DNA of 64,000 nt. Origin: Halopelagius longus. Lineage in GTDB: Archaea > Halobacteriota > Halobacteria > Halobacteriales > Haloferacaceae. The notes beneath the pieces are model-generated. The model worked only from the letters and a program-made list of their open reading frames with translations, was not told where the DNA came from and did not search any database. Positions 1 to 64,000 of this stretch are shown here, piece by piece (position 1 is the stretch's first letter; every line of letters starts with the position of its first letter). The stretch lies in the NCBI RefSeq assembly GCF_900100875.1, contig NZ_FNKQ01000001.1, positions 806,001 to 870,000 of the forward strand. The letters run 5' to 3'. The position numbers were made by a program, and so were the translations under genes.

Positions 1-136
1 GCCCGCGTCCCGGGTCGTTCACGAGGAGGTACACCACGTCCGCGGCCTCCCGGCGGGCGGGTTCGACCACCCGGTCCCGTTCGTAGCCCAACGGGGCGAT
101 GTGAACGCGTCGCCCCGACGGAAGTGTCGCGTTCAT
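1..136 (-). CDS. HFX_2341/DUF6293 family protein (5' part only)
   Basis: Only the first 45 codons are inside the window; the gene runs off the left edge. The N-terminus reads MNATLPSGRRVHIAPLGYE and continues with DRVVEP and ADVVYLLV. This matches, from memory, the opening of the haloarchaeal HFX_2341 (DUF6293) family, whose members pair a Rossmann-like N-terminal domain with a C-terminal winged helix and are thought to be transcription regulators. The ATG at 136 fits a TATA-like box about 27 bases upstream, so a leaderless message is likely. The C-terminal domain is not visible, so function is inferred from family only. Confidence 0.7.
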   Translation of the reverse strand, partial: MNATLPSGRRVHIAPLGYERDRVVEPARREAADVVYLLVNDPGRG

Positions 137-156
137 GCCACGAGTGGAGCGAACAG

Positions 157-166
157 GTATATCAAT
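157..166 (-). promoter_or_regulatory. TATA box of the DUF6293 gene
   Basis: On the minus strand the sequence reads ATTGATATAC, centred about 26 bases before the ATG at 136. This is the haloarchaeal TATA spacing for a leaderless transcript and supports that start codon. Confidence 0.5.
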
Positions 167-200
167 CTTCGGACGTGATTCGACGGTCCGACGGACGGAC

Positions 201-311
201 CGGAGGAGAACGGGGGAAGAGAAAGGGAGAGGGCGGAGGTGGTTGGAGGGCCGAAGCGGAGGGGGTGAGGGGGCGGGCGAGTGGAGGGGAGTCGGTGAGG
301 GCGGAGGGAGT
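201..311. other. G-rich polypurine tract in a 400-base intergenic gap
   Basis: The gap between 137 and 540 holds no convincing gene. From about 201 to 311 the plus strand is almost all purine with many GGG and GGGG runs, unlike the balanced GC of the neighbouring genes. The minus strand is correspondingly pyrimidine-rich. Translations of this stretch are low-complexity Arg/Gly or Ser/Pro strings, so coding is unlikely. Nothing else is recognised in the gap apart from the promoter of the gene starting at 136. Confidence 0.6.
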
Positions 312-540
312 TCCGCGGGCACCGAGGCGGCGTCCGCGGCGCGCGCGCCGTCGCATCGCCGACTTACCGGGGAAACCCCGGCACGGGACCGGTCGGCGGT
401 CGGGGCCGACGACGACGCGCACTCGTTGCTTCCTCCCGACGGTGGTTCAACATTATCTCGTTACAATCGTGACAATCGTGAACGACGGGACGTTCGAGTC
501 GTTCGCTTCGACCGAGAGAAGAGGAGACGGACGGAGGCGG

Positions 541-810
541 TCAGTTTCGCTGGGGAATCGCGTCCGCCTCGGTGAGGTGGATGCGGCCGTTTCCGTGGAC
601 GACGACGTGGAATCCGGCGTAGTCGAACGAGACGGTGAGACCCTCGACGGCCGAGGGGCCGTCCACTAGCGAACTCAGCGCGTCGGGGTCCACGACGGCC
701 GCCAACGGCGGCAGGTCGACGGCGTCGGTGCCGGAGACGTCGGCGACGAGAGAGACGAGCGTAGTCGCAAGAGAACCCCCAGCGGATTGCGGTAGTAGCT
801 CTTCGTGCAT
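541..810 (-). CDS. HalOD1 output-domain protein
   Basis: An 89-residue protein that is essentially one HalOD1 (halobacterial output domain 1). The hydrophobic pattern LATTLVSLVADVSG, the motif VDLPPLAAVVDPDALSSL and the closing strands FDYAGFHVVVHGNGRI are typical. HalOD1 domains occur alone or at the C-terminus of haloarchaeal response regulators and are presumed output modules; their biochemical role is unknown. The ATG at 810 was chosen because a TATA box lies 28 bases upstream and the family starts there; a longer reading to 891 would add a non-conserved arginine-rich leader. It stands alone between two intergenic gaps. Confidence 0.85.
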   Translation of the reverse strand: MHEELLPQSAGGSLATTLVSLVADVSGTDAVDLPPLAAVVDPDALSSLVDGPSAVEGLTVSFDYAGFHVVVHGNGRIHLTEADAIPQRN

Positions 811-832
811 GGTATATCGAGACGGGGTGACG

Positions 833-843
833 GGATATAAACC
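833..843 (-). promoter_or_regulatory. TATA box of the HalOD1 gene
   Basis: GGTTTATATCC on the minus strand is centred 28 bases before the ATG at 810. It sets that start as a leaderless one. Confidence 0.55.
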
Positions 844-1020
844 CTGTAACCGCCGCAGGAACGCTCTCGGGAGATGTACGAAACACGTCATGTTTCGGTC
901 GCCGCGCCGTCGTCCGAATCGGGTCCTCGCGCGCCGTCGCGGCCGAATCCGTCCGGTAGGAACACTCTCTCGGGCGCTAACCCGCGGCAGAGGTAAGGCG
1001 CTCGCATCCGTACCCGGGCC

Positions 1021-1341
1021 ATGGACGTAGAGGTAGCGGTTCGACTCCTCGTGGCGGCGTTCTGCGTCGTCGCCCCCTCGGTTCTCTTCGTCGGCCTCGT
1101 CAGGGGACTCGACAAACTCCGGGACGACCGCCTCGTCGAACAGGTTCTCGAACGGATGGACGACGACGACGCGACCGCGCCGACGTACCGGCGCGCCCCG
1201 TTCACCTCGGCGGTGAGCGACGGCGGACGGGCGGCCGAGACGGTCGCATGCGGCGTCTGCGGCGCGCCGAACCCCGCGTACGCCTCGTACTGCGGAACGT
1301 GCCTCTCGGCACTCGACGGCGACTCGGAAGCGTCGAAATAG
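1021..1341 (+). CDS. Membrane-anchored zinc-ribbon protein (haloarchaeal hypothetical)
   Basis: 106 residues. One hydrophobic helix lies at about residues 4-27 (AVRLLVAAFCVVAPSVLFVG), followed by a charged acidic linker. The C-terminal zinc ribbon has CGVCGAPNP and, about a dozen residues on, YCGTCL, giving two CxxC pairs. The layout suggests a small inner-membrane protein with a cytoplasmic metal-binding knuckle. I recognise the type as a conserved haloarchaeal family but know no function. It converges on sucD, with only 24 bases between the two stops. Confidence 0.75.
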   Translation: MDVEVAVRLLVAAFCVVAPSVLFVGLVRGLDKLRDDRLVEQVLERMDDDDATAPTYRRAPFTSAVSDGGRAAETVACGVCGAPNPAYASYCGTCLSALDGDSEASK

Positions 1342-1365
1342 AAGAAAACGGGAGTTTCGGCGCCG

Positions 1366-2235
1366 TTACAGGAAGTCTTCGACGTGTTCTGCGACTTCCT
1401 CCGGCGTGTCGCCGACGGGGACGCCGGCGTCGTTCAGCGCCGAAATCTTCGACTCGGCGGTGCCCGTGCCGGACCCCGAGACGATGGCGCCCGCGTGGCC
1501 CATGCGCTTGCCCGGCGGCGCGGTGCGGCCCGCGATGAAGCCCGCGACGGGCGTGTCCATGTTCTCGGCGATGTACTTCGCGGCCTGCTCTTCGTCCTCG
1601 CCGCCGATTTCGCCGCACATGACGACGGCCTCCGTCTCCTCGTCCTCCTCGAACAGTTCGAGGGCGTCGATGAACGACGTGCCGATGATGGGGTCGCCCC
1701 CGATGCCGACGGCGGTGGTCTGGCCGATGCCGCGGTCGGTGAGGTTCGAGACGACCTGGTACGTCAGGGTGCCCGACCGGGAGACCAGACCGACGTTACC
1801 GGACTCGAAGATGTTGCCGGGGAGGATGCCGAGTTTCGACTCGCCGGGCGTGATGATGCCGGGACAGTTCGGACCCAGCAAGCGCGTGTCCACCTCGGAG
1901 AGTCGCTTGTTCACCTTGGCCATGTCCTGCGTCGGGATGCCCTCGGTGATGGCCACGACGAACTCGAGGTCCGTATCGAGGGCCTCGAAGACGGCGTCGC
2001 CGGCGAACGCCGGCGGGACGAACACGACGGAGGCGTCGGCGTTTTCCTCGCGGACGGCCTCGTCTACGGTGTCGTAGACGGGGACGCCTTCGACCTCTTG
2101 GCCGCCCTTGCCGGGGACGGCGCCGGCGACCACGTTCGTTCCGTACTCCATCATCTGCTGGGTGTGGAACTTTCCTTCCCCGCCGGTGATGCCCTGTACA
2201 ACCACGCGAGTGTCGTCGTCGACTAAGATGCTCAT
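1366..2235 (-). CDS. sucD: Succinyl-CoA ligase (ADP-forming) alpha subunit
   Basis: 289 residues, the usual length. With SucC it interconverts succinyl-CoA, ADP and phosphate with succinate, CoA and ATP, the substrate-level phosphorylation step of the TCA cycle. The N-terminal CoA-binding Rossmann domain begins [18 protein letters not shown]. The phosphohistidine loop is seen as [19 protein letters not shown] near residue 245, with LLGPNCPGI mid-protein. The ATG overlaps the sucC stop by four bases (ATGA, 2232-2235), so the pair is translationally coupled. Reading direction is away from the sucC promoter. Confidence 0.97.
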
Positions 2236-3377
2236 TGGCTTGCCTCCTCCGCGTTCTGGACGGCCCGTTGGACCGCGTCTTCGAGCGTCTTCTCCACTTC
2301 GACGAGGTCCGTGTTGAGTATCTCCATGCCCTCCTCGGCGTTCGTGCCGGCGAGGCGCACGACGACCTTCTTCGGAATCTCGTCGAACTGCTCTAAGGCC
2401 TCGTTGATACCCTTGGCCACCTCGTCGCCGCGGGTGATGCCGCCGAAGATGTTGAACACGACCGCGTCGACGTTGTCGTCGGAGAACACCATGTCGAGGG
2501 CGTTCGCGACGCGTTCGGCCTTCGCGCCGCCGCCGATGTCGAGGAAGTTGGCGGGTTCGCCGCCGTAGTGGTCGACGATGTCGAGCGTCGTCATCACGAG
2601 ACCCGCACCGTTGCCGATGATGCCGACGTTACCCGACAGGCGGACGTAGTCGAAGCCGTACTCGCCGGCCTTTCGCTCTAAGTCGTTCTGGTAGGCGTCC
2701 TCTTCCATCTCCGCGAGGTCCGGGTGCCGGAACAGGGCGTCGTCGTCGATGTTCATGACCGCGTCGGCGGCGACGACTTCCCGGTCGGAGGTTATCATCA
2801 CGGGGTTGATTTCGATGTCGGAGGCGTCGTTAGACTCGTAGAGGTCGTACAGCGTCGAGAGGAACGACGCCACGTCCATCGCCACGTCGTCGGGGATGCC
2901 GGCCTCGAAGACGACCTTGCGGGCCTGATAGGGGTGCAGGCCGAACGCGGGGTCGATGTGCTCGCGGGCGATGGCCTCGGGCGTCTCCTCGGCGACTTCC
3001 TCGATGTTGACGCCGCCTTCGGTGGAGACCATCGCGACGGGCTTGCCCTCGCCGCGGTCCATCGTGATACCGACGTACAGTTCGTTCTCGAAGTCGACGC
3101 CGGCCTCGACGAGGACTTCCTCGACGGTGTAGCCCTTCAGGTCCATGCCGAGGATGTCCTCGGCGGCCTCTCGGGCCTCCTCTTCGTCTGTCGCTATCTT
3201 GATACCGCCGGCTTTGCCGCGTCCGCCGACGTGAACCTGCGCCTTGATGGCCGCGGGGTATCCGATATCCTCGACGGCCTCCATGACCTCGTCTACGGAC
3301 GACGCGAGGCGGGACTCGGGCACCGGAATCCCGGCCTCGGCGAAGATATCCTTCGCCTGATATTCGTGAAGCTTCAT
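2232..3377 (-). CDS. sucC: Succinyl-CoA ligase (ADP-forming) beta subunit
   Basis: 381 residues. An ATP-grasp domain opens with [20 protein letters not shown] and continues [16 protein letters not shown], followed by the CoA-ligase half with [12 protein letters not shown] and [15 protein letters not shown]. It supplies the nucleotide- and succinate-binding half of the SucCD enzyme. The ATG at 3377 starts at the conserved MKLHEYQ; an earlier in-frame start at 3401 would add eight non-conserved residues and would overlap the promoter element. A TATA-like TTTAAG lies about 31 bases upstream at 3405-3413. Confidence 0.97.
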
Positions 3378-3404
3378 TCCATCCGTGGGAGGGTGGGGCA
3401 CGCG

Positions 3405-3413
3405 CTTAAATCC
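3405..3413 (-). promoter_or_regulatory. TATA box of sucCD
   Basis: GGATTTAAG on the minus strand, about 31 bases from the sucC ATG. It is the only AT-rich element in this short divergent gap that faces sucC. Confidence 0.45.
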
Positions 3414-3531
3414 CGTTCATCTTCGTTCGGGAAATACCCCGCAAGAATTGCTTCTACCCCGCCGGAGTCCCCGAGTCCTCGCTCGGCCGCCTCCGAATTT
3501 ATTGCACTCCCGCGCCGATACCACGGACGAC

Positions 3532-4482
3532 ATGCGCGCAGTCAGAATTCACGAACACGGCGACGCGGACGTACTGCGAGTGGACGACACTGAGTCGCCC
3601 GACCCCGAACCCGGACAGGTTCTCGTTGACGTCGAAGCGGTCGGGGTGAACCCGGTGGACACGTACTTCCGGGAGGGGGAGTACCCGGTGCCGCACCTCC
3701 CCTTCGTTCCGGGGTCCGACCTCGCGGGAACCGTCGTCGGCGACGGCGTCGAACGCTTCGAGGCCGGAGACAGGGTGTTCGGCACCGGCCTCGGCAACGG
3801 GATGTCCGGCACCTACGCCGAGGAAGTCGCCGCGCCCGCGGACTTCCTCGCGCACGTCCCCGATGGCGTCTCCTTCGAGGACGCCGCGGCCCTCGCGTTG
3901 GTCGGGACGACGGCGTGGCAGGCGTTCGTCCACCACGCGAAGGTCGAACCCGCTGAGACGGTCCTCGTCCACGGCGGGAACGGCGGCGTCGGCCACGTCG
4001 CCGTCCAACTCGCCGAGACGATGGGCGCGCGAGTGCTCGCCACCGCCTCCGAGGAGTTCCACGACGACGTGCGCGCACTCGGGGCCGACGAGGTGTTCGA
4101 CTACCGCCGCAACGACTTGGCGGACGCCGTCCTCGCCGCGGGGGCGCCGGACGTGATTCTCGACACCCACATGGACCGGTACCTCCAGTTCAACGCGAAC
4201 GTCGCGGCCACTGACGGCCGGATAATCGGCATCGGCAACGACACCGCCGAAGGGGGCTTCACCGACATCGGCGTCACGAAGGGGAAGGAACTGCGCTACC
4301 AGTTCATGACCATGTACAACACCGCCGAGAAGGACGCCGTCCTGACCCGACTCGGGTCGCTTCTGGAACGCGGCGAAGTCGAACCCGTCGTCCACGAGAC
4401 GTACGCCCTCGAAGACGCCGTCGAGGCCCAACGAACCGTCCTCGAAGAGAGTTTCCTCGGCAAAGTCGTCCTCGTTCCCTGA
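3532..4482 (+). CDS. NADPH:quinone reductase-like MDR oxidoreductase
   Basis: 316 residues of the zinc-independent medium-chain dehydrogenase/reductase superfamily. The N-terminal GroES-like domain reads MRAVRIHEHGDADVLRV and GVNPVDTYFREG. The nucleotide-binding fold has VLVHGGNGGVGHVAVQLAE with the GxGxxG-type turn. There are no cysteine ligands for a catalytic zinc, as expected for quinone oxidoreductases. Start 3532 fits the family and a TATA element (gaatttattg) near 3494-3503. The gene diverges from sucC. A distant paralogue lies at 27639. The true substrate cannot be told from sequence. Confidence 0.88.
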   Translation: MRAVRIHEHGDADVLRVDDTESPDPEPGQVLVDVEAVGVNPVDTYFREGEYPVPHLPFVPGSDLAGTVVGDGVERFEAGDRVFGTGLGNGMSGTYAEEVAAPADFLAHVPDGVSFEDAAALALVGTTAWQAFVHHAKVEPAETVLVHGGNGGVGHVAVQLAETMGARVLATASEEFHDDVRALGADEVFDYRRNDLADAVLAAGAPDVILDTHMDRYLQFNANVAATDGRIIGIGNDTAEGGFTDIGVTKGKELRYQFMTMYNTAEKDAVLTRLGSLLERGEVEPVVHETYALEDAVEAQRTVLEESFLGKVVLVP

Positions 4483-4552
4483 GGAGGGCGTCGTCCCCGC
4501 TTGCGCCGCGCCCGCCGTGTCAATTTATGTCACTCGTGCGCCACCTAGCGGT

Positions 4553-5263
4553 ATGTCAGTCGAGTTCGACTTCGACGGAACGGTGGCGTTGGTGACCGGC
4601 GCGAGCGGCGCTCTCGGGAGCGCAGTCGCTCGAACCTTCCGCGACGCGGGCGCGACGGTGGCCGCCGCGGACGTGGTCGAACCGGACGACGAGGACGCCC
4701 TCTTAGAGCCCGAGGGCGACATCGAGTTCTATCAGGCCGACTTCACCGACGAGGAGGAGGTGTCCCGGGTCGTCGAGGAGGTGGTCGAGGACCACGGGCG
4801 ACTCGACCACCTCGCCAACATCGCGGGGACGTGGCGCGGCGGGACGCCGATAGAGGAGACGGACGTCGATACGTTCGACTTCCTGTTCGACGTGAACCTC
4901 AAGACGATGTTCCTCGCCTCGAAGCACGCGCTCCCGCACCTCCGGGAGACGGAGGGAGCCATCGTCTCCGTCTCGGCGCGTTCGTCGCTGGAGGGCGGCG
5001 AGGGCGACGGCCCGTACCGCGCCTCGAAGGCGGGGGTGCGACTTCTCACGGAGACCGTCGCCGAGGAGAACCTCGGGACGGTGCGCGCGAACGCGGTGAT
5101 GCCGAGCGTCATCGACACGCCCGCGAACCGCGAGATGATGCCCGACGCCGACCACGACTCGTGGGTCGCCCCCGAACAGATAGCGCGCGTCGTCGCCGTT
5201 CTCTGCTCCGACGCCGCCGAAGTCACCTCCGGCGCGGCGGTGCCCGTCTACGGCGAGGCCTGA
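4553..5263 (+). CDS. SDR family NAD(P)-dependent oxidoreductase
   Basis: 236 residues, a classical short-chain dehydrogenase. The cofactor loop is TGASGALGSA near residue 14, the structural motif is ANIAG, and the catalytic Ser (VSVSARSS), Tyr and Lys (YRASK, about residues 155 and 159) are all present. The substrate is unknown; 3-oxoacyl-ACP-reductase-like annotations are common for such proteins. ATG 4553 lies about 28 bases after a TATA-like caatttatg (4521-4529). A longer version from 4517 would overlap that promoter. Confidence 0.88.
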   Translation: MSVEFDFDGTVALVTGASGALGSAVARTFRDAGATVAAADVVEPDDEDALLEPEGDIEFYQADFTDEEEVSRVVEEVVEDHGRLDHLANIAGTWRGGTPIEETDVDTFDFLFDVNLKTMFLASKHALPHLRETEGAIVSVSARSSLEGGEGDGPYRASKAGVRLLTETVAEENLGTVRANAVMPSVIDTPANREMMPDADHDSWVAPEQIARVVAVLCSDAAEVTSGAAVPVYGEA

Positions 5264-5301
5264 TCGACCTTCGCCCGCCACCCCGCCGGACCACCGTTCG
5301 A

Positions 5302-5367
5302 CCGAATAAATGTCATCCTATCTTTATATGCTCTCGTTAATGTATTCATTTATTACCGGTTATTCGG
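5302..5367. repeat. Inverted repeat in AT-rich upstream region
   Basis: CCGAATAA (5302-5309) is repeated inverted as TTATTCGG (5360-5367) across 50 bases in an unusually AT-rich stretch upstream of the first SNF transporter. It could be a regulator or chromatin-protein site, but the eight-base arms could also be chance. Confidence 0.3.
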
Positions 5368-5416
5368 GAGAACATCGGGGTGTTTTTCAATAACACGGAC
5401 GGTATCGTCCAGAGAC

Positions 5417-6754
5417 ATGAGTGAACGAGAGACGTGGGCGACGCGGGCAGGGTTCATCCTCGCAGCCGTCGGGTCCGCCGTGGGCCTCGGGAACATCTGG
5501 CAGTTCCCGTTCAAGACGGCGCAGTTCGGAGGTGCGTCCTTCCTCGTCGTCTACCTCATCGCGGTGTTCGGTATCGGCCTCCCAGCCATCCTCGCGGAGT
5601 TCGTCATCGGTCGGCGGGCGAAACTCAACGCCATCAGCGCGTTCGGCAGAATCGGTCACCGCCAGTGGCGGTTCGTCGGCGCGTTGGGACTGCTCACCGG
5701 CTTTTGGATTCTGTCGTACTACAGCGTCGTCGGCGGGTGGGTGATTCGGTACATCTGGGGGAGTCTCCAAGGCGCGTACTTCGGCGACCCGGCGACCTAC
5801 TTCGGCGCCGTCTCGGCCGGTCTCGACGCCGTGGCGCTTCACGCCGTCTTCATGTTCCTCTGCGTCGTCATCGTCGCCCTCGGCATCGAGGACGGCATCG
5901 AGAAGGCGACGAAGGTGATGGTCCCTTCCATCGTCGTCATCCTCCTGGGACTGGCGGTGTACGGGACGACGCTCTCCGGCGCGACGGCGGGCTACGACTA
6001 CTTCCTCTCGCCCGACTTCGGCGCGTTGATGAGCAATCTCGGCGACATCGTCCCGTTCGCCGTGGGGCAGGCGTTCTTCTCGCTGTCGCTCGGGATGGGC
6101 GCGATGATAACGTACGCCTCCTACATCGACCGCGACGACAGCCTCGTCGCCGACGGTAGCACCATCGTCGTGCTGAACACGTTCGTCGGCGTCCTCGCCG
6201 GGTTCGTCGTGTTCCCCCTGCTGTTCGCGCAGGGCATCGACCCGAACACCTCCGGTCCGGGCGCGGTGTTCGTCAGCGTCGCGGGCGCGTTCGCCAACAT
6301 CCCGGCGGGCCGCATCGTCGGCCTCGTCTTCTTCCTCGTCGTCCTCATCGCGGCGCTCTCGTCGGCTATCAGCCTGCTCGAGGTCGTCACCTCCTACGTC
6401 ATCGACAACTACGACGTGGGGCGCGCGCCTACGGCGGCGGCCATCGGCGTCAGCCTGTTCGTCCTCGGCCTCCCCTCGGCGCTCGACACCGCGTGGCTCG
6501 GCTGGTTCGACACGCTCGCGTACCAACTGCTCCTTCCCGTCTCGGTGCTTCTCGTCCTGCTCTTCGTCGGGTGGGTCCTCGGCGACGAAGCGCTCTCGGA
6601 GGTGCTGAAGGGAGCGGGAGTCGGTAACGGCTTCGGGGTGACGTGGCTCTGGATGGTCCGCATCGTCGTCATCCTCGCCGTCCTCGGAACGCTGGCGCTC
6701 GGCATCCAGACGCTGTTCCTCGGTTCGGAACCCGCCATCGTTCCGCCGCTGTAA
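5417..6754 (+). CDS. Sodium-dependent SNF-family transporter, copy 1
   Basis: 445 residues, the usual length of bacterial and archaeal neurotransmitter:sodium symporters (LeuT fold). TM1 contains the broken-helix sodium/substrate motif [17 protein letters not shown]. The next helices include [14 protein letters not shown] and YYSVVGGWVIRY, and about eleven hydrophobic segments follow. It probably imports an amino acid or related small solute with Na+, which suits a halophile. ATG 5417 follows a TATA-like ttttcaataac at about 5380. The tandem paralogue begins 148 bases after its stop. Confidence 0.93.
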   Translation: MSERETWATRAGFILAAVGSAVGLGNIWQFPFKTAQFGGASFLVVYLIAVFGIGLPAILAEFVIGRRAKLNAISAFGRIGHRQWRFVGALGLLTGFWILSYYSVVGGWVIRYIWGSLQGAYFGDPATYFGAVSAGLDAVALHAVFMFLCVVIVALGIEDGIEKATKVMVPSIVVILLGLAVYGTTLSGATAGYDYFLSPDFGALMSNLGDIVPFAVGQAFFSLSLGMGAMITYASYIDRDDSLVADGSTIVVLNTFVGVLAGFVVFPLLFAQGIDPNTSGPGAVFVSVAGAFANIPAGRIVGLVFFLVVLIAALSSAISLLEVVTSYVIDNYDVGRAPTAAAIGVSLFVLGLPSALDTAWLGWFDTLAYQLLLPVSVLLVLLFVGWVLGDEALSEVLKGAGVGNGFGVTWLWMVRIVVILAVLGTLALGIQTLFLGSEPAIVPPL

Positions 6755-6901
6755 GCCTACGAATCGTCGGCCGACCCTCTCTTCTTCCGACCGTTCCCGA
6801 ACCGATAGCGGCGCGTTGACGCCTTAACAACCGTTACAATACCGGTCTGACGAATCTTCGGTCCGAAAGTCACTTTACCGCCAAGGTGGGAGTGCGACGC
6901 A

Positions 6902-8320
6902 ATGACACGAGAGACGTGGGCGACACGAATCGGCTTCATCCTCGCCGCCGTGGGAAGCGCGGTCGGCCTCGGGAACATCTGGCGGTTCCCGTGGGTCACC
7001 GCCGAAAACGGCGGCAGCGCATTCCTCGTGGTGTATCTCGGCATCGTCTTGCTCGTCGGGGTCCCCGGACTGCTCGCCGAATTCGTCATCGGCCGGCGCT
7101 CGAATCGAAGCCCCGCGGGCGCACTTCGCTCCCTGTCCGGTTCCGACGCGTGGGGGGCGTGGGGGCTGTTCTACGTCGGCACCGCCGTCGCGTTGCTCTC
7201 CTTCTACAGCGTCGTCGGCGGGTGGATTCTCCGGTACTTCGTCGAGAGCGGCCTCGCACTCGCGGGCACCGAACCGGCGTACTTCGCCAGTCCGGGGCAG
7301 TACTTCGGCGGCGTCGCCGCCGGGTTCGACGCCGTCGGCTTCCACGTGTTGTTCCTCGCGCTGACGGGGATAATCGTCTTCGCGGGCGTCCGCCGCGGCA
7401 TCGAACTCGGGACGAAGGTGATGATGCCCGCCGTCCTCGTCCTCCTCGTCGCCCTCGCGGGGTGGGCGGCCACCCAGTCGGGGGCCGCCGAGGCGTACGC
7501 GTTCTACCTCCGCTTCGACCTCTCTGTGATTCGACAGAACTTCTTCGGCGTCCTCGGCCCGGCGGCGGGGCAGGCGCTCTTTACCCTCTCTTTGGGCGCG
7601 GGGACGATGGTCACCTACGCGTCCTACGTCGGCGAGGACCGTTCGCTCGCGTTCGACGGGACGACCATCGCCGTGCTCAACACCCTCGTCGGCGTCCTCG
7701 CCGGACTCGTCGTCTTCCCGCTTCTGTTCTCGCTGGGCATCTCGCCCGGCGAGACGGGCACCGGCGCGGGCGCGCTGTTCGTCGGGTTGGCGGGCGCGTT
7801 CTCGCAACTCCCCGGCGGCACGCTCATCGCGACGGCGTTCTTCGCCGTCGTCGCCCTCGCGGCGCTCTCCAGTTCCATCAGCATACTGGAAATTCCGGTC
7901 GCGTTCCTCGTCGACGAGTACGACGTCGAACGCCGCACCGCCGTCGCGGGCGTCGGCGCACTCGTCGTCGTCACCGGGTCCGTCTGCGCCCTCGACCAGT
8001 CGATATTCGGCTTCGTCGCGGGAACGCTCGTGGACGTCCTCCTGACCGCGGGGCTGACGGCGTTCCTCGTCTTCGTCGGGTGGGTCATGGGCCGCGACGC
8101 CCTCGAGGAGTTCCGCGCGGGCGCGGGCGAGGTGGCGACGGCGCTCTCGACGCCGTGGCTCTTCGCCGCCGGCGCTCTGCTCCCCGTCTTCCTCGTCTTC
8201 ACGCTCCTGACGACGTTCGGCATGGACGCACGCCTCGGCTTCTGGCCCACCGTCGCTACCGCCGCCGCCCTCGCGGTGGTCATCTTCGCGGGCGTCCGCG
8301 GCGAACCCGAGGCGGCCTGA
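6902..8320 (+). CDS. Sodium-dependent SNF-family transporter, copy 2
   Basis: 472 residues, clearly a paralogue of the gene at 5417. It shares [27 protein letters not shown] and [17 protein letters not shown], plus the SYYSVVGGW-like helix ([13 protein letters not shown]). The binding-site motif differs at NIWRFPW versus NIWQFPF, and the C-terminus is longer, which suggests a different substrate. It has its own promoter: a TATA-like cactttacc lies about 28 bases before the ATG, so the two copies are probably separately controlled. Confidence 0.93.
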
Positions 8321-8348
8321 CCCGCCGTCCGGCGTTCGAGTCCAGTTT

Positions 8349-8364
8349 TTCGACAGTTGTCGAA
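8349..8364. promoter_or_regulatory. Palindromic operator candidate upstream of pccB
   Basis: TTCGACAGTTGTCGAA has perfect seven-base arms around a two-base centre. It ends about 24 bases upstream of the TATA-like element that serves the pccB region. Position and symmetry suit a dimeric repressor or activator of the carboxylase operon; the regulator is not identified. Confidence 0.45.
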
Positions 8365-8387
8365 CCATCCTTTGTCCATAGCGGAAA

Positions 8388-8397
8388 CCCTTTTGTG
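8388..8397 (+). promoter_or_regulatory. TATA-like element of the pccB leader
   Basis: CCCTTTTGTG is centred about 28 bases before the ATG at 8420, not before pccB itself. Transcription would therefore start at or near the first base of the mini-ORF. Confidence 0.4.
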
Positions 8398-8419
8398 CTC
8401 CGTCCGGTCGTTCGTGACA

Positions 8420-8443
8420 ATGAACGCAGGTGGTCCGACGTGA
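8420..8443 (+). CDS. Leaderless seven-residue leader ORF before pccB
   Basis: ATG AAC GCA GGT GGT CCG ACG TGA encodes MNAGGPT. The ATG is where a leaderless transcript from the TATA-like element at 8388-8397 would begin. The stop overlaps the GTG start of pccB in a GTGA arrangement, the same junction used between coupled genes elsewhere in this window. This suggests pccB is translated by termination-reinitiation after a tiny leader peptide. It may instead be chance. Confidence 0.4.
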
Positions 8444-9990
8444 CGATGGAGGACCGAATCGACGAACTCGAAGCCAAGCGCGACAGAGCGCAGAAGGGCG
8501 GCGGCGAGGACCGCATCGAGTCCCAACACGAGAAGGGGAAGATGACCGCCCGAGAGCGCATCGACTACTTCCTCGACGACGGTACGTTCAACGAATTCGA
8601 CCAGTTCCGGACGCACCGAAACCACAAGTTCGGGATGGAGGAAAAGCAACTCCCGGGCGACGGCGTCGTCACGGGGTACGGCGAAGTCGACGGGCGCAAG
8701 ACGTTCGTCTTCGCGCACGACTTCACCGTCTTCGGCGGTTCGCTCGGCGAGGTGATGGCCGAGAAGATATGCAAGGTGATGGACAAGGCCGTCGAAGTCG
8801 GCGCGCCCGTCGTCGGGTTGAACGACTCGGCGGGCGCCCGGATTCAGGAGGGCGTCCAGTCGCTCAGCGGGTTCGGCGAGATATTCCGGCGCAACACCGA
8901 AGCTTCGGGCGTTATCCCGCAGATTTCGGCCATCATGGGGCCGTGCGCCGGCGGGGCCGTCTACTCGCCCGCCCTCACCGACTTCACGTTCATGGTGAAG
9001 GACACGAGCCACATGTTCATCACCGGCCCGGACGTCATCAAGACCGTAACCGGCGAGGAGGTGACGTTCGAGGAACTCGGCGGCGCGACGACGCACACCT
9101 CCACCTCCGGGGTGGCGCACTTCGCCTGCGAGTCCGAGGAGGACGCCTTAGACGACATCCGACGCCTCCTCTCGTACCTCCCGCCGAACAACGTCGAGGA
9201 CCCGCCGCGCGTCGAACCGTGGGACGACCCGGACCGCGCCGACGAATCGCTCAAGAGCGTCGTCCCCGACCAACCCCGGAAGCCCTACGACATGCGCGAC
9301 GTCATCGGCGGCGTCTTAGACGAGGGGTCGTTCTTCGAGGTCCAAGAGGACTTCGCGAAGAACATCCTCGTCGGGTTCGCCCGCCTCGACGGTCACTCCG
9401 TCGGCGTCGTCGCGAACCAACCGCGCGTCAACGCCGGCACCCTCGACATCGAAGCGTCCGAGAAAGCCTCCCGCTTCGTGCGCTTCTGCGACGCGTTCAA
9501 CGTCCCCATCGTCTCGTTCGTGGACGTGCCGGGCTTCCTCCCGGGGACCGACCAAGAGCACGGCGGCATCATCCGCCACGGCGCGAAACTGCTGTACGCC
9601 TACTCCGAGGCGACGGTTCCGCTGCTTACGGTCATCACGCGGAAGGCCTACGGCGGCGCGTACGACGTGATGGCGTCGAAGCACCTCGGCGCGGACGTGA
9701 ACTACGCGTGGCCGACGGCCGAAATCGCCGTCATGGGACCGCAGGGCGCGGTCAACATCCTCTACAGCGACCAACTGGAGGCGGCAGACGACCCGGACGC
9801 CCGCCGCGAGGAACTCATAGAGGAGTACCGCGAGGAGTTCGCGAACCCCTTCACCGCGGCCGACCGGGGCTACCTCGACGACGTCATCGCACCGACCGAG
9901 ACCCGCTCTCGGTTGGTCTCGGACCTCGAGATGCTGAAGACGAAGCGCTCCGACCTGCCGGACAAGAAGCACGGCAACATCCCGATATGA
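8440..9990 (+). CDS. pccB: Propionyl-CoA carboxylase carboxyltransferase (beta) subunit
   Basis: 516 residues from the GTG at 8440 (start [15 protein letters not shown]); the ATG at 8446 is the alternative. The protein is a tandem crotonase-fold carboxyltransferase. The N half has [20 protein letters not shown] and [16 protein letters not shown], and the C half has [28 protein letters not shown] and [11 protein letters not shown]. It moves CO2 from carboxybiotin to propionyl-CoA (or acetyl-CoA) to give methylmalonyl-CoA (or malonyl-CoA). pccX follows with a four-base overlap; the biotin carboxylase partner is the gene ending at 21161. Substrate preference is inferred from haloarchaeal homologues. 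Confidence 0.94.
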
Positions 9991-10301
9991 ACGGCGAGAG
10001 CGCAGAGAGCGCCGAATCGGCCGTCGGACCGGACGTATCGGACGTCGCGGCGGACCTCTCCATCCCCGACGACGCCGACGAGGCGGAGGCCGCCGCGATA
10101 GCCGCCGCCGTCGCCGCGCACATCCGCGACGGCGAACTCGCCGCGGCCGCCGCGGCCGCCGAAGGCGGCGAGGAGACGTGGGACGGCAAGCGCTGGACGT
10201 TCGCCGGCCGCCTCGAAGGCGTCTCCGGACGGTCCGCGCGCGTTCCGAACGGCGCGCCGACGAACGCGTGGACGGCCGCCTCCCGCGCCGACCGGTTCTA
10301 A
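9987..10301 (+). CDS. pccX: Small carboxylase subunit (PccX / epsilon-like)
   Basis: 104 residues, starting at the ATGA overlap with pccB (9987-9990). The first half is acidic and alanine-rich with a helix at [12 protein letters not shown]. The end has [15 protein letters not shown] and a closing [12 protein letters not shown], resembling the short acyl-CoA carboxylase epsilon subunits that finish with a tryptophan-containing tail. A third small subunit, PccX, is established for the propionyl-CoA carboxylase of Haloferax mediterranei, and the position next to pccB fits. It would be a structural or activating subunit rather than a catalyst. Confidence 0.78.
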
Positions 10302-10317
10302 CCCCGGCCGACGGTCG

Positions 10318-10340
10318 GGCCGTCCACCGCGCGGACGGCC
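10318..10340 (+). terminator. Hairpin after pccBX
   Basis: GGCCGTCC and GGACGGCC form an eight-base stem around a seven-base loop, starting 17 bases after the pccX stop. No clear T-run follows, so it may stabilise the 3' end rather than terminate. Confidence 0.35.
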
Positions 10341-10411
10341 GGCCCGGAGCACCGACGGAGAGTGCGGTCGCTATCGGACGGTTCAGGCGTTGAGAGAGAA
10401 AAATCGACGGT

Positions 10412-10606
10412 TTACGCCGCTTGCTTCGGGCCGCCCTTCTTTCGCGTGATGTAGCCGGCGATTCGGTTGCGGACGCCCTTCGAATCGACGTTGGTCAGCT
10501 TGCTGACGCTCTCTTTGTTCGTCTCGAAGTCGGTGTTGAACGCCTGCGGGTACTCCTCTAGCAGCACGTTGCCGAGCTGCTTGACGTACTTGGGCTTGAT
10601 TGCCAT
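10412..10606 (-). CDS. rps17e: 30S ribosomal protein S17e
   Basis: 64 residues starting MAIKPKYVKQLGNVLLEEYP, with SVSKLTNVDSKGVRNRIAGYITRKK. This is the archaeal/eukaryotic small-subunit protein S17e, a short helical protein that joins the 30S particle. The ATG at 10606 matches the family; a reading from 10621 adds five unconserved residues. It lies downstream of, and in the same direction as, the cofD-DUF447 run. On its own strand the stop is followed by a T-rich stretch (about 10394-10405) that could end transcription. Confidence 0.95.
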   Translation of the reverse strand: MAIKPKYVKQLGNVLLEEYPQAFNTDFETNKESVSKLTNVDSKGVRNRIAGYITRKKGGPKQAA

Positions 10607-10670
10607 GTCCGACGATTCCATCAGCGCGCACTAAAACGATTCGTTCCGCCCGCGTCGCCGTCACCGCTCC

Positions 10671-11333
10671 TCACGGCGTCCCGTCGCTCCCTTCGTCCGC
10701 GCGTTCGCGCCACCCCGACACCTCCTCGACGGTGGCGAACGCCTCGCGTTCGGCCGCGCCGCCGCACGTCTCGACCACGTCGGCGAAGTACCGGAGGCGG
10801 GCGAGCAGTTCCCCGGTGTCGTAGGCGGGCACGTCGAGGCGCGAGGCGGCCACCGTCGCCTCCACGACGGCGGCGAACCCCCGATTTATCGTCGGCACCG
10901 TCTCGGCGACGACGGCCGACTCGACGGGGCGGAGTTCCCACTGCTCCCACCGCGTACCGCCGGACTCGCCCGCGTCGATTCGCTCGGCTTCGACTTCGAC
11001 CCACGCGTGGGCGTCGTCCGAGACGGGCGACTCCGACTCGGTTATCGTCATCGCGGCGTCCACGAACGTCCGCGGGTCCGAGACGAACTGGACGACGCCG
11101 CCGCCCTCACGGTGGAAGTTCCGGCGCGTCCGAGTGTTCCCCCACGTCGTCGCCGTCACGACGCCACAGTCGCCGTCGTCGCCCTCGTTCCCGCCGTCGC
11201 CGTCCTCGCTCTCGTCCGGTGCGTGCAGGCCCAACGCGGCGGCGTTCCACAGGTCGTTCGGGCCGAGCGTCGTCACCACCGACTCCGTGACGCCGCGGAG
11301 TTCGACCGGCCACCCGTCGGGGGAGTCGGTCAC
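10671..11333 (-). CDS. DUF447 family protein (flavin-barrel fold)
   Basis: 220 residues from a GTG at 11333. The opening WPVELRGVTESVVTTLGPNDLWNAAALGLH, split around a variable Asp/Gly-rich insert, is the DUF447 signature. Structures of this family have an FMN-binding split-barrel-like fold, but the role is unsettled. The middle has NRGFAAVVEATVAASRLDVP and the C-terminus is helical. The GTG overlaps the stop of the CitG-like gene (GTGA, 11330-11333), so it is the last gene of a coupled run from cofD. Linkage to F420 or pterin cofactors is inference from context. Confidence 0.85.
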   Translation of the reverse strand: MTDSPDGWPVELRGVTESVVTTLGPNDLWNAAALGLHAPDESEDGDGGNEGDDGDCGVVTATTWGNTRTRRNFHREGGGVVQFVSDPRTFVDAAMTITESESPVSDDAHAWVEVEAERIDAGESGGTRWEQWELRPVESAVVAETVPTINRGFAAVVEATVAASRLDVPAYDTGELLARLRYFADVVETCGGAAEREAFATVEEVSGWRERADEGSDGTP

Positions 11334-12175
11334 ACCGGCATCCCCCGTTCGAGGGCGACGAACGTCGCCGCGCAGGCGATGTCGGCGGTCGTTCCGGGGT
11401 TGATACCCTCGGCGACGAACGCCTCGGCGAGTTCGGCCACCGCCTCGGGGTCGCCGCGCGCCTCGGCCGCCCGGCGGCGCGCCTCCGCGGCCACCTCCGG
11501 GCCGTGGTTCGTCCGCACGAGGGTGTCTTCCTCCTCGGCCAGGAGGTCCACGAACGCCCGCGCGACCCTGTCGGGGGCGGGGCCGTCGTCTTCGAGCATC
11601 GATTCGGCGGCGTCGAACGTCCGCGCGAATCCGCCGGTCCACTCTCGGGCGTTGCCGTCGTCCTCCGAGAGGGCCATCACGTCGTACAGCGTCAGTTCGC
11701 GCGTCCGGAGGGCCGGCGCGGCGTCGCCGCCGCGGCGCACGTCCAACTCGGCGGCGTCCTCCGGGGGGTCCTCGACGGCCACGTCCACGTGTTCGAAGGC
11801 GCGGTAGAACTCCACGGCGTCCGCGACTGTCGTCGCTTCGGCCACCGCCGTCGCTCCTTCCGGAGAGAGCGACCCGTCGGCCGCGGCGCGGACGAGTGGG
11901 ACGAGGAGGAGCAGACAGCCGAACTGCGTGTTCCCGCCGCGTTGCCGACTCATCCCTGCCACCGCGCGTTCGAACGCCGCGCCGACCGGCGCGCCGGACT
12001 CCGCCCGGCGGAGGCCCTCGCCGGACCCGACGGCCCCCGCGAGGAAATGTTCGAACCTGAGGTCCTCCAAGTCGCGTTCGCGGTCCACGTTGCCGGGTTT
12101 CGGCGTCCCGGCGACGTCCAAGAGGAGTGCGAGTTGCGCGTTCTCGGCGGGGGTTCGGTCCTTCGGGGCGGTCAC
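11330..12175 (-). CDS. CitG/MdcB-like triphosphoribosyl-dephospho-CoA synthase family protein
   Basis: 281 residues from a GTG at 12175. All-helical family signatures are visible: AQLALLLDVAGTPKPGNVDR near the N-terminus, then FEHFLAGAVGSG, GGNTQFGCLLLLVPL, and INPGTTADIACAATFVALE at the end. In bacteria CitG and MdcB make the prosthetic group of citrate or malonate lyase from ATP and dephospho-CoA. No such lyase is visible here, so the archaeal protein probably uses another nucleotide or cofactor substrate. It overlaps both neighbours by four bases (12172-12175 and 11330-11333). Confidence 0.85.
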   Translation of the reverse strand: MTAPKDRTPAENAQLALLLDVAGTPKPGNVDRERDLEDLRFEHFLAGAVGSGEGLRRAESGAPVGAAFERAVAGMSRQRGGNTQFGCLLLLVPLVRAAADGSLSPEGATAVAEATTVADAVEFYRAFEHVDVAVEDPPEDAAELDVRRGGDAAPALRTRELTLYDVMALSEDDGNAREWTGGFARTFDAAESMLEDDGPAPDRVARAFVDLLAEEEDTLVRTNHGPEVAAEARRRAAEARGDPEAVAELAEAFVAEGINPGTTADIACAATFVALERGMPV

Positions 12176-12963
12176 TTCGCCACCCCGTCTGCGTTCGACT
12201 CGTCGGCGCTCGGACGCTCCGCGTTCGACTCCGCGAACCACTCGTCTACCGCCTCGCGGACGCGGCGGAGGACGCGCGGGTCGGTGCTGGGTCGGCCGAC
12301 GCTCACCGCGTCCGCGCCGTAGTCGAGGTACTCGCGGACGCTCTCCCCGTCGCGCACCTCGTTGTTGGCGACGACGAACAGGTCGGGAGCGGCCTCGGTC
12401 ACGTCGCGGACGACGGCCTCCGAGTCCATCGCGTCGACGTGTATCGCCTCGGCGCCCGCAGACGCCACCGACCGCGCCGTCTCCCCGAGGTCCACGCCCT
12501 CGACTTCGGCGCGGACTTTCACGCTCACCGTCGCCCCCGCCTCGGCCGCGGCGGCGACGTACTCGGCGAGTCTGTCGGTGTCTCGGAGAAGCGTCTCGCC
12601 GCACCCGACGGCGCAGAGTTCCGCCTGCCGGCAGTGGGCGTTGACTTCGAGAATCGCGTCCCGGTCCGCGCAGAGTCGCGCCGCCTCCCGAACGGGCGGG
12701 AGCGTCGCGCTTCGGACGTTGACCGCGGGTCGGACCGGTTCGTCCCCGAGTGCGTCGAGTTCGGCGGCGACGAACGAGAGGGGGTCCTCGGGGAGGAACT
12801 CCTCCCTGTCGCGTTCGACCAGTTTCCGCGCGGCGGCGCGGGACTTCTCGTCGAGTGCGACGCCGCCGAGGAACGCCGCGCCCGCGAACTCGGACCCGAC
12901 GCGCGCCCACTCGGCGTCGGACTCGCCGCTCAGACTGGCGAGGGCGACGCGCGGTTCGAACAC
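12172..12963 (-). CDS. tRNA-dihydrouridine-synthase-like TIM-barrel protein
   Basis: 263 residues. The motif LEVNAHCRQAELCAVGCGETLL resembles the Dus segment with its active-site cysteine, and SVKVRAEVEGVD, IHVDAMDSEAVV and VVANNEVRDGESV follow the FMN-binding barrel pattern. YLDYGADAVSVGRPS is the phosphate-binding end. It is shorter than bacterial Dus and lacks an obvious C-terminal tRNA-binding domain, so the substrate may differ. The GTG start shares one base with the cofD stop (TAGTG at 12961-12965). A FMN-dependent activity is a family inference. Confidence 0.8.
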   Translation of the reverse strand: MFEPRVALASLSGESDAEWARVGSEFAGAAFLGGVALDEKSRAAARKLVERDREEFLPEDPLSFVAAELDALGDEPVRPAVNVRSATLPPVREAARLCADRDAILEVNAHCRQAELCAVGCGETLLRDTDRLAEYVAAAAEAGATVSVKVRAEVEGVDLGETARSVASAGAEAIHVDAMDSEAVVRDVTEAAPDLFVVANNEVRDGESVREYLDYGADAVSVGRPSTDPRVLRRVREAVDEWFAESNAERPSADESNADGVAK

Positions 12964-13955
12964 TACGACACCACCTCCAACGCCTCGCGGACGGCGCGGC
13001 AGACCCGCGCGGCGTCCTCGGGGCCGTCGATTCGCGTGTCGGTTCGGACGACCGGTCGGTCGAGTTCGGTGCCGTCGGCGTCGTCCAAGACGAACGCGTC
13101 CGCGAAGGGGTACGCCTCCGCGACGCCCGCGGTGGACGCCTCGTACCCGACGCCGCGCATCAACTCGGCGGCGGGGCCGGAGAACACGCGGTCCTCGACG
13201 AACGGCGAGACGGCGACGACGGGCGTCTCCGAAAGCGCCTCCTCGAACCCCTGAAGCGAACGCATCGGGCCGATGCTCGTGACGGGGTTCGACGGGCCGA
13301 CGACGACGGGGTCCGCGAGGGCGTCGCGGACCGCCGGAGTCGGTTCGGCGCCGTCCGTGCCCCGGAACTCCACGTCCTCCACCGCGGGGTCCGCCCGTCG
13401 GTGGACCCAGAACTCCTGAAAGTGCATCTCGCCTTCGTCGGTGTGGACGATGGAGGCCACGGGGTCGTCGCTCATCGGCAGGAGGTCGATGTCGAGTCCG
13501 AACGCCTCGGCGAGGGTTCGCGTCACCTCCGTCAGGCTGTGTCCCTCGTCGAGAAGCGACGTGCGGGTGATGTGGACGGCCCGGTCCCTGTCGCCTATCT
13601 CCATGAACTCCGAGACGCCGGAGAACCGCCGCCAGCGCGCGATGTCGCGGCCGGTCGTCTGGGCCTCCTCGGGGAGGTAGCGCGGCCCCGATTCGAGGCC
13701 CGCGGCGTCGGCGAGTCGGTGCAGTTCCTCGTCGGTTTCGGTCGTGTCGCCCTCGATCCCCCACCACCGGTCGGTGTCGAGGACGCCGCCGCCGTGGAAC
13801 AACACCGTGTCCACGTCCGGGCAGACGAGGTGACCGCCGAGTTCCACGTCGTCGCCGGTGTTGGCGACGACTGTCGTCTCCGCGGGGTCGAAGACGCCCT
13901 CCGCACCGTCCAACAGTTTGGGCGTCCCCGTCCCGCCGGCGAGGAAGGTAGTCAT
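12963..13955 (-). CDS. cofD: 2-phospho-L-lactate transferase
   Basis: 330 residues starting [17 protein letters not shown], the glycine-rich loop of CofD. It contains [40 protein letters not shown] and [12 protein letters not shown], all characteristic. CofD joins the activated 2-phospholactyl (or phosphoenolpyruvyl) guanosine donor to the deazaflavin Fo to give F420-0. It is the first gene of a tightly overlapping minus-strand run. The ATG at 13955 was preferred over an upstream in-frame ATG at 14093 because the latter adds about 46 unconserved residues. Confidence 0.95.
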
Positions 13956-14125
13956 GCTCCGCGGTACGGCGACCGTCGGTTTGAAAGTTCCTTCGGCGGC
14001 CGGTTCCTCCGGCGGTCCGCAGGCACCGCCGCCGGCGTTCACCGTCCCGAGAAACGGAGCGTTATCCCTGACGTTCCGGGGGTAGGAGAACACAGGTTAT
14101 CCCCTGAGGAGTCCTTATAAGTAAC

Positions 14126-14518
14126 ATGAACTGGAAAGCAGTGCTCTACGGGTTCCTCGCCAGCATCGTCATCGGCCTCGTCAGCGGACTCGGCCTCCCC
14201 CTCACGGACGCGACTCTTCCCGCCATCGGGGCGGGCGTCACCGGCCTCATCGCCGGCGCAGTCGCCGGGTACGTCAACAACTGGACGCTCGGAAGCGACG
14301 CCCTCCACGGCGGCGTCGCCACCGTCGTCGGCGCTCTCGTCGTCGCCCTCGTCCTGACCTTCGTCGGCACGTTAGGCGCCGGCGTCTTCGGTCTGGGCGC
14401 GGGTATCGCCCTCCTCGTCGCCGTCGCCATCGCGGCCATCCCCGGCGCGATCGGCGGCGCAATCGGCGGCTACCTCAACGGCGGCCGCAGGGACGACGCC
14501 ACCCGAACCACCGCGTAA
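14126..14518 (+). CDS. DUF5518 family membrane protein
   Basis: 130 residues, very rich in Gly, Ala and Val, with four predicted membrane helices: LYGFLASIVIGLVSG, LPAIGAGVTGLIAGAVAGYV, ATVVGALVVALVLTFVGTLG and AGIALLVAVAIAAIPGAIGG. It ends in a short charged tail. DUF5518 is a common haloarchaeal integral membrane family of unknown role. A TATA-like cttataag lies close upstream (14112-14119), rather near the ATG, so a short leaderless transcript is not certain. It diverges from cofD. Confidence 0.85.
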   Translation: MNWKAVLYGFLASIVIGLVSGLGLPLTDATLPAIGAGVTGLIAGAVAGYVNNWTLGSDALHGGVATVVGALVVALVLTFVGTLGAGVFGLGAGIALLVAVAIAAIPGAIGGAIGGYLNGGRRDDATRTTA

Positions 14519-14603
14519 GACGCCGACCACCGACCGGACACCTTTTCTCGCACTCGACCGTCTCGCCCTGAGCCTTTTATCGGATGGCGGCCGAACCCCC
14601 GGT

Positions 14604-15830
14604 ATGACGACCATCAAAGACAGCGTCCACGACCACATCGAGGTCGAGGGCGTCGCGGAGGCGCTTTTGGACACCGAGGAGGTCCAACGCCTGCGCCGCA
14701 TCAAGCAGTTGGGGACGGTGCAACTCGTCTACCCCTCGGCGAACCACACGCGCTTCGAGCACTCGTTGGGCGTCTACCACCTCGCCTCCCGCGCCCTCGA
14801 CCACCTCGGCATCGACGGCATCTTGGGCGAACGAATCCGCGCGGCGGCCCTCCTCCACGACGTGGGTCACGGCCCGTACAGTCACAACGTCGAGTCGGTC
14901 ACGCACCGCCACACCGGCAAGTACCACGACGACGTCGAGGAACTCCTCGCGACGGGCGAAGTCGGCGACGTGCTCAGGTCGGAGGGCCTCGAACCCTCGC
15001 GCGTCGCGGAACTCGTCGCGGGCGACGGCCAGTACGGCCAACTCGTCTCGGGCGAACTCGACGTCGACCGGATGGACTACCTCGTCCGCGACGCCCACCA
15101 CACGGGCGTCCCCTACGGCACCATCGACACCGAACGCCTCGTTCGGGAACTGACGTTCGTGGACGGCGAACTCGTCTTAGACGAGGGGAACGTCCAGACG
15201 GCCGAGAGCCTCCTCCTCGCGCGCGCCCTTATGAACCCGACCGTCTATCAGCACCACGTCGCCCGCATCTCGAAGGCGATGCTGCGCCGCGCGTCGGAAC
15301 GACTGCTCGACCAACCGGACCTGACGGCCGAACGACTCCGCCGGATGGACGACCCCGACCTGATAACGGCCCTCCGCACGACGCCGGAGACGGAAGAGTT
15401 CGCCCGCCGACTCGACTGCCGCGACCTGTTCAAGCGCGCGGTGTGGGCCGAGATGGCGGACGTTCCGGACCGCGTCATCGACGCCGACTACGAGGAGATA
15501 GCGGAACTCGAACGCCGAATCGCGAACCGCGCGGGCGTCGAGTCCGGGTCGGTCATCGTGGACGTGCCCGGCCGACCGTCGATGACCGAATCGACGACGC
15601 GGGTGATGGTCGGCGGCGAGATGCGACAACTCGGCAAGCAGTCGCCCCTCGTCTCCGCGTTGCGGACGGCCCAACGACAGCAGTGGCGACTCGGCGTGTA
15701 CGCCCCCGGCGACGAGACGGACGCCGTCGGGCGCGCGGCGGCGGACGCGTTGGGCCTCGACGTGGACGGCGCCCTCGTCACCGACGTTCGCCATGGCGTC
15801 CACGCGACGTTGGACGAGTTCGCGGAGTAG
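14604..15830 (+). CDS. HD-domain phosphohydrolase (dGTPase-like)
   Basis: 408 residues. Metal-binding HD motifs are seen as HTRFEHSLGVYHLASRAL (first His) and LLHDVGHGPYSHNVES at about residue 80, with SGELDVDRMDYLVRDAHHTGV supplying the later His/Asp ligands. The family hydrolyses nucleotide phosphates; some members are dNTP triphosphohydrolases, others have unknown substrates. The C-terminal third carries VPGRPSMTESTTRV and may be regulatory. TATA-like cttttatcgg (about 14575) precedes the ATG at 14604 by about 28 bases. Confidence 0.9.
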   Translation: MTTIKDSVHDHIEVEGVAEALLDTEEVQRLRRIKQLGTVQLVYPSANHTRFEHSLGVYHLASRALDHLGIDGILGERIRAAALLHDVGHGPYSHNVESVTHRHTGKYHDDVEELLATGEVGDVLRSEGLEPSRVAELVAGDGQYGQLVSGELDVDRMDYLVRDAHHTGVPYGTIDTERLVRELTFVDGELVLDEGNVQTAESLLLARALMNPTVYQHHVARISKAMLRRASERLLDQPDLTAERLRRMDDPDLITALRTTPETEEFARRLDCRDLFKRAVWAEMADVPDRVIDADYEEIAELERRIANRAGVESGSVIVDVPGRPSMTESTTRVMVGGEMRQLGKQSPLVSALRTAQRQQWRLGVYAPGDETDAVGRAAADALGLDVDGALVTDVRHGVHATLDEFAE

Positions 15831-15974
15831 CGCCTCGGAACCGCGTTCGGCGTGTTTGGAGTCGCCTCCCCGCGCGGCGTCGGGGGCACTCCGCGAGCGA
15901 GAAACCCCTCTTCGAACCGACAGGAGAGTCGCCGATTCGGGAGTTTCAAGCGTCTCCCCGCGGGAGATTCGAGC

Positions 15975-16988
15975 ATGATCGTCGAGGGGACAATCTTACG
16001 CGGACGAACGCTCGAACCTGTGAAGGGCCGGGTCGTCGTCGAGGACGGACGAATCGACGCCGTCGAGGAGGCGGACGTCTACTCCGACGACATCGTCCTT
16101 CCGGCCTTCGTCAACGCGCACACGCACATCGGCGACTCGATAGCCAAGGAGGCCGGCGCGGGACTGTCGCTCGACGAACTCGTCGCGCCGCCGGACGGCC
16201 TGAAGCACCGCCTCCTTCGGCAGGCGAGTCGCGAGGAGAAAGTGGAGGCGATGCGCCGGTCGCTCCGGTTCATGGAGGCCTCCGGGACGGCGACGTGCGT
16301 CGAGTTCCGCGAGGGCGGCGTCGAGGGCGTCGAACTCATCCGGGAGGCGACGGCCGGACTCGACGTCGACCCGGTGGTGCTTGGCCGCGAAACCGTCGAT
16401 GCGATGCGGGAGGCCGACGGGTTCGGCGCGTCCGGCGCGCGGGACGGCGACTTCGAACGCCACCGTAACGCGACGCGGGAGGCGGGCAAACTGTTCGGCA
16501 TCCACGCGGGCGAACGCGACTCCCACGACGTCAACCCCGCACTCGATTTGGACCCGGACTTCCTCGTCCACATGGTCCACCCCGAACCCCTCCATCTGGA
16601 ACGCATCGAGGACAGCGAAATCCCCGTCGTCGTCTGCCCGCGGTCGAACCTCGTCACCGACGTCGGCGTCCCGCCGATGCGCGAACTGGTGGACCGCACC
16701 ACCGTCGCCCTCGGGACGGACAACGTGATGTTGAACTCGCCGTCGATGTTCCGCGAGATGGAGTTCGCCGCGAAGTTAGGCGACGTGTCGGCGCGGGAAG
16801 TTCTGCAGATGGCGACGGTCAACGGCGCGGACATCGCCGGACTCGACTACGGGTGCATCGAACCCGGCCGGGAGGCGAAACTCCTCGTGTTGGACGGCGA
16901 CTCCGACAACCTCGCGGGCGCGCAGGACACCGTCCGCGCCGTCGTCCGACGCGCGGGCGTCGACGACGTGAAAGACGTGATTCTGTAA
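15975..16988 (+). CDS. Amidohydrolase / cytosine-deaminase-like protein
   Basis: 337 residues. Metal-dependent amidohydrolase features are the N-terminal beta-sandwich strand MIVEGTILRGRTLEPVKGRV, PAFVNAHTHIGDS near residue 48, FGIHAGERD, HMVHPEPL, and LGTDNVMLNSPSMFREME with the catalytic Asp. A C-terminal strand (IEPGREAKLLVLDGD) closes the sandwich. Chlorohydrolase and deaminase relatives act on nucleobase-like or amide substrates; the specific one cannot be told. The ATG 15975 is at the conserved first strand; the longer reading from 15852 has no homology-like features. Confidence 0.88.
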   Translation: MIVEGTILRGRTLEPVKGRVVVEDGRIDAVEEADVYSDDIVLPAFVNAHTHIGDSIAKEAGAGLSLDELVAPPDGLKHRLLRQASREEKVEAMRRSLRFMEASGTATCVEFREGGVEGVELIREATAGLDVDPVVLGRETVDAMREADGFGASGARDGDFERHRNATREAGKLFGIHAGERDSHDVNPALDLDPDFLVHMVHPEPLHLERIEDSEIPVVVCPRSNLVTDVGVPPMRELVDRTTVALGTDNVMLNSPSMFREMEFAAKLGDVSAREVLQMATVNGADIAGLDYGCIEPGREAKLLVLDGDSDNLAGAQDTVRAVVRRAGVDDVKDVIL

Positions 16989-17095
16989 CCGAGAGACGCA
17001 GTTCCGCACCCGGCGCGGACCCGACGACTTCGTTTCGAAACTCGACGACGCGAACAGTTAAGACCGTGAGCGACAGAGTGTGAGATGAGTTAACA

Positions 17096-17650
17096 ATGGT
17101 GATGTACGAACGGATACTCGTCCCGACGGACGGTTCGAAGGGGTCGGATCGAGTGGTCGAACACGCCGTCCGTCTCGCGGACGTCCACGGGGCCGCCGTT
17201 CACGCCCTCTACGTCGTCAATAGCGGAAGCTTCGCCGGGCTTCCGATGGAGTCGTCGTGGGAGGGGTTAGACGAGATGCTCCGCGCGGACGCCGCGGAGG
17301 CGGTGGGCGAGGTGCGGCGCGTCGCGACGGACGCGGGCGTCCCGGTGGAGACGAACGTCATCGAGGGCGCACCGAGTCGAGAGATAGTCGAGTACGCCGA
17401 ACGGGAGGGCTGTGACCTCGTCGCGATGGGCACCCACGGACGCGGCGGAATCGACAGACTCCTGCTCGGGAGCGTCGCCGAGAAGGTCGTTCGCGCCTCG
17501 AACGTGCCGGTCCTCACCGTCAGAGTCGGTCCCGACGTCGGCGAGAGCGACGAGAAAGCGGCGACTCCGAGTCGGGCCACCGGGGAGGAACCCGTCGGGA
17601 CCGACGGCGAACGCGAACCCGACGCCGGGCCGGGCGTCGAAGCCGACTGA
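17096..17650 (+). CDS. Universal stress protein (UspA)
   Basis: 184 residues. A single Usp domain covers about residues 4-145: YERILVPTDGSKGSDRVVEHA, HALYVVNS, then VIEGAPSREIVEYA and the ATP-binding loop GTHGRGGIDRLLLGSVAEKVVRASNVPVLTV. The last ~35 residues are an acidic, Thr/Pro-rich tail with no fold. Usp proteins are cytoplasmic ATP-binding stress factors. Translation could start at ATG 17096 (MVMYERI) or 17102 (MYERI); a TATA-like cagttaagacc at about 17055 leaves a short leader. Confidence 0.92.
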   Translation: MVMYERILVPTDGSKGSDRVVEHAVRLADVHGAAVHALYVVNSGSFAGLPMESSWEGLDEMLRADAAEAVGEVRRVATDAGVPVETNVIEGAPSREIVEYAEREGCDLVAMGTHGRGGIDRLLLGSVAEKVVRASNVPVLTVRVGPDVGESDEKAATPSRATGEEPVGTDGEREPDAGPGVEAD

Positions 17651-17692
17651 CCCCGCGCCGGAGAGTCGTCGGAGTCCGAACCCCAGTTCGAG

Positions 17693-18661
17693 TCACGCAG
17701 AGCGGAGGTGCTCGCAGTCGCCCGCGTGGACGACTTCCTCCCCGTCGTCGGTTCGGACGACCAACGCGCCGGGGAACCGCACGTCCACCGCCTCTCCTTC
17801 GACCGTTCCGCCGGGCGTCTCGACGCGCACCCGCCGCCCGAGCGTCGAAGCGTACTCGCGCCACGCCGGGAGCACGGCCTCGGTGTCCGCCCGAAGCGCG
17901 TGAAACTCCTCTAAGAGTCGTTGGACGAACGCGCGGCGGTCCACGTCGCCAACCTCCTCGCGGATGCTCGTCGCGCCCGGCGGGAGGTCGGCCGTATCGA
18001 CGTTCGCGTTGACGCCGATGCCGACGATCAACCACGAGACTCGGTCGGCCTCCCCCTCCATCTCCGTGAGGACGCCCGCGAGTTTCCGGCCGCCGCGGCC
18101 CGTCGCCACCGAATCGGCGGCGTCCGGGCCGCCGCCGTCACCGACGAGCACGTCGTTGGGCCACTTGATGTGGGCGTCCACGCCCGCCTCGCGCGCGGCG
18201 CGCGTCGTCGCCACCGCCGCCGCCAACGTGAACACCGGAACGTGCGCGGGCGGGCGGTCCGGCCGGACGAGGAGACTCATCCAGACGCCGCCCGAGGGCG
18301 CGGTCCACTGGCGTTCGAGGCGGCCCCGTGCGCCGGTCTGTTCGTCGGTGACGATGGCGATATCCGAGCGTCCTTCGACGGCGAGGTCCCGGGCCCGGTC
18401 GTTCGTGCTCCCGAACGAGTCGTGGTACTCTATCTCGAAGGGAGCGTCCAGACCGAACGCGATGGCCGACTCGCCGTACTCGGGCACGTCGGTCACGCGG
18501 TAGCCGCCGTCGCCGCTCTCGACGCCGAATCCGTCCTCGCGGAGGGCCTCGACCTGTTTCCACACCGCCGCGCGAGAGACGCCGAGTCGGTCGGCGAGTT
18601 CCGGCCCGGCGACCGGTCCGTCCGCGAGGGCGTCGAGGAGGGCGCGTCGCGTCTCGTTCAT
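17693..18661 (-). CDS. birA: Biotin--[biotin carboxyl carrier protein] ligase, with HTH
   Basis: 322 residues. An N-terminal winged helix (LLDALADGPVAGPELADRLGVSRAAVWKQVEAL) precedes the catalytic domain with GSTNDRARDL, GARGRLERQW, GVWMSLLVRP and KWPNDVLV near residue 165, and a C-terminal SH3-like domain (GRRVRVETPGGTVEGEAVDV). It activates biotin with ATP and attaches it to the BCCP lysine, here most probably of PccA encoded 0.7 kb away. The HTH suggests it may also repress transcription as in E. coli BirA. The ATG 18661 is preferred over 18682. Confidence 0.94.
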   Translation of the reverse strand: MNETRRALLDALADGPVAGPELADRLGVSRAAVWKQVEALREDGFGVESGDGGYRVTDVPEYGESAIAFGLDAPFEIEYHDSFGSTNDRARDLAVEGRSDIAIVTDEQTGARGRLERQWTAPSGGVWMSLLVRPDRPPAHVPVFTLAAAVATTRAAREAGVDAHIKWPNDVLVGDGGGPDAADSVATGRGGRKLAGVLTEMEGEADRVSWLIVGIGVNANVDTADLPPGATSIREEVGDVDRRAFVQRLLEEFHALRADTEAVLPAWREYASTLGRRVRVETPGGTVEGEAVDVRFPGALVVRTDDGEEVVHAGDCEHLRSA

Positions 18662-18774
18662 ACGCGGGGGAAGCCGGCGCAACGGGATGAATATCGGGGA
18701 TTCGCTCCGGCCGGGAGTCGGCGGGTCGGCCTCCGCCAGACCTATCTCCGCGTCCGCCGTGGGTGGAGGGAACG

Positions 18775-19332
18775 ATGTCCTCCGAGAAGGAGAAGATGCT
18801 CGCGGGCGAGATGTACGACCCCGCGGACGAGACGCTTCTCGCCGAACGGCGCGAGGCGCGCCGCCTGACCGACCGCTACAACGCGACGGACGTCGGCGAG
18901 GACGAGGAACGGGAGCGACTGCTCTCCGAACTGTTCGGGTCTGTCGGCGAGAACCCTCTCGTCGAACCGACGCTGAAGTGCGACTACGGCTACAACATCG
19001 GCGTCGGCGACGACTTCTACGCGAACTTCGACTGCGTGTTCTTGGACGTCTGCGAAATCGCGTTCGGCGACGACTGCATGCTCGGGCCGGGCGTCCACGT
19101 CTACACCGCCACGCACCCGTTGGACGCCGAGAAGCGCGTCTCCGGCAGGGAGTACGGAAAGCCGGTCACCGTCGGCGACAGGGTGTGGTTCGGCGGGCGG
19201 GCGGTGGTGAATCCGGGCGTGACGATAGGCGACGACGCGGTGGTGGCCTCCGGCGCGGTGGTGACCGAGGACGTGCCCGACAACGTCGTCGTGCGGGGAA
19301 ATCCCGCGAAAGTGGTGAAAGAACTAGACTGA
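18775..19332 (+). CDS. Maltose/galactoside-type O-acetyltransferase
   Basis: 185 residues of the left-handed beta-helix (hexapeptide repeat) acetyltransferase family. The N-terminal Mac domain reads [20 protein letters not shown], then the repeats [21 protein letters not shown], with YTATHPLD carrying the catalytic His, and [35 protein letters not shown] at the end. It transfers acetyl from acetyl-CoA to a sugar or related hydroxyl. ATG 18775 is favoured over the GTG at 18763. It converges with pccA, their stops 17 bases apart. Confidence 0.92.
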
Positions 19333-19349
19333 AATCGGGGCCGACGCGC

Positions 19350-21161
19350 CTATTCGAGGACGACGAGGGGGTCTCCCATGTCGACGCTCTCGCCCTCCCC
19401 TACGAGAACCTGCGAGACGGTGCCGCCGCGTTCGGCGACGACGTCGTTCTCCATCTTCATCGCCTCCAGTACGCAGACGACGTCGCCCGAGGCGACTTCG
19501 TCGCCCTCCTCGACGTCCACCGAGAGGATGGTCCCCTGCATCTCGGCGGTAATCTGCTCGCCGTCGCCCTCGATTGTGACCTCGCCGCCGTCGTCGCTCG
19601 TCGCCTCGTCGGGGCGCGAACGGGTGGCCGACCCGCCGTTTGCGGCACCGGCGCTCACGTCCGGCGTCGGGATGGCGGGCGCGCCGCGTTCTTCGAGGCT
19701 CACCTCGAAGCGCTTGCCGTTGACCTCGACGGTGAACTCGCGTTCGGTCACCTCCTCGTCTTCCTCCTCGCCGCCCCTCTCCTCGGGACCCCACTTCTCG
19801 ACGGCTTGGGCGATGCGCTCTCTATCTAACTCCTCGTCGAGGTACTTCGTCGTGTGCTCGCCCGCGCGGAACGCCTCGTCGGTCAGCATGAGGCGGTGGA
19901 ACGGGATGATGGTCTCGATGCCCTCGATGTCGTACTCCGCGAGGGCGCGTTCGGACCGCGCGAGACACTCCTCGCGGTCCGAGGCGGTGACGATGAGTTT
20001 GGCGACCATCGAGTCGTAATCCGTCACGAGTTCGTCGCCCTGCCGCAGGGCGTCGTCCATGCGGACGCCGATGCCGCCCGGCGGGTCGTACGTGTCGAGG
20101 GTACCGCCTGTCGCGGGCGCGAACTCCTTGTCGGCCTTCTCCGCGTTGATGCGGAACTCGATGGAGTGACCCTCTATCTCCACGTCGTCCTGTTCGAAGG
20201 TCAGTTCCTCGCCGGCGGCGACGCGCAGTTGCCACTTCACCACGTCGATGCCCGTCACCTGTTCGGTGACGGTGTGTTCGACCTGAATCCGGGTGTTGAC
20301 CTCCATGAAGTAGAAGTTCCCGTCCTCGACGAGGAACTCCACCGTCCCGGCGTTGTAGTAGTCGGCCTCGCGGACGCCGCGGCGCGCCGCCTCGCCGATT
20401 CGCTCCCGGAGGTCCTCGTCCAAGGCGGGCGAGGGTGCCTCCTCGATGACCTTCTGGTGGCGACGCTGAAGCGAGCAGTCGCGTTCGCCGAGGTGGCGGA
20501 CGTTGCCGTGTTCGTCGGCGAGAATCTGCACCTCGATGTGGCGCGGCGCTTCCAGGTACTTCTCGACGTAGACGGAGGCGTTGTCGAAGTACGCCTCGCC
20601 CTCGCGCTTGGCCGTCTCCAACTGCTCTTCGGCCTCTTCCTCGTTGCGAACGACCTTCAGGCCGCGGCCGCCGCCGCCGCCCTCGGCCTTGATGGCGACG
20701 GGGTAGCCGAACTCTGCGGCCACCTCCTTTACCTCCTCGACGGACTCGACGGGTTCGGTCGTTCCGGGGACGACGGGCACGTCGGCCTCCTGCATCAGGG
20801 CGCGCGCCTTCGTCTTCTCGCCGAGTCGTTCCATCGCGTCGGCGGAGGGACCGACCCACTTGATGTCCGTCTGCTCGACTTTGCGGGCGAACTCGGCGTT
20901 CTCCGCGAGGAAGCCGTACCCGGGGTGGATTGCGTCCGCGCCGGCCTTCCGCGCGGCGTCGATGACCGCCTCGTGGTCGAGGTAGGAGTCCGCGGCACGG
21001 GCGGGGCCGACGTTGTAGGCCTCGTCGGCGTACCGGACGTGCCCGCTGTGTTTGTCGGCGTCGCTGTAGATGGCGACGGTCCGGACGCCCAACTCCTCGC
21101 AGGCCCGCATCACGCGGACGGCTATCTCCCCTCGGTTGGCGACGAGAACCTTACTGAACAT
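19350..21161 (-). CDS. pccA: Acyl-CoA carboxylase biotin carboxylase/BCCP (alpha) subunit
   Basis: 603 residues. The N-terminal biotin carboxylase has [36 protein letters not shown], the ATP-grasp loop [14 protein letters not shown] and [21 protein letters not shown] linker rich in Glu and Gly follows, then a C-terminal biotinyl domain with EAMKMEN, whose lysine (about residue 569) takes biotin. It carboxylates biotin with bicarbonate and ATP and works with PccB and PccX, encoded about 9 kb away on the other strand. Start 21161 is at the conserved [12 protein letters not shown]. Confidence 0.95.
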
Positions 21162-21360
21162 TTACGGACGTATTCATGAACGCGGCACCTCATTCTATCG
21201 GTTCCGTACGTAACGGGGTTCGACGTTCGTCGAACTACCGGACAGGAGAGTGGTGGACGAACGTCCTGATTCCGCGGCCGACGAGCGAGCGTTCTGAACG
21301 TTCGTGAAATACGTCCCGAATCCAAACGGCCTTATGGCCGTGGTACGGTACCTCACGGTA

Positions 21361-22395
21361 ATGGCAGTACGAGTCGGTATTCTCGGCGCAACCGGGGCGG
21401 TCGGACAGCGATTCATCCAACTACTCGAAGATCACCCGACCTTCGAACTCGCGGCGCTGACCGCGAGTGAATCGAGCGCGGGCAAGACGTACAAGGAGGC
21501 TGCGAAGTGGCGCGTCAACACGCCGATTCCCGAGGACGTGGCGGAGATGACCGTCACGGAGACCACGCCCGAGGCGGTTCCCGACGGCGTGGATTTACTC
21601 TTCTCTTCGCTCCCGTCGGGCGTCGCCGCGGACGTCGAACCCGGGTTCTTAGAGGAGGGCTACGTCGTCTCCTCGAACTCCTCGAACGACCGGATGGCCC
21701 CCGACGTTCCCCTCACCATCCCGGAGGTGAACCCGGGCCACCTCGAACTCATCGAGGTGCAACGCGAGGAACGCGGGTGGGACGGCGCACTCGTGAAGAA
21801 TCCGAACTGCTCGACCATCACGATGGTGCCGACGCTGGCCGCCCTCGATCAGTTCGGTCTGGAGAACGTCAACGTCTCGACGCTGCAGGCCGTCTCCGGC
21901 GCGGGCTACTCCGGCGTCACGTCGATGGAGATTATCGACAACGCCATCCCGCACATCGGCGGCGAGGAGGACAAGATGGAGACCGAGTCCCGGAAACTGC
22001 TCGGCGACTTCGACGGCGCGGAACTGCACCTCCACGAGATGGACGTCGCCGCCTCCTGTAACCGCATCCCGACGCTCGACGGCCACTTGGAGAACGTCTT
22101 CGCGGAGACGACGGAGGACGTCTCGCCCGAGGAGGCCGCGGAGGCGATGCGCGAGTATCCGAGCGTCGACCTCCACAGTTCGCCGGACCAACTCATCCAC
22201 GTCTTCGAGGACCCCGGTCGGCCGCAACCCCGCATGGACCGCGAACGCGGCGACGGCATGCAGATTTCGGCGGGCGGCATCCAGAAGACGGCGGACGGCC
22301 TGAAGTACAACTGCCTCGCGCACAACACGATTCGCGGCGCGGCCGGCGCCTCGGTCCTCAACGGCGAACTCCTCGTGGAAGAGGGCTACCTCTAA
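21361..22395 (+). CDS. asd: Aspartate-semialdehyde dehydrogenase
   Basis: 344 residues of the archaeal/fungal-type Asd. The NADP loop is VGILGATGAVGQRF, the catalytic cysteine lies in VKNPNCSTITMV near residue 150, and QAVSGAGYSGV and the hydride-shuttle segment around EEDKMETESRKLLG follow. It reduces aspartyl phosphate to the semialdehyde for Lys, Thr, Met and Ile synthesis. ATG 21361 is at the conserved start. It diverges from pccA, leaving about 200 bases of shared upstream DNA. Confidence 0.95.
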   Translation: MAVRVGILGATGAVGQRFIQLLEDHPTFELAALTASESSAGKTYKEAAKWRVNTPIPEDVAEMTVTETTPEAVPDGVDLLFSSLPSGVAADVEPGFLEEGYVVSSNSSNDRMAPDVPLTIPEVNPGHLELIEVQREERGWDGALVKNPNCSTITMVPTLAALDQFGLENVNVSTLQAVSGAGYSGVTSMEIIDNAIPHIGGEEDKMETESRKLLGDFDGAELHLHEMDVAASCNRIPTLDGHLENVFAETTEDVSPEEAAEAMREYPSVDLHSSPDQLIHVFEDPGRPQPRMDRERGDGMQISAGGIQKTADGLKYNCLAHNTIRGAAGASVLNGELLVEEGYL

Positions 22396-22416
22396 GCGTC
22401 TCTCGCCCCGCCGCCG

Positions 22417-22439
22417 CCGCGGCGCGAACCGCGCCGCGG
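22417..22439 (+). terminator. Strong GC hairpin after asd
   Basis: CCGCGGCGCG and CGCGCCGCGG pair perfectly over ten bases around a three-base loop, 21 bases past the asd stop. There is no U-tract, so it may act as a 3'-end stabiliser. Confidence 0.4.
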
Positions 22440-22487
22440 GGGCCGACGGGGCTATCCGTCCCGGCGTCGTTCGTATCGGTGAGTCTC

Positions 22488-23048
22488 ATGACGAGAGACA
22501 CGCGAACCCCGGCGGAGAAGGGTATCAAAGGCGCGACGCTCGCCGTGTTCGTCGAGGGTTTTCGCCGACGGGACCCGAACGCGGTGGTGAACGGCGTTCT
22601 GATGTTCGCGGCGACGTTTCTCCCCGACATCGCCGAACGTCTGTACGACGTCGAGTTTCGGCCGTGGCAGCGAGCGTACGCGGACGCCGCGATGCTCGCT
22701 CACGCCGTCGGGATGCTCGGTCCCTACGACGAAACGTGGTGGTGGGACCACGTCACGCACGCGTTCTCTGCGACCCTCCTCGGCGGCCTCACCCACGTCG
22801 TCTCACGCCGCCGCGGCCGCAACTCCCCACGGGACGTTTTCGCGGCCGTCGTCGGCGGCGGCCTCCTCTGGGAGGCGATGGAGTACACCGTCCACTCGGT
22901 GTCGGACCGCCTCGGCATCGAACCCGTACTCGTCTACTACGGCCCCTACGACACCGTCAAGGACCTCCTGTTCAACGTCGTCGGCGCGGGCCTCGTCGTC
23001 GCGTTCGGCGACCGTTACCTCCGGAACCTCACCGAGGACGCCGACTGA
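22488..23048 (+). CDS. DUF2238/YjdF-like membrane protein
   Basis: 186 residues from ATG 22488 (GTG 22479 is possible). The central motif WWWDHVTHAFSATLLGGLTH and the later LLWEAMEYTVHSVSDRLGI and DTVKDLLFNVVGAGLVVAFGD match the WDH-T-H plus W-E pattern of DUF2238-like membrane proteins. Four or five hydrophobic segments are likely. The conserved charged/His residues inside helices hint at metal binding or proton handling, but no activity is known. A second, more distant member is encoded at 61570-62241. Confidence 0.75.
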   Translation: MTRDTRTPAEKGIKGATLAVFVEGFRRRDPNAVVNGVLMFAATFLPDIAERLYDVEFRPWQRAYADAAMLAHAVGMLGPYDETWWWDHVTHAFSATLLGGLTHVVSRRRGRNSPRDVFAAVVGGGLLWEAMEYTVHSVSDRLGIEPVLVYYGPYDTVKDLLFNVVGAGLVVAFGDRYLRNLTEDAD

Positions 23049-23073
23049 GTCGGGTCCCGCGACGAACGACGGA

Positions 23074-23325
23074 TTACGAGTCGTCGCCCCCGCCGAACGT
23101 TTCCTCCCGTTGTTCGAGTACGACGGTCAGTGTGCCGGGCTTCCCGTCCTTGGCGGCCTCGCGGAGCGTCTCGAACTGGGCTAACGTCGCCGTCGAATCG
23201 CCGGTCTCGTCGCGAACCGTCCTCGATTCCTCGCGGACCGAGTCGTAGAGCTGACTCAGCAGTCGTTCGACGGCTCTCGCGTCCGTTTTCGACTCGATCT
23301 CGAACGTCGCCGTGTGCTCGTCCAT
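23074..23325 (-). CDS. Small conserved hypothetical protein
   Basis: 83 residues starting MDEHTATFEIESKTDARAVERLL at 23325. It is predicted mostly helical in the middle (LLSQLYDSVREESRTVRDE) between two beta strands (TATFEIES and GTLTVVLEQREE), with an acidic C-terminus. I do not recognise a named family. A longer reading to 23367 adds a basic stretch that looks non-coding. It converges with the DUF2238-like gene. Confidence 0.65.
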   Translation of the reverse strand: MDEHTATFEIESKTDARAVERLLSQLYDSVREESRTVRDETGDSTATLAQFETLREAAKDGKPGTLTVVLEQREETFGGGDDS

Positions 23326-23398
23326 ACCGTTATCTCGTCCGTGAGACGGATAAGATGAGGCCGTCACCGCGTCCGACCGCGCCGCCCCGACGGCCGCC

Positions 23399-23602
23399 TC
23401 ACTTCGCGTCGATGTGGTGGACCGACTCCGGCGAGAGGACGCGACCGGTCGGCAGTTCGACCCATCCGTTCGCGAGGACGCGCACCTCCCCCTCGTGGAG
23501 GACCGTCTCCCGGTCGAAATCCGCGTACACGACGGCGTTCTCGTATTCGCGGACGAAGAGGTCCTCGAACATCTCCCAGATCGATTCGGGTGCGACTACC
23601 AT
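23399..23602 (-). CDS. Small conserved hypothetical protein
   Basis: 67 residues starting MVVAPESIWEMFEDLFVREYE. It has strands NAVVYADFDRETVLHEGEVRVL and WVELPTGRVLSPESVHHI, suggesting a compact beta barrel-like fold. No family name is recognised. The ATG at 23602 lies just downstream of the palindrome at 23628-23639, which also faces the small ORF on the other strand. Confidence 0.65.
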   Translation of the reverse strand: MVVAPESIWEMFEDLFVREYENAVVYADFDRETVLHEGEVRVLANGWVELPTGRVLSPESVHHIDAK

Positions 23603-23627
23603 GTTACGACACTCAGTTGACAATAGA

Positions 23628-23639
23628 GTAAGAACTTAC
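23628..23639. promoter_or_regulatory. Short palindrome between divergent small genes
   Basis: GTAAGAACTTAC has perfect five-base arms around two bases. It sits about 26-37 bases upstream of the ATG at 23602, overlapping the likely TATA region, and could be an operator. Confidence 0.3.
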
Positions 23640-23641
23640 GT

Positions 23642-23854
23642 ATCCATTTAGATATTCGACAAATACGCGAAGACACAAAGTTCGGAATCGCGGCCGCTGT
23701 CGGCCTCCTACTCGTCTACTTCGCGGGGCTTCTGTTCTTCATCGGCGGCCCGTTGCGCGTCGAGACGTACGTTCGCGTCGATTTGCTCGCCGGGATGGTT
23801 CTCGCGTGGTTGTACGTGGTGCTCGTGTTCACCGAGTCGCGGAACGCGACGTGA
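23642..23854 (+). pseudogene. Small two-helix membrane ORF without a canonical start
   Basis: The frame ending at the TGA 23852-23854 is open from the stop at 23624 and encodes a convincing membrane protein: KFGIAAAVGLLLVYFAGLLF, then an RVETYVRVDLLAGMV loop, then LAWLYVVLVFTES. There is no ATG, GTG or TTG before the first helix; candidate rare starts are ATC 23642, ATT 23654 or ATA 23663. Either a rare initiation codon is used or the start was lost by mutation. The hydrophobic pattern and codon use argue that it is or was a gene. Confidence 0.45.
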
Positions 23855-23891
23855 GCGGCGTCTCCCTGCGTTTACGAGGCGGCGGGCGACG

Positions 23892-24857
23892 CTATATCAC
23901 CTGATTCTCCAACTCCTCGAACGCGCCCGTCTCGTCGGCGCGTTCGACGTTTCGTGCGACGATGCCGGCCAGTCGCTCCCAGTACTTCGGCGTGTGGCCC
24001 GCGTTGTGGGGCGTGATGAGGACGTTCTCGAAGTTCCACAGTTCGTGGTCCTCCGGGAGGGGTTCGGGGTCGGTCACGTCGAGTGCCGCGCCGCGGACGG
24101 CGTTCGACCGGAGTGCGTCCAAGAGGGCGTCCGTCTCTACGATGGGGCCCCGCCCGACGTTGACGAGGACGGCGTCCGGCGGCATCGACCGGAGGGCGTC
24201 GGCGTCGATAAGACCGCGCGTCGTCTCCGTCAGGGGGCAGGCGACGACGACGTAGTCGCTCCGGGCGAGGGCGTCGTGGAAGCCCCGTTCGTCTTCGAGG
24301 CCGACCACCTCGTCGGTCGGGCCGCCCTTCTCCGGCGAGTAGCGCACGCCGATGGTTTCGACGCCGAAGGAGTCGAGTCGTTCGACGATGGCCCGCCCGA
24401 GTGCGCCGAGTCCGACGACGGTCACCGTCGAGCCCTGCAGTTCGCGGGTGTGGAACGACCGCCACTGACGCCGTTGCTGTTGCCGCCACGCGACGTGGAA
24501 CCGGCGCGTGAACGAGAGGATGGCTCCGACGACGTGTTCGCCGATGTTGGGGCCGTGGACGCCCGAAGCGTTGGTGACGGCGACGCCCCGTTCTTCGAGG
24601 GCGTCCATCGGGAGGTGGCCCGTCCCGGCGTAGACGCACGCGAACAGGCGCAGGTTCTCCGCCGCCGCGAGAGCGCCCTCCTCGAGGGAGAGGCCCGTCG
24701 CAACCGACGTCTCGCGCAGGAGTTCGCGCTCTTCGGCGGGGGTGCGCGCGAGGACGACGTTCTTCTCGGGAAGTCGCGCGCGGAGTTCCTCGGCGTAGCC
24801 CTCGGCGGACAGTCCGTGAATCTTCTGCCGTAAGACGACGATGTCGGCGTCGCTCAT
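23892..24857 (-). CDS. D-2-hydroxyacid dehydrogenase
   Basis: 321 residues. NAD-binding domain: TVVGLGALGRAIVERLDSFG near residue 146. Catalytic residues follow the family pattern: Arg in ACPLTETTRGL, Glu in DVTDPEPLPEDHELW and His in VLITPHNAGHTPKYW near residue 284. It would interconvert a 2-hydroxy acid and 2-oxo acid with NAD(P)H; phosphoglycerate or glyoxylate/hydroxypyruvate reductase-like substrates are possible. ATG 24857 has a TATA-like ATTTACC about 29 bases upstream on its strand. It diverges from the geranylgeranyl reductase. Confidence 0.92.
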   Translation of the reverse strand: MSDADIVVLRQKIHGLSAEGYAEELRARLPEKNVVLARTPAEERELLRETSVATGLSLEEGALAAAENLRLFACVYAGTGHLPMDALEERGVAVTNASGVHGPNIGEHVVGAILSFTRRFHVAWRQQQRRQWRSFHTRELQGSTVTVVGLGALGRAIVERLDSFGVETIGVRYSPEKGGPTDEVVGLEDERGFHDALARSDYVVVACPLTETTRGLIDADALRSMPPDAVLVNVGRGPIVETDALLDALRSNAVRGAALDVTDPEPLPEDHELWNFENVLITPHNAGHTPKYWERLAGIVARNVERADETGAFEELENQVI

Positions 24858-25065
24858 CGGGTAGAATACGCTCCGGGAGGGGTGGTAAATGTTCACCCCG
24901 GGCGAACGGCGTCCGCCCGTCGAACCGACTACTCGCCGAACCGACCGCCCGTCGGAGCGACCCCCTCCCTCGAACGCGCCGACCGGGGGCGTCGTCCGGG
25001 CCGAACCCGTCAGTACGCGTGCCAGTTCAGGGGGTTTATTATCGCCGCAGGGTTCGGTTAGCGGT

Positions 25066-26451
25066 ATGGAGCGATTCGACGTAGCCATCGTCGGCGGTGG
25101 CCCCGCAGGGTCGTCCGCCGCGCACGCCGCGGCGTCGCGGGGCGCGTCGGCGGTGGTGTTAGAGAAGGGGGTTCCCCGGGCCGACCGGCCCGACCGACTC
25201 GGCCCCGACTCGACGGACGCGGCGGGAATCCTCGACTACTGGGTGGATATCATGGGTATCCATCCCGACGAGATGCCCGACGACGTCGTGCTCAGCCACC
25301 TCGACCGCGCGGAGTTCGTCGGTCCCAACGAGTCCATCGTCCTGCGGAAGACGGGCATCGAGTCGTCGTACGACGAGTTCGGCTACTGCTTCCACCGCGC
25401 GAAGTTCGACGACTGGATGCGCGACAGGGCCGAGGAGGCGGGCGCGGCGTACCGCGTGAAGGCGTCCGTCCGCGACGTGGAGACGGACCCCGACGGCGAT
25501 TCGGACGGCCCGCGCCACGTCGTCCGCCTCGCGTCCGGTGAGGATATCGCCGCCGACTTCGTCGTCCTCGCGGACGGTCCCCAACGGACGGTGACGAACA
25601 AGGTACTCGACCGGTTCGTCCCGTTCGACATCACGGACCGACTGGCGACGACGAAGGTCAACCACATCGCCTACCAAGAGCACAGACGCCTCCCCGAGGA
25701 GGTGTACGACGAGGTGTCGGGCGCCATCAAGTTCTGGTGGGGGTACATGCCGGGCCACACCGCCTACCCGTGGATATTCCCGAACGACGGCAACGTCGCC
25801 CGCGTCGGCCTGACGATGCCCATCGGCCTCGACATCGACGAAATCGAGGACGGAGAGAAGTACGCCCTCCTCCGCGAGGACGACGAGCGAATCCCGCAGG
25901 GGAAGGAGTACGTCCGCCGCCTCCTCGAACAGGAGTACGGCGACGAGTACGACGTCGACGAGGACTTCCCCCTCGTCGAGGACCGCGGGAAGACGAAGGG
26001 GACGGAGACGTACGCCATCTCCTCGACGCGACCGATCGACTCGCCGACGACGGCCGGAATCGCGGTCGTCGGCGGCGCGATGGGCGCAACCTCGGCGTTC
26101 CACGAGGGCGGCGACCACGTGGCCGTCAGGACGGGGGCAATCGCGGGCGAACTCGCCGCGGAGGGCGACCTGACTCCGTACAACGCTCGCTGGAAGGACG
26201 CCATCGGCGAGGAAGTCCTGCGAAACGTCTCCTTCGCCGATATCGTCCGCGACTACGGCCCGGACGACTGGGACTGGGCGTTCTCGACGGCGAAGAAACT
26301 GCAGGTGGAGTCGGGACCGGAACTGTTCAAAACGTCGAAAATCGGGGCGGGCCTCAACGCCGCCCGCCTCGTCACGTCCTACAAGAAGGCGAAGTTCAAG
26401 TACCGAAAGGGGAAGTACGTCCAGTTGAACGAGTCCGAGTACACGGTCTGA
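25066..26451 (+). CDS. Geranylgeranyl reductase-family flavoprotein
   Basis: 461 residues. The FAD loop is VAIVGGGPAGSSAAHAAASRG, followed by RDRAEEAGAAYRVKASV and FVVLADGPQRTV. The catalytic region has YPWIFPNDGNVARVGLTMP, and VVGGAMGATSAFHEGGD forms the second flavin contact. Haloarchaeal members reduce the geranylgeranyl chains of membrane lipids or menaquinone side chains; exact substrate is unproven. ATG 25066 follows a TATA-like gtttattatc (25034-25043). A related but shorter protein is at 55264. Confidence 0.88.
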   Translation: MERFDVAIVGGGPAGSSAAHAAASRGASAVVLEKGVPRADRPDRLGPDSTDAAGILDYWVDIMGIHPDEMPDDVVLSHLDRAEFVGPNESIVLRKTGIESSYDEFGYCFHRAKFDDWMRDRAEEAGAAYRVKASVRDVETDPDGDSDGPRHVVRLASGEDIAADFVVLADGPQRTVTNKVLDRFVPFDITDRLATTKVNHIAYQEHRRLPEEVYDEVSGAIKFWWGYMPGHTAYPWIFPNDGNVARVGLTMPIGLDIDEIEDGEKYALLREDDERIPQGKEYVRRLLEQEYGDEYDVDEDFPLVEDRGKTKGTETYAISSTRPIDSPTTAGIAVVGGAMGATSAFHEGGDHVAVRTGAIAGELAAEGDLTPYNARWKDAIGEEVLRNVSFADIVRDYGPDDWDWAFSTAKKLQVESGPELFKTSKIGAGLNAARLVTSYKKAKFKYRKGKYVQLNESEYTV

Positions 26452-26584
26452 ACCGGCCGCGCACCGGTCGGGTCGGAACCCTCTTTTGTCCCGGCGCGTT
26501 AGTTCAACTGCGCACCTTTAGTCCCCGTTCCGAGTAGTCCCGCTAGGGAGCGATGAGGAAACGGAGAACCCGGGTGCGCGACAT

Positions 26585-26661
26585 TACGGTCGCGTCTGCA
26601 CGTCTTTCCGCACTCTGCCGCTATGCGGTCGGATGCGAATGCAGGTGCAGACGCGACCGTA
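26585..26661 (+). repeat. 17-base perfect inverted repeat around a 43-base loop
   Basis: TACGGTCGCGTCTGCAC (26585-26601) recurs exactly inverted as GTGCAGACGCGACCGTA (26645-26661). The loop contains a further small hairpin CCGC-TAT-GCGG (26618-26628). A stem of this length is very unlikely by chance in 575 bases. It could be a structured RNA, an element end or a protein-binding cruciform; strand is unknown and given as plus only for reference. Confidence 0.6.
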
Positions 26662-26680
26662 CTGAGTCGCTTACGCGACG

Positions 26681-26712
26681 ACTCCGCCGACGGCGGCAGT
26701 CGCCGGCGGAGT
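26681..26712 (+). repeat. Second inverted repeat of the same gap
   Basis: ACTCCGCCG (26681-26689) and CGGCGGAGT (26704-26712) form a nine-base stem with a 14-base loop, 19 bases after the first structure. Together they look like consecutive helices of one folded unit. Confidence 0.45.
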
Positions 26713-27026
26713 GGAACGTCCGCGCCCGAAAGACGGACCGCCTGACACGAGGGTTTCCCGGCTGACGCGGCACGCCGCCTCGGGATGATGCCGGCCGTTA
26801 GTGTCTCGGGCGACATTTCCGCACACGATTCGGCTAGTCGCAGATACGTCGAGAGCCCGTTCGATAGCTATCGCGGTTCGGGCCGAGGGATATCACAGAC
26901 TCGCCGTCGACCGGAAACGCGGCCCGATATCTGACAGAACGCTTTCGAAAACGAGTTTTTGCAGCTGACGCTACAAAATGTCAATTCAGGTAAATTACTT
27001 GCGGCCACTCGTCCCATCTGCTGTCG

Positions 27027-27626
27027 ATGGCAGACTCAACCGACCCTCACGTCGTCGGAGTTTGCGGCAGTCTCCGCGACGAAAGTAGGACGCGTGTCGC
27101 GTTGAACGAGGCGCTCTCCGTCTCCGAGGAGGCCGGTGCGACGGTCGAACTCGTCGATCTGCGGCGCTACGAACTACCGAGCGTCGACGGCGTCGACGCT
27201 GCGGTTCCGGACGCCGAGGTCCTGCGAGGGCGCATCGAAGCGGCGGATAGCGTCCTGCTCGGCACGCCGAACTACCACGGTTCCTATTCGGGTTCATTGA
27301 AGTACGCGCTGGACGCCTGTGGCAGAGACGAGTTCGAGGCGACGACCGTCGGCTTGCTCGAAGTCGCGGGCGGAGATTTTCCCGGGTCCGCCCTCGTTCA
27401 CCTCCGGACCGTCAGCCGGACGCTACGCGCGTGGACGCTACCGACAGAGGTCGCGATTCCCGATTCGCATTCGGTCGTCACCGACGACGGAATCGCCGAC
27501 CCCCGCATCGCAGAGCGGACGCGCAGACTCGGGCGAGAGCTCGTCGAATACGCGGGCGTAGCGAACTATCCGGCGGCCGTCGGGCGAAGTTCCGCTCCCC
27601 CGACGGAGCGAGAAGCCGACGACTGA
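27027..27626 (+). CDS. NADPH-dependent FMN reductase family protein
   Basis: 199 residues with a flavodoxin-like fold. The FMN phosphate loop is VVGVCGSLRDESRTRVAL and the second loop LLGTPNYHGSYSGSLKYALDACG. Such proteins reduce FMN, quinones, azo compounds or chromate with NADPH. ATG 27027 follows the TATA-like taaattact by about 30 bases. The next gene starts 12 bases after its stop, so the two are probably co-transcribed. Third-base GC is visibly lower than in flanking genes, which suggests later acquisition. Confidence 0.9.
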   Translation: MADSTDPHVVGVCGSLRDESRTRVALNEALSVSEEAGATVELVDLRRYELPSVDGVDAAVPDAEVLRGRIEAADSVLLGTPNYHGSYSGSLKYALDACGRDEFEATTVGLLEVAGGDFPGSALVHLRTVSRTLRAWTLPTEVAIPDSHSVVTDDGIADPRIAERTRRLGRELVEYAGVANYPAAVGRSSAPPTEREADD

Positions 27627-27638
27627 TTCCACACATCC

Positions 27639-28598
27639 ATGAAAGCTGTTCGAATCTCAGAGACCGACGGGACGGAAGCAGTAACGTACGAAGACGCCCC
27701 TCGACCGGAACTCGACAGCGACGAGCTGCTCGTTCGTGTCCGCGCCGCCGGAGTGAATCCGCTCGACTGGCTCGTCTGCCGCGGGGACCTCCCGTCGCTA
27801 CTGGATAAGCCGCTCCCGTGGATTCCCGGATGGGACGTCTCGGGAGTCGTCGAGTCCGTCGGGACGGAAGCGACTGGCTTCGAGCCCGGTGACGCCGTCT
27901 ACGGAATGGTTCGGCTTCCCGGTGCCGGAGAGACCTTCGCCGAGTACGCCGCGATGAAGGCCGACGAAGTCGCGCCGAAGCCGCCTTCTCTCACGCACAC
28001 TGAAGCTGCGGGCGTCCCGATGGCGGGACAGACCGCTTTTCACGCCCTCTTCGAGGAAGCGGGACTCGACGCCGGACAGCGCGTTCTCGTCCACGCGGCG
28101 GCGGGCGGCGTCGGCCACGTGGCTGTCCAATTCGCGGCGGACGCGGGGGCACACGTCGTCGGGACGGCGTCCGAACGCAACGAGGCGTACCTCCGCGAAC
28201 TCGGCGTCGATACGTTCGTCAACTACCGCGAGGACCGAGTCGAAGACGTGATCGACCCCGTGGATGTCGTCGTCGATGCCGTCGGCGGGGAGGTGCTCGA
28301 ACGGTCCGCGGCGGTCGTCCGACCGGGAGGTGTCGTCGTCACGCTCCCGAATCGACCGCCAGAGACGCTAGTCGAGGAATTCGAAGACGAGTACGACGTT
28401 ACCGTTCGCTTCTTCGACGTCACGACCGATTCGGACCCGGAGACGCTCCGACGGGTCTCCGATCGAATCGAATCCGGTGCGGTCGAACCGACGATTACCG
28501 ATACGTATCCGCTCCGGAAGGCGCAGGAAGCGCTCGACAGAAGCGCAGACGGCCACGTTCGCGGGAAACTGGTACTCACCGTGACGGACGAAGGGTGA
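27639..28598 (+). CDS. NADP-dependent MDR oxidoreductase
   Basis: 319 residues of the quinone-reductase branch of the MDR superfamily. It opens MKAVRISETDGTEAVTYEDAP, has AGVNPLDWLVCRG, and the nucleotide loop RVLVHAAAGGVGHVAVQFAA. No structural or catalytic zinc cysteines are visible. With the flavin reductase just upstream it may form a small redox-stress or xenobiotic pair. Codon use is relaxed like its partner. It is only distantly similar to the MDR gene at 3532. Confidence 0.9.
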   Translation: MKAVRISETDGTEAVTYEDAPRPELDSDELLVRVRAAGVNPLDWLVCRGDLPSLLDKPLPWIPGWDVSGVVESVGTEATGFEPGDAVYGMVRLPGAGETFAEYAAMKADEVAPKPPSLTHTEAAGVPMAGQTAFHALFEEAGLDAGQRVLVHAAAGGVGHVAVQFAADAGAHVVGTASERNEAYLRELGVDTFVNYREDRVEDVIDPVDVVVDAVGGEVLERSAAVVRPGGVVVTLPNRPPETLVEEFEDEYDVTVRFFDVTTDSDPETLRRVSDRIESGAVEPTITDTYPLRKAQEALDRSADGHVRGKLVLTVTDEG

Positions 28599-28685
28599 CA
28601 GACGACACCGCTCGGGTCGGTGGCGGCGAAACGATGCCGGTCCTAGCCGGGAGGATTCTGCGTCGATTTTCCCGGAGCACAAGCG

Positions 28686-28707
28686 GTTTAGTGTCGATTA
28701 CCTAAAC
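28686..28707. promoter_or_regulatory. Inverted repeat before the esterase gene
   Basis: GTTTAG and CTAAAC flank ten bases and end nine bases before the ATG at 28716. The right arm overlaps what should be the transcription start area. It could be an operator; it only partly resembles the TTTTAGG-N4-CCTAAAA sites near 36-38 kb. Confidence 0.3.
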
Positions 28708-28715
28708 AGTCGGTG

Positions 28716-29651
28716 ATGCACGCCGACGAAATCGACCCGCAAGCCCGTGCCGCGGTCGAACGGCAGGACCGCCTTCCGCTCCCCCACAGTCGCCGCGGGA
28801 TACGACTCTTCCGCCTCCTCACCCGCCCGTTGACGCGGATACGGAATCGGAACCCGCCGACCGTCGGGTCGACCGTCGACGGAACGATTCCGGGTCCCGC
28901 GGGCGAACTCGACGCCCGCCTCTACCTCCCGGACGCCGAGGGGCCGTTCCCGACGGTCGTGTTCTTCCACGGCGGGGGGTTCGTCTTCGGGAGCATCGGC
29001 ACGCACGACTGGCTCTGCCGGCACCTCACGCGGGAGAGCGGATGCGCCGTCCTCTCCGTCGAGTACCGACTCGCCCCCGAACACCCCTTCCCCGCGGCGG
29101 TCGAGGACGCCTACGCCGCCGTCGAGTGGGCGGCCGCGAATCCGGACGCCGTCCACGGGACCGGAGAGATAGCGGTCGCCGGCGACTCCGCGGGCGGGAA
29201 CCTCGCCGCCGTCGCCTCTCTCATGGCCGCCGAACGCGACGGTCCGGAGGTCACGTACCAGACGCTCCTCTACCCCGCCGTCGGCGTCGACGAGGACCAA
29301 CAGTCCGTCCGAGAGCACGCCGGTATCGTCCTCGAGAGAGCGGACATGGAGTGGTTCGAGCGCTGTTACTACGTCAGCGACGTCCACAGGCGGAACCCCT
29401 ACGCCGACCCGTCGAACGCCGCCGACCTCTCGGGCGTCGCCCCGGCGACGGTCGTCACCGCCGGGTTCGACCCCCTCCGCGACGGCGGAAAGGCGTACGC
29501 CGAACAACTCGTCCGCGACGGCGTCCCCACTCGTTACGAGAACTACGAGGATATGGTCCACGGGTTCATGACGATGCGCGAGGTGGACCGAGCGCGCACG
29601 GCTATCGCGGACGTCGCCGACGACATCTCGGACGCAGTCGGCGAGGGGTGA
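28716..29651 (+). CDS. Alpha/beta hydrolase (HSL/acetyl esterase family)
   Basis: 311 residues. The oxyanion-hole motif FFHGGGFVFGSIGTHD and nucleophile elbow VAGDSAGGNLAAVAS identify the hormone-sensitive-lipase family. The Asp in TAGFDPLRDGG and His in DMVHGFMTM complete the triad. It cleaves short-chain carboxyl esters and seems cytoplasmic, since no signal peptide is present. ATG 28716 is preceded by an in-frame GTG at 28713; the ATG is preferred. Codon use returns to the GC-rich norm here. Confidence 0.92.
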   Translation: MHADEIDPQARAAVERQDRLPLPHSRRGIRLFRLLTRPLTRIRNRNPPTVGSTVDGTIPGPAGELDARLYLPDAEGPFPTVVFFHGGGFVFGSIGTHDWLCRHLTRESGCAVLSVEYRLAPEHPFPAAVEDAYAAVEWAAANPDAVHGTGEIAVAGDSAGGNLAAVASLMAAERDGPEVTYQTLLYPAVGVDEDQQSVREHAGIVLERADMEWFERCYYVSDVHRRNPYADPSNAADLSGVAPATVVTAGFDPLRDGGKAYAEQLVRDGVPTRYENYEDMVHGFMTMREVDRARTAIADVADDISDAVGEG

Positions 29652-29741
29652 CTATCGTCAAGGACTGCGGGTGAGCTACCTCATTCAGTCAGTAGTCCTA
29701 TTTCCATTATTGAAGTAAGGGTGAGTGGATATGTGCGCTAC

Positions 29742-29948
29742 TTATCGGTTCTCGAGCCATTTCGTGAACGCGCCGCCACCGACGATAAGAGCTGCACCTC
29801 CAATTGCTAACGGAGTAGCCTCTGTGATCAATGAGGGATCGACGGGGGCTCCTGCCTGGATTTGGGTGAAGACGTAGAACACTACGGCACCAAAGCCAAT
29901 AATCATTACAACACCGGCGATGTCCTTCAGAGTTTCATCATCGAGCAT
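29742..29948 (-). CDS. Small two-helix membrane protein in AT-rich patch
   Basis: 68 residues beginning MLDDETLKDIAGVVMIIGF, with helices at about IAGVVMIIGFGAVVFYVF and ATPLAIGGAALIVGGGAF and a closing TKWLENR. No family is recognised. The ATG at 29948 is chosen over 29990 because TATA-like TTTAATATA (29973-29981) lies 28 bases upstream, which would give a leaderless message. Base composition is clearly AT-richer than any neighbour, suggesting a virus, plasmid or other acquired origin. Confidence 0.7.
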   Translation of the reverse strand: MLDDETLKDIAGVVMIIGFGAVVFYVFTQIQAGAPVDPSLITEATPLAIGGAALIVGGGAFTKWLENR

Positions 29949-29972
29949 CGTGGTAGGCACAATACGGTCTAC

Positions 29973-29981
29973 TATATTAAA
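29973..29981 (-). promoter_or_regulatory. TATA box of the small AT-rich gene
   Basis: TTTAATATA on the minus strand is centred 28 bases before the ATG at 29948 and decides that start over the upstream ATG, which would overlap the box. Confidence 0.5.
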
Positions 29982-30042
29982 ATTCATCAAATAATACCAT
30001 TATATATAACTCCATAAGGACAATATGAATATCTGATCGGAC

Positions 30043-30067
30043 GACGCCCCGAGACTCTCGGGGCGTC
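30043..30067 (-). terminator. 11-base-stem hairpin after the aminotransferase
   Basis: GACGCCCCGAG and CTCGGGGCGTC pair perfectly around a three-base loop, ending 13 bases past the aminotransferase stop on its strand. The following minus-strand DNA is AT-rich. It is the most terminator-like hairpin in the window. Confidence 0.55.
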
Positions 30068-30080
30068 TCGGACCGTCGAC

Positions 30081-31193
30081 TTATAGGTCCGCGACGTCCT
30101 CGATGGCGTCGGTCAGTTTCTCGATGGACTCGACGTCGTGTTCGCCCATGTGACCGATGCGGAACGTCTTCTCGCCGAGCGCCGACCCGTACCCGTTCGA
30201 GAACACCATGTCGTACTCCTCGGAGACGTCCTCGATGGTCGCGGCGACGTCGATACCCCGCGTGTTCTCGATGCAACTCACCGTCTGGGACTCGTACCCC
30301 TCCTCGGGGAACATCTCGAAGTGCTCGCGGGCCCACTCGCGGGTGTACTCGGCCATCTCCCGGTGACGCTCGTCGCGCGCGTCGTGGCCCTCGTCGAGCA
30401 TGTGCTTCATCTGCTTGCGGTAGGCCAGCATGACGGGAATCGCCGGCGTGGAGTGGGTCTGTCCTTTCCGGTCGTAGTAGTCGAGCGAACGCTGGAAGCC
30501 GCCGTACCACGACGCCGAATCCTTCTCCAGTTCGCGTTCGTACGCCTCGTCGCTCACGATGCAGACCGCGAGGCCCGGCGGCATGGCGAAGGCCTTCTGG
30601 ACCGACGTGAAGATGACGTCGATGCCGTGTTCGTCGATATCGACGTAGTCGCCGCCCAGGGACGACACCGCGTCCACGACGAAGTACGTGTCCGGGTACT
30701 CCGCGACCACGTCGCCGATCTCCTCTATCGGGTTGCGGACGCCCGTCGAGGATTCGTTCATCACGCAGGTGACGGCGTCGTAGTCGCTGTCGCTCGCTTC
30801 GAGGGCCTCGCGCACGTCCTCGGGCTTGACCGCTCGCCCCCACTCGTACTCCAGCGTATCGACGTTCTTCCCCAACCGTTCCGCGACGTTGGCCTGACGC
30901 TCGCTGAAACTCCCGCAGGTCGTCACGAGGACGTTCTCGTCGACGAGGTTGAGGATGGAACTCTCCATGAATTCGGTGCCCGACCCCGTGAGGATTATCG
31001 CGTCGTTGTCGGTGCCGAGGAACTCCTTCGTATCCTCGACGATAGTCGTGTAGAGGTCCGTCATCCGGTCCATGCGGTGGCCGAACATCGGTTCGCACAT
31101 CGCCTCGACGACGTCCTCGCGCACCTCCGTCGGACCGGGGATGTACAGCGTCTTGTCGGGGTAGTCGTCTCCGTATTCGCGTTTCTCGGTCAC
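30081..31193 (-). CDS. Class V pyridoxal-phosphate aminotransferase
   Basis: 370 residues from GTG 31193 (MTEKREYGDDYPDKTLY); another GTG at 31202 would add three residues. The fold-type I features are LYIPGPTEVREDVVEAM, ILTGSGTEFMESSI, FVVDAVSSLGGDYVDID with the PLP-pyridine Asp, and FTSVQKAFAMPPG with the Schiff-base Lys near residue 197. Relatives are alanine-glyoxylate, serine-glyoxylate and serine-pyruvate aminotransferases. A second, distinct member lies at 45711. Its specific amino donor and acceptor cannot be read from sequence. Confidence 0.9.
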   Translation of the reverse strand: MTEKREYGDDYPDKTLYIPGPTEVREDVVEAMCEPMFGHRMDRMTDLYTTIVEDTKEFLGTDNDAIILTGSGTEFMESSILNLVDENVLVTTCGSFSERQANVAERLGKNVDTLEYEWGRAVKPEDVREALEASDSDYDAVTCVMNESSTGVRNPIEEIGDVVAEYPDTYFVVDAVSSLGGDYVDIDEHGIDVIFTSVQKAFAMPPGLAVCIVSDEAYERELEKDSASWYGGFQRSLDYYDRKGQTHSTPAIPVMLAYRKQMKHMLDEGHDARDERHREMAEYTREWAREHFEMFPEEGYESQTVSCIENTRGIDVAATIEDVSEEYDMVFSNGYGSALGEKTFRIGHMGEHDVESIEKLTDAIEDVADL

Positions 31194-31291
31194 GTGGAAC
31201 ACCTAAGTAACGTCCTCTGTGCGGCGTGGTCCCATGGTACTTTTGATTCGGCCGCGGGCATCCGAGCGGTCGTCTCGAACCGCCCGGACGT

Positions 31292-32395
31292 TCACCCGCG
31301 AGAGACCCCCGTCTGCGGCGTCGCCGTCCCGCGGAGGCGTTCGACGTCGCGTTCGAGACGGTCCGCGGCACGCAGGCGGATTCGTCTCGCGTCGTCGGCG
31401 TCGAGGCGCTCTCTTCCGCCGATTTCCTCGCCGAACGGTCGGTACTCGTCGGGGTCGAAGCCGAACCGAGAGAGGTGTTCCTCGACGGGCGGGGCCGCGA
31501 GTCCGCGTTCGATGGCCGCATCGACGCGCGCCCGAAGCGTCGCGAACGGCGGGAGCGACAGCGAACCGTCGCCGTCGTTGCCGTCGCCGATTCGGGTGCC
31601 GTCCTCGACGGCGGTTTCGACGATGCGAACCGCGTCGGCGGCGAGCCGACACAGTTCCAGCGGAGAGGCGGCGTCCGGCGTCCGCCACTCGACGGTCCCG
31701 GCTCCGAGGTCGTCTCGGAGGCAGACGGGGGCCCAGACGGCGTCGCAGGGGGAGAACTCGGATTCGACGGTGTCGGGGTCGACTCCGCGCTCCGCGGCGG
31801 CATCGACGAACGCGTCGAAGCGCCGCCGGACGCGTTCGCGCCACTCGGCGGCCGACTCGGGGTACCGCCACAACTGGCCGTACTCCGGGACGGACCGGTA
31901 GCACAGTCGCCGGTACGCGAGCGGTCGCGCGCACGCCGTGACCCGGCGACCGCGGTAGTACGGCGTGGTGTTCACGAGGGCGAACGCGGGGTCTAACGCC
32001 GTGAGGACCCGGAGTTGGTCCGCGACGCTCGTCTGCTCGAAGTGGAGGTGGGCGCCGGCGCAGTAGCCGGCGTGGCCGAGGTCGTCACCGAGGACGGCGT
32101 GTTGGACGGCGAGTCGCGAGCTCGTCCGCCGCGGCAGTCGCTCGTCGCTCAACGGCGTGCCCAACGGCACGAGGCGCTTGTCGCGCACCCGCGCTTCGTC
32201 GCGGACGCGGCCGAGTCGGTCCCCGAGGACGGCCGTCAGTTCCGCGAGCGAATCGCAGGGGGGCGTCTTCACCTCCAGTAACGGGGTCACCATCTCGGAG
32301 TCGACCCCCTCGCAGGCGGCTATCACCTCGTCCGCCGGGCGGAGGTTGCCGTCGGTATCGACGAGCCAATACTCGATTTCGATGCCGATTCGCAT
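31292..32395 (-). CDS. GCS2-type carboxylate-amine ligase (glutamate-cysteine ligase-like)
   Basis: 367 residues. The N-terminal ATP/glutamate motif MRIGIEIEYWLVDTDGNL, EVKTPPCDS and the His-rich GAHLHFEQTSV are typical of the GCS2 (YbdK/GshA) family, and NTTPYYRGRRV and GTVEWRTPDAASPLE match the rest. Haloarchaea use gamma-glutamylcysteine as their main thiol, made by GshA. This looks like a paralogous branch, so its amino acid substrate may differ. A TATA-like element about 75 bases upstream suggests a short 5' leader. Confidence 0.82.
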   Translation of the reverse strand: MRIGIEIEYWLVDTDGNLRPADEVIAACEGVDSEMVTPLLEVKTPPCDSLAELTAVLGDRLGRVRDEARVRDKRLVPLGTPLSDERLPRRTSSRLAVQHAVLGDDLGHAGYCAGAHLHFEQTSVADQLRVLTALDPAFALVNTTPYYRGRRVTACARPLAYRRLCYRSVPEYGQLWRYPESAAEWRERVRRRFDAFVDAAAERGVDPDTVESEFSPCDAVWAPVCLRDDLGAGTVEWRTPDAASPLELCRLAADAVRIVETAVEDGTRIGDGNDGDGSLSLPPFATLRARVDAAIERGLAAPPVEEHLSRFGFDPDEYRPFGEEIGGRERLDADDARRIRLRAADRLERDVERLRGTATPQTGVSRG

Positions 32396-32670
32396 GGTTG
32401 GAAGGTTTCGGTGTCACCGCGTCGCGCCGGTGGCGCCGGCGCGGTATGACATGCGATACCAATTGTCAAATAACTTTTGCCGGTTTTTTGTCCATACGTG
32501 TCGGCCCCGCGTTCTACGGTCGCCGCCGAGGAGAGACCTGTCGGTCCCGAAATCAATCGGCCCGGTGAGAAAGCGCTCCCAGGCGACTCGACGACTGAGG
32601 CGGGTCGAGAGGCTCCGTCCTCCGAACGGCGGCCACGCCGCTTTTCATCGCGTCAGCCGATAATTGAGAA

Positions 32671-33456
32671 GTGCCCGTCGCACCCAGCCCTGCGGAGATA
32701 TTCGAACGAGCAATCGAGGAGGGTGAACGCCGCCTCGACCAGTCGATGCTCGAACTCGTCTCGACGAGTTTCATCGCCGGCTTCACCGTCGTGTTCGGCA
32801 TCGTCGCCCTCGGTATCGTCCACGCGTTCGTCAAACCGCAGTTCGGAAAGATAGCCACCATCGCGGGCGCACTCGCGTTCGGCGTGGCCCTCGTGTTTCT
32901 GGTCGTCGGCCGGGCGGAACTGTTCAACGAGAACTTCTACGACCCGGTGGCGAAGGCGGTGGACGCCGACTCGTGGATGGTCGGTTCGCTCCTCCGGCTG
33001 TGGACCGTCACCTTCGCAGTCAACCTCGTCGGCGGCGTCCTCATGGCGTACATCTTCTCCGTTCACGGCGTATTGCCGCACAGCGCCGTCGAGGCCCTCC
33101 GCACGTTCGCCGAGGAGTTCATCCGCCGCCCGCCGATGACGGAGTTCGCGGCGGCCATCGTCGGCGGCGCACTCGTCGTCCTGCTCTCGTTCCTCCTCGA
33201 AGCCGTAAACAGCGTCGGAAGCCGCATCGTGATGGCGTACATCGTCGGCGTCCTGTTGACTCTCGGGCCATTCGACCACGTCGTCGTCACGATACTGCAC
33301 GTCGTCTTCGGAATGCTGTTCGGCGCGCCCATCGGCTTCGTCGAACTGGCGAAGACGACGGGCCTCGTCACGGCGGGCAACCTCGTCGGCGGACTCGGGT
33401 TAGTCACCTTAACGCACATCACGCAGGCCATCGGCGCGGAAGCGTCGGAGAACTGA
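32671..33456 (+). CDS. Formate/nitrite transporter (FNT, YfdC-like) family protein
   Basis: 261 residues from a GTG at 32671. The N-terminal amphipathic helix EIFERAIEEGERRLDQSML and about six membrane helices (LVSTSFIAGFTVVFGIVAL onward) match the YfdC-type FNT proteins, with FEMLFGAPIGF-like pore helix GMLFGAPIGFVELAK. FNT proteins are pentameric channels for small monovalent anions such as formate, nitrite or acetate. A TATA-like cttttcatc (32640-32648) lies 27 bases before the GTG, supporting a leaderless start. Confidence 0.85.
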   Translation: MPVAPSPAEIFERAIEEGERRLDQSMLELVSTSFIAGFTVVFGIVALGIVHAFVKPQFGKIATIAGALAFGVALVFLVVGRAELFNENFYDPVAKAVDADSWMVGSLLRLWTVTFAVNLVGGVLMAYIFSVHGVLPHSAVEALRTFAEEFIRRPPMTEFAAAIVGGALVVLLSFLLEAVNSVGSRIVMAYIVGVLLTLGPFDHVVVTILHVVFGMLFGAPIGFVELAKTTGLVTAGNLVGGLGLVTLTHITQAIGAEASEN

Positions 33457-33537
33457 GCGAGACTCTCCGGCGTCGCATCGCCTCGCCGCGCGGCCCGCCG
33501 CCAGCACGCATTTTTGACGCCTCTCCGAACACCGGAT

Positions 33538-34257
33538 ATGTCGATTCCCGTTACTGTGGCCGGCGTCCATCAGATGACGCCGGACGTGAAGCAGTTCAGA
33601 CTGGTCGCCGACGACCACGCGTTCGAGTACCGACCGGGCCAGCACACGGCGGTCCACTTCGAGAACGACGACGAATCGGGGACTCGACCGTACACGGCGG
33701 CCACTCTCCCGGGGACGGACGAACTCGTCCTCGCGATAAAGCGATACGACGACGGGAACGCCTCCGTCTTCATGCACGACCGGACGCCGGGCGACGAGAT
33801 AGATATAGAACCCGTGGACGGTAACCTCTACGTCCGCGACTTCGACCGCGACGCCGCGTTCGTCGCGACGGGGACGGGCATCACGCCCCTCTACCCGATG
33901 TTCAAGCAGTACGCCGCCGAGGGGAGGGGGGACGCCCACCTCCTGTTCGGCGAACGCGACCAGTCGCACGTCATCTTCCGCGAGAGCATCGACCAACTCC
34001 GGGCGGAACACGCGAACGTCTCGACCGATTACGTCCTCTCTCGCGCCGACGACGATGCGTGGAACGGCCGGACGGGACACGTGCAGGACCACCTGCCCGA
34101 CGCACTCGACGAAACGGTCGGTCTCGACGGCACGGACTTCTACGTCTGCGGCGTCCCCGCGATGGTCGTCGAGACGTGCGACATCCTCGAATCGGCGGGC
34201 GTCGACGACGAGCACATCTACACCGAGGGTTGGGAGGCGGACGCCGCCGAGGAGTGA
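33538..34257 (+). CDS. FNR-like FAD/NAD(P)-binding oxidoreductase
   Basis: 239 residues. The FAD domain has EYRPGQHTAVHFEN and TRPYTAATLPG (RPYS-like flavin motif), and the NAD(P) domain begins AFVATGTGITPLYPM and ends FYVCGVPAMVVETCDIL. No 2Fe-2S domain is present, so it probably passes electrons to a separate ferredoxin or to a membrane partner. ATG 33538 follows a TATA-like catttttgac (33509-33518). It converges with the HxlR gene 13 bases downstream. Confidence 0.9.
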   Translation: MSIPVTVAGVHQMTPDVKQFRLVADDHAFEYRPGQHTAVHFENDDESGTRPYTAATLPGTDELVLAIKRYDDGNASVFMHDRTPGDEIDIEPVDGNLYVRDFDRDAAFVATGTGITPLYPMFKQYAAEGRGDAHLLFGERDQSHVIFRESIDQLRAEHANVSTDYVLSRADDDAWNGRTGHVQDHLPDALDETVGLDGTDFYVCGVPAMVVETCDILESAGVDDEHIYTEGWEADAAEE

Positions 34258-34270
34258 CCGACGGCGGCGT

Positions 34271-34633
34271 CTACGACCCTTCTCGCTCTCGAACCCACCG
34301 GAGCAGGGGGTCCAACCGACTGCACAGCTCCTCGCCCTCAGACGTGAGTTCGTACTCCACGCGCGGCGGAATCTCGGCGTACTGTTCCCGCGCGAGGAGT
34401 CCGGCTTCGACGAGTTCGTCGAGTCGCGTCGAGAGCGTCGAACTGCTCACGTCGCCGAACGCCGATTCGATTTCGCCGTACCGCGCCGGGCCGACTGCGC
34501 CGACGACGCAGACGACCTGCATCGCGTACCGGCGACTGAGCAGGTCCATCACCCCACCCAACCGACAGTAACACGAGGGGTCGTTCTCGGCCGAAACGCC
34601 CGTCTCCTCCGGCGTCGCTTCGTTTTCCTCCAT
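34271..34633 (-). CDS. HxlR-family transcriptional regulator
   Basis: 120 residues. After an acidic N-terminus comes CYCRLGGVMDLLSRRYAMQVV, then the winged helix SSTLSTRLDELVEAGLLAREQY and wing RVEYELTSEGEEL. HxlR proteins are dimeric DNA-binding repressors or activators that often sense redox or aldehyde stress. The paired cysteines before the helix could sense thiols. ATG 34633 faces the divergent CC-motif gene across 79 bases, so it may control that gene as well as itself. Confidence 0.9.
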   Translation of the reverse strand: MEENEATPEETGVSAENDPSCYCRLGGVMDLLSRRYAMQVVCVVGAVGPARYGEIESAFGDVSSSTLSTRLDELVEAGLLAREQYAEIPPRVEYELTSEGEELCSRLDPLLRWVREREGS

Positions 34634-34712
34634 AGGTTCCGTTCGCGGCACCTCCTTCTACACTTCGGACTTGACAGTTTAATTACTTTGCTACTCGAAC
34701 TATAGGCGCATC

Positions 34713-35126
34713 ATGTCCGAAACGAACGACGACGCGAGAGACGACGCATCGAGTCGCGAACGAACCACCGATCCGACCGACGGGGAACCGTCGGCGGTGA
34801 CCTGCACGTTGGACGGCGACGGGAAGGAACGGCGCAGGGCGTGGATTCGAGAGAACCTCGTCCCGCACCTGACGCGAGTCGAGGAACTGGACGACGGGTT
34901 CTCGTTCGTGTTCGACCGGAACGCGGAGTCCTACGCGGCGGCGACGGAGTTGGCGCGGAAGGAGTCGCAGTGTTGCGCGTGGGCCTCGTTCTCGGTGGTA
35001 CTGCCGTCGGAGGGCGACGCCGTGGAGTGGCGCGCCCGGTCTGACCGAGAGGAGGGAGTCGCGTTCTTCGACGACAGGTTGGCGGAGACGCTCGCGGCGT
35101 TCGAGGACGCGCCGGATATCGAGTGA
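34713..35126 (+). CDS. Small cysteine-pair protein (conserved hypothetical)
   Basis: 137 residues. The first ~25 are acidic and disordered. The rest reads CTLDGDGKERRRAWIRENL, GFSFVFDRNAES, and ARKESQCCAWASFSVVLP with an adjacent cysteine pair. The same layout (CTL..., then a CC motif after a helix) is seen in small bacterial proteins often encoded next to MerR-type or heavy-metal genes, so metal or thiol chemistry is plausible but not shown. TATA-like tttaattac (34677-34685) precedes the ATG. It is divergent from HxlR. Confidence 0.72.
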   Translation: MSETNDDARDDASSRERTTDPTDGEPSAVTCTLDGDGKERRRAWIRENLVPHLTRVEELDDGFSFVFDRNAESYAAATELARKESQCCAWASFSVVLPSEGDAVEWRARSDREEGVAFFDDRLAETLAAFEDAPDIE

Positions 35127-35284
35127 GGGCGGAGGGTCGTCGGCGGGGAGGGCGGACGGTCGAAGGCGTGCGGAGGGCCGAACTGCGGGAGACGCAGGGC
35201 AGGGCGTGCGCGAATTCGGCGTTCGGCGGAGGGCCGAAGCGTTCGGCGGGGCGTCCGTCGAAGGGTCGCGGCCGTCGGGGACGT
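35127..35284. other. Convergent G-rich intergenic stretch
   Basis: The 158 bases between two convergent stops are G-rich on the plus strand and hold no gene. The composition resembles the tract at 201-311. No hairpin terminator with a T-run was seen. Confidence 0.5.
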
Positions 35285-36187
35285 TCAGTCGTCGGCCGCG
35301 TCGGCGTCGCCCGCGGCGGTTCGGTCTCGGAGGTACGCCTCGATTCGGTCGTCGGGGATCCGTTCGAGGAGTCGGTCGTACCCGCGTTCGGCCCGGCGGT
35401 CGATTTCGTCGTCGGGGACGTACGCGTCCAACCTGCGGTCCACCTCCGCCTCGCGGAGTGCGGCCAGTTCGTCGCCGTCGAGGGGGTGGTCGTCGGGCAC
35501 TCGGTCGTCGAACCACTCGCGCCACCGGTCGCGGGACGCCCACTCTTCTGCGCGTTCGGCCTCGGGGCGGACCCAGTCCCAGTAGTCGGCGAGTTCGTCG
35601 GGATACCCCGCCTCCCGGCGCGCGTCCGCGATGAGATTTCGGGCGACGCGCGCGCCGTGACCCGCCGAGAGTATCGCTTGGGCGTTCATCTCGCCGGCGG
35701 GGGCGGCGACGTACAGGCCGTCTATCGGCGTCCGCCCGTCGGCGTCGGCGTAGTCGGGGTCGAACTGCTCCCGCGTCTCGCCGAGGTGTTCCGTCGTCGT
35801 CGTCATCCGGTCTTCGTCCATCGGACGGAGGTACGACCCGTCGTACCGCGCCGCGGCGACGACCCGGTCTGCGGTGACGGTCCTGCCCTCCTGCGTCTCG
35901 ACGACGAACGCCCCGTCCTCGCGGGTCACCGACTCCACCATCTCCGCGAGGCGTTCGCACCCGGCCTCCGCGAGGTGGGCGCGCATCAACTCGTAGAACG
36001 CGTCTATCTCGATGCCGGCGGGGAAGCCGAGGTAGTTCTCCAGGTACGCACACCGACGGAGCGAGGAGTTCCCCCGGTCGAAGACGACGGTGTCGAGGCC
36101 GTACCGAGCAGTGAACACCCCCGCGGAACAACCCGCGGGCCCGCCGCCGACCACGACCACCTCGTAGTGCCGTCGTTCGTCGCCCAT
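35285..36187 (-). CDS. Thioredoxin-reductase-like flavoprotein lacking the NAD(P)H domain
   Basis: 300 residues. FAD binding: YEVVVVGGGPAGCSAGVFTARYG, then LENYLGFPAGI as in thioredoxin reductase, and the closing DGLYVAAPAGEMNAQAILSAGHGARVA. The CxxC redox pair and the central NADPH-binding domain of true thioredoxin reductases are not visible; the protein runs straight from one FAD half to the other. The last ~100 residues are a highly charged helical extension. An 18-base palindrome sits two bases before the ATG, so it is probably metal-regulated. What supplies electrons is unknown. Confidence 0.82.
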   Translation of the reverse strand: MGDERRHYEVVVVGGGPAGCSAGVFTARYGLDTVVFDRGNSSLRRCAYLENYLGFPAGIEIDAFYELMRAHLAEAGCERLAEMVESVTREDGAFVVETQEGRTVTADRVVAAARYDGSYLRPMDEDRMTTTTEHLGETREQFDPDYADADGRTPIDGLYVAAPAGEMNAQAILSAGHGARVARNLIADARREAGYPDELADYWDWVRPEAERAEEWASRDRWREWFDDRVPDDHPLDGDELAALREAEVDRRLDAYVPDDEIDRRAERGYDRLLERIPDDRIEAYLRDRTAAGDADAADD

Positions 36188-36189
36188 AG

Positions 36190-36207
36190 TTTTCGGCTAG
36201 CCTAAAA
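36190..36207. promoter_or_regulatory. Iron-box-like operator 1 (flavoprotein)
   Basis: TTTTCGGCTAGCCTAAAA on the plus strand; six of seven arm positions match TTTTAGG-N4-CCTAAAA. It lies only two bases upstream of the flavoprotein ATG at 36187, covering the expected transcription start, where a bound repressor would block initiation. Confidence 0.65.
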
Positions 36208-36250
36208 CATCATAGTAGTTTCGGGAAGCGCCGCCGTCGCGGCGATGACG

Positions 36251-36262
36251 TACTTATTTATT
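36251..36262 (+). promoter_or_regulatory. TATA region of the leader ORF and DtxR-linked hypothetical
   Basis: TACTTATTTATT is an AT-rich element about 30 bases before the ATG at 36287 and directly abuts operator 2. Confidence 0.55.
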
Positions 36263-36278
36263 TTAGGCCATCCTAAAA
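36261..36278. promoter_or_regulatory. Iron-box-like operator 2 (perfect palindrome)
   Basis: TTTTAGGCCATCCTAAAA has perfect seven-base arms separated by four bases. It lies between the TATA element and the ATG at 36287. This is the best copy in the window and resembles the TTAGG/CCTAA core bound by DtxR/IdeR-type repressors. Confidence 0.75.
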
Positions 36279-36286
36279 CGAGCACG

Positions 36287-36355
36287 ATGAACTCGGAGGT
36301 GGCGCGACTGCGACCGACTGCCGGGAGCGAGACCGGACCCTCGGAGGGTCGGTGA
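36287..36355 (+). CDS. 22-residue leader ORF before the conserved hypothetical
   Basis: Encodes MNSEVARLRPTAGSETGPSE plus two residues and ends in TGA at 36353-36355. Its ATG is at the spacing expected for a leaderless transcript from the TATA element at 36251. The stop overlaps the next start (GTG 36352 or ATG 36355), implying translational coupling. The peptide itself is not recognised; it may serve only to deliver ribosomes. Confidence 0.5.
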   Translation: MNSEVARLRPTAGSETGPSEGR

Positions 36356-37275
36356 TGGTGGGTCGGTCGCTGCGCGAGATACGGGACCGCATCGACGAAC
36401 TCGCCGACGAGGACGGGCGGTACGGCATCGTCTGCGGTCGGACGGGCGAGCGAATCGTCCCCGTCGCGGACGCCCGGTTCGAGGACCGCGCGGCGGCGGC
36501 GGAGGCGGCGAAGTTGGCCGAGGAGTACCGCGCGGCCCTCAGGCGGTACGACCCGCGGGTGATGGTCCACGACCCCATCGTCCGCGACGCGTCCGCGTCG
36601 TCCCCCGCGGGCGCGGACCGGGCGACGCCGGGAGAACCGACGGCGGCGGGCGCCATCCCATCGGAACTCGTCGAGTTCTGCCACGACGTCGCCGCCGCCG
36701 TCTTCGAGGCCCTCTCGGTGCACGGTCACCGCACCGTCGAGGACGCCGTGATGGACTCGTACTTCGACGCCGCCGAAACCGTCGCAGACAGGGACGAACT
36801 CTGCGTCGCCCTGTTGCGGTGCATGGCGCGCGACATCGACGACCACCTCTCGCCGACGGAACAGGCCCGCGTGTTAGAAACCGCGGCGGCGACGCTCTCG
36901 TCGGTGGACGCCTCCGACCGACCGGTGGAGGCCGCACTCGCGCGCCTCCGGGCGAAATCGGTCGTGGACGCCTACGAGGTGGAGACGATAGCGGCGGGCG
37001 ACGCGGAAGGTTCGGTTCGCCGCATCACCCTCGACGGCTACAGACTCCGCGACGACCGCCGCGCCGTCCCGACGCTTCCGTTGGTGGTCGAACTCCTCAG
37101 GGGGGCCGACGGGCGACGTCCGTCGGGCGGGCGGGGCGAGTTCGGCGACGGCTACCCCTCTCTGTCCGTCTCCGAGGGGGAAGGACCCGCGTCGTCCCGG
37201 CGAGTGACGGTGACGGTGCGGAGTCGCGACCGGCCGCGCGGATTGTCGTCCGTCCGCGTCGGCGACTCGGCGTGA
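36355..37275 (+). CDS. Haloarchaeal conserved hypothetical with iron-box promoter
   Basis: 306 residues. Two parts are visible. Residues 1-70 (SLREIRDRIDELADEDGRYGIVCGRTGERIVPV, broken up by variable positions, then AAEAAKLAEEYRAALRRYDPR) resemble haloarchaeal DUF7551/DUF7552-type domains as I remember them. Residues ~105-200 are helical (ELVEFCHDVAAAVFEALSV, DELCVALLRCMARDIDDHL). A Gly/Arg-rich linker and short strand end the protein. No catalytic motif is seen. Start is ATG 36355, overlapping the leader ORF stop. Its operator suggests a role in iron handling. Confidence 0.75.
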   Translation: MVGRSLREIRDRIDELADEDGRYGIVCGRTGERIVPVADARFEDRAAAAEAAKLAEEYRAALRRYDPRVMVHDPIVRDASASSPAGADRATPGEPTAAGAIPSELVEFCHDVAAAVFEALSVHGHRTVEDAVMDSYFDAAETVADRDELCVALLRCMARDIDDHLSPTEQARVLETAAATLSSVDASDRPVEAALARLRAKSVVDAYEVETIAAGDAEGSVRRITLDGYRLRDDRRAVPTLPLVVELLRGADGRRPSGGRGEFGDGYPSLSVSEGEGPASSRRVTVTVRSRDRPRGLSSVRVGDSA

Positions 37276-37367
37276 CCCCGCCGCGCCGACCGACCCGCGA
37301 ACGCGTCCGTGAAGCTGATACGTCCGCACCCTGTAACGTCGTGGCACGCGAGACCGAACCGCTTTTA

Positions 37368-37385
37368 TTTTAGGTCTGCCTAAAC
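37368..37385. promoter_or_regulatory. Iron-box-like operator 3 (regulator operon)
   Basis: TTTTAGGTCTGCCTAAAC keeps both half-sites except the last base. It overlaps the TATA-like cttttatttt (37362-37371) and ends nine bases before the ATG at 37394. It would let the regulator encoded downstream control its own operon. Confidence 0.7.
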
Positions 37386-37393
37386 AACTCTCA

Positions 37394-37561
37394 ATGGCGA
37401 CGCCTCCACTCTCCCAACCGGAGGACGAGCGGTCGAGTGAATCGGAAGAGAACACCGAAATAGGGGTTTGCGAAGGCTCTCCCGGCAAGTACGTCTTCAT
37501 CGAGTCCGGGAACTCCGACGGGTGGATAGGGACCGATACGGTCGTGGAACCGCGGGAGTAA
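37394..37561 (+). CDS. 55-residue conserved small protein (DUF7331-like)
   Basis: Encodes MATPPLSQPEDERSSESEEN followed by GVCEGSPGKYVFIESGNSDG and WIGTDTVVEPRE. The acidic disordered start and the compact end with a VFIE strand and WI-TDT-V motif resemble the small haloarchaeal DUF7331 proteins. It is the first gene after operator 3 and precedes the DtxR-type regulator by 26 bases. One cysteine is present. A role as a small partner of the regulator or iron-limited protein is inference. Confidence 0.7.
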   Translation: MATPPLSQPEDERSSESEENTEIGVCEGSPGKYVFIESGNSDGWIGTDTVVEPRE

Positions 37562-37587
37562 CTCGGCGGGTCCGCTCCCACGCCGAG

Positions 37588-37962
37588 ATGGTCCCCGACG
37601 CGCGGTATCTCCTCGCTATCCGTACCCTCAGACCGAACGAGACGACGCCCGTCTCGACCGGTTCGATAGCCGACGAACTGGGTCGCTCGCCCGCCGCGGC
37701 GACTGAGATGGCCGAACGACTGAACGAGCGCGGGTTGGTCGAGCACGAACCGTACGAGGGGGTCGTCCTCACCGAAGAAGGAGAGTCCCGCGCGGACCGA
37801 CTCGCCCGGACGTACGAGATTCTCTGTCGGTTCTGTCGGGACGTCCTCCGCATCGACGAGTACGAGGCGGAGGCGTCGGCGCTCGTCGGAACGGTGAGTC
37901 CGGACGTCGCAGAACGGTTGGCCGAAGTGCTTCTCAGCGACGAAGCCGACCCGTCACCGTGA
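37588..37962 (+). CDS. DtxR/SirR-family metal-dependent transcriptional regulator
   Basis: 124 residues from ATG 37588. The winged helix-turn-helix reads VSTGSIADELGRSPAAATEMAERLNERGLVEHEPYEGVVLTEEG, which is the DtxR pattern, followed by the dimerisation helix region RTYEILCRFCRDVLRIDEYEAEASAL. It is shorter than bacterial DtxR; no C-terminal SH3/FeoA domain is present. Fe(II)- or Mn(II)-dependent binding to palindromes such as those at 36-38 kb is the expected role. Cysteines in LCRFC may join the metal sites. It is likely autoregulated through operator 3. Confidence 0.87.
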   Translation: MVPDARYLLAIRTLRPNETTPVSTGSIADELGRSPAAATEMAERLNERGLVEHEPYEGVVLTEEGESRADRLARTYEILCRFCRDVLRIDEYEAEASALVGTVSPDVAERLAEVLLSDEADPSP

Positions 37963-38000
37963 CGGGCCGGGGTGGACCGCCGAGTTCCGTGGCAGGTCGC

Positions 38001-38531
38001 TTACTGCTTGAGGGAGTCGTCGGCGAGGTAGTGCTCGATGACGTGCGCGTGTTCCTCTAACTCCTCGAGCTGTTCGCGCAGCATGTGGGCCGTCGTGTGG
38101 TCGCCCAGACCCTCCGCGAGGGTGATGTGCTCGCGGTAGCTCTCGATGATGTCGCCGTACATCTCCAGGTCGTTCTCCATCGAGGTGCGGATGTCGTAGA
38201 CGTCCTCGTCTTCGGGTTCGACCGTCGCCGCCTCCGAGAGGGTGGACATGCTCGCGTGGGGGACGCCACCGAGCGTCTGGAGGCGTTCGGCTATCTCGTC
38301 GGCCGCCTCCTCGACGTCCTCGTACGCCTCCTGGAAGAACCGGTGGAGGCCGAGGTGTTCGGCACCCTCGACGTTCCAGTGGTGCTTGTGGAGCTGGTGG
38401 TAGAGGACGTACGCGTCCGCGAGGTCGGTGTTCAGCGCGCCGATAATCTGTTCGGCCTTCTCCCGTTCGAGGCGAACGGGGTTGTCTTCGATGCTTCCTG
38501 CTTTCCGGGTGGCGGTCTCTTGAGAACTCAT
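38001..38531 (-). CDS. dps: Dps-family ferritin-like protein
   Basis: 176 residues. The Dps ferroxidase residues are present: LYHQLHKHHWNVEGAEHLGLHRFFQEAYEDVEEAADEIAERL in pieces (His in HKHHWNV, Asp/Glu in the following helix). The rest is a four-helix bundle ending EEHAHVIEHYLADDSLKQ. Haloarchaeal DpsA forms a dodecamer that oxidises and stores iron and protects DNA. ATG 38531 is chosen over 38561. An operator-like site lies 52 bases upstream. It converges with the regulator gene. Confidence 0.93.
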   Translation of the reverse strand: MSSQETATRKAGSIEDNPVRLEREKAEQIIGALNTDLADAYVLYHQLHKHHWNVEGAEHLGLHRFFQEAYEDVEEAADEIAERLQTLGGVPHASMSTLSEAATVEPEDEDVYDIRTSMENDLEMYGDIIESYREHITLAEGLGDHTTAHMLREQLEELEEHAHVIEHYLADDSLKQ

Positions 38532-38582
38532 CACTACATCGTAGGCGCCCGGAGTACTCAAACCTTACGCTTGCCCGACATG

Positions 38583-38600
38583 TTTTCGCCTCACCTAAAA
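38583..38600. promoter_or_regulatory. Iron-box-like operator 4 (dps, degenerate)
   Basis: TTTTCGCCTCACCTAAAA keeps the CCTAAAA half-site and the TTTT of the other arm but differs inside it. It lies 52 bases upstream of dps, upstream of the probable TATA (AAGGTTTGA-like at about 38558-38567), where a bound factor could activate rather than repress. Confidence 0.45.
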
Positions 38601-38694
38601 ATCGCACCGGCGTTCGCCCCCCTCCCGTCTGGCGATTTCGTCGTGTGTCAGAAGACAGAGAGGTACGGCTCGGACGCCGGGTTCTCGGGGGCGG

Positions 38695-39519
38695 TCACTC
38701 GGTGGCGACGGCCTCGATTCGGTCGTTCGCGTCGGCGGCCTCCCCGTCGAAATCGGCCACCGCGTCGCGGAACGCCGTCTCGAAACTGCCGGGGCCGGCG
38801 TAGTCGCCGTACTCGCCGGCGGCGGCCGCCTCGCCCGCGAGACCGAACGCCGCCGTTCCGGCGAGTGCGGCCTCTACGTCGTCGTCTATCGCGCCGGCGA
38901 ACACGGCGAGGGTGACGCCGAGCATGCATCCGGTGCCGACGACGGTGGAGAGCATCTCGTGGCCCACCTCCACCCGGTACGCCGCCTCGGCGGTGGCGAC
39001 GATGTCGGTTTCGCCGGAGGCGACGACGACGGCCCCCGTCTCGTCCGCGAGTGCCGTCGCACTCGCGGCGATGTCGGCGTACTCCCCGACCGATTCGACG
39101 CCGCGGACTTCCGCGTCCTCGCCCGCGAGGGCGGATATCTCGCCGTAGTTGCCGTTGACGACGGCGGGGTCGAGTTCGGTGACGAGTCGGTCCGCCACCC
39201 TGTCGCGCGTCGGCGTCGCGCCGACGCCCACCGGGTCTACGACGACCGGGACGCCGTGTTCCTTCGCCGCCTCGCCCGCCGTCATCATCGTCTCCTCGCC
39301 GTCTTCGCTCACGGTGCCCATGTTCAGGAGGCACCCGTCCGCGATGGCGACCATGTCGCCCACCTCCCGTTCGTCGTCGGACATGACGGGGAGGCCGCCC
39401 CAGTGGAGGGTCACGTTGGCGACTTCGTTGACCGTCACCACGTTCGTGAGGCAGTTGACCAGCGGTTGTTCCTCCCGGACCGTCGAGAGGGCGTCCGCGA
39501 GGGTCACGTCGGAGGTCAC
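38695..39519 (-). CDS. thiM: Hydroxyethylthiazole kinase
   Basis: 274 residues from GTG 39519. Ribokinase-like fold: PLVNCLTNVVTVNEVANVTL, GGLPVMSDDEREV, VVVDPVGVGATPTR and the catalytic-site VGTGCMLGVTLAVFAG (normally GTGCML). It phosphorylates the thiazole moiety of thiamine for salvage. The GTG overlaps the thiE stop by four bases (GTGA, 39516-39519), so ThiE and ThiM are co-translated. Confidence 0.93.
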   Translation of the reverse strand: MTSDVTLADALSTVREEQPLVNCLTNVVTVNEVANVTLHWGGLPVMSDDEREVGDMVAIADGCLLNMGTVSEDGEETMMTAGEAAKEHGVPVVVDPVGVGATPTRDRVADRLVTELDPAVVNGNYGEISALAGEDAEVRGVESVGEYADIAASATALADETGAVVVASGETDIVATAEAAYRVEVGHEMLSTVVGTGCMLGVTLAVFAGAIDDDVEAALAGTAAFGLAGEAAAAGEYGDYAGPGSFETAFRDAVADFDGEAADANDRIEAVATE

Positions 39520-40160
39520 AGACTCGCCCTCCCTTCGCGGACCGCAGTCGCGAGACGTCGCGTCGCCTCCTCGGGGTCGTCGGACCCGGCGATGGCCGAG
39601 ATGACCGCCACGCCGTCCGCCCCGGCGGCGGCCACGTCCGCGGCGTTCTCCGGGGTGATGCCGCCGATGCCGACGACGGGCACGTCCACCGCCTCGACTA
39701 TCTCGGCGACCGTCTCGGTGCCGATTTCGGCCTCGTCGTCGTCCACGTCCTTCGAGGACGTCGAGAAGACCGCGCCGACGCCGAGGTAGTCCGCGCCCGC
39801 CGCCTCGGCATCCCGCGCGGCCTCGACGGTCGAGACGGACCGGCCGACGACGGCGTCGGGACCCAACTGTTCGCGGGCCACCGAGACGGGCAGGTCGTCG
39901 TCCCCGAGGTGGACGCCGTCGGCGTCGGCGGCGACGGCGATGTCCACCCGGTCGTTGACGACGAAGGTGACGCCCGCGTCGGCGGTCATCTGTCGGAGTT
40001 CCCGGGCGAGTTCGTATCGCTCGCGGGCGGTCGCGTGTTTCTCGCGGAGTTGAACGGCGTCGACTCCGCCGGCGATGGCCGCCCGAACGACCTCCACGGT
40101 CGAACGGTCGCCCGAGAGGTTCGTCTGCGTGACGAGATAGGTGTCCACCTGTGTATTCAT
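39516..40160 (-). CDS. thiE: Thiamine-phosphate synthase
   Basis: 214 residues, a TIM barrel: YLVTQTNLSGDRSTVEVV, VDAVQLREKHATARE, FVVNDRVDIAVAADADGVHLGDDDLP, YLGVGAVFSTSSKD and VVGIGGITPENAADV. It couples the pyrimidine and thiazole phosphates to make thiamine monophosphate. ATG 40160 is the first gene of the thiEM operon. I looked upstream for a TPP riboswitch core (CUGAGA and related motifs) and saw none. Confidence 0.95.
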   Translation of the reverse strand: MNTQVDTYLVTQTNLSGDRSTVEVVRAAIAGGVDAVQLREKHATARERYELARELRQMTADAGVTFVVNDRVDIAVAADADGVHLGDDDLPVSVAREQLGPDAVVGRSVSTVEAARDAEAAGADYLGVGAVFSTSSKDVDDDEAEIGTETVAEIVEAVDVPVVGIGGITPENAADVAAAGADGVAVISAIAGSDDPEEATRRLATAVREGRASL

Positions 40161-40475
40161 CGGTTGTAACAGTCAGTGTCTGGCGGTTCGGCAAAACTGT
40201 TGTGCCGTCGCCGGACGCGGTACTCGCCTCCGACGGCGCGACGCGGCAACTCCGGGGGCGGGAAGCGGCGAACGCCTCGGCGTATCCAAACCCTTTAGAG
40301 AAAATTTTGCCAACTACCTAGGAATGTATATCACCGGTTCTACCGCCTCTCCCCGTCTCTCTCCGTCGCTACGGGTGCGCTCCGAGAGACCGCGAGCGAG
40401 TCGGGCCGCCGGGGGCGTCCCCCCGGCGCGTGCAGTACCGCGAACGCGCGGAGCGCGCGTCTGAGGGCGTCTTTC
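40161..40475. other. Divergent intergenic region between thiE and the MFS gene
   Basis: 315 bases. A TATA-like ccctttagag (40286-40295) faces the MFS gene but is 190 bases from its start. About 30 bases after it an ATG (40324) opens a 46-codon frame ending at 40464, 11 bases before the MFS GTG. Its Arg/Pro-rich product looks like non-coding translation, so I treat it as a leader at most. Confidence 0.45.
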
Positions 40476-41738
40476 GTGTCGCCACGTAACTCCATCGAGC
40501 GACTGTCGAACCGCGTCCGCGGGGGCGCGAGCGACCGGTCCGTCGTCGTGGGAGCGGTCATCGTCAGCACGTTCTTCATCGGCTTCGGCGGCGGCGTCAT
40601 CTTCCCGATCTTACCCAATCTCGGCGCGGTGCTCGGCATCTCGCCGTTCCTCGTCGGCCTCATCCTGAGCGCGAACCGCTTCTCTCGACTGGTCGCGAAC
40701 GCCCCCGCGGGCGTCCTCGTGGACCGAATCGGGACGCGGACGCCGTTCGTCGTCGGGATGTTCGTCCAAGGGTTCGCCACTTCCGGGTACGTCGCCGCGA
40801 TGCTCGCGCCGTTCCCGGAGGGGTGGTTCATGGCCGCCAGAATCCTCTGGGGCGTCGGGAGCGCACTCGTCTTCGCGACGGCGTACACGATCGCCGCCGA
40901 CGTGAGCACCAACCGCTCCCGCGGGGCGAGCATGGGCCTCATCAGAGGGGGCGTCCTGTTCGGCTTCCCGACTGGCGTGGTCGTCGGCGGCGTCGTCAGC
41001 GAGTTCTGGGGCACCGTCCCCGCGTTCGCCGTCGCCACCGCCTTCGCGTTCTTCGCCAGCGTCGTGGCGTACGCGACGGTGCCGGAGACGCACGTCGAGG
41101 AGCGTTCGACGAAGTCCGTCAAGCCGTGGGACGTGGACACGAGTCTCCCCGCGTTGACCGTCGGCGCGGTGAACTTCGCCGTCCTGTTCGTCTACATCGG
41201 CGCGCTGTTCGCGACGCTGGTGCTGTTTCTCGACCGGAACGGCCTCGGGGTGTTCGGGTTCGACTCGCAGGGGTCCTCGGGCATCTTCATGGCCGTCACC
41301 GTCGTCGCCGCGGGCGTCTCCATGTACGTCGGCGGGTACGTCAGCGACCGGCGGCAGTCGCGCGTCCCCGTCCTCCTGTGTTTCCTCGGCACCACGTCGC
41401 TCGGCTTTCTGCTCCTCGCGTTCGCGGACTCGGTGGCGACGCTGGCCGTCGCCTGCTTCTTCGTCGGCACCGGGCAGGGCGGCACCAGCGGACCGTTGAT
41501 GGCCCTCCTCGCGGACCTCGTCGCCGACGACCGGATGGGCCGGGCCGTCGGCACGAACAACGTATTCGGCGACATCGGCGGCGGGTTCGGCCCGATAGTC
41601 GCCCTCCCGTTGATAGAGGCGGTCGGCTTCTTCCCGGTGTATCTCGCCTGCGCGCTCCTCCCGCTCGCGGCCGCCATGCTGCTACTCGGCGGCGTGCGCC
41701 GGGAGACGGGGGAGTTCGTCCCGAACGTCGAACTGTGA
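40476..41738 (+). CDS. MFS transporter
   Basis: 420 residues from a GTG at 40476. Twelve membrane segments are likely. Motif A between helices 2 and 3 reads NAPAGVLVDRIGTRTPFVVG, and the equivalent in the second half is VGGYVSDRRQSRVPVLL. FGDIGGGFGPIVALPLIEAVG lies near the end. A cytoplasmic loop in the middle holds VPETHVEERSTKSVKPWDVD. It resembles drug/solute exporters of the MFS; the substrate is unknown. The long leader and the GTG start make the exact N-terminus uncertain. Confidence 0.88.
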   Translation: MSPRNSIERLSNRVRGGASDRSVVVGAVIVSTFFIGFGGGVIFPILPNLGAVLGISPFLVGLILSANRFSRLVANAPAGVLVDRIGTRTPFVVGMFVQGFATSGYVAAMLAPFPEGWFMAARILWGVGSALVFATAYTIAADVSTNRSRGASMGLIRGGVLFGFPTGVVVGGVVSEFWGTVPAFAVATAFAFFASVVAYATVPETHVEERSTKSVKPWDVDTSLPALTVGAVNFAVLFVYIGALFATLVLFLDRNGLGVFGFDSQGSSGIFMAVTVVAAGVSMYVGGYVSDRRQSRVPVLLCFLGTTSLGFLLLAFADSVATLAVACFFVGTGQGGTSGPLMALLADLVADDRMGRAVGTNNVFGDIGGGFGPIVALPLIEAVGFFPVYLACALLPLAAAMLLLGGVRRETGEFVPNVEL

Positions 41739-41831
41739 GGTCCGACCCGACTCGAAGCGTCCGCGGACCGGTCGCGCCCCCGTTCGCGGCGTGTGGTGCG
41801 TCCGTCGTACCGCGGGGAGAAAGGATGAGAC

Positions 41832-41840
41832 AGTTATACT
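41832..41840 (+). promoter_or_regulatory. TATA box of the membrane protein at 41861
   Basis: AGTTATACT is centred 25 bases before the ATG at 41861. It rules out the upstream in-frame ATG at 41825, which would precede the box. Confidence 0.55.
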
Positions 41841-41860
41841 TGGCCGTCCTCCGACCGGTA

Positions 41861-42361
41861 ATGAACACGTCCGACAGTTCGACGGCCTCGCGGTCCGCGA
41901 ACGACTCAGACGGGGCGACGAGGGCGATCTCGTACGCCGGCGCGGGGCTGGCCGTCCTCGTCGCCCTCCTCCATCTCCTGCACCCGAGTCACGGGATGGT
42001 GGAACTGTTCGCCGCGCTCAACGGCAACTGGCGGGTCCTCCAGTTCGACCCCCGCCCGGTGGCGTTCGTCCTCTCCGGCGTCGCCCTCCTCGTCGGCGTC
42101 TCGCTGAGTCGCAACGCGCCGGACCGACGACCCTACTACCTCGCGGGGATGCTTCTTTCGGCCGTCTACGTCGTCGGCTACTTCGCGTGGCACTTCACCG
42201 GCCACGGCGGCTTCCTGCCCGGCCGGGAACCGCTCCTGCACGGCCTCTCGCCGCTGGAGAACGTCGTCTCCCACCTCACGACCGACCTCTGGGCCGCCGC
42301 CTCGAAGGCCGCGGAAGTCGCGCTGTTCGTCGTCCTCGCCGTCCTCTACGCCGAGTCCTGA
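41861..42361 (+). CDS. Haloarchaeal four-helix membrane protein
   Basis: 166 residues. After a polar N-terminus (MNTSDSSTASRSANDSDG), four hydrophobic segments appear: AISYAGAGLAVLVALLHLL, PVAFVLSGVALLVGVSL, YYLAGMLLSAVYVVGYFAW and AEVALFVVLAVLY. Several histidines lie at helix ends (LLHLLHPSHG, HFTGHGG, VSHLTTD), so metal or haem contact is possible but unproven. No named family is recognised. The start is set by the TATA box 25 bases upstream. Confidence 0.75.
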   Translation: MNTSDSSTASRSANDSDGATRAISYAGAGLAVLVALLHLLHPSHGMVELFAALNGNWRVLQFDPRPVAFVLSGVALLVGVSLSRNAPDRRPYYLAGMLLSAVYVVGYFAWHFTGHGGFLPGREPLLHGLSPLENVVSHLTTDLWAAASKAAEVALFVVLAVLYAES

Positions 42362-42513
42362 CCCGCGGCGCGCCGTCTCCGAGGCTCGCTCTCTCCGACT
42401 CCCCTCTCTTCGTTTCCCTCCCCGGAACCGACGCCCGACCGCGCGGCGCGTCTGTGCTCACAGTTCGCACACGGCACACAGCTTTATCAAAACCCACATG
42501 ATAGTTCATCCTA

Positions 42514-45500
42514 ATGGCCTCCGAGGAACGCCGACCGAAGACGCGGTACGGGCACAGCGCCGATAGCGTCGATTCACACGACTTTCAGGCATTCCAAGAC
42601 GCGGGCGATTACGACGTCGACGACGTAGACGAGTACGCGGAGGTGGCGTCGGACTTACGCGAGGCGGTTTCGGGCGAGGTTCGATTCGACGAGTACGCGC
42701 AGGTGTTGTACGCCACCGACGGGTCGATATACGGCGCGCGACCCGCGGGCGTCGTCATCCCGCGCGACGAGGACGACGTCCGGGAGACGGTGCGGATAGC
42801 GTCAGCGCACGGCGTGCCGGTTCTCCCGCGCGGCGCGGGGTCGTCGCTGGCGGGACAGACCGTCGGACCGGGCTGTGTCGTCGTTGACTTCTCGAAGTAC
42901 ATGGACGGGGTGGTGGAGATAGACCCCGAGGGGCGGACGGCGACGGTGCAACCCGGCGTCGTGCAGGACGACTTAGACGACAGACTCGCCGAGTACGGAC
43001 TGAAGTTCGCGCCCGACCCGGCGTCCTCGAACCGGGCGACGGTGGGCGGCGGCATCGGGAACAACTCCACGGGCGCGCACTCGGTCAGATACGGCATCAC
43101 CGACGCCTACACCGACGAACTGCGCGTCGTGTTGACGGACGGGTCGGTGATTCACACCCGCGACGTGGTGGTCGACAGCGAGGAGTGGGACGACATCGTC
43201 TCGAAGGACGACCGGGAGGCGCACATCTACGAGACGGTGCGCCGACTCGTCGAGGAGAACGAGGCGGAGATAGCGGAGCGGTACCCCGAACTGAAGCGGT
43301 GCGTCTCGGGGTACAACCTCCACAAGGTGATTCGGGAGAACGAGGCGGGCGAGACGGTGATGAACCTCACGAAGCTGTTCGTCGGCGCCGAGGGGACCCT
43401 CGGCGTCATCGTCGAAGCCACCGTCTCCCTCGTCACCGTCCCCGAGGAGACGGCACTCGTCCTCTACGCGTACGAGGACTTGGTGGACGCGATGGCCGCG
43501 GTGCCGGACGCCTTGGAGTTCGACGCCAGCGCGGTCGAACTGATGGACGACGAGGTGTTCCGGATGGCCGCGGAGTCCGGCGAGTACGCCCAGTACGTCG
43601 AGCCCATCCCGGAGGGGACGGCGGCCACCCTCATGCTCGAGTTCGACTCCGAACTCCACGACGACTTCGAGGCGGCGATACGGGAGACGAACGACCACTT
43701 CCTCCGCGGCGAGGGGAGTCCCGACGGCACCGTCGCGGGCGGACGCGCCTTCGAGGCTATCGAAGCCTACACCGAGGAGGCGCAGGCAGACATCTGGAAA
43801 CTCCGGAAGGCGGCGATTCCTCTCCTGATGTCCTTGGAGGGCGACCCGAAGCCGTACCCGTTCATCGAGGACGCGACGGTGCCGCCGGAGGAGTTGGCCG
43901 AGTACGTCACGGAGTTCGAGGAGGTCCTCGAAGACCACGGCACCTCCGCGGCGTACTTCGCGCACGCCGGAAGCGGAACGCTCCACATCCGGCCCATCCT
44001 GAACCTGAAGGACGCCGACGGCATCGAGACGATGCGGGAGATTACGGACGACGTGACCGACCTCGTTCTCGACCACGACGGGGCGTTCTCGGGCGAACAC
44101 GGCGACGGCCTCGCCCGGACGGAGTGGAACCCGAAGATGTACGGTCCGGACCTGTGGTCGGCGTTCCAGGAACTGAAGACGGCGTTCGACCCCGATTGGC
44201 TGATGAATCCGGGGAAGGTGGTCTACCGCGAGGACGACCCGACGGACATGCGCGACCACCTCCGCTACGGCGCGGCGTACAGTTCGCTCGAACCGGCGAC
44301 GACGCTTGACTTCTCCGACGAGGGCGGGTTCTCCCACCTCGTCGAACTCTGCAACGGGTGCGGGACGTGCCGTCAGACCGGGTCCGACACGATGTGCCCG
44401 ACGTACCGCGCCTCGAAGGACGAGGCGGAGACGACCCGCGGCCGGGCGAACATGCTCCGCGCGGCGATAAGCGGCGACCTCTCGGAAGACGAGATGTACT
44501 CCGAGCGGTTCCAGCGGGAGATTCTGGACCTCTGCGTCGGGTGTAAGGGCTGTAAGAACGACTGCCCGACGGGGGTCGACTTGGCGAAACTGAAGGCCGA
44601 GGTCAAACACGAGTACCACCGCGAGGAGGGGTCGTCGCTCCGAGACAAACTGTTCGCCAACGTCGATCTGGCGGCGCGACTCGGAAGCGCCCTCGCGCCC
44701 CTCTCGAACGCCGCGTCGAAGGTGCCCGGCGCGCGGGCGGCGATGGAGAGGACGCTCGGCATCGCAGGAGAGCGGGAACTGCCGACGTTCACGCGCGACA
44801 CCTTAGAGAAGTGGATGCGCGAACGGGAACCGGCCGTCTCCGAGGCGGAGGCGACCCACCGCGTGTTGCTGTTCCCCGACACCTACACGAACTACTCGTA
44901 TCCGAAGGTGGGGAAAGACGCCGTGCGCGTCCTCGAATCGGCGGGCGTCCACGTCCGACTGGCCGAGAACGTCGCTCCCAGCGGTCGCGCGGCGTTCTCG
45001 ATGGGCTTCCTCGATATCGCGCGCCGCCGCGCCGCGAGGAACGCCGCCGAACTCGCCCCGTACGTCGAGGACGGGTGGTCGGTGGTGTTCGTCGAACCCT
45101 CAGACGCCGTGATGTTCCAAGACGAGTACCTCGACCTGTTGGACCGCGAGTCCGTCCGTAACCTCAGCGCCGCCTCCTACGGCGTCTTGGAGTTCATGGA
45201 CGTGTTCCGACTGGACGAGGAACTGACCGCCGACGCCGACGCGGGCGCGACGGCGGCGACGGGCGGCGCGAACGCGGCGGTGGCCGACGGGGGACCCGCG
45301 GAATCGCTGTCGTACCACGGTCACTGCAACCAGAAGGCGTTGAACAAGGACCACCACGCCGTCGGCGTCCTCCGGCGGGTGGGCTACGACGTCGACCCCC
45401 TCGACTCCGGATGCTGCGGGATGGCGGGGTCGTTCGGCTACGAGGACGAACATTACGACCTCTCGCAGTCCATCGGCGAGATACTGTTCGCGAAAGTCGA

Positions 45501-45621
45501 TGCGAGTCGGGGCGACACCGTCGTCGCGCCGGGGGCGTCCTGCCGGACGCAACTCGGCGACAGGGAGGACGCGGAGCGACCGCCCCACCCGATAGAGAAG
45601 GTGGCCGAGACGGTGAAGTAG
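42514..45621 (+). CDS. FAD- and Fe-S-containing D-lactate/glycolate-type dehydrogenase
   Basis: 1035 residues, a fusion of the GlcD-like FAD half and the GlpC-like electron-transfer half. The VAO/PCMH flavin domain has PVLPRGAGSSLAGQTVGPGC and GNNSTGAHSVRYG, the FAD-oxidase C domain has LFVGAEGTLGVIVEATV and GEHGDGLARTEW. Two 4Fe-4S motifs follow (CNGCGTCRQTGSDTMCP near 612; CVGCKGCKNDCP near 673), then one CCG domain (SGCCGMAGSFGYE near 965). It oxidises a 2-hydroxy acid and feeds membrane quinone. TATA-like gctttatcaa lies about 30 bases before the ATG. Confidence 0.93.
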   Translation: MASEERRPKTRYGHSADSVDSHDFQAFQDAGDYDVDDVDEYAEVASDLREAVSGEVRFDEYAQVLYATDGSIYGARPAGVVIPRDEDDVRETVRIASAHGVPVLPRGAGSSLAGQTVGPGCVVVDFSKYMDGVVEIDPEGRTATVQPGVVQDDLDDRLAEYGLKFAPDPASSNRATVGGGIGNNSTGAHSVRYGITDAYTDELRVVLTDGSVIHTRDVVVDSEEWDDIVSKDDREAHIYETVRRLVEENEAEIAERYPELKRCVSGYNLHKVIRENEAGETVMNLTKLFVGAEGTLGVIVEATVSLVTVPEETALVLYAYEDLVDAMAAVPDALEFDASAVELMDDEVFRMAAESGEYAQYVEPIPEGTAATLMLEFDSELHDDFEAAIRETNDHFLRGEGSPDGTVAGGRAFEAIEAYTEEAQADIWKLRKAAIPLLMSLEGDPKPYPFIEDATVPPEELAEYVTEFEEVLEDHGTSAAYFAHAGSGTLHIRPILNLKDADGIETMREITDDVTDLVLDHDGAFSGEHGDGLARTEWNPKMYGPDLWSAFQELKTAFDPDWLMNPGKVVYREDDPTDMRDHLRYGAAYSSLEPATTLDFSDEGGFSHLVELCNGCGTCRQTGSDTMCPTYRASKDEAETTRGRANMLRAAISGDLSEDEMYSERFQREILDLCVGCKGCKNDCPTGVDLAKLKAEVKHEYHREEGSSLRDKLFANVDLAARLGSALAPLSNAASKVPGARAAMERTLGIAGERELPTFTRDTLEKWMREREPAVSEAEATHRVLLFPDTYTNYSYPKVGKDAVRVLESAGVHVRLAENVAPSGRAAFSMGFLDIARRRAARNAAELAPYVEDGWSVVFVEPSDAVMFQDEYLDLLDRESVRNLSAASYGVLEFMDVFRLDEELTADADAGATAATGGANAAVADGGPAESLSYHGHCNQKALNKDHHAVGVLRRVGYDVDPLDSGCCGMAGSFGYEDEHYDLSQSIGEILFAKVDASRGDTVVAPGASCRTQLGDREDAERPPHPIEKVAETVK

Positions 45622-45710
45622 GCCGACGGCGGACGTGAGGGCCGCAGACGGCGCGGACGCTTCGAACCGTCCGCTTTTATCCCGTCCGGGGGGCGTGATA
45701 CTGACAGAGT

Positions 45711-46898
45711 ATGACGGACGCACCAGAGGTCGGAGAGTTGACGCCCCCGAACCGCACCTTGATGGGCCCCGGACCCAGCGACGTCCACCCACGCGTCCTC
45801 CGCGCGATGTCCACGCCGTTGGTCGGCCACCTCGACCCCTCGTTCATCGACATCATGCAGGACGTACAGGAACTGTTGCGCTACGCGTTCCGGACGGACA
45901 ACGAGTGGACGATTCCCGTCTCCGGCACCGGGTCGGCGTCGATGGAGGCGGCCATCGGAAACGTGGTCGAACCGGGCGAGACGATGCTCGTCCCGACGAA
46001 CGGCTACTTCGGCGACCGGATGGCGTCGATGGCCCGCCGCGCCGGCGGCGAGGTTGTCACCGTGGACGCCCCGTGGGGGAAACCGCTCGACGCCGCCGAC
46101 GTGCAGGACGCCTTCGACGAACACCAACCGGACGTGTTCGGCTTCGTCCACGCCGAAACCTCCACGGGCGTCAAGCAGCCGAACCTCTCGGAGTTGACGA
46201 GCATCGCCCACGACCACGACGCCTACGTTATCGCGGACACGGTCACCTCCCTCGGCGGCGTCGAGTTGGAGGTGGACGACTGGGGCATCGACGTCGCCTA
46301 CTCCGGCCCGCAGAAGTGCCTCTCCTGTCCGCCGGGCGCGAGTCCGTTGACGCTCAACGACCGCGCGATGGACAAGGTGCTCTCCCGCGAGACGGAACCC
46401 CGGTCGTGGTACCTCGACGTCTCGCTTCTGGAGGGGTACTGGGGCGAGGAACGCGCGTACCACCACACCGCGCCCGTCACGAACGTCTACGCCCTCCGCG
46501 AGGCCCTCCGCCTCGTCGCCGAGGAGGGCATCGAGGAGCGTTGGGACCGGCACCTGCACGTCGCGGGCGCGTTGAAGGCCGGCGCGGAGGCGATGGGCCT
46601 CGGCCTCAACCCCGACGACGAGTTCTGGCTTCCGAGCCTCAACGCCGTCCTCGTCCCCGACGGCGTGGACGCGGGCGCGGCCATCGACTACCTCCTCGAG
46701 AAGTACGACCTCGAAATCGCGGGCGGCCTCGGCGCACTGTCGGGCGACATCTTCCGTATCGGATGCATGGGCCACTCCGCGCGGCCGCAGAACGTCTCGT
46801 TCCTCCTGCCGGCACTCGGCGAGGCGTTGGAGGCGCAGGGCGCGGACGTCGACGTGGACGCCGGCCTCGCCGCGATGCGCGAGGCGTTGGGCGAGTAA
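45711..46898 (+). CDS. Alanine-glyoxylate-type class V aminotransferase
   Basis: 395 residues. LMGPGPSDVHPRVLRAMSTP is the AGT/serine-pyruvate signature, SGTGSASMEAAIGNVVEPG the PLP-phosphate loop, FVHAETSTGV and IADTVTSLGGVELEVDDWGID the PLP ring site, and YSGPQKCLSCPPG carries the Lys near residue 200. It would convert glyoxylate to glycine with alanine or serine. It follows the 2-hydroxyacid dehydrogenase by 89 bases with its own TATA-like cttttatccc (45673), so the two may serve glycolate/glyoxylate use together. Confidence 0.92.
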   Translation: MTDAPEVGELTPPNRTLMGPGPSDVHPRVLRAMSTPLVGHLDPSFIDIMQDVQELLRYAFRTDNEWTIPVSGTGSASMEAAIGNVVEPGETMLVPTNGYFGDRMASMARRAGGEVVTVDAPWGKPLDAADVQDAFDEHQPDVFGFVHAETSTGVKQPNLSELTSIAHDHDAYVIADTVTSLGGVELEVDDWGIDVAYSGPQKCLSCPPGASPLTLNDRAMDKVLSRETEPRSWYLDVSLLEGYWGEERAYHHTAPVTNVYALREALRLVAEEGIEERWDRHLHVAGALKAGAEAMGLGLNPDDEFWLPSLNAVLVPDGVDAGAAIDYLLEKYDLEIAGGLGALSGDIFRIGCMGHSARPQNVSFLLPALGEALEAQGADVDVDAGLAAMREALGE

Positions 46899-47010
46899 CG
46901 CCGCCCCCGCGGGCCGTCGCCGCCGACTCCGCCGTCGTCAGACCCCTCGGATTTCGAACAAAAATGCGACTTAGCGAACACTTTAGATTCGACGTTCCGT
47001 CTGTCCGAGC

Positions 47011-47925
47011 ATGAGTAGGGCGGACGAACTCCAATCGTGCGACGACTGTATGGAACCGGCGGACGCCTTTTCGCTGGTCGGCGACGAGACGCGGCTGTCG
47101 ATTCTGGAGGCGTTGTGGCGACTCGACGGGCCGGCGCGCTTCTCCGACGTTCGCAGCGAGATACAGATGCGCGACAGCGCGCAGTTCAACTACCACCTCG
47201 GGAAACTCACCGGGCAGTTCGTCCGGAAGACCGACGAGGGGTACGAACTCCGAACCGCCGGTCGGCGGGTCGTACAGGCCGTCCTCGCGGGGTCGTTCAC
47301 CCAACACCCCCGCCGGGAACTCGACATCGACGACCCCTGCGTCCGGTGCGGGGAGACGCTTTCGGCGCACTACGAGGACGAGATGCTGTGCATCGACTGC
47401 CCCGCCTGCGGGCACGGCCACGGCGAGTACTCGTTCCCGCCGGGCGGCCTCCACGACAGGACGGACGCGGAGGTTCTCGACGCGTTCGACCAGCGAGTGC
47501 GGCACCTCAACTGCCTCGCGAAGGACGGCGTCTGCCCCGAGTGCAACGGGCGCATGGAGACGAGCATCGAACGCGGCGAGGAGTGCTGCCTCGGCGGGAC
47601 GCTCAGGGCGAGTCACGTCTGCCGTCAGTGCGCCCACGAACGGTGCGCCGCCGTCGGGTTGGCGCTCTTGGACCACTCCGCCGTCGGCAACTTCTACGCC
47701 GACCACGGCGAGACGCTGTCTGAAGTCCCCTACTGGCGACTCGACTGGTGCGTCGGCGACGCCCCCGTCACCGTCGAATCGACCGACCCGTGGCGACTCC
47801 GCGTCGACATCCGCTTGGACGACGAGACGCTCCGCGTCACCGTGGACGGCGAACTCGACGTGGTGGAGACGACGCGGGAGTCGGCGGAATCCGCCGAGTC
47901 CGCCGAGTCCGCGCCGGGCGTCTGA
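47011..47925 (+). CDS. Winged-helix regulator with zinc ribbons (haloarchaeal)
   Basis: 304 residues. The N-terminal ArsR-like winged helix spans AFSLVGDETRLSILEALWRL through FNYHLGKLTGQFVRKTDEGYEL. A zinc-ribbon-rich middle has CVRCGETL, CIDCPACGHGHG, CPECNGRM and CRQCAHERC, so at least two metal knuckles. A beta-rich C-terminal domain (WRLDWCVGD onward) and a short acidic SAES repeat end it. It is likely a DNA-binding regulator sensing metal or redox through its cysteines; targets are unknown. ATG 47011 follows TATA-like ctttagatt (46981-46989). Confidence 0.82.
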   Translation: MSRADELQSCDDCMEPADAFSLVGDETRLSILEALWRLDGPARFSDVRSEIQMRDSAQFNYHLGKLTGQFVRKTDEGYELRTAGRRVVQAVLAGSFTQHPRRELDIDDPCVRCGETLSAHYEDEMLCIDCPACGHGHGEYSFPPGGLHDRTDAEVLDAFDQRVRHLNCLAKDGVCPECNGRMETSIERGEECCLGGTLRASHVCRQCAHERCAAVGLALLDHSAVGNFYADHGETLSEVPYWRLDWCVGDAPVTVESTDPWRLRVDIRLDDETLRVTVDGELDVVETTRESAESAESAESAPGV

Positions 47926-48020
47926 GCGCGGTCAGACCGCCTCCCTCGCCCCACATCGGAATTCCAACGTATCCTCGTTTCGGTAACCGCCGTTACAAAA
48001 ATGTAATTCAGATTATGGTT

Positions 48021-48317
48021 ATGGGGTCGGCGGCCGTCTCTCCGACCGTGATGAAACGGAGCGCACCCGGAACGACCGCCGAAGCGTACGACCGCCGGAT
48101 CACGGCGCGGAGCCTCGTCGTCTCGTACCTCGTCGCCGCCGCGATTCCCCTCGCGTTGTGGGCCGCGAGCGAACCGCTACCGACCGTCGCCGCCGCAGTG
48201 ACCGTCGCGGCGACTGCCGCGGTGGCGGTGACCGCCGGTCGGAGACTCCGGCGGCGCGAGTCCGCCCGACGACGCCACCTCTGCGTGCCGCGTACCTCCG
48301 TCTGCGTCGAAGTCTGA
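48021..48317 (+). CDS. Small membrane protein upstream of cbiM
   Basis: 98 residues from ATG 48021; ATG 48015 or 48051 are alternatives. Two hydrophobic stretches (SLVVSYLVAAAIPLALWAAS and TVAAAVTVAATAAVAVTAG) are followed by an Arg-rich tail with two cysteines. TATA-like ttacaaaaat (47993-48002) favours the chosen start. No family is recognised. It lies 76 bases before cbiM in the same direction but cbiM has its own promoter. Confidence 0.5.
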   Translation: MGSAAVSPTVMKRSAPGTTAEAYDRRITARSLVVSYLVAAAIPLALWAASEPLPTVAAAVTVAATAAVAVTAGRRLRRRESARRRHLCVPRTSVCVEV

Positions 48318-48393
48318 GGCGTCCGGCGGACGAACCCCGCCCCCGAACCCGACCCATTATTTATCGACCGCTCGTCTGTCGGATCGGATACAG

Positions 48394-49038
48394 ATGCACA
48401 TCCTCACCGGAATGCTGAGTTCGTTCGTCGCAACGCTCTTCGCCGTCGCCTCGACGGGCGCGGTGGGCGAAGCGTTCCGCCGCGCGCGCGGCACCCTCTC
48501 GGGGGAGCGAGTGCGACTGTTCGCCCTCGCGTCGGCGGCGATATTCGCCGCCCAGATGTTGAACTGGCCGATTCCCGGCGGAACGAGCGCTCACTTCGTC
48601 GGCGGCGCGCTGGCGGGCATCCTGCTCGGCCCCGCCGCGGGCGTTATCGCGATGACCGTCGTCGTCGCCGTCCAAGCCGTCGTGTTCGCCGACGGCGGAC
48701 TCGTCGTCCTCGGCGCGAACGTCTGGAACATGGCCGTCGTGAACGTCCTCGTCGGCTACGCCGCGTACCGCCTCCTCGCGGACAGAAACGAGACGGCCGC
48801 CGTCTTCGCCGCCGGGGCGGTGGGCGTCACCGCCGCCGCCTTCTTCGCGGGACTCCAACTCGGCGCGTCCGCCGCGTTCGACTACCGCCTCGTCGAGACG
48901 GTTTCGACGATGACGCTCTCGCACGCCGCGTTGGGCCTCGCTGAGGGACTGCTGACCGTCGGCGGGGTTCGGTTCTTCCGCGCCGTCGGCGCGCCCGCCG
49001 CGTTCGGCCGCGACGCCGAGGAGGAGGTGGCCGCGTGA
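48394..49038 (+). CDS. cbiM: CbiM-like energy-coupling-factor substrate-capture permease
   Basis: 214 residues. It begins MHILTGMLSSFV, where Met1-His2 forms part of the metal site in CbiM/NikM, and continues LNWPIPGGTSAHFVGGALAGILLGP, VQAVVFADGGLVVLGANVWNMAVVN in pieces, matching the CbiM core. Six or seven helices are expected. It captures Co(II) or Ni(II) for an ECF transporter. TATA-like cattatttat (48355-48364) lies about 35 bases upstream. The next gene overlaps by four bases (GTGA). No cbiQ or cbiO is present downstream. Confidence 0.9.
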   Translation: MHILTGMLSSFVATLFAVASTGAVGEAFRRARGTLSGERVRLFALASAAIFAAQMLNWPIPGGTSAHFVGGALAGILLGPAAGVIAMTVVVAVQAVVFADGGLVVLGANVWNMAVVNVLVGYAAYRLLADRNETAAVFAAGAVGVTAAAFFAGLQLGASAAFDYRLVETVSTMTLSHAALGLAEGLLTVGGVRFFRAVGAPAAFGRDAEEEVAA

Positions 49039-49337
49039 ACGTAGCCGCCGGCTGGACGCGGCGAACGCTCCTCCTGGTCGGGTGCCTCGTGGCGCTCTCG
49101 CCGCTTTTCGCGTGGGCGGCGGGCGTCGTCGGGTACGCCGAACCGATGGGGAACCTCGCCGCGCGGTTCGGCGCGGAGGCGCACGTCTACCGGACGGTGC
49201 CGGGTCTGTTCCCGGACTACCGCGTCGCGGGCGTCGGGCCGTACGCCGGAACGTTCGTCTCCGGCGTCGCGGGCGTCGCCGTCACGTTCGCCGCCGCGTT
49301 CGGCGTCGGACAGTTGCTCGCGGCCGAATCGGCCTGA
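49035..49337 (+). CDS. PDGLE/CbiN-like partner protein
   Basis: 100 residues from GTG 49035 in the GTGA overlap with cbiM. N-terminal helix LLLVGCLVALSPLFAWAAGVVGY, a middle extracytoplasmic segment with YAEPMGNLAARF, a second helix FVSGVAGVAVTFAAAFGVGQLL at the C-terminus. This two-helix layout after CbiM is that of CbiN and PDGLE-domain proteins that complete the metal-capture unit. Confidence 0.8.
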   Translation: MNVAAGWTRRTLLLVGCLVALSPLFAWAAGVVGYAEPMGNLAARFGAEAHVYRTVPGLFPDYRVAGVGPYAGTFVSGVAGVAVTFAAAFGVGQLLAAESA

Positions 49338-49478
49338 CTACGCACCGAACTCGCCGGAAACTCGCGTTCGAGGCATCACCGCTCCGAAACGTCTCGTTTC
49401 CCGTTATGTGAGAACATTCACCATAGATTGCTGTCGACGAGAACGGATTTGTCGCCCTCCGTCGAACGGCCGTGTGGT

Positions 49479-50975
49479 ATGTCGAATCACAGCAGACGGG
49501 ATGTCCTCAAGGGCATCGCGGGTGGTGCAGTCGTACTGAGTTCGATGGGTGTGGCGAGTGCCGCGGACGGCCGCGAGGAGTACGTCGTGACCGCCCCCGG
49601 AAACGGAATCCGCAAGCGCCTCGAACGGGAGGGAATCGAGGTGCGGGGCGAAACCGCGGGCGGCGACGTGTTCCTCGTCGCCGCGGAGTCCCGGTCGGCG
49701 GTGGCCGACGTGGGCGGCGTCCGCACGGTGGAACCGAACGAGGGCTATCGGCCGGTCGGCCCGGCGGTTCGAGAGTCGGCGGCGTCGACGGACGACGAGT
49801 TGGCCGACCTCCAGTGGGACAAGACGGAGGAGACGACGGGCGCGTTCGCCGCCCACGAGGAGGCGACCGGCGAGGGTTCGACCGTCGCCATCATCGATAC
49901 GGGAATCGACACGTCGCACCCCGACCTTCGGACGCGCGCCGGACGCGGCGGCCTGTTCCGCGCCGACGGCGAGACGAGTCCGTCGGGCGACCCGTTCGTC
50001 CCCGGCGATACGACCATCGAGGCGAAACTCCCGCAGGGACTCGCGGACGGGAGCGCGGAGGAACTCGACCCCTACGTCTACCGCGGCGCGCCGACCACGC
50101 GGGAACAGGCGGCCGCCGACGACGTGCAGTCTCACGGGAGTCACTGCGCCGGCATCGCCACCGGGAAGAACGACGGAACGACCGGTATCGCCGGGATGGC
50201 GCCCGACGCGGACGTCGTCCCCCTCCGGGTGTTCTACTGGACGAAGGTGACCGGCTACGTCCACGAACGCGACGACGGGACGGAGGAGGAACTCACGGTC
50301 ACGACGCTTTTCACCACGGATTTCGACATTCTCAGCGCCATCGACTACGCCGCGGAACTCGGCGCGGACGCGGCGAACATGAGCCTCGGCGGCGACGTCA
50401 TCAGAGGGTCGGCCCACAAGTCGGGCGAACACGTCGCGTACCAGACCGTCGTGCAACGCGCCGTCCAGCAGGGAACCGTCGTGACCGCGAGTGCTGGCAA
50501 CGCGGAGTCGAACCTCCAGCAGGGGGGATACTACACGCTCCCGAACAGCGTCCCGGGGGCGGTCAGCGTCAGTGCGACCGGACCGACCAACGAACTCGCG
50601 TTCTACTCGAACTACGGAACCAGCGACGTGGACGTCGGCGCGCCCGGCGGCGGATACGAGACGCTGGAGAAGTCGCTGTCCGAGGATACCGAGTACCCGT
50701 ACCCGACGAACCTCGTCCTCTCGACCGTCCCCGCGGAACTGAACGAGGGGACAGAGTACGACTGGTACGCCGGAACGTCGATGGCCGCGCCGCAGGTGGC
50801 CGGGTTGGTGGCTCTCGTCCGCGAGGTGAACCCCGACCTGAACGCCAAGCAGGTCCAACAGATAATCGAGCGAACCGCCCGCTTCAGTAACGGGTCGAGC
50901 AGTCCCGACATCGGCGCGGGCATAATATACGCGCCCGACGCCGTCGCGGAGGCGGCCCGGAAGGGCGGGAAGTAA
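49479..50975 (+). CDS. Tat-exported subtilisin-like serine protease
   Basis: 498 residues. The signal peptide MSNHSRRDVLKGIAGGAVVL has the twin-arginine SRRDVLK motif and a cleavage-like ASA. A prodomain-like segment (YVVTAPGNGIRKRLE) leads into the catalytic domain: Asp in VAIIDTGIDTSHPDL (about 141), His in SHGSHCAGIATG (about 220), oxyanion Asn in ASAGNAES and Ser in AGTSMAAPQVAG (about 432). It is a secreted halolysin-type protease without the long C-terminal extension of halolysins. ATG 49479 is at the Tat motif. It converges with the next gene, six bases away. Confidence 0.94.
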   Translation: MSNHSRRDVLKGIAGGAVVLSSMGVASAADGREEYVVTAPGNGIRKRLEREGIEVRGETAGGDVFLVAAESRSAVADVGGVRTVEPNEGYRPVGPAVRESAASTDDELADLQWDKTEETTGAFAAHEEATGEGSTVAIIDTGIDTSHPDLRTRAGRGGLFRADGETSPSGDPFVPGDTTIEAKLPQGLADGSAEELDPYVYRGAPTTREQAAADDVQSHGSHCAGIATGKNDGTTGIAGMAPDADVVPLRVFYWTKVTGYVHERDDGTEEELTVTTLFTTDFDILSAIDYAAELGADAANMSLGGDVIRGSAHKSGEHVAYQTVVQRAVQQGTVVTASAGNAESNLQQGGYYTLPNSVPGAVSVSATGPTNELAFYSNYGTSDVDVGAPGGGYETLEKSLSEDTEYPYPTNLVLSTVPAELNEGTEYDWYAGTSMAAPQVAGLVALVREVNPDLNAKQVQQIIERTARFSNGSSSPDIGAGIIYAPDAVAEAARKGGK

Positions 50976-50981
50976 GACGCC

Positions 50982-52640
50982 TCAGGCCGCCGGGTCCGCC
51001 GTCCGGTCGCGCAGTTCCGTCCGCCGAATCTTCCCCGTCACCGTCTTCGGCAGGTCGTCGACGAACTCCATCTCGCGGGGGTACTCGTGGGCGGCGAGTT
51101 CGGTTCGGACGTGCTGTCGGATGGCCTCCTTCAGGTCGTCGCTCGGGTCGGCGTCGTCGGTGAGAACGACGTACGCCTTGACGATGTTGCCGCGTTCCTC
51201 GTCGGGTTTGGGGACGACGGCCGCCTCCGCGACGGCGGCGTGTTCCCCGAGTGCGCTCTCCACCTCGAACGGGCCGATGCGGTAGCCCGAACTGATTATC
51301 ACGTCGTCGGCGCGCCCCTCGAACCAGAAGTAGCCGTCCTCGTCCATCTGCGCCAAGTCGCCCGAGAGGTACCACCCGTTCTCGAAGCAGTCGTCGGTCT
51401 TCTCGGGGTTCTTCCAGTACTCCGCGAAGAAGCAGGGGTAGTCGGGCCGTTGGGCTATCTCGCCCGTCTCGCCGGGGTCTAAGGGTTCGCCCGTGTCGGG
51501 GTCCACGACGGCCGCCTCGATGCCGGGGAGCGGTTTGCCCATGCTCCCGGGGCGCACCTCCATCGTCGGGTAGTTGTTGATTATCATGTTCCCCGTCTCC
51601 GTCTGACCGTAGGTGTCGTGGATGGTGACGCCCAGGGTGTCCTCGCCCCACTCGACGACGCCAGCCGAGAGGGGTTCGCCGATGGAGAGGGCGTGGCGCA
51701 GGTCGAGGTCCGCGCCGTCGAACACCTCCTCGTTTGCGCGGAGCATCCGGTAGGCCGTCGGGACGGAGAACAGCACCGAGACGGGGTACTCGTCCAACAG
51801 GTCGGCCCACGTCTCGGGGTCGAACTCGCCCTCGTAGGTGAACAGCGTCGCTCCCCAGAACCACGCGCCGAGGGTGTTTATCGGGCCGGTCAGCCATCCC
51901 AAGTCGGCGGTACTCCAGTAGCAGTCGCCGGGTTGTAGGTCCACGGCGAACCGTTGCGTGGCGGCGACGCCGGCGACCCAGCGGTGTTCGTGGAGGACGC
52001 CCTTCGCCGGGCCCGTCGTCCCCGAGGTGTAGTAGAGGAGGGCGTCGTCCCCGCCGGCGGTGTCGGCGGCGTCGTACTCCCGACTCGCCGCCCGCGTCGC
52101 CTCGGCGAAGTCTACGTCGTCCGCCGACGTCTCCTCGCCGCCTCCGACGACGACGACGCGTTCGACGGAGGGAACGTCTTCGAGGGCGCGTTCGATAGTC
52201 TCGCGGTTCTCCGCCGTCGTCACGACCACCTTCGCGTCGCAGTCGTCGAGGCGGTAGGCGATGCCGTCGGGGCCGAACCGTTCGTTGACGCTCCCCCACA
52301 CCGCGCCGCGTTTCAGCGTCCCGACGAGGGCGACGTAGTGTTCGGGAACCCGCGGCATGTACGAGAACACCCGGTCGCCGGGGTCCGTGAGGCCCTCTAA
52401 GACGTTCGCGAACCGGTTCGACCGCTCTTCGAGTTCCCAGAACGTCAGCGTCTCGCGTTCCCCGTCCGTCCCGGCGTAGTAGAGGGCGACGCGCGACCGG
52501 TCTTCGGCGTGTCTGTCGCACACCTCGTGGGCGACGTTCAGCGAGTCGGGGGCGTCCCAGTCCGCCTCCGCGTAGATGTCGTCCCACTCGAACGACTCGC
52601 GGAACTCCTCGTAATCGTGCAGGTTGTGTTCACCCGACAT
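50982..52640 (-). CDS. AMP-forming acyl-CoA synthetase
   Basis: 552 residues of the ANL superfamily. P-loop LLYYTSGTTGPAKGVLHEHRW, A5 motif HDTYGQTETGNMI, A7 WYLSGDLAQMDEDGYFWFEGRADDVIISSGYRIGPFEVE (in parts), and the C-terminal catalytic Lys in PKTVTGKIRRTEL. It activates acetate, propionate or a medium-chain acid with ATP and CoA. The absence of the long N-terminal region of Acs suggests a MACS-like enzyme. ATG 52640 follows a TATA-like gattatag about 26 bases upstream. Product could feed the carboxylase subunits in this window. Confidence 0.92.
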   Translation of the reverse strand: MSGEHNLHDYEEFRESFEWDDIYAEADWDAPDSLNVAHEVCDRHAEDRSRVALYYAGTDGERETLTFWELEERSNRFANVLEGLTDPGDRVFSYMPRVPEHYVALVGTLKRGAVWGSVNERFGPDGIAYRLDDCDAKVVVTTAENRETIERALEDVPSVERVVVVGGGEETSADDVDFAEATRAASREYDAADTAGGDDALLYYTSGTTGPAKGVLHEHRWVAGVAATQRFAVDLQPGDCYWSTADLGWLTGPINTLGAWFWGATLFTYEGEFDPETWADLLDEYPVSVLFSVPTAYRMLRANEEVFDGADLDLRHALSIGEPLSAGVVEWGEDTLGVTIHDTYGQTETGNMIINNYPTMEVRPGSMGKPLPGIEAAVVDPDTGEPLDPGETGEIAQRPDYPCFFAEYWKNPEKTDDCFENGWYLSGDLAQMDEDGYFWFEGRADDVIISSGYRIGPFEVESALGEHAAVAEAAVVPKPDEERGNIVKAYVVLTDDADPSDDLKEAIRQHVRTELAAHEYPREMEFVDDLPKTVTGKIRRTELRDRTADPAA

Positions 52641-52710
52641 GGTTCGGCCTCTCGCCGAACTATAATCAACTTTTTATCAGGATTCGCGAACGGCGGAGGC
52701 GAACAAATCG

Positions 52711-54210
52711 TCAGTCCTCGCGGGCGAGGAACCGACGCCCGAGGACGACGAGGGGGACGAGGTGGGCGACGACGCCGCCCGCGAGGAGTCCGGCGAACTC
52801 GACGGAGAGGCCGGACGCCGCGCCGACGAGGAACGCCTTCGCCGTCCAGAACGCCGGGAAGACGCCGAGGGCGTACTGCCACGGTTCCTGGACGAAGACG
52901 ATGCCGAACAGCGGAATCGTCACGAGGATTCCGAGCGCCTTGCTCACGGCGACGCCCTCGACGGAGTTCGACGCCAGCGACGCCATGAGCAGACAGGAGA
53001 CGGCGGCCCAGAGCGCCGCGACGGCGGCGACGGGGACGAACACCGCCGGCGAGATGGAGACGAGGCCCGCCAACGGAACGGTGAGGGCGGTGACGGCGAA
53101 ACTCACGAGAGTCACCGAGAGGACGCGGTAGCGCAGGTAGCCCTCGCCGGTCAGCGGCGTCGTCCGGAACGCCGCGATGAGGCCTTGGTCGCGTTCTTCG
53201 AGGACGAAGAAGCCGGCGACGAAGCCGAACATGCCGGGGACGAACGCGACGACGAAGGCGACGGCCAGCGGATAGTACGGCACGATATCGAACGTCCCGG
53301 CGAGTCGCGCCGCGACGTACGGGGTGCCGAAGCGGGTAACCACGGCCAGAAGCGCCGGCGCGAGGCCAATGTAGACGTACAGGGGGTCCTGCACCCACTT
53401 TTTCAGGTCGGCGGCGGCCATCGTCCCGACGGGGCCGAGGGTTCGGTCGCCGAGGACGCGCGAGAACCCGCCGGGCGCGGCGGGTTCGCTCGCGCCGCTT
53501 GCGTCGCCCCCGCGGACGACGTGCCGGACGAAGGCCCGGCGCGCGGCGACCCACGCGACGGCGGTGGCGACGAGGAGGTAGCCGACGCCGTACGCGAGCA
53601 TCGTCGCCGACGCCGGTTCGAAGACGGCCGCGAGGAGGACGAGAGACGCCTGCACCGGAAACAGGTAGAAGAGGGGAGACTCGACCAGTCCGAACAGGCC
53701 GACGACGGGAAGCGAGAGGGCGGTCATGTAGACGATGGCCGACATGAAGTAGGCGTTCAGCGTGTCGAACCGGGCGACTGCGACGAACCCCACGAGGACG
53801 TAGAACGGAACCGTCAGGGCGACGGCGGCGAACAGCACCACCGGGTCGAACGCCGTCCCTACGGCGAGGAGTGCGATGACGAACGTGACCAGAAGCGCCA
53901 GCGCCGTCAGCGAGACGACTTTCGAGAGGAGGTACTCCGAGACGGACACCGGCGTCGTCACGAGGGCGTCGAGGACGCCCTCGCCCTTCTCGAAGAGGAC
54001 GAGCGCGCCGACGAAGTAGAAGCCCAAGAGCGCCGGGTCCGAGAGGACGACGAGCGTGAAGAAGCGCGGTACCTCCGCGTCGGGGACGGCCCGCAGGCCG
54101 AGGGCGAACGCGACGGTGACGAAGGCGTAGACGGCGTAGAAGCCGTAGCGACGCTGGAGCGTCACGTCCGAGCGAATCAGCGTCGCGAGGCGGGCCGCCG
54201 AGAGCGTCAC
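52711..54210 (-). CDS. ABC-2 type transporter permease (duplicated)
   Basis: 499 residues from GTG 54210. About twelve helices arranged as two similar halves: the first from LQRRYGFYAVYAFVTVAFALGL to YLLVATAVAWVAARRAFV, the second from DLKKWVQDPLYVYIGLAPALLAVV to FLARED. Each half has an ABC-2-like FEKGEGVLDALVTTPVSVSEYLLSK or EERDQGLIAAFRTTPLTGEGYLRY coupling segment. It forms an exporter with the ATPase encoded just upstream (overlap GTGA 54207-54210). Substrate is unknown. Confidence 0.88.
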   Translation of the reverse strand: MTLSAARLATLIRSDVTLQRRYGFYAVYAFVTVAFALGLRAVPDAEVPRFFTLVVLSDPALLGFYFVGALVLFEKGEGVLDALVTTPVSVSEYLLSKVVSLTALALLVTFVIALLAVGTAFDPVVLFAAVALTVPFYVLVGFVAVARFDTLNAYFMSAIVYMTALSLPVVGLFGLVESPLFYLFPVQASLVLLAAVFEPASATMLAYGVGYLLVATAVAWVAARRAFVRHVVRGGDASGASEPAAPGGFSRVLGDRTLGPVGTMAAADLKKWVQDPLYVYIGLAPALLAVVTRFGTPYVAARLAGTFDIVPYYPLAVAFVVAFVPGMFGFVAGFFVLEERDQGLIAAFRTTPLTGEGYLRYRVLSVTLVSFAVTALTVPLAGLVSISPAVFVPVAAVAALWAAVSCLLMASLASNSVEGVAVSKALGILVTIPLFGIVFVQEPWQYALGVFPAFWTAKAFLVGAASGLSVEFAGLLAGGVVAHLVPLVVLGRRFLARED

Positions 54211-55142
54211 CGCAGGCCCCTCCCGGTCACCTCGATGAAGACGTCCTCCAGCGTCGCCTCCTCGGTGTGGAGCGACTCGTAGCGCCCCGAACGAATCAGG
54301 TCGGCGAGGGCGTCGCCGTCGGCGGGGTTCTCGGGGTCGAACTCGGTGGTTCGGGTCGTCCCGTCCTCCGCGACGTACTCGGCGCGGACGCGCTTCGAGC
54401 CGTACCGCCGCTTGAGGTCCTCGGGCGGCGCGATGACGGCGATGTCGCCGTCCACGATGAACGCCACGCGGTCGCAGAGTTCGTCCGCGACGGCCATGTC
54501 GTGGGTGGTGACGAACACCGTCGTCCCGCCCGCTTGCAGGTCGGAGACGATGTCCTTGATGCGCCGCGCGTTGCTCGGGTCGAGGCCCGTCGTCGGTTCG
54601 TCGAGGAACAGCAGGTCTGGGTCGTGAAGCAGCGACCGCGCGAAGTTCAGGCGCATCTTCATCCCCTTCGAGTACCCCGACACCCGCCGGTCGGCGGCGT
54701 CCGTCAGACCGACGAGTTCGAGCAGTTCCTCCGGGTCGCGCGTCTCGCCCTCGTACAGGGACGCGAACAGGGCGAGGTTCTCCCGGCCGGTGAGTTTCAG
54801 GTACGTGTTCGGCGCTTCCGACGAGACGCCGACCCGTTCGTAGTACGCGCCGCCCCACGAGCGAACGTCGCGGCCGAACACCGACACCGTCCCCTCGTAG
54901 TCGTCGAGGAGGCCGACGAGCACCTTCTGCGTCGTCGATTTCCCGGCCCCCGACGGACCGAGGAAGCCGAACACCTCGGCGGGCCGTATCTCGAAGTCGA
55001 GGCCGCGAAGCGTCTCCGCCTCCGCACCGGGGTAGGTGAACCTGAGGTCCTCGACTCGGACGACCGGACTCCCCTCGCCGCGTTCCGCCGCCCGCGGGTC
55101 GTCCGCGTCGGCCTCCGAACCCGCCGCCTGTCTCTCGTTCAT
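54207..55142 (-). CDS. ABC transporter ATP-binding protein
   Basis: 311 residues from ATG 55142. Walker A FGFLGPSGAGKSTTQKVL, signature RVSGYSKGMKMRLNFARSL (variant of LSGGQ), Walker B LLFLDEPTTGLD and switch His in VFVTTHDMAVADEL. A C-terminal domain (RVRAEYVAEDGTTRTTEF onward) is typical of ABC-2 exporters. ATG 55142 is preferred because a TATA-like tgatattc (about 55184-55191) lies upstream of it; the longer start at 55181 falls inside that promoter spacing. It diverges from the flavoprotein at 55264. Confidence 0.9.
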   Translation of the reverse strand: MNERQAAGSEADADDPRAAERGEGSPVVRVEDLRFTYPGAEAETLRGLDFEIRPAEVFGFLGPSGAGKSTTQKVLVGLLDDYEGTVSVFGRDVRSWGGAYYERVGVSSEAPNTYLKLTGRENLALFASLYEGETRDPEELLELVGLTDAADRRVSGYSKGMKMRLNFARSLLHDPDLLFLDEPTTGLDPSNARRIKDIVSDLQAGGTTVFVTTHDMAVADELCDRVAFIVDGDIAVIAPPEDLKRRYGSKRVRAEYVAEDGTTRTTEFDPENPADGDALADLIRSGRYESLHTEEATLEDVFIEVTGRGLR

Positions 55143-55263
55143 CTCGGATGCTCCGGGCGAGTCTTCGCTTCGCGAACGCATGAATATCACACCTTCGAGG
55201 GGCGGGGGCGACGGCACCGGTCGGTTACGAGTGTTTTTTGAGGAGTACGTCAAAACAGCCGAC

Positions 55264-56523
55264 ATGAACGGAATCGACGGGTCGGGCGACCCGTTTCTGG
55301 AGCGTCTGGACCGCGAGACGGTCCGGGCGGCGCGCGAACGCGCTGGTCGCGCCGTCGTCGTCGGGGGAGCGATGGCCGGTCTGGCGGCCGCCCACGCACT
55401 CTCCGCACTGGGGTGGGACGTGGTCCTCTACGAGCGACAGCGGTACGAAGAAAAGCGGGTGAACTGCGGCGAGGCGATGACCGACGCCGCCGCGATTCCG
55501 CTCCCGAAAACTTCGGAGTACGGCTTCGAGAACAGGCCGCCCGAGTTCGAGGTGCGCGTCTACACCGAAGACACGGCCGGACGAACGCTGGCGGGGCGCG
55601 GCGTCTTCCCCTCCCGCGACGGCTACGTGACCGACCGGAACGTCGTCGAACGCCGGTGGGCCGAGCAGTTGGCCGACGGGGGCGTGGACGTGCGCGACGG
55701 CGCGGGCGTCACGAAGGCGGAGTTCCGCGCGTTCACGGAGGAGTTCGACCTGGTGGTCGACGCCGCGGGCCAACCCTCGATGGCGAGCAAAGCCGAGGGG
55801 CGAACGAGCGAGTACGCCGGTCGGATGACCGCGCTGAACGCCGACGTGGAGGGCGACTTCTCGGAGCTCTACCCGAGGGCGCACATCCTGTTCGAGAACT
55901 ACCTCGGCTACTCGTGGGCGTTCCCGAAGTCCGAGACGCGCGCGAACGTCGGCATCGGGTGGGCCGAGGGCACCCTCCCCGAGAACTACTTCGAGGCGTT
56001 CGTCGACGCCTGCGAACGGAACGGCTGGCCCGTCCCCGAGCGGTCGGCGATGAACGTCTACACCATCCCGCGCGGCCCGAGCCTCGACCCCTCGCGGACG
56101 TGGGACCCCCGGCGGCGAGTCGCCCGCGTCGGCGACGCCGCGGGCATCGCCAACCGCTTCACCGGCAAGGGCATCTCGCAGGCCGTCGAGTCGTCGTACC
56201 TGCTGGCCCGCCTCGTCGCCGAGGAGCGAATCGACGACTACCCGGCGGAACTGTACCGGCGGATGCGCGACGAGTACCGTCTGGCGTACCTCGTCCGCGG
56301 CGCACTCGAAGACGGCCGCCCGGACATCCTCGGCGGCGTCATGGACGCCGTCTCCGGTATCGACGTGGAGGCGGTCGACAGAGAGCCGAAGTACGCCTTC
56401 TCGCGCCTCGTCAGGCGTCCGGTCCTGCTCGCGAAACTGGCCGCGAACCCGACGATGCGCTCCCGCCTCGTGGACGCGTACACCGACGACTGGGAGTACC
56501 GCCGGGTCGCCGGGCCGCCGTAG
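55264..56523 (+). CDS. Geranylgeranyl reductase-like FAD-dependent oxidoreductase
   Basis: 419 residues. FAD loop AVVVGGAMAGLAAAHALSALG with Ala replacing the usual second Gly pattern, NCGEAM, YVTDRNVVERRWAEQL, VVDAAGQPSM and the end motif VGDAAGIANRFTGKGISQAVESS. It resembles GGR/tryptophan-halogenase-type monooxygenase folds and reduces or oxidises a lipid-like substrate by inference. It is more distant from the enzyme at 25066. It starts 122 bases from the divergent ABC operon. Confidence 0.85.
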   Translation: MNGIDGSGDPFLERLDRETVRAARERAGRAVVVGGAMAGLAAAHALSALGWDVVLYERQRYEEKRVNCGEAMTDAAAIPLPKTSEYGFENRPPEFEVRVYTEDTAGRTLAGRGVFPSRDGYVTDRNVVERRWAEQLADGGVDVRDGAGVTKAEFRAFTEEFDLVVDAAGQPSMASKAEGRTSEYAGRMTALNADVEGDFSELYPRAHILFENYLGYSWAFPKSETRANVGIGWAEGTLPENYFEAFVDACERNGWPVPERSAMNVYTIPRGPSLDPSRTWDPRRRVARVGDAAGIANRFTGKGISQAVESSYLLARLVAEERIDDYPAELYRRMRDEYRLAYLVRGALEDGRPDILGGVMDAVSGIDVEAVDREPKYAFSRLVRRPVLLAKLAANPTMRSRLVDAYTDDWEYRRVAGPP

Positions 56524-56532
56524 AGTCGGGAG

Positions 56533-57354
56533 TCAGCGCGGAACGACGTCCGCCGCGACGGGGAAGTGGTCCGACGGGTAGCGTTCGTCGCCGTCGTCGC
56601 TTCGCCTGTCGGTGAGCGTCGCCGTCAGCGACACGTCGCAGTCGCGGACGAACACGTAGTCGATTCGCTCCGTCGGATCGCCGGTGAACCCGTGGAACGT
56701 CCGCTCGGGGCCGTGGTGTCCCTCGTCGGCCAGCGTCCTCGCGTCCCGGAGGGGCGGCGCGTCGGTGCCGTCGCCGTCGCTCCCGCCCCCGTCGTCGCCG
56801 ACGACGCGTCGGTAGGGCGTCGAGTCCGGTTCGCAGTTGAAGTCGCCCGCGACGACGAGGGGGCCGTCCAGTTCGCCGAGTCGTCGTCGGAGCAGGGATG
56901 CCCCCTCCGCGCGCGCCCTCGCGCCGCCGTGATCCAGGTGGACGCTGGCGGCGTGCAACCGGTCGCCCGTCTCCCGGTTCCGGAGGGTGACGCGGGTGAC
57001 CACGCGCGGGTAGTCGGCGTCCCACCCGACGCTCCCCGGTTCGTCGGGCGTCTCCGAGAGCCAGAACGCCGCCGCGTCCTCGCGTTCGAACCTGTCTGCG
57101 TCGTAGCCGACGGGGACGAACTCGCCCTCGCCCCCTCCCGCGCGCCCGACGCCGAACCACTCGTAGCGGTCGATAGCCTCCCGGACGGACGCGAACTGGT
57201 GCGGGAGGGGTTCCTGCAGGCAGATTACGTCCGGGCGGTGGTACCGCAGGAGGCGGACCACGGCGTCTCGGCGGTTCGGCCACGCGTCTCGCCCGTCGCT
57301 GTCGGTGTCGTAGCGGACGTTGAAACTCATGACCCGCACGGACGAGTGAAGCAT
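56533..57354 (-). CDS. Endonuclease/exonuclease/phosphatase (EEP) family protein
   Basis: 273 residues. EEP metal and catalytic motifs: VMSFNVRYDTDSDG (Asn), DVICLQEPLPHQ (Glu), VHLDHGGARA (His), VVAGDFNCEPDSTPY (Asp/Asn), IDYVFVRD and YPSDHFPV (terminal Asp-His). It hydrolyses phosphodiesters or phosphomonoesters with Mg2+; whether DNA, lipid or nucleotide is the target is unknown. No signal peptide. Start 57354 (MLHSSVRVMSFNV) is chosen; ATG 57330 (MSFNV) is possible. It converges with the flavoprotein, stops nine bases apart. Confidence 0.9.
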   Translation of the reverse strand: MLHSSVRVMSFNVRYDTDSDGRDAWPNRRDAVVRLLRYHRPDVICLQEPLPHQFASVREAIDRYEWFGVGRAGGGEGEFVPVGYDADRFEREDAAAFWLSETPDEPGSVGWDADYPRVVTRVTLRNRETGDRLHAASVHLDHGGARARAEGASLLRRRLGELDGPLVVAGDFNCEPDSTPYRRVVGDDGGGSDGDGTDAPPLRDARTLADEGHHGPERTFHGFTGDPTERIDYVFVRDCDVSLTATLTDRRSDDGDERYPSDHFPVAADVVPR

Positions 57355-57461
57355 GTGGGCCGCAACGTCGCGGAGGTACGTCAACCCCGTGGAACGGAGT
57401 CGCAGACGCTCCGGCCTCGGGTTCCGGAACGTCCTTAGGCCGGCGCGTCGAATCGCGGGGC

Positions 57462-58760
57462 ATGAACCTCGACGTTCGGGAAGTCGCCGAACTCTCGCCC
57501 GACGAACGAGCGTCCCTCTTCGAACGCGACGCGGGCGTCGCCGACGTTCGCGGGGACGTCCGCGACATCGTCTCCCGCGTCCGGACGGAGGGCGACGTGG
57601 CGGTGCGGGAGTTCTGCCGGGAGTTCGACGGCGTCGAAGTCGGCAATCTCGACGTGACCGACGCCGCCGAACGCGCCTACGACGAGATAGACGACGACGT
57701 TCGGGAGGCCATCGAGGCGGCCGCGGCGAACGTCCGCGAGTTCCACGAACGCCAGATGCCGGAGGACTGGCGCGAGTCGTTCGAGAGGCGCGAGTTGGGG
57801 CGTCGCTTCCGCCCCCTCGAACGCGTCGGCGTCTACGTCCCCGGCGGCACCGCCGCCTACCCCTCCAGCGTCCTCATGGGCGTGATTCCGGCGAAGGTGG
57901 CCGGCGTCGAACACGTCGCCGTCGCCACCCCGCCCGCCGAACCGATACACCCCGTGACGCTCGCCGCGATACACGTCGCGGGCGCGGACGCCGTCTACAG
58001 CGTCGGCGGCGCGCAGGCCGTCTCAGCGCTCGCTTACGGCACGGAGACGGTGAAGGCCGTCCAGAAGGTGGTCGGCCCCGGAAACAAGTGGGTCACCGCC
58101 GCGAAGGCCGAAGTCCGCGGCGACGTGGACATCGACTTCCTCGCCGGCCCCTCGGAGATTCTCGTCGTCGCCGACGAGACGGCGAACCCGGAGTACGTCG
58201 CCGCCGACCTGGTGGCGCAGGCGGAACACGACCCGAACGCCTCCGTCGTCGCCGTCACCGCCGACGCCGAACTCGCCGAGGACGTCGCGGACGCCACCGC
58301 GGCGCGGGCCGCCGACGCGGAACGCGCCGACGTGGTGGAGGAGGCCCTCTCGAACGACGCCTCGGGCGTCCTCTTGGCCCGGTCGATGTCCGAGGCGGTG
58401 CTGTTCGCCGAGGAGTACGCCGCGGAGCACCTCTCGATTCAGGCCGACGACGACGAAGCGCTCTTGGACCGCATCACGAACGCGGGCAGCGTCTTCCTCG
58501 GCCCGTATACGCCCGTCGCCGCGGGCGACTACGCCTCCGGCACGAACCACGTCCTCCCCACCTCCGGCGGCGCGAAGCGCTACGGCGGCCTCTCGGTGGA
58601 CACGTTCCTGCGCTCCTCGACGGTCCAGCGACTCGACGAGGACGCGCTCTCGGACCTCTCTCCTACCATCACCACCCTCGCGGAGGCGGAAGGACTCGAC
58701 GCGCACGCGGAGAGCGTCCGGACGCGCCTCGGCGACGACTCGGAGGGCGCGGGCGAGTGA
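57462..58760 (+). CDS. hisD: Histidinol dehydrogenase
   Basis: 432 residues. It has [72 protein letters not shown], the catalytic Glu-His region [11 protein letters not shown] and [20 protein letters not shown]. It oxidises histidinol to histidine in two NAD+-dependent steps with Zn2+. ATG 57462 starts [17 protein letters not shown]. The methyltransferase starts four bases after its stop, so the two are likely co-transcribed; no other his genes are in the window. Confidence 0.96.
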
Positions 58761-58764
58761 CGGC

Positions 58765-59538
58765 GTGACTCCCTCACGGCCCCGCCCGCCCTCGTTCGGC
58801 GACATGTGCGAAGCCATCCTCTCGGACCCCGACGGCGAGCACTCGCTGTACACGACGCTCGCGCCCCTGTACGCGCGTCTGAAAGCGGGCGACGACGAGA
58901 CGCTCGACGCGCGGCGACGCATCCTCGACGCGCGACTGCCGGCGGACGTGTCGCGCGTCCTCGAACTCGGCTGCGGCGTCGGGGAACTCCTCGCTCGCCT
59001 CTCGGCGCGGTACGACGCCGTCGGCGTCGACTCGTACCCGCGACTGCTCGCCTTCGCGGCCGTGCGGTCGCTGAACGCCGTCCTCGGCGACGTGACTCGC
59101 CTCCCGTTCCGCGGCGCGTTCGACGCCGCCTGTTCGTTCGACTACCGCGTCGCGTCCGTCCCCCTCGCGGAGTTCTGCGAGGCGGCCCGGACGTCGCTCC
59201 GTCCGGGCGGCATCCTCGTCTTCGACGCGCCGTCGGACGCCCGCGCGGTGGACGCCTCGGGCGTCGAGACGTTCCGGAACGGGCGGTACCACCTCGAACG
59301 CGCGGTGGACGTAGCGCGGGACCCCGTCGTCGTCCGGTCGGACTACCGCGTCACCGACCGGCGAACCGGCGAGACGGCGGTGACGACCGAGCGACGGCGG
59401 CTTCGGACGTACGACCCGAAGGGCGTCCGACGCGTCCTCCGCGAGGCCGGATTCGAAGACGCGGAGGTGTGCGTCGACGCGGGCGGCGACGGGGCGTTCG
59501 TCGCCAGCGCCGTCCGCGCGGTGGAGACGGGCGAGTGA
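58765..59538 (+). CDS. Class I SAM-dependent methyltransferase
   Basis: 257 residues from GTG 58765 (ATG 58804, MCEAILSD, is an alternative). Motif I is RVLELGCGVGELLARLSARYD, motif II GVDSYPRLLAFAA, motif III VLGDVTRLPFRGAFDAACSFD, and SLRPGGILVFDAPSD follows. The C-terminal half (EVETFRNG-like strand, YRVTDRRTGETAV) may recognise the substrate. Four bases separate it from hisD. No link to histidine synthesis is known; the substrate cannot be told. Confidence 0.88.
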   Translation: MTPSRPRPPSFGDMCEAILSDPDGEHSLYTTLAPLYARLKAGDDETLDARRRILDARLPADVSRVLELGCGVGELLARLSARYDAVGVDSYPRLLAFAAVRSLNAVLGDVTRLPFRGAFDAACSFDYRVASVPLAEFCEAARTSLRPGGILVFDAPSDARAVDASGVETFRNGRYHLERAVDVARDPVVVRSDYRVTDRRTGETAVTTERRRLRTYDPKGVRRVLREAGFEDAEVCVDAGGDGAFVASAVRAVETGE

Positions 59539-59610
59539 GTGGCCGGACGGGACGCCGGATGGAGTCGGATCGTGGAACTTTCACCCGATGGAGAACGTTT
59601 TTGTACCCCC

Positions 59611-59687
59611 GAGCGAACGCTCCCGTGCAGGGGTCTCCCTGCGGAAGCCCCACAAGCGACCTGCCATGGGTGCTCTCGGGGCTTTTT
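59611..59687 (+). ncRNA. Candidate structured small RNA with terminator
   Basis: Three consecutive hairpins fit end to end: GAGCG-AA-CGCTC (59611-59622), GCAGGG-GTCT-CCCTGC (59627-59642) and AAGCCCC (59645-59651) with GGGGCTT (59678-59684), the last followed by a T-run. An inner pairing (ACC 59659-59661 with GGT 59669-59671) extends the third stem. A TATA-like gtttttgta lies just upstream (about 59597-59605). It sits in the 232-base gap between the methyltransferase and hesB. No known RNA family is recognised; the third hairpin could instead be a terminator for the upstream operon. Confidence 0.45.
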
Positions 59688-59770
59688 CTACTCTCCGAGC
59701 GTTCACAGCGGACGCGCCTCCGCGTCGAGTCGGCGTCAACGTTAACATCTTCCATCCGGTATCGGTATCC

Positions 59771-60136
59771 ATGAGTACCGAATCGGCCGAGAGCGGGTCC
59801 GGTCCCCGCGTGACGGTCACGGAATCGGCCGCGGAGGAGGCGCGCCGCCTCATGGAGTCGGAGGGGATGGACACCGACGTGGGCGGCCTCCGCCTGTTCG
59901 TCCAGCAGGGCGGTTGCGCGGGTCTCTCCTACGGGATGCGCTTCGAGGCGGAACCCGAGGAGGACGACACGGTGGTCGAACAGAACGGCCTCCGCGTGTT
60001 CGTCGACCCCGCCAGCATCAACTACATCGGCGGTTCGACCCTGCAGTTCGAGGGCGGCCTGCAGGGCGCGGGCTTCCACGTCGAGAACCCCAACGTCGTC
60101 AGCGAGTGCGGGTGCGGCGAGTCGTTCCGGACGTAG
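59771..60136 (+). CDS. HesB/IscA-family iron-sulfur cluster assembly protein
   Basis: 121 residues. The three conserved cysteines are in VQQGGCAGLSYGM and SECGCGESF. The A-type carrier fold strands VTESAAEEARRLM, YIGGSTLQFEGGLQGAGFHVENPN are seen. A-type carriers bind Fe-S clusters or iron and pass them to apoproteins in the cytoplasm. ATG 59771 is chosen, since upstream sequence in the same frame is the non-coding structured region; a TATA-like gttaacatc is about 30 bases upstream. Confidence 0.93.
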   Translation: MSTESAESGSGPRVTVTESAAEEARRLMESEGMDTDVGGLRLFVQQGGCAGLSYGMRFEAEPEEDDTVVEQNGLRVFVDPASINYIGGSTLQFEGGLQGAGFHVENPNVVSECGCGESFRT

Positions 60137-60180
60137 GCGGGGAAGTCAAGCCTAAACCTCCGGCTACCGAAGGCGGTGGC

Positions 60181-60432
60181 ATGGAGACCGAACTGGAGCG
60201 AGTGCGGACCGAGGACGGAGAGACGCTGTTTCTCGACCGGAGCGACGCCGACAGGGGCGCGAAGGGGCCGTTCTTCGTCGTCTACACCGACCCCGACAGG
60301 GAGAACCGCTGGGGCTACTTCTGCGGTAACTGCGACTCCCTCGACAACGCGATGGACACGATGGGTCGCATCGAGTGCAACGTCTGCGGGAACATCCGAA
60401 AGCCCGACGAGTGGGACGCCGCCCACGAGTGA
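60181..60432 (+). CDS. DUF5816 small zinc-ribbon protein
   Basis: 83 residues. GPFFVVYTDPDRENRWGYFC leads to GNCDSLDNAMDTMGRIECNV and CGNIRKPDEWDAAHE, so CxxC ... CxxC zinc pairs lie at about residues 48-51 and 67-70. I recognise it as the haloarchaeal DUF5816 family; role unknown, perhaps protein or nucleic-acid binding. It starts 44 bases after hesB. Confidence 0.85.
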   Translation: METELERVRTEDGETLFLDRSDADRGAKGPFFVVYTDPDRENRWGYFCGNCDSLDNAMDTMGRIECNVCGNIRKPDEWDAAHE

Positions 60433-60516
60433 CCGCCGAACGGACGGTGCGGGGTTCGGTACGGTATGTGAAACCGTGGCAAGACTTATGCTACGGGGAG
60501 TAGTACGGTCGGATAC

Positions 60517-60867
60517 ATGCCCCCTGTCAGCATGCCTCTCGCGGAGGAAGCCCGGTCGATATTCAGCGGCCTCGGGTACACCGTCTCGGGCGACGGCTCC
60601 GATTTCGTCGCCGAGAGAAAGTGGCGGACGGTCCGCGTGACCGCTCTCGACACCGATACGGTAGAGTTACCACGGCGCGCCATCGCGGACGGCGGGTCGC
60701 CGGCGGACACCGACGACGGCTATGGCCTCCGGTGTTTCGTCACCTGGAAGGAGGCGACAGGGAATCTCACGGAAGAACTTCGCGGCGCCGACCCCTCGTT
60801 CGAGTGGGCGGTCATCGGCGTCGAAGACGGCGGCGACTACGACGTGGTCCACCCCGAAGCGCGGTGA
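60517..60867 (+). CDS. DUF7116 family protein
   Basis: 116 residues. The N-terminal PLAEEARSIFSGLGYTVS, ERKWRTVRVT and RCFVTWKEATGNL, and the end FEWAVIGVEDGGDYDVVHP match the haloarchaeal DUF7116 family as I remember it. Fold appears alpha/beta; no active site is evident. ATG 60517 follows a TATA-like gacttatgc (60484-60492); ATG 60532 is also possible. Function unknown. Confidence 0.8.
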   Translation: MPPVSMPLAEEARSIFSGLGYTVSGDGSDFVAERKWRTVRVTALDTDTVELPRRAIADGGSPADTDDGYGLRCFVTWKEATGNLTEELRGADPSFEWAVIGVEDGGDYDVVHPEAR

Positions 60868-60913
60868 CGCCATGCGGTAACTCTTTTTTGTAAGAGCGGA
60901 CCAACCGTAAGTC

Positions 60914-61573
60914 ATGCCAGACACCGGACTGCGTAGCGTCGTCGAGAGTCGGCGCGTCAACGCGGCGCTCGGATGGGTTCTCGTCGCGGCTCTCGTAGCG
61001 GTCGGCGCGACGCAGTTCCTCGCCGGCGAACTGGAGTGGGCCGGGTTCGCGGTGGCCGTCGCCGTCGTCGCCGTCGTCCCCGCGGCGGCGTTCCGCGACC
61101 CCAGCGCCATGCTCCCGTGGGAAGTGCTCTTCATCGCGGCGCTGCCGTTTCTCGGACGCGCGCTCGTCGTCGGCGAAACCGTCGGGGGGATGACGTTCAC
61201 CGGGCGGGTGCTGACGTACGTCGCCGTCGCCGCGGTTGCGCTCATCGTCGCCGTCGAACTCGACGTGTTCACGCCGGTTCGAATGAACTACACCTTCGCG
61301 CTCGTCTTCGTCGTCGTCGCCACGATGGCCGCCGCGGGCATCTGGGCCGTCGCCCGATGGCTCTCGGACGTACTCGTCGGCACGTCGTTCCTCTACGACG
61401 GCCGCCCCGAGGAGGTAATCGAGGAGATGCTGATGTGGGACTTCGTCGCGGCGACGGTGGCGGGCGTCTTCGGCGGCGTCCTCTTCGAGTACTACTTCCG
61501 CCGCCGGGCGCACCTCGAACGGCGGCTTCCCGAGACGGAACGCATCCGCGACAACGAGGAGGCGTCGCGATGA
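60914..61573 (+). CDS. Haloarchaeal membrane protein
   Basis: 219 residues with about six hydrophobic helices (ALGWVLVAALVAVGATQFL, GFAVAVAVVAVVPAAAF, VLFIAALPFLGRALVVG, VLTYVAVAAVALIVAVEL, FALVFVVVATMAAAGIWAV, VAATVAGVFGGVLFEYYF). The loop ELDVFTPVRMNYTFAL and the short conserved FLYDGRPEEVIEEMLMWDFV are notable. No family assigned. It overlaps the next gene by four bases, so the two membrane proteins are probably made in equal amounts and may interact. Confidence 0.75.
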   Translation: MPDTGLRSVVESRRVNAALGWVLVAALVAVGATQFLAGELEWAGFAVAVAVVAVVPAAAFRDPSAMLPWEVLFIAALPFLGRALVVGETVGGMTFTGRVLTYVAVAAVALIVAVELDVFTPVRMNYTFALVFVVVATMAAAGIWAVARWLSDVLVGTSFLYDGRPEEVIEEMLMWDFVAATVAGVFGGVLFEYYFRRRAHLERRLPETERIRDNEEASR

Positions 61574-62241
61574 AGTGGCGCGACGTCTTCCACTTCGACC
61601 TCTCTTCGGACCAAGAGATCGTGGTGGCCGGCGCGATGCAGACGGCCCTCGTCGGCTTCCTGTTTATCGGCCTCTGGGAGCGTAACGTCGGCGTCGTCGT
61701 CAACACGCTGTTCGCACTCGGCGTGACGTTCCTGCCCGGCCTCTTCGAGCACGACTACTCGGTTCCGCTCGACGCCGGACTCGTCGTCTGGATAACCGGG
61801 GCCGTCTTCCTCCACGCGTGGGGGACGGTCGGACTCCCCGGCATCGGGAGCTTCTACGCCAACGTCCCCGGGTGGGACCACCTCACCCACACCCTCTCTG
61901 CGACCCTCGTGGCGGCCGTCGGCTACTCCGTCGCGCGGGCCCTCGACGAACACACCCGGAGCATCTACCTCCCCGACGAGTTCATGTTCGTGTTCATCCT
62001 GCTTTTCGTCGTCGCCGCCGGCGTCTTCTGGGAGGTACTGGAGTTCCTCATCGGACTCACGGCGGAACTGATGGGCGCTGACGCCGTCCTCACGCAGTAC
62101 GGCCTGCGGGACTCGATGCTCGATTTGGTGTTCGACATGGTGGGCGGCGTCGCCGTCGCCCTCTGGGGGAGCAGTCAACTGAGCGCCGTCGTCGCACACC
62201 TCGTCACGAAGCTGGAATCGTCGCGTCCGCGGAAGGGGTGA
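61570..62241 (+). CDS. DUF2238-like membrane protein (second copy)
   Basis: 223 residues beginning MKWRDVFHFDLSSDQEIVVA at the ATGA overlap (61570-61573). About seven helices. The motif VPGWDHLTHTLSATLVAAVGYSV and later VFWEVLEFLIGLTAELMG plus SMLDLVFDMVGGVAVALWG are the same WDH-T-H and W-E pattern as the gene at 22488. Charged His/Asp/Glu residues within helices suggest metal or proton function. It forms a two-gene unit with the membrane protein at 60914. Confidence 0.78.
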   Translation: MKWRDVFHFDLSSDQEIVVAGAMQTALVGFLFIGLWERNVGVVVNTLFALGVTFLPGLFEHDYSVPLDAGLVVWITGAVFLHAWGTVGLPGIGSFYANVPGWDHLTHTLSATLVAAVGYSVARALDEHTRSIYLPDEFMFVFILLFVVAAGVFWEVLEFLIGLTAELMGADAVLTQYGLRDSMLDLVFDMVGGVAVALWGSSQLSAVVAHLVTKLESSRPRKG

Positions 62242-62327
62242 CCCGCGACGTCTCCGCTCCCGGCGGCCGCGGTCAGGCGAGTCGGCCCCGTTCTTTATCA
62301 TAACAGACCGATAACAATACCGCTGAC

Positions 62328-62537
62328 ATGGTGTTCAAGAAGATAACGCTCATCGGGCGGAGCGAGGAGAGTTTCGACCGCGCGGTGGACGACGCGATAG
62401 ACCGGGCCGACGAGACGCTGAACAACGTGAAGTGGTTGGAGGTGGACGAACTCGGCGTCGAAATCGCCGCCGTCGAGAACCGAGAGTACCAAGCGGAGGT
62501 CACCGTCGCCTTCGAACTCGAATCCCCGCAGGAGTAA
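62328..62537 (+). CDS. Dodecin
   Basis: 69 residues starting [20 protein letters not shown]. Trp36 in [15 protein letters not shown] is at the position that stacks on the flavin in Halobacterium dodecin. Dodecins are 12-mers that store and buffer riboflavin/lumichrome or FMN and protect against flavin photochemistry. TATA-like ctttatcat (62292-62300) lies about 32 bases before the ATG, so it is expressed alone. Confidence 0.94.
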
Positions 62538-62674
62538 CCACCCCTGCGACCGGACGGGCCTCGAACCGACGCCGACCGAACGGTCCCGTCCGGAGACGTG
62601 TCCGCTCGGACGATAGAACGTCGTTCTGACAGTAACCGACGAATTCATTTTCGTTGCAGGGCCACCACACGTGG

Positions 62675-64000
62675 ATGCCGCGTCTCCTCCACTACTCCGA
62701 CATCGAAAACGTCTACGACGACCCCGCCCGCGTCGCCCGCCTCGCCGGGCGCATCCGCGAACTCGACGGCGAGGACGCCCTCGTCTGCGGGAGCGGAGAC
62801 AACACGTCGCCCGGCGTCCTGCCCCTCGTAGACCGGGGGCGGCAGGCGCTCGATTTCTTCGACGCCGTCGGCACCGACGTCTCCACGTTCGGCAACCACG
62901 ACTTCGACTACGGCCCGGCGGCGGCGCGGTCCCTCGTCGCCGACGCCCCGCAGACGTGGGTGTCCGCGAACGTCCGCGATGAAGACGGGGGTCGGTTCGC
63001 CGCCGACCACGTGACCCCCTACGCCGTCCTCGAAGCGGACGGCGACAGCGTCGGCTTCTTCGGCGTCACCGACCCCGCGACGCCCTCGCTGAACCCGATG
63101 GCGGCGGACCTCGCCTTCGCCGACCCCTACGAGGCGGCCGAACGCGCCGTCGCGGCGATTCGAGACGAGGGGGCCGACTACGTCGTCGCCCTCTCGCATC
63201 TCGGCGGCGGCGACGACGAACTGGCCCGCCGGGTGGACGTGGACGTCGTCCTCGGCGGACACGTCCACTCTGAGCGGCGCGAGCGCGTCGCAGGGACGCT
63301 TCTGCTCCGCCCGGGGGTCAACGGTCACGCCGTCTACGAAGTCGAACTCGGCGACGACGGCGCCGAGGCGACGCGACGCGAGACGGCGGGCGCCGCACCC
63401 GTCGCCGCCGTCGAGTCCCGGCTACGGGGGCGAATCGAAGCCGCCGGGCTGAACGAGGTTGTCGCAACCGTCGAGACGCCCATCGAACGATCGGACCAAG
63501 CCGTCCACCGCGGGGAGTGCCGCGTCGGCAACTTCGTCGCGGACGCCTACCGGTGGGCCTCCGGGGCGGACGTGGGGCTTCAAAACAGCGGAGGCATCCG
63601 CGACGGCCCCGCCATCTCGGGGGAGGTGACGCTGAAAGACTGCATCAGCCTCATCCCGTTCGAGGAACCCCTCGTCACCGTCGAACTCACCGGGCGGGAA
63701 CTGACGCGCGTGTTCAGCGAGTGCTCGTCGGCGACGGTGGATTTCGGCGAACCCGACTGGTGGCACGGCCACGTTAGCGGCGCGTCGTTCGTCTTAGACG
63801 AGGAGACGGCGGCGGTGCTCGAAGCCCGCGTCGGCGGCGAACCCGTAGACCCCGACGCGACGTACACCGTCGCCACCTCCGACTACGTCCTCCACTCCGA
63901 CCACGAGTTCCCGACCATCGAGGAGTCCCACCGCGTCGGCGAGGGCGACATCCTCCACGACGTACTCGCGGAGTACGCCCGCGAGTGCGGCGTCAGCCCC
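62675..64000 (+). CDS. 5'-nucleotidase/UshA-like metallophosphatase (3' end missing)
   Basis: 442 codons lie in the window and the frame runs off the right edge. The N-terminal metallophosphatase domain has LLHYSDIENVYDD, CGSGDNTSPG, TFGNHDFDYGP, VALSHLGGGDDEL and VLGGHVHSERRE. The 5'-nucleotidase C-terminal domain has ECRVGNFVADAYRW, QNSGGIRDG and FEEPLVTVELTGREL. The first metal motif is D-x-E-N rather than the usual D-x-H, a form I also recall from haloarchaea. No signal peptide is seen. ATG 62675 follows TATA-like aattcattt (62642-62650). Confidence 0.88.
   Translation, partial: MPRLLHYSDIENVYDDPARVARLAGRIRELDGEDALVCGSGDNTSPGVLPLVDRGRQALDFFDAVGTDVSTFGNHDFDYGPAAARSLVADAPQTWVSANVRDEDGGRFAADHVTPYAVLEADGDSVGFFGVTDPATPSLNPMAADLAFADPYEAAERAVAAIRDEGADYVVALSHLGGGDDELARRVDVDVVLGGHVHSERRERVAGTLLLRPGVNGHAVYEVELGDDGAEATRRETAGAAPVAAVESRLRGRIEAAGLNEVVATVETPIERSDQAVHRGECRVGNFVADAYRWASGADVGLQNSGGIRDGPAISGEVTLKDCISLIPFEEPLVTVELTGRELTRVFSECSSATVDFGEPDWWHGHVSGASFVLDEETAAVLEARVGGEPVDPDATYTVATSDYVLHSDHEFPTIEESHRVGEGDILHDVLAEYARECGVSP

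Follow-up and report, generated by a model that had tools for sequence, protein, structure and literature searches.

A predicted idr-dps node of a haloarchaeal DtxR-family iron regulon with symmetric and asymmetric operators

Genes and operators of the idr-dps locus

The window analysed in the present study, i.e. the whole stretch of 64,000 nucleotides, corresponds to G000:C1:806001-870000 in a 3.87-Mb haloarchaeal genome, the protein-level relatives of which belong to Haloferacaceae and allied families. A thioredoxin-reductase-like FAD/NAD(P) flavoprotein of 300 aa is encoded on the minus strand (35285..36187). On the plus strand, a 22-codon leader ORF read from the sequence (36287..36355) is coupled through a TGATG overlap to the start of the DUF7551 gene (36355..37275), the product of which showed domain matches to DUF7552 and DUF7551. 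Downstream on the same strand lie a 55-aa protein with the core VCxxxPGxxxFxExxNxDGWIxxD (37394..37561) and an Idr-type DtxR-family regulator of 124 aa, which has the MntR/DtxR fold and has lost the canonical metal ligands (37588..37962). The 55-aa protein is related to DUF7331, as one of its orthologues scored 26.9 bits against a profile cut-off of 27. The minus-strand dps gene (38001..38531) encodes a ferritin-like iron-storage protein matching the DpsA haloarchaeal equivalog. Among 61 named haloarchaeal idr loci, the companions were dps in 37, the 55-aa ORF in 28, a siderophore-binding protein in 23, an amphi-Trp-like protein in 19, the flavoprotein in 17 and DUF7551 in 11, and nearly always operators were found close by. 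The conserved 55-aa protein is flagged as one that should be strongly iron-regulated.

The first-pass annotation had reported four copies of an 18-base palindrome in this cluster, and all four were confirmed in the window sequence, letter for letter and far beyond chance. When TTTTAGGN4CCTAAAA was searched with up to three mismatches, five matches were obtained in the window against 0.13 expected, a number reached by 0 of 100 shuffles; the fifth match, at 55237 with three mismatches, looks like chance. The symmetric operator TTTTAGGCTAGCCGAAAA (minus-strand reading, 36190..36207) lies downstream of the BRE/TATA and 2 nt before the ATG of the flavoprotein gene, a predicted repressor position. 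It adjoins the BRE/TATA-like core promoter of this gene, CCGAAACTACTATGATG (36208..36224, minus strand), which scored 10.9 on a PWM scale where 99.9% of the window 20-mers fall below -1.0. On the plus strand, the perfect symmetric operator TTTTAGGCCATCCTAAAA (36261..36278) abuts a TATA-like TTATTTAT, placed by eye, before the leader ORF and the DUF7551 gene, and the symmetric operator TTTTAGGTCTGCCTAAAC (37368..37385) serves the transcription unit of the 55-aa ORF and idr, being kept in relatives approximately 22 nt before the start of the 55-aa ORF. The last operator, TTTTAGGTGAGGCGAAAA (38583..38600, minus strand), is asymmetric (TTTAGG-N4-RCGAAA) and is located 51 nt upstream of dps and upstream of the dps core promoter, where we propose an activator site.

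Symmetric operators and the paired promoter layout

The genome scan recommended in the first-pass annotation was run, and its iron-regulon reading was borne out. The genome contains 10 exact copies of TTTAGG-N4-CCTAAA, with 0 matches to the reversed control and approximately 0.02 expected from base composition. Two of these sites belong to the window cluster, two to a FecCD permease-ATPase-binding-protein cluster and two to a diaminobutyrate transaminase/diaminobutyrate decarboxylase/IucA-IucC siderophore operon; three further Peripla_BP_2 binding-protein genes carry exact sites, including one on C5 with two sites and a permease and an ATPase following. Because all 10 exact sites thus fall at siderophore synthesis, siderophore-type ABC uptake or the window cluster, the view that the sites mark an iron regulon is strongly supported, and a DtxR-family regulator would be the obvious operator binder. 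Operators upstream of uptake and siderophore genes are likewise what characterizes the haloarchaeal TroR iron regulon. Across the order, the motif was found in 187 of 195 genomes, typically in 3-20 copies, with approximately 0.1 control matches per genome. The operators do overlap AT-rich promoter DNA, and they might on that account be taken for chance occurrences or a generic AT-rich promoter element with no regulator; however, the near-zero reversed controls, the specificity for gene classes, the presence in 187 genomes and the exact 36-bp register described below make such an explanation extremely improbable.

Operators frequently occur in close pairs. Among 82 distinct pairs, the spacing is exactly 36 bp in 64 and 34-36 bp in 76, and the sequence between the paired operators is a directional core promoter consisting of BRE (YCGRAR) and TATA (TTWT). 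Counted from the downstream TAGG, the pair core shows C at -19 in 96%, G at -18 in 95% and T at -10 in 96%. The downstream operator is the anchor, and the difference between 34 and 36 bp falls between the upstream operator and BRE. The single flavoprotein operator at 36190 shares the position of the downstream operator, and the sandwich-promoter PWM fits this site but not 36261 or 37368, where the TATA is approximately 3-4 bp closer and abuts the operator. We treat 36261 and 37368 as a second, single-site layout, with the TATA placed by eye; for the 55-aa ORF, a single operator approximately 22 nt before the ATG with an abutting TATA was observed in 20 distinct loci. From these positions, the uptake operators should block either TBP/TFB or RNA polymerase.

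The asymmetric operator at dps and NifU-like genes

The dps site had been described in the first-pass annotation as the weaker one, a description that is too simple, since this site matches a conserved asymmetric operator located upstream of the BRE/TATA. The sequence TTTAGG-N4-RCGAAA was found in 41 of 46 upstream regions of idr-linked dps copies, always in one orientation, and the symmetric form in none; the idea of a degraded symmetric site was rejected on this ground. Among unlinked dps copies, the asymmetric operator was present in 1 of 30 and TTTWGG-N4-CCRAAA was found instead in 11 of 30. Since other palindromes are present at many unlinked dps copies, dps has arrangements besides the one with the asymmetric operator. 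The longer form TTTAGG-N4-RCGAAAA gave 36 matches in 35 of 195 genomes (control, 6). In the collected loci, most of them fetched through idr, 56 distinct asymmetric examples share one orientation, with 47 preceding dps and nine preceding a NifU-like Fe-S gene, an assignment backed by a NifU domain match; a set of 16 genome-wide asymmetric matches gave a similar distribution, with 13 at dps and three at NifU-like genes. The notion of a dps-specific operator was dropped in view of the NifU-like genes. One asymmetric match (L262, G185), GC-rich and with TATA absent, was set aside as chance.

The register of this operator differs from that of the uptake pairs. The TATA starts at +37 from the operator start at dps vs. 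+27/28 in the uptake pairs, approximately one helical turn further, and the operator-to-TATA distance is 37 nt in most of 54 distinct asymmetric sites. The operator thus lies upstream of BRE/TATA at a fixed distance, the arrangement of an upstream-activator promoter. In the window, the TATA-like TTTGAG of dps (38557..38562, minus strand) begins 37 nt from the operator start, in the same register as TTATAA in relatives. The window dps keeps this +37 register with a poor TATA (38562-38557). Because the usual binding position of archaeal activators is upstream of BRE/TATA (PMC5937170) and storage genes are activated in actinobacteria (PMC10317159), activation of dps and the NifU-like gene would be the natural reading, by analogy.

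Of 30 genomes in which Idr is clear (loci L038-L067), 20 have the asymmetric operator, vs. 2 of 30 without Idr (Fisher, 1.9e-6), which is suggestive of a tie to Idr in a comparison of related species and linked genes that is not independent. Some genomes with Idr do not carry the asymmetric operator.

Candidate regulators of the two operator types

Four DtxR-family proteins with good matches are encoded in the genome, namely Idr, TroR and two SirR-type proteins with FeoA domains. The TroR orthologue (C2:956797-957234) is a protein of 146 aa, and its gene has a ferritin-like gene and sufD/sufB in the vicinity. The tree resolved three clades, i.e. Idr (window), TroR (C2) and SirR, with high group support from few columns and a long branch for the window sequence. 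TroR is listed as HVO_0863 and Idr as HVO_0538 (PMC11349517), and a published primer flanking HVO_0863 (PMC6801745) matches, with two mismatches, the suf-linked locus in two genomes, one of which belongs to the Haloferax clade. No idr locus matches this primer within four mismatches, and the second primer of the pair had no match in the suf-linked loci searched. We named the C2 protein TroR because the flanking primer fits the suf-linked locus, together with the gene listing.

The claim that a DtxR-type regulator is encoded between the sites stands, as the protein at 37588-37962 has the DtxR fold: the Fe_dep_repress N-terminal HTH and Fe_dep_repr_C dimerisation domains were both found (PF01325, 43.6 bits, cut-off 26; PF02742, 28.0 bits, cut-off 27), and the AlphaFold model (pLDDT 89) gave DR2539/MntR/DtxR/IdeR as the best PDB matches. 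The metal ligands (MntR D8, H77, E99, E102 and H103, or the DtxR equivalents) were not found in Idr. Of 80 Idr sequences, 78 have Y at the H77 position and 71 have G at the H103 position, with A/V/T/S/C at the E102 position. By contrast, H, E and H are retained at H77/E102/H103 in the SirR-type proteins. In TroR, E102 is kept, an invariant Cys follows the H77 position, and a C-terminal CxxC...C is present in 28/28 sequences. Most canonical ligands are lost in TroR too, so that iron sensing by TroR reportedly rests on published genetics. Because the ligand positions in Idr are mostly Y, A/V and G, standard metal sensing by Idr is unlikely.

The first-pass annotation had assigned the operators to the embedded regulator with the caveat that this was inference, and the assignment was not upheld as stated. 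In 30 near-complete genomes, the only DtxR-family matches were TroR and SirR-type proteins, with no Idr, and these genomes retain 206 exact motifs (6.9 each); the symmetric motif is therefore independent of the window protein. Nearly every complete genome has a TroR match, with identities typically of 72-88%. Since Idr-less genomes keep the motifs whereas TroR is nearly universal, TroR is likely the main binder of the symmetric sites and Idr mainly a target or partner, as judged from these comparisons. That the embedded 124-aa protein is instead the iron sensor and autoregulator binding all four sites could be argued from its location between them, from a recognition helix (SPAAATEM) nearer that of TroR (SPASANEM) than that of SirR (TPPTVTSM), and from the co-occurrence of the asymmetric dps-type site with Idr; against the persistence of the motif in the 30 genomes, the substitutions at the MntR H77, E102 and H103 positions, which make canonical metal sensing unlikely, and the fast-evolving, patchy character of Idr, we consider this quite improbable. 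Binding of the symmetric motif by a SirR-type (FeoA-domain) regulator appears similarly improbable, despite two copies in the genome, an apparent presence in each of the 30 Idr-less genomes and the retained metal ligands, since the recognition helix is unlike that of TroR and Idr, four incomplete f2-family genomes (58-78% complete) with no TroR-grade match contain zero motifs, and published Haloferax work, by its title as cited in PMC11349517, names TroR as the primary iron regulator.

For the asymmetric dps-type site, by comparison, the embedded Idr may matter. The regulator favored by the first-pass annotation is thus left possible at exactly the site that was thought weakest. A TroR-Idr heterodimer, in which TroR would recognize the TTTAGG half and Idr the RCGAAA half, would account for the fixed asymmetry and orientation, the co-occurrence with Idr (Fisher, 1.9e-6) and the absence of metal ligands in Idr itself; however, because of the frequent linkage of the operator to idr and the relatedness of the species, the co-occurrence test lacks independence. 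Moreover, the asymmetric operator is present in several f14-family genomes in which Idr was not detected, and RCGAAA could represent a weakened half-site that confers low affinity. We therefore regard the heterodimer as a tentative possibility, favored by less than even odds.

Proposed iron regulon model and comparison with known systems

Herein, we propose that the locus is the idr-dps node of a haloarchaeal DtxR-family iron regulon, in which uptake is repressed by TroR and storage is activated by TroR and/or Idr (probability approximately 0.7). The sites, their positions, gene classes, conservation, the phyletic pattern and the ligand loss were obtained directly, and from them we infer the identity of the binding protein, iron as the signal and the sign of regulation. 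The units with symmetric operators would include siderophore synthesis, siderophore ABC transporters, the flavoprotein, DUF7551 and the 55-aa ORF/idr. In these units the operator lies directly downstream of the TATA, and in many cases another copy is located 36 bp further upstream, such that BRE and TATA are sandwiched, and iron-loaded TroR, encoded elsewhere beside suf, would most likely bind and block TBP/TFB and RNA polymerase. At dps, and elsewhere also at the NifU-like gene, the asymmetric operator is positioned upstream of BRE/TATA with the TATA approximately 10 bp further away, and TroR and/or the ligand-less Idr would most likely activate iron storage and use from this operator. This arrangement suggests that the same regulators might switch uptake off and storage on. 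An extension of this model to a two-symbol operator code, in which a symmetric box in the BRE/TATA register means uptake off and an asymmetric box one helical turn further from the TATA, read by the TroR-Idr heterodimer, means dps and the NifU-like gene on, is doubtful at present.

The regulon is thus likely of a known kind with corrected wiring, in that TroR and not the embedded Idr would act at the symmetric sites. In the available literature, no account of the 36-bp sandwich or of the asymmetric dps/NifU operator was found, and a prior description, above all in the work on TroR, is possible; searches on haloarchaeal TTAGG operators found nothing further. A generic guess of a DtxR iron regulon might in this way give way to specific promoter rules that can be tested in genetically tractable archaea (Haloferax). 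If true, repression vs. activation would depend on whether a bacterial-type operator is symmetric and on where it lies with respect to the eukaryote-like BRE/TATA, and a role would be offered to the ligand-less DtxR paralogue Idr.

The same three DtxR-family types make up the TroR/Idr/SirR network described for Haloferax volcanii (Martinez Pastor et al. 2024, cited in PMC11349517). Exactly three DtxR-family matches were obtained in a Haloferax-clade genome (G126), whereas the window genome, unlike the H. volcanii network, has a second SirR-type protein. The promoter of idr itself carries the operator, which would be expected if TroR represses idr, as Martinez Pastor et al. 2024 are said to have reported. 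In Halobacterium salinarum, the DtxR-family paralogues Idr1/Idr2/SirR reportedly act jointly on iron genes, repressing some and activating others, as Schmid et al. 2011 and Martinez-Pastor et al. 2017 are said to have described; the likeness to the present system is this joint action. The comparative genomics of archaeal DtxR operators attributed to Leyn and Rodionov 2015 reportedly covers this field and probably includes the symmetric haloarchaeal motif.

Archaeal activators of the TFB-RF1/EarA type bind upstream of BRE/TATA (PMC5937170, PMC5512572), the position also seen at dps, where activation is only inferred; the protein families are unrelated to the DtxR type. In actinobacteria, storage genes are activated by IdeR, whereas uptake is repressed by the same protein as it covers the promoter (PMC10317159), and the TTAGG/CCTAA half-sites of DtxR/IdeR are common to the haloarchaeal operator. 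The IdeR-type 19-bp box (TTAGG-N9-CCTAA with four CCTAA repeats) was not found at the haloarchaeal sites: the outer arms of the IdeR box TTAGGTTAGSCTAACCTAA are 9 bp apart (PMC10317159), whereas the haloarchaeal arms are separated by 4 bp of variable sequence. Unlike the IdeR box, moreover, the haloarchaeal operators form pairs 36 bp apart around BRE/TATA, and the 4-bp arm spacing is consistent with the binding of one dimer per haloarchaeal box.

Genes flanking idr and dps

A 55-aa DUF7331-like protein is encoded beside the DtxR-family regulator gene idr, with an operator of its own (window 37394-37561). The core of this protein is VCxxxPGxxxFxExxNxDGWIxxD, its gene has been kept between idr and the iron-storage gene dps in many haloarchaea, and it should be under strong iron regulation. 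A 22-codon leader ORF (window 36287-36355) overlaps the start of the DUF7551 gene via TGATG, and translational coupling of the two is possible. Next to dps, on the minus strand (window 38695-40160), a thiM-like gene (hydroxyethylthiazole kinase) and a thiE-like gene, both named by eye, lie side by side, and no operator of the iron-regulon kind was seen at these genes.

dps copies unlinked to idr

In about one third of the dps copies unlinked to idr (L208-L237), the -70 position is likewise occupied, but by a different palindrome, TTTTGG-N4-CCAAAA or TTTAGG-N4-CCRAAA. dps may thus have operators of a second specificity.

The siderophore operon and TroR

A gene identified by eye as coding for a large histidine kinase whose sensor domains are repeated (L033:8126-11815; G000:C2 near 951000) is divergent from the siderophore operon, and the paired operators lie in between. 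In the suf-linked DtxR-family protein TroR (G000:C2:956797-957234, equivalent to L033:13795-14235), the Cys adjoining the H77 position is invariant, the C-terminal CPDC...C is conserved, and most of the canonical DtxR ligands are gone; this pattern hints at an unusual sensor site.
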